The notes under the pieces were generated by a model. It saw nothing but the letters and a program-made list of their open reading frames with translations. It did no database searches and was not told the origin of the DNA. A program made the position numbers and the translations under genes. From a bacterium (lineage in GTDB: Bacteria > UBP15 > UBA6099 > DSWB01), in contig JAGUYV010000365.1 of NCBI GenBank assembly GCA_020061125.1, positions 1-16,187 of the forward strand: DNA of 16,187 bases, read 5' to 3'. Below, piece by piece: positions 1-16,187 of the stretch. Positions within the stretch are counted from its first letter, which is position 1, and the number at the start of each line of letters is the position of its first letter.

Positions 1-104
1 CAGTAATTGAGGGTATAAAAAAACAGGAACCCACCTTTGACATACTGGTTGTCGACGATGCCTCAATTGACAGGACATCTGAGCTCGCCAAAAAACAGGA
101 TGCG
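1..104 (+). CDS. GT2 family glycosyltransferase fragment, probably joined here by misassembly
   Basis: Reading from base 3 gives about 34 codons that look like the start of a family 2 (dolichyl-phosphate-mannose-synthase-like) glycosyltransferase. The segment DILVVDDASIDRTSELAKKQ has the family layout: a beta strand, the nucleotide-sugar-binding Asp-Asp, then S-x-D-x-T. Such enzymes move a sugar from a nucleotide donor to a lipid or polysaccharide acceptor. After about base 104 the frame stops resembling the family and becomes the antisense of an ABC ATPase. Codons here (ATA, AAA, ATT, ACA) are AT-rich and unlike the neighbouring genes. Both ends are incomplete. GT2 assignment is fairly sure; that it belongs to this genome is doubtful. 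Confidence 0.6.
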
Positions 105-281
105 GCCGCTTTTCGGCTTCACGAATCCGTTCAACGCGCGCAGCAGCGTGGTCTTGCCCGACCCGTTGGGGCCGAGCAGCGCATACACCCGCCCGCTCTC
201 GAACGCAAATTCCGGCACGATGAGCACGGGCGTTCCGTTGTAACCCAGCTCAAGATTGTCACATGCGAACGCGGCGGGCAT
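85..281 (-). CDS. tupC: Tungstate ABC transporter ATP-binding protein TupC, N-terminal fragment
   Basis: This is the start of the ATPase subunit of the tungstate importer, which hydrolyses ATP on the cytoplasmic face of the TupB permease. About 66 residues survive of a family length near 230-360. Visible are a first beta strand with an aromatic A-loop region (LELGYNGTPVL) and a complete Walker A (GPNGSGKTT) followed by LLRALNGFVKPKSGRILFFG, as in Tup and phosphate/sulfate-type ATPases. The Q-loop, signature, Walker B and H-loop are missing because the frame meets a stop at 63-65 after about base 85, where the sequence turns into a GT2 gene. The ATG at 281 lies 6 nt after the tupB stop, with a GGAAAGGGA ribosome site inside the end of tupB. 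Naming rests on operon context with tupA and tupB. Confidence 0.8.
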
Positions 282-287
282 GCGGCG

Positions 288-986
288 TCAATCCCTTTCC
301 GAGCGGAATTTGAGATAATGCAGGGACGAGTTCACGAACAGGGAAATGACCAGGAGAATGGCGCCCAGAGCCAGGGCCAGGCCGAACATGCCCTTGTCCG
401 TTTCAAGGGCCATGGCTGTGGTCATGGTTCTGGTGACGCCGCGGATGTTGCCGCCGAGCATCATGGCTACGCCCACCTCGCCGATGGCGCGGCCGAAACC
501 CGTGGTCACGGCGGTGAGATATCCGAAACGCCCCTCGCGCACCACGGCGAGCGCGGCGCGCAGGGGCGTTGCGCCGAGCGTGAGCGCGGTTTCATGCGCG
601 CTGGCGGGCACCGCCGCGGCTGCGGACATGCACAGCGTGGTCATGAGAGGAACCAGAAGAAGAAACAGGCCGATTACGATGCCCGCGGGCGTGTACAGCA
701 GCCGGAACGAACCCAGAGGCCCGTGCGCGGTGAGCAGAATGTAGCCCACAAGCCCGACCACCACCGTGGGAATGCCGGTGAGCGTGTGCAGGACTGCGGC
801 GATTGCGCCGCGCCCGCGAAATTGCTTCACGCCCAGAATGAACCCCGCAGGCGCGCCTGCAAGCGCCGCAAGCCCCGTGGCGCACACCGATACGCCAACC
901 GACACCTGCACCGCGGACATCACATCCGGATCCAGAGTCACGAGCATGCGCCACGCCTCGGCAAATCCCGGGCCGAGATCATTCAT
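288..986 (-). CDS. tupB: Tungstate ABC transporter permease TupB
   Basis: This is the inner-membrane permease that forms the channel for tungstate delivered by TupA. The 232-residue product is hydrophobic with about five or six membrane segments, for example the stretches around SVGVSVCATGLAALAGAPAG, TPAGIVIGLFLLLVPLMTTL and LALALGAILLVISLFV. The EAA-type coupling loop is clear near the middle: ETALTLGATPLRAALAVV, followed by TTGFGRAIGEVGVAMMLGGN. That arrangement is typical of TupB and of the related molybdate and sulfate permeases. I chose ATG at 986 over the in-frame ATG at 1004 because AAAGGA sits 9 nt before it and the outer ATG has no ribosome site. The gene follows tupA by 49 nt and is nearly contiguous with tupC. 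Confidence 0.88.
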   Translation of the reverse strand: MNDLGPGFAEAWRMLVTLDPDVMSAVQVSVGVSVCATGLAALAGAPAGFILGVKQFRGRGAIAAVLHTLTGIPTVVVGLVGYILLTAHGPLGSFRLLYTPAGIVIGLFLLLVPLMTTLCMSAAAAVPASAHETALTLGATPLRAALAVVREGRFGYLTAVTTGFGRAIGEVGVAMMLGGNIRGVTRTMTTAMALETDKGMFGLALALGAILLVISLFVNSSLHYLKFRSERD

Positions 987-1035
987 GTCCGCGCGTCCTT
1001 TCATCGGTCCGCATCATGCGCCTGCTTTGGCTTCA

Positions 1036-1905
1036 TTATTCGCTGTCCACCGCCAGGGGATGGAACAGAACTTCCCCATCCACTTTGAAATTGCCGATAA
1101 GTTTCTGTGCTTCGGGAGACGCCATCCAGTCCGCAAATTTCACCGCCAGGTCCGTATTGATTTTCACGCCAGGGTGCTTTGCGGCGTTTACGGGAATGAC
1201 GCCGTACAGATTGAACAACTCCGGGTCGCCCTCGACCAGCGGCGCAAGGGTCAGTTTCTTCCTCAATGCCAGATAAGTCCCGCGGTCCGTGAGCACATAC
1301 GCGGTTTTCTGATCCGCAATGCGCAGCGTGTCCTCCATGCCCTGGCCCGCTTCCATGTACCAGTCCCCGGAAGGCTCGATGCCTTTGTTCTTCCACAGGT
1401 CGAGTTCCTTGCGGTGGGTTCCGGAATCATCGCCGCGGGACACGAACGGCGCCTGCGCCGCGGCCAGGGCCGCCAGCGCGTCCGCAGCGAGGTTCATTCC
1501 TCGTACCCCGGCAGGGTCGCGATCCGGGCCTATTATCAAAAAATCATTATACATGATTTCGCGCCGCTCCGTGCCCCAGCCCTGGGCCACGAATTCCAGT
1601 TCCGCGCCCTTGTCGTGAACCAATATCACATCCACATTACCGTCGCGCCCGGCCTTGAGCGCTTTGCCCGTGCCCATGGACAGCACTTGCACCTTGCAAT
1701 GGCATTTCTTCTCGAACGCGGGCAGCAGATAATCCAGAAGCCCCGTGTTCTCGGTGCTGGTTGTGGTGGCCATTTTGAGCGCGGCCGGAGGTCCGGCTTT
1801 GGGTTCCCGCGCCGGTTTTGCTCTGTCCTTGCCCTGGCAGCCCGCCAGCAGTGCCATCGCCGCGAACACAAACACAGCCATTGCATTAACCAGTTTGAAT
1901 CTCAT
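1036..1905 (-). CDS. tupA: Tungstate-binding lipoprotein TupA
   Basis: This is the periplasmic, lipid-anchored substrate-binding protein of the tungstate importer; it captures the oxyanion and hands it to TupB. The 289 residues begin with a basic and hydrophobic signal ending in the lipobox LLAGC (Cys23), then a charged linker. The TupA signature TTTSTENTGLLDYLLPAF starts near residue 47, with the Thr-Thr-Thr-Ser that contacts the oxyanion. A second signature, FVSRGDDSGTHRKE, lies near 154-167, and VDVILVHDKGAE near 91-103. These motifs separate TupA from ModA and from WtpA. AGGGGG upstream of the ATG serves as ribosome site. It is the first gene of tupABC and is preceded by a cofactor-type riboswitch. 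Family assignment is firm; preference for tungstate over molybdate is inferred from the family. Confidence 0.93.
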   Translation of the reverse strand: MRFKLVNAMAVFVFAAMALLAGCQGKDRAKPAREPKAGPPAALKMATTTSTENTGLLDYLLPAFEKKCHCKVQVLSMGTGKALKAGRDGNVDVILVHDKGAELEFVAQGWGTERREIMYNDFLIIGPDRDPAGVRGMNLAADALAALAAAQAPFVSRGDDSGTHRKELDLWKNKGIEPSGDWYMEAGQGMEDTLRIADQKTAYVLTDRGTYLALRKKLTLAPLVEGDPELFNLYGVIPVNAAKHPGVKINTDLAVKFADWMASPEAQKLIGNFKVDGEVLFHPLAVDSE

Positions 1906-1945
1906 GGTTCAACACCCCCTCTGGAAATGGCGGCGCAGCGCTCAT

Positions 1946-1959
1946 GCCGGAAAACCGGC
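1946..1959 (-). promoter_or_regulatory. Short hairpin between the riboswitch and tupA, possible expression platform
   Basis: On the minus strand GCCGG-TTTT-CCGGC forms a perfect 5-bp stem with a four-base loop, about 40 nt before the tupA ATG. No uridine tract follows, so it is not an intrinsic terminator. It could be part of a structure that controls access to the AGGGGG ribosome site. Whether it switches with the aptamer is unknown. Confidence 0.3.
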
Positions 1960-2007
1960 GCAGGAGAAATGGTCATATCCAATATGAAAGAAAAGTCAAC
2001 TCTGCGT

Positions 2008-2103
2008 CTCCTTTCCAAGCATGGGAGGCGGCCGGGTTTCCCGCAGCCACCCTATCGTCCCGTGAGCCATGGCGGCGGCTTTAGGCGCACGGGATCGGAG
2101 CGC
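2008..2103 (-). promoter_or_regulatory. MOCO-type (molybdenum/tungsten cofactor) riboswitch upstream of tupA
   Basis: On the minus strand this roughly 95-nt leader folds as the MOCO RNA class does. P1 pairs CTCC (2100-2097) with GGAG (2011-2008) and extends as GCG with CGC across a bulged A. Another stem pairs CCCGTG (2093-2088) with CACGGG (2064-2059), enclosing AGCC/GGCT. A third pairs GGTGGC (2051-2046) with GCCGCC (2032-2027), capped by GGG-AAA-CCC. Conserved-looking single-stranded blocks include GGGACGA after the second stem and GCCGCCTCCC before the P1 return. The class is known to control molybdenum cofactor synthesis and transport genes, and variants are proposed to sense the tungsten cofactor. 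The downstream tungstate importer favours tungsten cofactor here, by inference. I recognised it from memory of the consensus; a covariance-model search would settle it. Confidence 0.82.
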
Positions 2104-2118
2104 GTGTGTCATTGATGA

Positions 2119-2146
2119 ATTATAGGCAAGCGTTCGATGAAATCAA
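2119..2146 (-). promoter_or_regulatory. Sigma70-type promoter of the riboswitch-tupABC operon
   Basis: Minus-strand TTGATT (2146-2141), a 16-nt spacer and a perfect TATAAT (2124-2119). Transcription would begin near 2112, about 12 nt before the riboswitch P1 helix, so the aptamer lies at the very 5' end of the mRNA. The -35 box is only 4 nt past the TAG stop of the TPR-like gene, so this operon starts right at the end of the upstream gene with no terminator visible between them. Confidence 0.8.
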
Positions 2147-2150
2147 AGAG

Positions 2151-3479
2151 CTAATGAGGCGTTGGGGACTGCACGGCGCATGCGTTGTCGCGGGGCGGTC
2201 CCGCGGCCTTGAGCAACCGGGCCTTCGCATCCAGCGCAAACGGCCGCCACCGGTCCGTGAATTCTCCGGAGGACGGATCATAGTCCGGAACATTGAGCGC
2301 AAGCTCCCGGGCTTGCGCGCAGTATTCGAAACCCACGGCGGGAATGGCCTGTACCGCATAGCTTTCCTGCGGCTCATGGCCCATGTCGAAACGCAAAAGC
2401 TCCCATTGCAGCGCATCCGTAAAAATAAAAAACCAGTTGATGAATTCGCTGCGGCCCGATTCGGCTCCATAAGCCCAGGCGATGTCCGGCCCCTGCTCCG
2501 GTGCGGAGAACGCAATGGACCAGAACCTGGTCACGGGATCGAAGTCCCAACCGGACAGTTCTTCCCACACCTTTGCGTTTTGGGAAAAGACCGGATAACG
2601 GGCGAGGAGCGCGTCACGCATAGCCTCGGGATGTGCGCCGGCAAGGGCAATATCCTGTTCGCTCGAAAGCGCGGGGCCGATGGTCGCGGCCTGCTGGAGT
2701 TTTTCATAAAAACGCTGGCGGCGCAGAATCTCGCGGGCGCGCGCGCTTTGCGGCTGTTTGCCGGACAGGGCCGTGGCTTCGAGGAGTTGCTGAAACGCGC
2801 TTGATCGGACCAGGGCAGCCATGTCCAGGGGCGCGTCGTCCGCGGCGAGCCGGTCCGCGAGATAGCGCAGGGCGCGGCTTTCCACCTGCCGGTCCGCCCC
2901 TTTCATGCCGATGAGCGCCGCTGTGAAGTCGAGCACGCGTGTTTCCGGCTGGCCAGGCGCGGCCGTGTCGGGGTCCAGATTCTGCCACGCGGTGCGCGCG
3001 AACCACAGGAACACATTTTGCGCGTCGTCCCAGCCACGCGTTTCAATGCCCTGCGCGGCCAGCCGTTTCATGACGCCCGCGGCGCTGCGATCCACGCGCG
3101 CGTCGAGATCCCGGATCACCTCGTGGTCGCGAGAGACGCGCTCGCCGCCTGCCAGGTTGTGCAGGGCCATGAGCCGCAGAAGACCCGCGGAATCCACGCC
3201 CGTGCGCGCCTGCATGGGCCGTCGTTCCCGGCCTTCCATGACCAATGAGTACAACAGCAGCCCGCGCGCTTTCACATGATACTTTTTGCTGCCCGCCACG
3301 CGGCGGAACTCCCCTGCGGCCGCGTCGTAATCCCTGCTCTCCAGCATGGAGCGGCCCTTGTGCAATTCGCGCTCGGACAGAACCCTGGCCGCATACACCG
3401 CGCCGCCGCACACAATGGCGAACAGCACGGCCAGGATGGCGTATTTTTTGCGGATGTTCGGTCTGCGTTTTGCGTTCAT
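2151..3479 (-). CDS. Membrane-anchored TPR-like protein of unknown function
   Basis: I do not recognise the family of this 442-residue protein. The N-terminus is very basic (MNAKRRPNIRKK) followed by one hydrophobic segment at about 13-32, which suggests an inner-membrane anchor with the rest in the periplasm. Residues about 35-68 look like a tetratricopeptide helix pair (LHKGRSMLESRDYDAAAGEF). The remainder is mostly charged helical sequence, and the last third is richer in Trp and aromatic residues (around FWSIAF and INWFFIFTDALQWELL). No catalytic motif is seen. The ATG at 3479 has ACGGAG only 2-3 nt upstream, unusually close. It starts 62 nt after the end of the GT4 gene on the same strand, and the tup promoter begins at its stop codon. 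A scaffold or assembly role is a guess from the TPR-like part. Confidence 0.7.
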   Translation of the reverse strand: MNAKRRPNIRKKYAILAVLFAIVCGGAVYAARVLSERELHKGRSMLESRDYDAAAGEFRRVAGSKKYHVKARGLLLYSLVMEGRERRPMQARTGVDSAGLLRLMALHNLAGGERVSRDHEVIRDLDARVDRSAAGVMKRLAAQGIETRGWDDAQNVFLWFARTAWQNLDPDTAAPGQPETRVLDFTAALIGMKGADRQVESRALRYLADRLAADDAPLDMAALVRSSAFQQLLEATALSGKQPQSARAREILRRQRFYEKLQQAATIGPALSSEQDIALAGAHPEAMRDALLARYPVFSQNAKVWEELSGWDFDPVTRFWSIAFSAPEQGPDIAWAYGAESGRSEFINWFFIFTDALQWELLRFDMGHEPQESYAVQAIPAVGFEYCAQARELALNVPDYDPSSGEFTDRWRPFALDAKARLLKAAGPPRDNACAVQSPTPH

Positions 3480-3541
3480 GGCTCCGTTGAAATACTATAG
3501 ACAAATTCCCGGAAAAGTGGAATTCCCGCGGCGCGCGCGGT

Positions 3542-4726
3542 TCATCGCCCATTCGCGAACCGCTCTTCAAATATGCCCCTGTACATGGATTCCATTTGAG
3601 CGAGGATATGGCCGCGGTCCAGGATGCGTTGCGCTGTTTCGAACCCGGCCCGGCCCATGGCCGCGGCGCGCTCGGGGTCATCGAGAATGTGCATGAGCGC
3701 CTGCGCCAGACCCGGCGCATCCTTGAGGGGACGCACGAATCCGCTCACGCCGTCCTCGATAAAATCCCGCACCCCGGAAACATCCGTGGCCACGGCCGCT
3801 TTTTGCGCCAGGCGTGAAAAGATCACCACGCGCGGGTTGGTCTCATGCACGCTGCACAGCAAAAACGCGTCCGCGCCCGCATAGTATTTGGGCAGATCAA
3901 AATAATCCACCCAGCCCGTGAACAGGACATTCCGCGCCGCGCCGGTTTTTTCGGCCAGCGCTCTGTATTCAGCTTCCCGCTTGCCGCTGCCCGCCACTAC
4001 GAAGCGCACATGCGGCTTGTTCGAGGCGACTTCGCGCACCACGGCGAACAGGGTCTCGAAATCCTTCTGCGGCTCGAAGCGGCCCACGAAGAGCACGAAC
4101 TGCGTAAATGGTTCAACCAATATTTGCTGTCTAATTTCCGACCCGTCCGCGCTTGTGAAGGAATCCGCCTCATTCACGATGAACTGGATGTTGTGCACGC
4201 GCGCCGGGGGCACGCCGATGCGCGCCATTTTCTCCGCTTCGGACACGCTGTCCACGCGCACGGCCCCTGCGCGGTGCAGCACGAACTTGCCCAGCGGGTT
4301 CATGATCCGGTTCACCGGCTCCTCGGCCAGCCACTGCGGATTGTCAATGGCGTCGTTGACATTGTGGACGCACAGGGGCAGCCCAAAGCGCCGGGACAGG
4401 AGCAGCCCCGCAGCGCCCGTGCCGAACGGTTCCTGGGCCGCTATGATGTTCACGCCGTGCTCACGGATGGCGCGCGAGCCGAGAGCCGCGGCGTGCTTGA
4501 GAAACGCCCAGCGGCTTGCCGAACGCGACGGCACGATGCGGATTTTGTCCGTGAGATCGAACGGCTCGTATTCCGGGCTGTCCGGGGTTTTAATCACATA
4601 GATCATTTTCTCGAAAAAACTCGAGTAAGCGATCTGGTGAAGCTGGGGATCGTTGGGTCCGCGAGGCCCGGGTTTTCGAGCCATGGGAGTGGACAGGCTG
4701 ATGTTCAGAAGCCGCATCGGTTTCAT
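3542..4726 (-). CDS. GT4 family (GT-B fold) glycosyltransferase
   Basis: This is a cytoplasmic sugar transferase of the GT4 type, likely adding a sugar to a lipid or cell-surface glycan. From ATG 4726 the protein has 394 residues, normal for the family. The N-terminal acceptor domain contains ENTG-like features only loosely. The C-terminal donor domain is clear: FVLFVGRFEPQKDFETL, then VRFVVAGSGKREAEY, then NVLFTGWVDYFDLPKYYAGADAFLL, and VATDVSGVRDFIEDGVSGF. The E-x7-E motif is altered: in HETNPRVVIF the second Glu is Phe, and the usual EAxAxGxPV reads FSRLAQKAAV. No Shine-Dalgarno precedes ATG 4726, and a strong TATAAT ends 9 nt before it, so translation is probably leaderless. A second Met at 4717 is also possible. 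The longer frame upstream to 5002 overlaps the porin and is rejected. Confidence 0.85.
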   Translation of the reverse strand: MKPMRLLNISLSTPMARKPGPRGPNDPQLHQIAYSSFFEKMIYVIKTPDSPEYEPFDLTDKIRIVPSRSASRWAFLKHAAALGSRAIREHGVNIIAAQEPFGTGAAGLLLSRRFGLPLCVHNVNDAIDNPQWLAEEPVNRIMNPLGKFVLHRAGAVRVDSVSEAEKMARIGVPPARVHNIQFIVNEADSFTSADGSEIRQQILVEPFTQFVLFVGRFEPQKDFETLFAVVREVASNKPHVRFVVAGSGKREAEYRALAEKTGAARNVLFTGWVDYFDLPKYYAGADAFLLCSVHETNPRVVIFSRLAQKAAVATDVSGVRDFIEDGVSGFVRPLKDAPGLAQALMHILDDPERAAAMGRAGFETAQRILDRGHILAQMESMYRGIFEERFANGR

Positions 4727-4735
4727 GCGGGATGG

Positions 4736-4764
4736 ATTATAGTGCGGAGGCTGGAGAAAATCAA
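4736..4764 (-). promoter_or_regulatory. Sigma70-type promoter of the GT4 gene
   Basis: Minus-strand TTGATT (4764-4759), 17-nt spacer, perfect TATAAT (4741-4736). The predicted start of transcription is near 4729, two or three bases before the ATG at 4726, which implies a leaderless mRNA. The -35 box overlaps the last T residues of the porin terminator. Confidence 0.78.
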
Positions 4765-4798
4765 AGAAAAACCCCCGGAGAGGGTTGCTCTCCGGGGG
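4763..4798 (-). terminator. Intrinsic terminator of the SLH porin gene
   Basis: A perfect 11-bp inverted repeat (CCCCCGGAGAG, loop, CTCTCCGGGGG at 4772-4798) is followed on the minus strand by TTTTTCTTT. It lies 30 nt after the porin TAA stop, the classic form of a rho-independent terminator for a highly expressed gene. Confidence 0.93.
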
Positions 4799-4827
4799 CA
4801 GTAATGCGCTTCGTGTCCCGTGAGGGA

Positions 4828-6516
4828 TTAGAAGTTGATGAGCAGTTCGCCGCGCACCCTGTTGAAGATGATGGGATCCGCGCCCTGCTGCATGTATTCG
4901 ACTTTGAAGTCGGACACTTTGTTGATGGGCTTGGTCACGGAGAAGGTACCGTAACCGGGGTACGCCCTGCCTTCGGGATCCACTGCACCCAGGCCGCCCC
5001 ATGTTGCGGGGTAGGCGCCGCCGGCGAAGTCGCCGAACACGCCCGTGGCCGCCAGTTTCACATCGCCGAACACGATGTAGCTGGCTTCCACGCCCACGCC
5101 CTTGAAGCCGGCGGGGAAGATGACATTGGTGTCATCGCGGTTGTAGCAGCTTGTGGGATTGACATCCAAGCCCAGGCTGGTGGGGCAGACGGTGTCGTAC
5201 TCGGCGTAGGGGTTCACATCCACGCCGGTGAAGGCCGGGATTGCCGGGATGTCAGCGTAGCTGACGGTCACGCCGACCTTCTTGGTGCCGTACACATCGA
5301 GTCCGACGATGAAGCTGCTGTCATCGTTGTTGGTGAAGTTGGTGGCTCCGCCGGTGCTCGCGCCCGTGACATCGTCGGTGATGGTGAAGTACTCACCGCG
5401 CAGTTTCTTGAGGAACGGGCTGTTCTTGAGCAGATCGGCTTCGACATCCACGCCCCAGCCCTTTTCCTTCACGAGGCCGGAAGCCAGGAAGTTGACGCCA
5501 ATCTTGACCGGGGCCAGGTCCAGGCCCAGGCGCACGGCCGCGTACGGGTCGTTGGCGTCGGAGCCGAGACCCGCGGGGTTGGTGGCGCCAGCGCCGTTGA
5601 CACCGGCCAGACCGGCGAACATGTTGAGTTCGACGATGTCCTTGCCGATATCCATGCGCATGCCAGCCATGGAGTCCACGCCGCGGGTGTCAACCAGTGC
5701 GCCGTAGTAGCCGAAGGTCACGGGCTGGTAACCGCTGGTGATCTTCATGAGATCCAGTTCGCGGATGTCCTCGGAGAAATCAATGGAAACCCACGCATCC
5801 TGGATGGTCAGCTCGGACACGCCGGCGCCGGCCGGAGACGAGCTGGAGGAGAAGGCCTGGTTGTTCAGGGTGCGGGACAGGGTGACCTGCCAGTCCGTCT
5901 TGTTGTCCTTGACCGCATCCTTGAACATGATGCCGGCGTCGAACTCGTAGCCGGCGTCCAGGTTGAGGGCGCCGCCGGCGCCCACGCCGTGAACCACATT
6001 CATCAGGTAACCCAGGCGAGCGGCGTCCAGGTCGCTGTTGACCACATCCACGCGCTGGCGGACCCACCCGTCAATCTCCACATTGGCAAGCGGCAGGTTG
6101 TCAATGCGCTTGTTGGTGATGATGATGTCTTCCGTGTTCTTGTCAACCTGTTTCTTCAGAGCGGCCAGTTCGTCTTTGAACTCGGCGGACAGTTTGTCCA
6201 GCAGAGCCTTGACTTCGGCCATGTCCGTTCCTGCAACGGTGGTGCCTTTGCACTCGCCCTTCTTTTCGTTGCAGTAGTTGGCTTCCACGAAATCCACCAT
6301 GCGCTGCACAACCATGGCGTACTCGTAGCGGGTCATGGGTTTCTCGCCGCGGAATGTTCCGTCCGGGTAACCCACGATCAGGCCTTCGTCCACGAGCAGC
6401 TGAACGGCGTCCGCGGCCCAGTGTCCTTCGGGCACATCCACCAGCTGCACGGCCTTGGCCATGGAGCATGCGCCCATCGCCAGTGTGAATACTGCGAGAT
6501 AAATCAGTTTCTTCAT
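4828..6516 (-). CDS. SLH-domain outer-membrane porin
   Basis: This is an outer-membrane channel protein that is also tied to the cell wall. From ATG 6516 it has 562 residues. A signal peptide ends near AKA (residue 22). The SLH domain spans about 24-76 (FRGEKPMTRYEYAMVVQRMV is its second half; the start reads VDVPEGHWAADAVQLLVDEG) and in this family binds peptidoglycan-linked polymer. A coiled coil follows at about 98-140. The remaining ~415 residues are alternating amphipathic strands rich in Gly, Asp and aromatics, ending in LLINF with the C-terminal Phe recognised by the barrel-assembly machinery. GGGAGG lies 6 nt before the ATG. A GTG at 6672 in the same frame is rejected because the signal peptide starts at 6516. 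Four Cys in the mature part (residues 82, 89 and two in the barrel) are unusual. A long leader and strong terminator fit abundant expression. Confidence 0.9.
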   Translation of the reverse strand: MKKLIYLAVFTLAMGACSMAKAVQLVDVPEGHWAADAVQLLVDEGLIVGYPDGTFRGEKPMTRYEYAMVVQRMVDFVEANYCNEKKGECKGTTVAGTDMAEVKALLDKLSAEFKDELAALKKQVDKNTEDIIITNKRIDNLPLANVEIDGWVRQRVDVVNSDLDAARLGYLMNVVHGVGAGGALNLDAGYEFDAGIMFKDAVKDNKTDWQVTLSRTLNNQAFSSSSSPAGAGVSELTIQDAWVSIDFSEDIRELDLMKITSGYQPVTFGYYGALVDTRGVDSMAGMRMDIGKDIVELNMFAGLAGVNGAGATNPAGLGSDANDPYAAVRLGLDLAPVKIGVNFLASGLVKEKGWGVDVEADLLKNSPFLKKLRGEYFTITDDVTGASTGGATNFTNNDDSSFIVGLDVYGTKKVGVTVSYADIPAIPAFTGVDVNPYAEYDTVCPTSLGLDVNPTSCYNRDDTNVIFPAGFKGVGVEASYIVFGDVKLAATGVFGDFAGGAYPATWGGLGAVDPEGRAYPGYGTFSVTKPINKVSDFKVEYMQQGADPIIFNRVRGELLINF

Positions 6517-6601
6517 GTACAACCTCCCTGGAAATGCTTTGTTTTTTCGGAATCCCTGGAGGCTTGTGTCTGTGTCAAAGTTTCCACGTTTCCTTTGAAC
6601 A

Positions 6602-6658
6602 TTACAGGCCTTTTCGGGCTTTCCGCCGGGGGTTTGTTGTGTCCGTGGGGTAATGCAT
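6602..6658 (-). CDS. Possible 18-residue leader ORF in the porin leader
   Basis: On the minus strand an ATG at 6658 opens an 18-codon frame, MHYPTDTTNPRRKARKGL, ending in TAA. An almost perfect ribosome-binding sequence, AAAGGAGGTGA, ends about 11 nt upstream. The peptide is Arg/Lys-rich and resembles no protein I know. It ends 85 nt before the porin ATG. It may be a translated leader; equally, the site may be a chance match or belong to an RNA structure. Confidence 0.35.
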   Translation of the reverse strand: MHYPTDTTNPRRKARKGL

Positions 6659-6902
6659 TCCAGAGAGTTCACCTCCTTTCGTCGCTATTACCCTCACTAT
6701 TGGACGCAATGATGCGCCCCCGAATTCTCAATATCTTCGCCGGATCCATCCGGGGTTTTGACAGCCGGGTTTCAGCCGAATTCCGATCATTTCCGATCCA
6801 ATTGGCTTTGAAATCAAAATGAGTGCGGCATTTAGCTTGATCACCTGCTTTTCTCGGTTTTTCTTGTATTTTTATGTTTTATAGAATATTTTCATGTAAA
6901 TA

Positions 6903-6918
6903 TGTGATAATAATCACA
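6903..6918. promoter_or_regulatory. Crp/Fnr-family operator (TGTGA-N6-TCACA)
   Basis: TGTGA TAATAA TCACA is an exact match to the symmetric Crp-type consensus half-sites with six-base spacing, flanked by A/T tracts on both sides. It sits centrally between the divergent porin and secreted-protein genes, about 390 nt from each start codon. The regulator itself is not in the window. Confidence 0.6.
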
Positions 6919-7047
6919 ATTTTTTAATATTTGATTTATTTAATTTTTACTAGTGTTTATTTTAAGCTATGAGTAAATGACTTAAAAATACAAATAAAAA
7001 GCAAAAACGCCGGTATGCGGATCTGGTGAGCGCGTTCCGCTTCCCAA

Positions 7048-7070
7048 TTATTAATTATATATATTAATAA
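7048..7070. repeat. 23-bp AT-only inverted repeat
   Basis: TTATTAAT and ATTAATAA are perfect inverted arms around TATATAT. It could be an operator, a DNA-bending site or part of a promoter; AT-rich sequence yields such dyads by chance more easily than GC-rich sequence. Confidence 0.5.
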
Positions 7071-7154
7071 GATCCATTGATCGATCATGCCGCCATATGC
7101 GTGGTTTTTCCGCCCCGGGTGCTGAAATCCATGTAGCAGAGCCGAAAAACAGCT

Positions 7155-7182
7155 TTTGCAAAACCGGCCGGGATGCTATATT
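7155..7182 (+). promoter_or_regulatory. Candidate promoter of the secreted unknown protein
   Basis: TTTGCA (7155-7160), 16-nt spacer, TATATT (7177-7182). The -10 box matches five of six consensus positions and the -35 four of six. Transcription from about 7189 would leave a leader of roughly 110 nt before ATG 7298. Confidence 0.4.
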
Positions 7183-7297
7183 TATTACCATTGATCCGGC
7201 GGGGGTGTCCCGGCCGCCCGCATTCTCTGGACGCATTTTCAGCCCAATCCCCGCCCGGAGAATCATCCATCTTCAATCTGAAGGGCGTTTCGCACAC

Positions 7298-8602
7298 ATG
7301 CACAAAAGCCGGCTTCGAGTTGCAATCATCCTTGCCGCGGTGAGCGCGCTGCTGTGCGCGCCATGTTCCGCGGTTCAGAAGCGGACCATCAAGCGCGTGC
7401 TGGATCCGGTGATTGTCACCGGCGTTCAGTTATCAGTATTCAAGGGCGCGGATATTGACTCCCTGCGCGTTTATGCGGCAAAAAACGGAAAGCTGACCCC
7501 CATCCCGTTCCAGATTGACGAGCGCGGTCCGGACGGCAATTTCGTATTCAAAGGCGGCAAGGACAGCGACAACGGCCGCCTGGACGCCAACGACGAACTC
7601 GTGTTCATGGCGCGCGACGCGGGCGGGACCGCGGATAAAAAAGCCTGGCCCAAAGGCGTGACCAAAAGCGCAACCGTGGAAATCCGGGATCCCGTGGACG
7701 GAGGCAAGGCCTGGGTCTACATCTTTTCGTTCAAGGGCAAAGCGCCCGCGCGCTCCGGGCGCGACTACGCGGGCTGCACCTCCGGCTGCAACCGCATTGA
7801 CGCGTATTGCTACGAGGCCGGGTTCTCGCGCAGGGCGCCCATGGCGTTCGACAACCTCACCATCAAGAAAACCTGCAACGGGCCAGGCAAAGACGCCATG
7901 GACCGCCTCAAGGTGCGTTTCCACGGCGAGACCAAGCTGAAAATCGTGATTGACAGGCATGAAGAAGATTTCACTTCCAAGGTCGCGGGCGTGATTGACG
8001 GGCCGGTGCGCGTGATCCGCAGCACGGAAAACCGCATGGTGCTCGTGGGCCGTCTGCCCACGCCGTCGTCCGTGTCCGAGCAGATTTACTACGCCGACTC
8101 GTTCGTGTTCCCCATCATCGTGAATGTGCCCGTGAGCCTGGACACCTTCATGAACGACACTTGGCTGCGCGTGACCTCCGAGTCCGCCTACCCTCCCAAA
8201 ACGCGGTTTTACAACAGCCGCAACAAAAAGGGCGTTCTGATTGACGGCAAAATGTCAGCGGAAGAAAAGAATCTGGACGCGGGTTCATACAACTGGCAGG
8301 TGGTGGCGTTCGACGCCCCGCCCCTCACCGGCGCATGGCTCAACCGCCTGGATTTCGATAAAAAGAAAACCCCGGCGCGCATTGAGCTGTACTACATGGA
8401 CGACATCAATGTCAAGGATCCCCCGGACGAATATCCGGGGCAGATCGGCAACCTCGGCTATTACCTCAAGGATGTGCACAGGCTGGGCGCGGGACACCAT
8501 GTGCTGTCCACCATCATGTACGCGATTCCTTCTTATAAGCCCGGGGACGAAGCCAGGGTCATGAATGTGGTGGACAAACCGCTGAAGGTTACCGTGAAAT
8601 AG
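7298..8602 (+). CDS. Secreted protein of unknown function with conserved-looking Cys and Asp-rich motifs
   Basis: I do not recognise a named family. ATG 7298 gives 434 residues starting with a signal peptide (MHKSRLRVAIILAAVSALLC, cleavage likely near Ala25), so the protein is exported; the longer frame from 7097 has no signal and is not used. After it comes a segment with strands and Asp-rich turns: PIPFQIDERGPDG (about 68-80) then GRLDANDELVFMARDAGG (about 93-110), which looks like a calcium-type loop. A Cys cluster, CTSGC and CYEAGF (Cys160, 164, 171) with Cys193, could form disulfides. The rest is beta-rich with many aromatic and Asp residues (ELYYMDDINVKDPPDEYPG), suggesting a carbohydrate- or surface-associated beta protein. 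AAGGG lies 12 nt before the start, a weak ribosome site. It converges on the methyltransferase gene. Confidence 0.75.
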   Translation: MHKSRLRVAIILAAVSALLCAPCSAVQKRTIKRVLDPVIVTGVQLSVFKGADIDSLRVYAAKNGKLTPIPFQIDERGPDGNFVFKGGKDSDNGRLDANDELVFMARDAGGTADKKAWPKGVTKSATVEIRDPVDGGKAWVYIFSFKGKAPARSGRDYAGCTSGCNRIDAYCYEAGFSRRAPMAFDNLTIKKTCNGPGKDAMDRLKVRFHGETKLKIVIDRHEEDFTSKVAGVIDGPVRVIRSTENRMVLVGRLPTPSSVSEQIYYADSFVFPIIVNVPVSLDTFMNDTWLRVTSESAYPPKTRFYNSRNKKGVLIDGKMSAEEKNLDAGSYNWQVVAFDAPPLTGAWLNRLDFDKKKTPARIELYYMDDINVKDPPDEYPGQIGNLGYYLKDVHRLGAGHHVLSTIMYAIPSYKPGDEARVMNVVDKPLKVTVK

Positions 8603-8740
8603 CGCCGCGCGGCGGCTGAAGCGGAATGGGCCTGCTGAAGAACCCTCAATTCCATTCACGAAATACAGGCGCAGCAACATACGGGGCCGCGTGCCATTCA
8701 CTGCTTTTTGCGGCCGCATGGCTCTTTTGCAGCTCTGGAA

Positions 8741-9832
8741 TCAGCCGTTTTTGCGCGCGGTGAACAGGTAACTGAAAACGAACATCCGGTAAATGCGGGT
8801 GAAACCCGGCACGGCGATCAGCTTCGAGAGCAGGCGCTTGACGCCGGACTGCGCGCCGCCCTGCGTGCGCCGCGCATAGCTCATGTACGCGGGCATGTCC
8901 TCGAACGGCACTATGGTTTCCGGCATGTTGTACGAGGGAATGGGGACAAAAAAGCGCGGGTCGAGAAACCCGGCGCTGCGCACGAGCCTTTCGTAGCCCC
9001 GGCGCGTGTAGGTGTATTCGCGGTACCCCTGCCCTTTTCTGCGGCGGCACACGGCGTCCGCCAGGAACCGGGGCATGAGGCTGGTGTACTTGAGGCCGCT
9101 GTGGTCCAGGCTGCCCCGGAAATACTGATTGGCGAGCCGGTTCTCGATTCCCACATAAATGTAGCCGCCGGGCTTGAGCAGCCTGTGCGCGGTTTTTAAA
9201 AACGCGAGCTGCGCGGCGCGCGGATTCACATCCTCGGGATACGCGCAGGCGACCCATTCGAGAAACCCGTTCATGACCACGAGATCGAAAGACTCGTCCG
9301 CATAGGGCAGGCGCGGCGCGCGGCACACCACCGGATGCACGCCCGAACAATCCTGGCGCGCGGACCAGTGCTTGAGAAACTCCACGCGCTCGGCCGTGGC
9401 GTCCTGGGAAAAAACCTCGGCGCCGTTGCGCGCTAGCGCCATGGTGTGCGTGCCCCAGCCGCAGCCCATCTCGAGCACGCGCCAGCCCGGCTGCACGGGC
9501 AGTAGAAACCGCCAGTCCGCGCGCATGTCTCCGTATACAAAAGTCTTGCGCTTGGGGAATTTTTCGTCCAGATAGGCTTCCACGCCGCGCCAGTCGCGCT
9601 CACGCGCCAGCGCCACGATGTCCCGCATGTTCTCCTGCGGAATTTCGCCCCAGTAGGGCGTGCCGTCATCGAAAAACGGGATGCCGTGCCGCACGGGCCA
9701 CGCCGCGCCGCACGAGCGGCAACAGACGCGCTCTTGATCGCCCGCCAGTTCGCCGCCGCAATCCGCGCAACGCAGCACGGTCAGCGCGCTCCGGCTCATG
9801 GCCCCGGTTGTGTCCGCCGCAGAGTCACTCAT
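8741..9832 (-). CDS. SAM-dependent methyltransferase with N-terminal Trm112-like zinc ribbon
   Basis: This is a cytoplasmic class I methyltransferase using S-adenosylmethionine; its substrate is unknown. Starting at ATG 9832 it has 363 residues. The N-terminus carries a zinc ribbon with paired C-x2-C motifs (LRCADCGGEL and VCCRSCGAAWPVRHGIPFF), as in Trm112-like modules that precede sugar or small-molecule methyltransferases. SAM motif I is VLEMGCGWGTHTMALA near residues 119-134, an acidic loop follows (VFSQDATAERVEFL), motif II is FDLVVMNGFLEW, and a post-motif LKPGGYIYVGIENR is typical. The C-terminal part is basic. TATAAT ends 11 nt before the ATG with no Shine-Dalgarno, so a leaderless start at ATG 9832 or the adjoining GTG 9835 is likely; ATG 9799 is another option. 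Context next to a GT4 and surface proteins hints at glycan or lipid methylation, but this is only inference. Confidence 0.85.
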   Translation of the reverse strand: MSDSAADTTGAMSRSALTVLRCADCGGELAGDQERVCCRSCGAAWPVRHGIPFFDDGTPYWGEIPQENMRDIVALARERDWRGVEAYLDEKFPKRKTFVYGDMRADWRFLLPVQPGWRVLEMGCGWGTHTMALARNGAEVFSQDATAERVEFLKHWSARQDCSGVHPVVCRAPRLPYADESFDLVVMNGFLEWVACAYPEDVNPRAAQLAFLKTAHRLLKPGGYIYVGIENRLANQYFRGSLDHSGLKYTSLMPRFLADAVCRRRKGQGYREYTYTRRGYERLVRSAGFLDPRFFVPIPSYNMPETIVPFEDMPAYMSYARRTQGGAQSGVKRLLSKLIAVPGFTRIYRMFVFSYLFTARKNG

Positions 9833-9843
9833 CACAAGGTACT

Positions 9844-9849
9844 ATTATA
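9844..9849 (-). promoter_or_regulatory. -10 box of the methyltransferase gene
   Basis: A perfect minus-strand TATAAT at 9849-9844. No good -35 hexamer is present at 16-18 nt, and a TG lies one base out of the extended -10 position. Its distance from ATG 9832 places the transcription start within a few bases of the start codon. Confidence 0.55.
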
Positions 9850-9928
9850 ATCACGAGCGCCGCAAAACAGGAAATTATCCGGGATGCGATTGCGGGAACC
9901 TGGGGATCTTATAAAACAGCGGACGATG

Positions 9929-9937
9929 TGATAAAAT
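9929..9937 (+). promoter_or_regulatory. Extended -10 promoter candidate for the small secreted protein
   Basis: TGATAAAAT matches the extended -10 form TG-n-TAtaAT. A start near 9944 would give a leader of about 55 nt before ATG 10000. The -35 region is weak. Confidence 0.4.
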
Positions 9938-9999
9938 ACATGGCGCGCACGCAAACGGCTCCGAGAAGACCGGGTGCGCGCATCGAGAAACGGACTGGC

Positions 10000-10821
10000 A
10001 TGAAACGATTTCTGGCGGCCATCGTGTTGTGCGGTTGCGCTCTTGCAGGCGCGGTATTCTGCGCGCCCGCCCGCGCCCAGGATTACCGCCTCACGGACAA
10101 GGCGCCGCGGCCCTACAAGGTCATCACACAGGCGCGCCTGGACATGGTCTTCACGGACGGCGTGATGCTGCTCTATGTCATGGAAAAGGAAGACATCCTG
10201 ACCATGACGGAAACCTACTACATTCTGTACAAGGACCACGCCATCGCGCGCATGCGCATCGCATGGTTCAGCGGCAAATTGATTAAGGCGCGCCTTGTGG
10301 GCGACATGCCGCGCACCATGCCCGAGGGCGTGCTGGTGGAGATCGCCTCGGAAAACCTGGCGAGGCCCAAAACTTTCGGGGTCGGCCCGCCGGAAAAAAT
10401 TTCCTACGACATCAAGCCCGTGCGCGTTCTCAAAGACCCGGTCAGCGCCTACGGCATCACCGGGCACATTGACGCGATCCCCTCGGCCTCCACATTCATG
10501 TCCTACTTCGGGTTCTACACCGGCATGCAGGAAGGGGACATCGTGCACGCTTGCGACGGACTGTGGCGCTGCCTCAAGGCAAAGGTGCTGATGAGCACCG
10601 AAGCGTTCGTCTACTTCAGCGTTGTGGAAGGGGACATCACCCAGTTCAAACCCAGGGACATCATCATCATTCGCGGCATCCCCGGCCCGGCCTCGTTCGT
10701 GAGCATCGAGACCCCGCAGCAGCACATTCTTCCGCCCATATACCGAATGCCGGAACCGCAAAAGCCCGAGCCGCTTCCCCCGGCGCTGCACTCAGCGCCA
10801 GGGCCAAAGCCCATGGATTGA
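10000..10821 (+). CDS. Secreted protein of unknown function, proline-rich C-terminus
   Basis: I do not recognise the family. ATG 10000 yields 273 residues beginning with a signal peptide, MKRFLAAIVLCGCALAGAVF, with cleavage likely after APARA near residue 30; the longer frame starting at 9808 lacks a signal and overlaps the divergent methyltransferase. The mature part alternates short strands and charged turns (for example EDILTMTETYYILYKDHAIARM and VGDMPRTMPEGVLVEI). Two Cys near residues 184 and 189 (HACDGLWRCLKA) could pair. A run of Ile (PRDIIIIRGIPG) marks a buried strand near the end. The last ~30 residues are Pro-rich (PEPQKPEPLPPAL), probably unstructured. Its Shine-Dalgarno is poor. 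It is transcribed away from the methyltransferase and converges on the hybrid kinase. No function can be assigned. Confidence 0.7.
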   Translation: MKRFLAAIVLCGCALAGAVFCAPARAQDYRLTDKAPRPYKVITQARLDMVFTDGVMLLYVMEKEDILTMTETYYILYKDHAIARMRIAWFSGKLIKARLVGDMPRTMPEGVLVEIASENLARPKTFGVGPPEKISYDIKPVRVLKDPVSAYGITGHIDAIPSASTFMSYFGFYTGMQEGDIVHACDGLWRCLKAKVLMSTEAFVYFSVVEGDITQFKPRDIIIIRGIPGPASFVSIETPQQHILPPIYRMPEPQKPEPLPPALHSAPGPKPMD

Positions 10822-10876
10822 CCGGGCCACGGCAAGCCCCGCTACAACATATTTGCAGGATCCTTCCAGAACGCAT

Positions 10877-11021
10877 GGCTGTTGAAATAGCGCGCAGGGC
10901 GAAAAAACGCTGGGGACAGGCTTCGTTTTCCTTGCGGAAAACGACCCAGTCCCCGGTTTTTTCGCAGCCTTGCGAATGTATGAGTCACGGACTCGATAGG
11001 CGAACGGGTTTTTCAACAGCC
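10877..11021. mobile_element. REP/MITE-like element with terminal inverted repeats
   Basis: GGCTGTTGAAA (10877-10887) and TTTCAACAGCC (11011-11021) are perfect 11-bp inverted ends of a 145-bp unit that has no coding capacity. Inside lies a nested hairpin: GCGAAAAAAC-gct-GGGGAC (10899-10917) pairs with GTCCCC-g-GTTTTTTCGC (10949-10965), and CGTTTTCC pairs with GGAAAACG (10924-10943) around a TTGC loop. The GGGGAC...GTCCCC core with an inner TTTTCC/GGAAAA stem resembles palindromes spread by REP-associated Y1 transposases. No flanking target duplication was identified. I see no transposase gene in the window, so any mobility would be in trans. Confidence 0.6.
10899..10965. terminator. Bidirectional terminator-like hairpin inside the repeat element
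   Basis: A GC-rich stem is flanked by AAAAAA on one side and TTTTTT on the other, so each strand sees a stem followed by U residues. It lies between the converging secreted-protein gene (+) and the hybrid kinase gene (-) and may end transcription from both sides. The long interrupted stem is less typical than the porin terminator. Confidence 0.45.
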
Positions 11022-11105
11022 CCAGACCCAATTGACGCGCGGGCAAGACGACCGCGCTCCCGGGCTTCTTGATGCGTGTAAACGGGCGAAAGGGAACTCA
11101 CGGGA

Positions 11106-11117
11106 TTTTCAACAGCC
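11106..11117 (+). repeat. Third copy of the element end (TTTTCAACAGCC)
   Basis: TTTTCAACAGCC repeats the right end of the REP/MITE-like unit, including the base before it (11010-11021), 96 bp further on in the same orientation. It may be the remnant of a second insertion or an alternative right boundary for the element. Confidence 0.6.
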
Positions 11118-11185
11118 GCACTGACTGGAATGCTGCTTACGCCGGTGCAAATGAATTGCGCGAAGAGGCAATTTCGATACCGCGA

Positions 11186-14149
11186 TCAATCCGGGTCCGA
11201 CGGCGGCTCCACATTCGAGACGAGATCCAGAATGTCAGATTCCTGAAACGGTTTTGCGATTAGAGCGTTAATTCCAAATTTTCTGATGTCTTCGTCGCTG
11301 ACCTGACCCGCCCAGGCGGTAACCACGACCACGAACACATCGGGATTGCCACGGCGCGCGGCGCGCACCACATCCCAGCCACTGAAATCATCCATCTTCA
11401 GATCTGTGTAAACCACATCGAAGGTTCTGCGTTCGAGAAGTTCCGCGGCCTCGGGACCGCTTTGCGCGGAGGTGACTTCGAACCCGTTTGTGCGGAGGAT
11501 TTCGACGATGAGTTCGAGCAAATCCACTTCGTCGTCCACCACCAGGATGCGCGGCCCCGGGTGGCTTGCGCGGGCGCGGGCGAGCCGCTTTTCGTACACC
11601 TCGCGCGCGGGCAGAATCACGCGGAAAGTGGTTCCGCGGCCCGGCTCGGAATCCACCTCGATGGCGCCGCCGTGGCGCTCGATGATGCCGTAGGACACGC
11701 TCAAGCCCAGGCCCGTGCCCTGCATGCCCTTGGTTGTGAAGAAAGGATCGAAAATTCGGCGGCGCACATCCGGGATCATGCCCGAACCGGTGTCTCGCAC
11801 CGTGGCCACAACCCTGCCGCTTTCGCGCGCGGCGGTCAGGGTGATGTCTCCGCCTTCGGGCATGGCGTCCACGGCGTTCAGAATCATGTTGGTGAACACC
11901 TCGATAAGTTCCGGGGCGTTGCCCATGACCATGCAGTCCTGTGCGGAGCGCACGGTGATGTCTATACTGTGGCCCGCGCGCGCGGTGTCGTTTTTCCAAC
12001 GGGTGCGGGTGAACTCCATGGCCTCGGCCAGGACATGGCCGATGTCCACCTGATCGAACTGGTCCAGTCCGGAGCGTCGGCGGGCGAAGCTCTGGATGCG
12101 CTTCACGGTTTCCGCGCCGTGGCGTGCGGCGCGCTGCACCACTTCCAGGCCCTTGGCGATCAGGGGGTCGTCCGTCTGCTTGAGCATGAGCTGGGAGCGG
12201 CCCAGGACCACGGCCAGCAGGTTGTTGAAATCATGCGCCACGCCCATGGCCAGCTCGCCGAGGGCGTTGAGCCGCTGCACGCGCATCATGCGCTCCTGCA
12301 TTTCCTTGAACTCGGTAATGTCCTTGCCAATCACGGCCAGAGCGTCCGGCTCGCCGCGGAAATTCGCAATGGGCGCGGCGGACTGAATCACATGCCGCAC
12401 GCCCCCTTCACTCTCCACGAGTTCCAGCTCCATGTAATCCACGCGCGCCTTGCGCCTCACGCTGCCGATGAGCGCGTCGCACTCCCTCGGGTTGCGGAAA
12501 AGAGTCCTCCACGCCCGGCCTTTCAATTCCCTGGCGCTGTAGTGGAAGATCTCCTCGGTGGCGCGGTTGACATCAAGGATGGTTCCGTCCATGCCCACCA
12601 CGAACACAAAGTCCGTGACCGCGTCGAACAGGCTTCCGAGAAAATCGCGCGCCTGATGCAGCTCTTCCTGCATGTGACGCCGTTCGGTCACATCGTTGTT
12701 GATGTAGGCCACGCCCAGAAGATCTCCCCGTTCGTCGAGCAGGGGATAGAGCATGACCTCGATCACGCGGGTGCCCATGTTGATGGTGTCGTGCCGCCAG
12801 TCGAACTCCATGATAGGCTCGCGATCCTGCATGACGCGGCGTATCCAGTCATCGAAGCCCTCGTCAACCAGATTCGGGAACACCTCGAACAGGTTGCGCC
12901 CGAGCACCTCGGAACCAGGGATGGCGTAGGTCTGCTCCATGTACCGGTTCCAGGTAAGCACATTGCCCGACGGTTCTAATGTGACGATGCCCACGGGCGC
13001 GTTGTGCACGACTTTTGTGAAGAACTCCTGCCAGAAGTAGGCTTTTTCATGGGTGATGTGGGACAGGGTGACATCCTGCACCATTTCGAGCACATGCGTG
13101 ATGCGGCCGGAGCTGTCGAACAAAGGCGCGGCGGAGAACTGGTAATAGCACCCGGAGCGCGGCCCCGCGGAGCTTGTGAAGAGTTTGTCCGCGCGCGCCG
13201 GAGCACGGTTCTTTTTGGCTTTTGCGGCGACGCAGTCGCTGCAGGGCTCGTCGCTGCCGAAAAACAGCTTGTGGCATTTGATACGGCCCTGGCCGGTGTT
13301 GTCCGGGAACCACTCGCGCACGGTGTCATTCATCCAGGTGACACGGTGATCGAGATCCACCAGGGCCAGGCCCGCGCCGATGCTTTGCACGATGAGATTG
13401 AGCTTGTCGCGCTCGCGCTGCAATTCCTGTCCCAGGGTGTGCTGAACGGTGATGTCGCGCGCCACGCACTGCGCCAGGGGCGGGCCGCCGGGCGGGCGCA
13501 GCAGCTTGACATTGTACTCGATGACGCGCCTGCCCCCGTTTTTGTGCATGACTTCCAGTTCCACGGGCATGACCGGGCTTTGGCCGCTGAACACCGCGCC
13601 GAGCACGCTATGCGCGAATCCGGCGTTTTGCTCATCCAGAAACCGGCTGAAGTGCGCGCCCACAATTTCCGCAGGCTCATAACCCAGCATGGGCGTCACG
13701 GCCGGATTGGCGGACAGAATGACCCCCTGCTCTTTTATGAGCAAAATGCCTTCAAGGGCGTTTTCCACCAGTCGCCGGAAATATTCTCTGTCGCTTAAAA
13801 GCGACGCGCCGCCGTCGGCGCCGGCGTGCTCGAGCGCGTCCTCCAGAAGCCGGTCCATGGCGTCGCCGATGTTGCGGACGGTTTCTGGATCCGCATGCAA
13901 TCTTCGGGTTGCGTGGGAGATCAGATGGCGCTTGAGACTGATTGCGAGGCGGGCGATGTCGCGTTCCGCGGCGCCTGCGCCGCAAAAATCCAGAAGCGGG
14001 TTACCGCCGCTGCTCCCGGAATTTCGGCTGAAAACCCGGCGCACGAGACGCTCGAAGGCGCGCTTTCCCGCTTCGTCCGGCGCCGCCCCGCGTTCCCGGC
14101 GCGTCCACCCGGCGAGCATGCCTTCAATGTCGGATTTTTTCAGCCGCAC
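11186..14149 (-). CDS. Soluble multi-PAS hybrid histidine kinase
   Basis: This is a cytoplasmic two-component sensor kinase with its own receiver domain; no membrane segment is seen. GTG 14149 is chosen because AAAGGG lies 6 nt upstream; the longer frame runs into the neighbouring gene, and ATG 14119 is the fallback. Of 987 residues, about 1-120 are a helical lead-in. PAS-like units sit near 121-235, 245-365, 375-490 and 500-615. The second carries KCHKLFFGSDEPCSDC (291-306), a His/Cys cluster seen in some PAS sensors. The HisKA H-box is ALGELAMGVAHDFNN with His639. The ATPase domain shows N758, DTGSG (786-790), FFTTKGMQGTGLGLS. The receiver has DD872-873, phosphoacceptor D916 (YTDLKM), T944 and K966. 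There is no output domain, so signal must pass on by phosphotransfer or protein contact. Partner and stimulus are unknown. Confidence 0.92.
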   Translation of the reverse strand: MRLKKSDIEGMLAGWTRRERGAAPDEAGKRAFERLVRRVFSRNSGSSGGNPLLDFCGAGAAERDIARLAISLKRHLISHATRRLHADPETVRNIGDAMDRLLEDALEHAGADGGASLLSDREYFRRLVENALEGILLIKEQGVILSANPAVTPMLGYEPAEIVGAHFSRFLDEQNAGFAHSVLGAVFSGQSPVMPVELEVMHKNGGRRVIEYNVKLLRPPGGPPLAQCVARDITVQHTLGQELQRERDKLNLIVQSIGAGLALVDLDHRVTWMNDTVREWFPDNTGQGRIKCHKLFFGSDEPCSDCVAAKAKKNRAPARADKLFTSSAGPRSGCYYQFSAAPLFDSSGRITHVLEMVQDVTLSHITHEKAYFWQEFFTKVVHNAPVGIVTLEPSGNVLTWNRYMEQTYAIPGSEVLGRNLFEVFPNLVDEGFDDWIRRVMQDREPIMEFDWRHDTINMGTRVIEVMLYPLLDERGDLLGVAYINNDVTERRHMQEELHQARDFLGSLFDAVTDFVFVVGMDGTILDVNRATEEIFHYSARELKGRAWRTLFRNPRECDALIGSVRRKARVDYMELELVESEGGVRHVIQSAAPIANFRGEPDALAVIGKDITEFKEMQERMMRVQRLNALGELAMGVAHDFNNLLAVVLGRSQLMLKQTDDPLIAKGLEVVQRAARHGAETVKRIQSFARRRSGLDQFDQVDIGHVLAEAMEFTRTRWKNDTARAGHSIDITVRSAQDCMVMGNAPELIEVFTNMILNAVDAMPEGGDITLTAARESGRVVATVRDTGSGMIPDVRRRIFDPFFTTKGMQGTGLGLSVSYGIIERHGGAIEVDSEPGRGTTFRVILPAREVYEKRLARARASHPGPRILVVDDEVDLLELIVEILRTNGFEVTSAQSGPEAAELLERRTFDVVYTDLKMDDFSGWDVVRAARRGNPDVFVVVVTAWAGQVSDEDIRKFGINALIAKPFQESDILDLVSNVEPPSDPD

Positions 14150-14222
14150 GCAAGACCCTTTGCGCCGCACAGCGCCCGTGCTTTGAATAGATATTCCCCG
14201 CCGCGCGCTGAACCTAACAACA

Positions 14223-15431
14223 TTATTGCTTGCCGGGGATTCCGGCCAGCAGGTCCTTGAGGTTGAAGCGCACGAAATCGCCCGGCTTGCGGTTTCTAGC
14301 CCAGACCCAGAAATCGAATGTGGCCGGACGCAGCACGATGGTCTGAACGGTGCCGTCAACCATGACGCCGCTGTCGTGCATCATGGTCTGTGCGATTTCC
14401 GGGGTAATGGCGCCGTGGTGCTGGATGAGCAGTTCGCTCAAGCGGGCGTAGCGCTCGGGGCTGGGGCTGGAACTGAAGTTGCCGGCGGCGATGTTTTTGC
14501 CTTCGAGCGCCGGGGTAGTGAAGTGGTTGGTGGTGTGCAGGGCGTCGTCTTTGAAGCCCAGGGTGTCCACGGTTTTCGCGGTGAGCTCGATAAGTCGCGC
14601 GTCGCCTGTTTTGCCGTCCGCAACCACGACATTGTAACCGGCGATGCGCTTGGCGTCCCTGATGATTTTTTCTGCCTGGTCCGTGCTTTCCGCGTACTGG
14701 GCGAGCATGCGCACGAGGATGAGCGCGGGCACTCCGGAGTCGCCGTTTTCTTCTTCAACAGCCATGGAGAAATTGAGTTCCACGGACACGCCCGCGTCGT
14801 TGATGGTGGTGAGATCTCCCACGATACCGGGATAGATCACGGACGCGAAGGCATGGCCCGTGTTTGGTTTACGCACGATCACCGCGCTGTATGCATCGAG
14901 TTCCTTGAGTCCGCCCTTGGCCCAGTCCAGGTTGCGGCCCTCGATGAGCGCGCCGTCCGCGGTTTTTGGGCCGCGCGCCACGAAGGTCGAGCACAGGATG
15001 GCGAAATAGTCCACATGCGAACTCAAGATCAGAACATCTTCATATTTGAGACCCGCGCCGTCGGCCAGGCCGCGCATTTCTTCGAGATATTCCTCGGGGA
15101 TGTACGGTTCGTTGGCTTTTGCGTGAGCCAGCAGCGTGCCTCGCGGGTCGCTGTACGCCTTGGCCCCGCCTTTGCCCAGGATGGCGATCTGCTTGGTCCA
15201 TTCCTCAATAACTTTTTTGTATAGATACTGCTTGTAAACGAGCTTGATTTCATCTTTGAGCAGGGACCCCTGCTGATGGCCCATGTCGTAGGGCGAGCCT
15301 TCGATGGTGATGACATAGATGCCGTTGACTTTTTCCACGCCTGGCGCGGCGCTTGCGGGAGCGGATTGCAACACGCATGCGAAGACCGCGGCCAGAACCG
15401 CTGCAGCAACGAATGGGAACAGCTTCTTCAT
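14223..15431 (-). CDS. Secreted C45/acyltransferase-like Ntn hydrolase
   Basis: This exported protein belongs to the acyl-CoA:6-aminopenicillanate acyltransferase (peptidase C45) type of N-terminal-nucleophile hydrolases. From ATG 15431, with AGGAGG 8 nt upstream, it has 402 residues: a signal peptide to about residue 28 (APASA), a prosegment with GSPYDMGHQQG near 45-55, then the catalytic entry CSTFVARGPKTADG with Cys147 as expected nucleophile, followed by IEGRNLDW (163-170). In the family, self-cleavage before this Cys exposes it as the N-terminal nucleophile for amide hydrolysis or acyl transfer. Later GDLTTINDAGVSVELNFS and HTTNHF also fit. The substrate cannot be told; family members act on acyl-amino acids, bile-salt-like amides or peptidoglycan-related molecules. 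It sits 73 nt upstream of the kinase gene on the same strand. Confidence 0.85.
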   Translation of the reverse strand: MKKLFPFVAAAVLAAVFACVLQSAPASAAPGVEKVNGIYVITIEGSPYDMGHQQGSLLKDEIKLVYKQYLYKKVIEEWTKQIAILGKGGAKAYSDPRGTLLAHAKANEPYIPEEYLEEMRGLADGAGLKYEDVLILSSHVDYFAILCSTFVARGPKTADGALIEGRNLDWAKGGLKELDAYSAVIVRKPNTGHAFASVIYPGIVGDLTTINDAGVSVELNFSMAVEEENGDSGVPALILVRMLAQYAESTDQAEKIIRDAKRIAGYNVVVADGKTGDARLIELTAKTVDTLGFKDDALHTTNHFTTPALEGKNIAAGNFSSSPSPERYARLSELLIQHHGAITPEIAQTMMHDSGVMVDGTVQTIVLRPATFDFWVWARNRKPGDFVRFNLKDLLAGIPGKQ

Positions 15432-15479
15432 GAAAAAGACCTCCTGGCGGATACGCGCGCACGGGCGCAGGTTCAATGA

Positions 15480-15485
15480 ATTATA
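15480..15485 (-). promoter_or_regulatory. -10 box of the Ntn hydrolase gene
   Basis: Minus-strand TATAAT at 15485-15480. A TTGTGG lies 20 nt upstream of it, too far for a standard pair, but 17 nt from the overlapping CTATAT. A start near 15473 gives a leader of about 40 nt carrying AGGAGG. Confidence 0.5.
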
Positions 15486-15536
15486 TAGAGATTGCACGGC
15501 ATGCGCCACAACAGTGAAGCGGTGTGCGGACAATGA

Positions 15537-16187
15537 TTATTTGGAGGAGTCCGGCCCATCCTCTTCGGGCGGCGCGGAGAGGTCAATGTGGCGCAGGTGT
15601 TCGGGCATGTCCACATGTTCTTCGAGAATGAGGTCGTCGGGGATTTCAGGCGCGGGGTAACCGGCGTCCTGCATTTCGGCTTCGGACATGGGAAAATCCA
15701 TGTGCAGGGCTGGCGCCGCGTCATCGGGGTGTGGTTCGCTCTCATGCGAGGCGGCCTTTTGTCCTGGTTCTTTGGGGGCGCGGCGCTTGCGGCGCGGCGC
15801 GGCTTCGGCGGTTGCTCCTGCGCCCTGATATTTCCGGCCCGTGGCCTGGAGATAGAACACCGTAAGCGCCCCCACGCCCCAGCACAGCAGAGGCACGCGC
15901 AGCAGGCCCGCCCCAAACTGGCCTGCGAAATGCAGGGACATGGAGTAATACACAAGAGCCAGCAGTGGCAAACCGCAGATGGTGAGCAGCACGCAAGTCC
16001 TGACATATCGCTGCGCGCCGATGCGGAACGATGCGGTGACCGCGTCGTCAAAGGATTTGCGGTCCATGAGAATGGACTGGTAAGCATAGGAAAACAGGGG
16101 GAAGAAGGCCGCGGCCACGGGCAGAGGCGCCCAGTCCAGATACGGGCGCGCCTGGGGCGGCAGATAAGGAAGCGCGAGCAGGGCCGC
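15537..16187 (-). CDS. Integral membrane protein, N-terminus beyond the window
   Basis: The frame is open to the window edge, so 216 C-terminal residues are visible and the true start lies beyond base 16187; the GTG at 16118 is only an internal codon. Three hydrophobic segments appear, around the AAAFFPLFSYAYQS start, CVLLTICGLPLLALVYYSM and GLLRVPLLCWGVGALTVFYL. The motif SILMDRKSFDDAVTASFRIGAQRY between them resembles the loop of DUF4013- or YckC-like multipass proteins, but I cannot name the family. The tail beyond residue ~115 changes to a Lys/Arg-rich stretch (PRRKRRAPKEPGQK) and then an acidic, Pro-rich end (IPDDLILEEHVDMPEHL), probably cytoplasmic and disordered. It precedes the Ntn hydrolase by 105 nt, which has its own promoter-like sequence. 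Role unknown. Confidence 0.75.
   Translation of the reverse strand, partial: AALLALPYLPPQARPYLDWAPLPVAAAFFPLFSYAYQSILMDRKSFDDAVTASFRIGAQRYVRTCVLLTICGLPLLALVYYSMSLHFAGQFGAGLLRVPLLCWGVGALTVFYLQATGRKYQGAGATAEAAPRRKRRAPKEPGQKAASHESEPHPDDAAPALHMDFPMSEAEMQDAGYPAPEIPDDLILEEHVDMPEHLRHIDLSAPPEEDGPDSSK

Follow-up and report, generated by a model that had tools for sequence, protein, structure and literature searches.

A P3-less Moco-family riboswitch ahead of tungstate importer genes

Moco-family riboswitches were split by Regulski et al. (2008) according to the P3 stem, and the members that lack it were proposed to sense the tungsten cofactor (Tuco) (PMC2408646). P3-less RNAs and Tuco metabolism coincided in 17 of 19 organisms, and tupA and tupB served in that study as markers of Tuco users (PMC2408646). 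Instability of the cofactor makes direct binding measurements difficult (PMC2408646). On the protein side, the TupA of D. alaskensis has a tungstate site made up of TTTS, His59, Arg118, Thr124, and Asp170, and it binds tungstate about 1000 times more tightly than molybdate (PMC5517513).

The RNA described here lies in a window of 16,187 nucleotides, the whole stretch of DNA analysed, which is one contig (C107) of a draft assembly of 4.1 Mb in 513 contigs, 79% complete. Because the division between P3-less Tuco sensors and other members was already proposed in 2008, this RNA falls within an existing proposal; it is a good example of a previously proposed switch type, not a new kind. All window features given below are on the minus strand.

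The aptamer, its promoter, and the tup genes

Positions 2112-1991 match Rfam RF01055 (Moco/W riboswitch) in cmscan with 64.5 bits and an E value of 8.2e-14, well above the gathering threshold of 36 bits, and the match covers the full length of the model (positions 1-135). At the level of sequence, this covariance match confirms the original prediction of a MOCO-class RNA: the element (1991-2112) is a genuine Moco-family riboswitch of the short form. A scan of the whole draft assembly found no second copy. In the RF01055 alignment, the conserved blocks CUCCGA, CCUAA, the GGAAAC loop, CCUCCC, and GGAAAGGAG are all found, and nearly all pairs of the model are preserved. P1 consists of the 5' strand GCGCUCC (2097-2103) and the 3' strand GGAGaCGC (2004-2011), the latter within the conserved GGAAAGGAG, while the P4 hairpin (2026-2052) ends in a GAAA tetraloop. 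The P3 stem is absent. The alignment deletes the P3 columns, and CGAUA alone (2053-2057) joins P2 to P4 at that site, so the helix content matches that of the proposed Tuco subgroup.

A sigma70-like promoter, TTGATT-16-TATAAT, is predicted at 2119-2146, where a promoter had been expected. It agrees with the consensus in 10 of 12 positions, a quality expected 0.3 times per shuffle. Its -10 box ends about 7 bases ahead of the aptamer, and the predicted transcription start (about 2112) is the aptamer's first base. Promoter and aptamer share a 245-nt gap between the stop of the upstream gene (2151) and the start of tupA (1905), which begins about 100 nt beyond the aptamer, placing the RNA in the 5' leader of a Mo/W-uptake gene.

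This gene, tupA (1036-1905), encodes the tungstate-binding lipoprotein of a TupABC importer and is preceded by a purine-rich ribosome-binding site, GAGGGGG (1915-1921). Its product matches NCBIfam NF041772 with E 1.5e-63 and 214.7 bits, under the curated 400; the name TupA is therefore given on homology and on the site residues and does not denote an NCBIfam equivalog. The best solved relatives are those from Geobacter (3lr1, E 1.5e-75) and D. alaskensis (5my5, E 3.5e-73), and alignment to 5my5 shows that the tungstate-site residues are preserved as TTTS at 47, His97, Arg157, Thr163, and Asp207. The permease gene tupB (288-1004) follows; TupB scores 189 bits against NF038017, above the cut-off, and matches NF041773 with E 1.7e-49, under the curated 320. 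The 5' part of tupC (84-281), identified by its translation and an ABC_tran match, encodes an ATPase with Walker A. From 281, about 66 residues can be read before the contig end interrupts the gene, and residues 2-66 are 48% identical to a TupC.

The importer genes thus stand directly after the RNA and in the predicted order A-B-C, with the reservation that tupC is incomplete and only tupA and tupB are whole genes here. Window bases 1 to about 95 have a GC content of 0.43, compared with 0.62 in the adjoining tup genes. No convincing remainder of tupC was found elsewhere in the genome, nor was the sequence of bases 1-95. When the contig end was tested as a repeat or plasmid element, the matches were limited to Walker A fragments and a single marginal plasmid hit; this odd end reads as an assembly break or an insertion. 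Genes unrelated to the riboswitch elsewhere in the window include those for an SLH-domain porin-like protein (4828-6510), a multi-PAS hybrid histidine kinase (11186-14245), and a C45 autoproteolytic hydrolase (14223-15470).

Tungsten genes, P3, and the likely ligand

Taken together, the locus probably represents a P3-less riboswitch, of the type proposed to sense Tuco, that controls the tupAB(C) tungstate importer by feedback. The host's gene content is of the tungsten type. As expected of a host of the proposed Tuco subgroup, it has tungsten-metabolism genes, namely a single tupA and two genes for aldehyde:ferredoxin oxidoreductase (AOR), with P. furiosus 1aor among their best solved relatives (442 and 367 bits), and modA (ModA, TIGR01256) was not found in the 79%-complete genome. 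Two formate dehydrogenase alpha genes also score above the curated cut-off. The AOR and formate dehydrogenase families include tungsten enzymes, yet their members can also carry molybdenum; at this family level, the genes support the predicted use of tungstoenzymes. Both AOR genes are free of the RNA, since the sole RF01055 copy stands before tupA. By sequence inspection, one of them follows a CbiMNQO-like transporter cluster and the other a glutamine-synthetase-like gene.

A survey of about 490 genomes, comprising a sample of relatives across the domain plus two phyla, yielded 131 RF01055 matches. Each RNA was assigned its P3 status with a script and by visual inspection, the genes that come first downstream were sorted into groups, and representatives of these were searched for family matches. 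Eleven RNAs have P3, three carry a 27-nt insert lacking a clear stem, and about 117 are P3-less. TupA is encoded by the first gene after 20 of the 131 RNAs, including the window's (19 of these 20 P3-less), which makes tupA one of the commonest targets in the survey. Placement before a tungstate importer had been treated as unusual; these counts do not bear this out, and the idea drawn from it is already present in the 2008 work (PMC2408646). The other tungsten-type targets are WtpA (11 RNAs, all P3-less) and AOR, which is reached directly in 15 cases and behind an Fe-S gene in three, all 18 P3-less. MoaA follows 17 RNAs, 14 of them P3-less, and MoeA six P3-less RNAs. At least seven RNAs precede modA, three with P3 and at least four without (L105, L157, L186, L195).

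Tuco is a plausible and favoured ligand on sequence grounds, as the original prediction proposed, given the absent P3, TupA, the AOR genes, and the failure to find modA. An unlikely but substantial alternative is that the RNA senses Moco or both cofactors, so that P3 absence would be a lineage or structural trait and tupABC would follow the total pterin-cofactor state. P3-less RNAs do stand before modA and moaA, the E. coli RNA lost control, with no change of specificity, when its P3 was deleted (PMC2408646), and TupA also binds molybdate in the nanomolar range (PMC5517513). Against this stand the host genome described above and the survey, in which none of the 18 AOR targets has an RNA with P3 and the two forms separate inside single genomes: G223, G358, and G483, which belong to a single genus, each have an RNA with P3 before modA and a P3-less one before wtpA. 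P3-less RNAs in these three genomes also precede an aldehyde-dehydrogenase-like gene. The rule has exceptions, with P3 RNAs before one tupA (L154) and before three WtpB-like operons (L005, L182, L202). Tungsten-type and ModA targets differ by P3 with a Fisher p of 0.01, or 0.06 when the WtpB cases count as tungsten, values that include two weak ModA-like cases (L150, L170) as ModA and are optimistic because the surveyed genomes are related, not independent.

The survey updates the 2008 correlation in two ways. The presence of P3 argues against an AOR target, and its absence is so widespread that it cannot prove Tuco sensing; P3 absence alone was rejected as such proof, since P3-less RNAs also precede modA. 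For the same reasons, the expectation that this RNA would be a useful member for separating Moco from Tuco specificity holds only moderately.

Further Moco RNAs precede aldehyde-dehydrogenase-like genes (L125, L149, L163, L181, L187, L209, L210, and L223, with PF00171 in L210), which possibly encode a metal-free AOR substitute made when cofactor is scarce. Two Moco RNAs also occur about 0.3-0.7 kb apart on one strand in L222 (G417:C74), where they are in tandem, and in L221 (G416:C20).

Control of tupA and distribution of the RNA

Folding suggests how Tuco could act on the leader. The sequence GAGCGC (1938-1943) is complementary to the P1 5' strand and is a candidate partner for it in the ligand-free leader. 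The free leader prefers this GCGCUC:GAGCGC pairing, with an ensemble energy of -97.7 compared with -92.5 kcal/mol when P1 is forced, and a cost of about 5 kcal/mol in this model would lie within the reach of ligand binding. Transcription would begin at about the aptamer's first base. When tungsten cofactor is plentiful, it would bind the RNA and P1 would close; when it is scarce, the P1 5' strand could instead pair with the GAGCGC that lies 160 nt downstream. This would most likely amount to feedback, in which the cofactor-bound RNA would lower tupA expression and scarcity would let the importer be made.

Control would most likely act at translation, a mode favoured because no intrinsic terminator was seen after the aptamer. 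In folding, the tupA ribosome-binding site showed no clear shift in accessibility on P1 closure (mean unpaired 0.35 with P1 forced, 0.37 otherwise). A possible leader ORF of 8 codons starts with TTG 8 nt past the AAGGAG of P1 (1973-1999) and may be a chance occurrence. Many moaA genes and some other targets in the survey begin translation directly past the P1 AAGGAG, as does none of 18 surveyed tupA genes.

The pairing of this RNA with tupA is not conserved in the order. Two of the six other genomes of the order (G001, G006) have one P3-less RF01055 RNA each, both before a TonB-dependent receptor gene instead of tupA, and the remaining four have no RF01055 RNA. Five of the six have tupA, and scans of these five loci, as well as of eight loci that carry close homologues of TupA in named genomes, found no RF01055 RNA. 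This patchy distribution and the lack of a clear expression platform in folding would suit a Moco RNA that persists in the leader in degenerate or non-functional form, a reading that the full-length match, the complete set of conserved blocks, the nearly intact pairing, and the promoter immediately ahead of the aptamer make very improbable. Chance resemblance or assignment to the wrong family is refuted by the RF01055 covariance match, which lies 28 bits over gathering with a family-typical gene adjoining.

Across the survey, P3-less RNAs before TonB-dependent receptors occur at L096 (G001:C182:5449-5571, minus strand), L097 (G006:C222:3540-3662, minus strand), L155, L159, and L189, and all three receptors scanned have Plug and barrel Pfam matches. 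These receptors are candidates for outer-membrane uptake of tungstate or molybdate. Channels of the TonB type had been noted earlier close to molybdopterin riboswitches in Pelobacter carbinolicus (PMC3543383). P3-less RNAs also precede anion porins of the porin O/P family (L099, L158, L221; PF07396 in the two scanned). Tentatively, P3-less RNAs in this order and beyond it may control tungsten uptake more broadly, in a regulon extending to the outer membrane by way of TonB-dependent receptors in the two order relatives and porin O/P in others; the target of the RNA would then have shifted between tungstate uptake at the inner and at the outer membrane within one order.

Comparison with described systems

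A lone P3-less aptamer with its own promoter here precedes a tungstate importer, in a genome that has AOR genes and in which modA was not found, and the locus thus offers a clean natural construct for the Moco-versus-Tuco question. Its importer resembles the TupABC systems of D. alaskensis (5my5) and Geobacter (3lr1) in TupA site residues and gene order, and differs in the incomplete tupC, owing to the contig end. The RNA is like the P3-lacking RF01055 subgroup of Regulski et al. (2008) in its conserved blocks, GAAA tetraloop, P1, P2, and P4, in the missing P3, and in the tungsten-use gene downstream. There is no essential difference; a leader of about 100 nt separates P1 from tupA and leaves the tupA ribosome-binding site outside P1. 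With the E. coli moaA Moco RNA it has family and core in common. The E. coli RNA differs in having P3 and in controlling moaABCDE with the ribosome-binding site inside P1; it is specific for Moco and does not respond to Tuco (PMC2408646).
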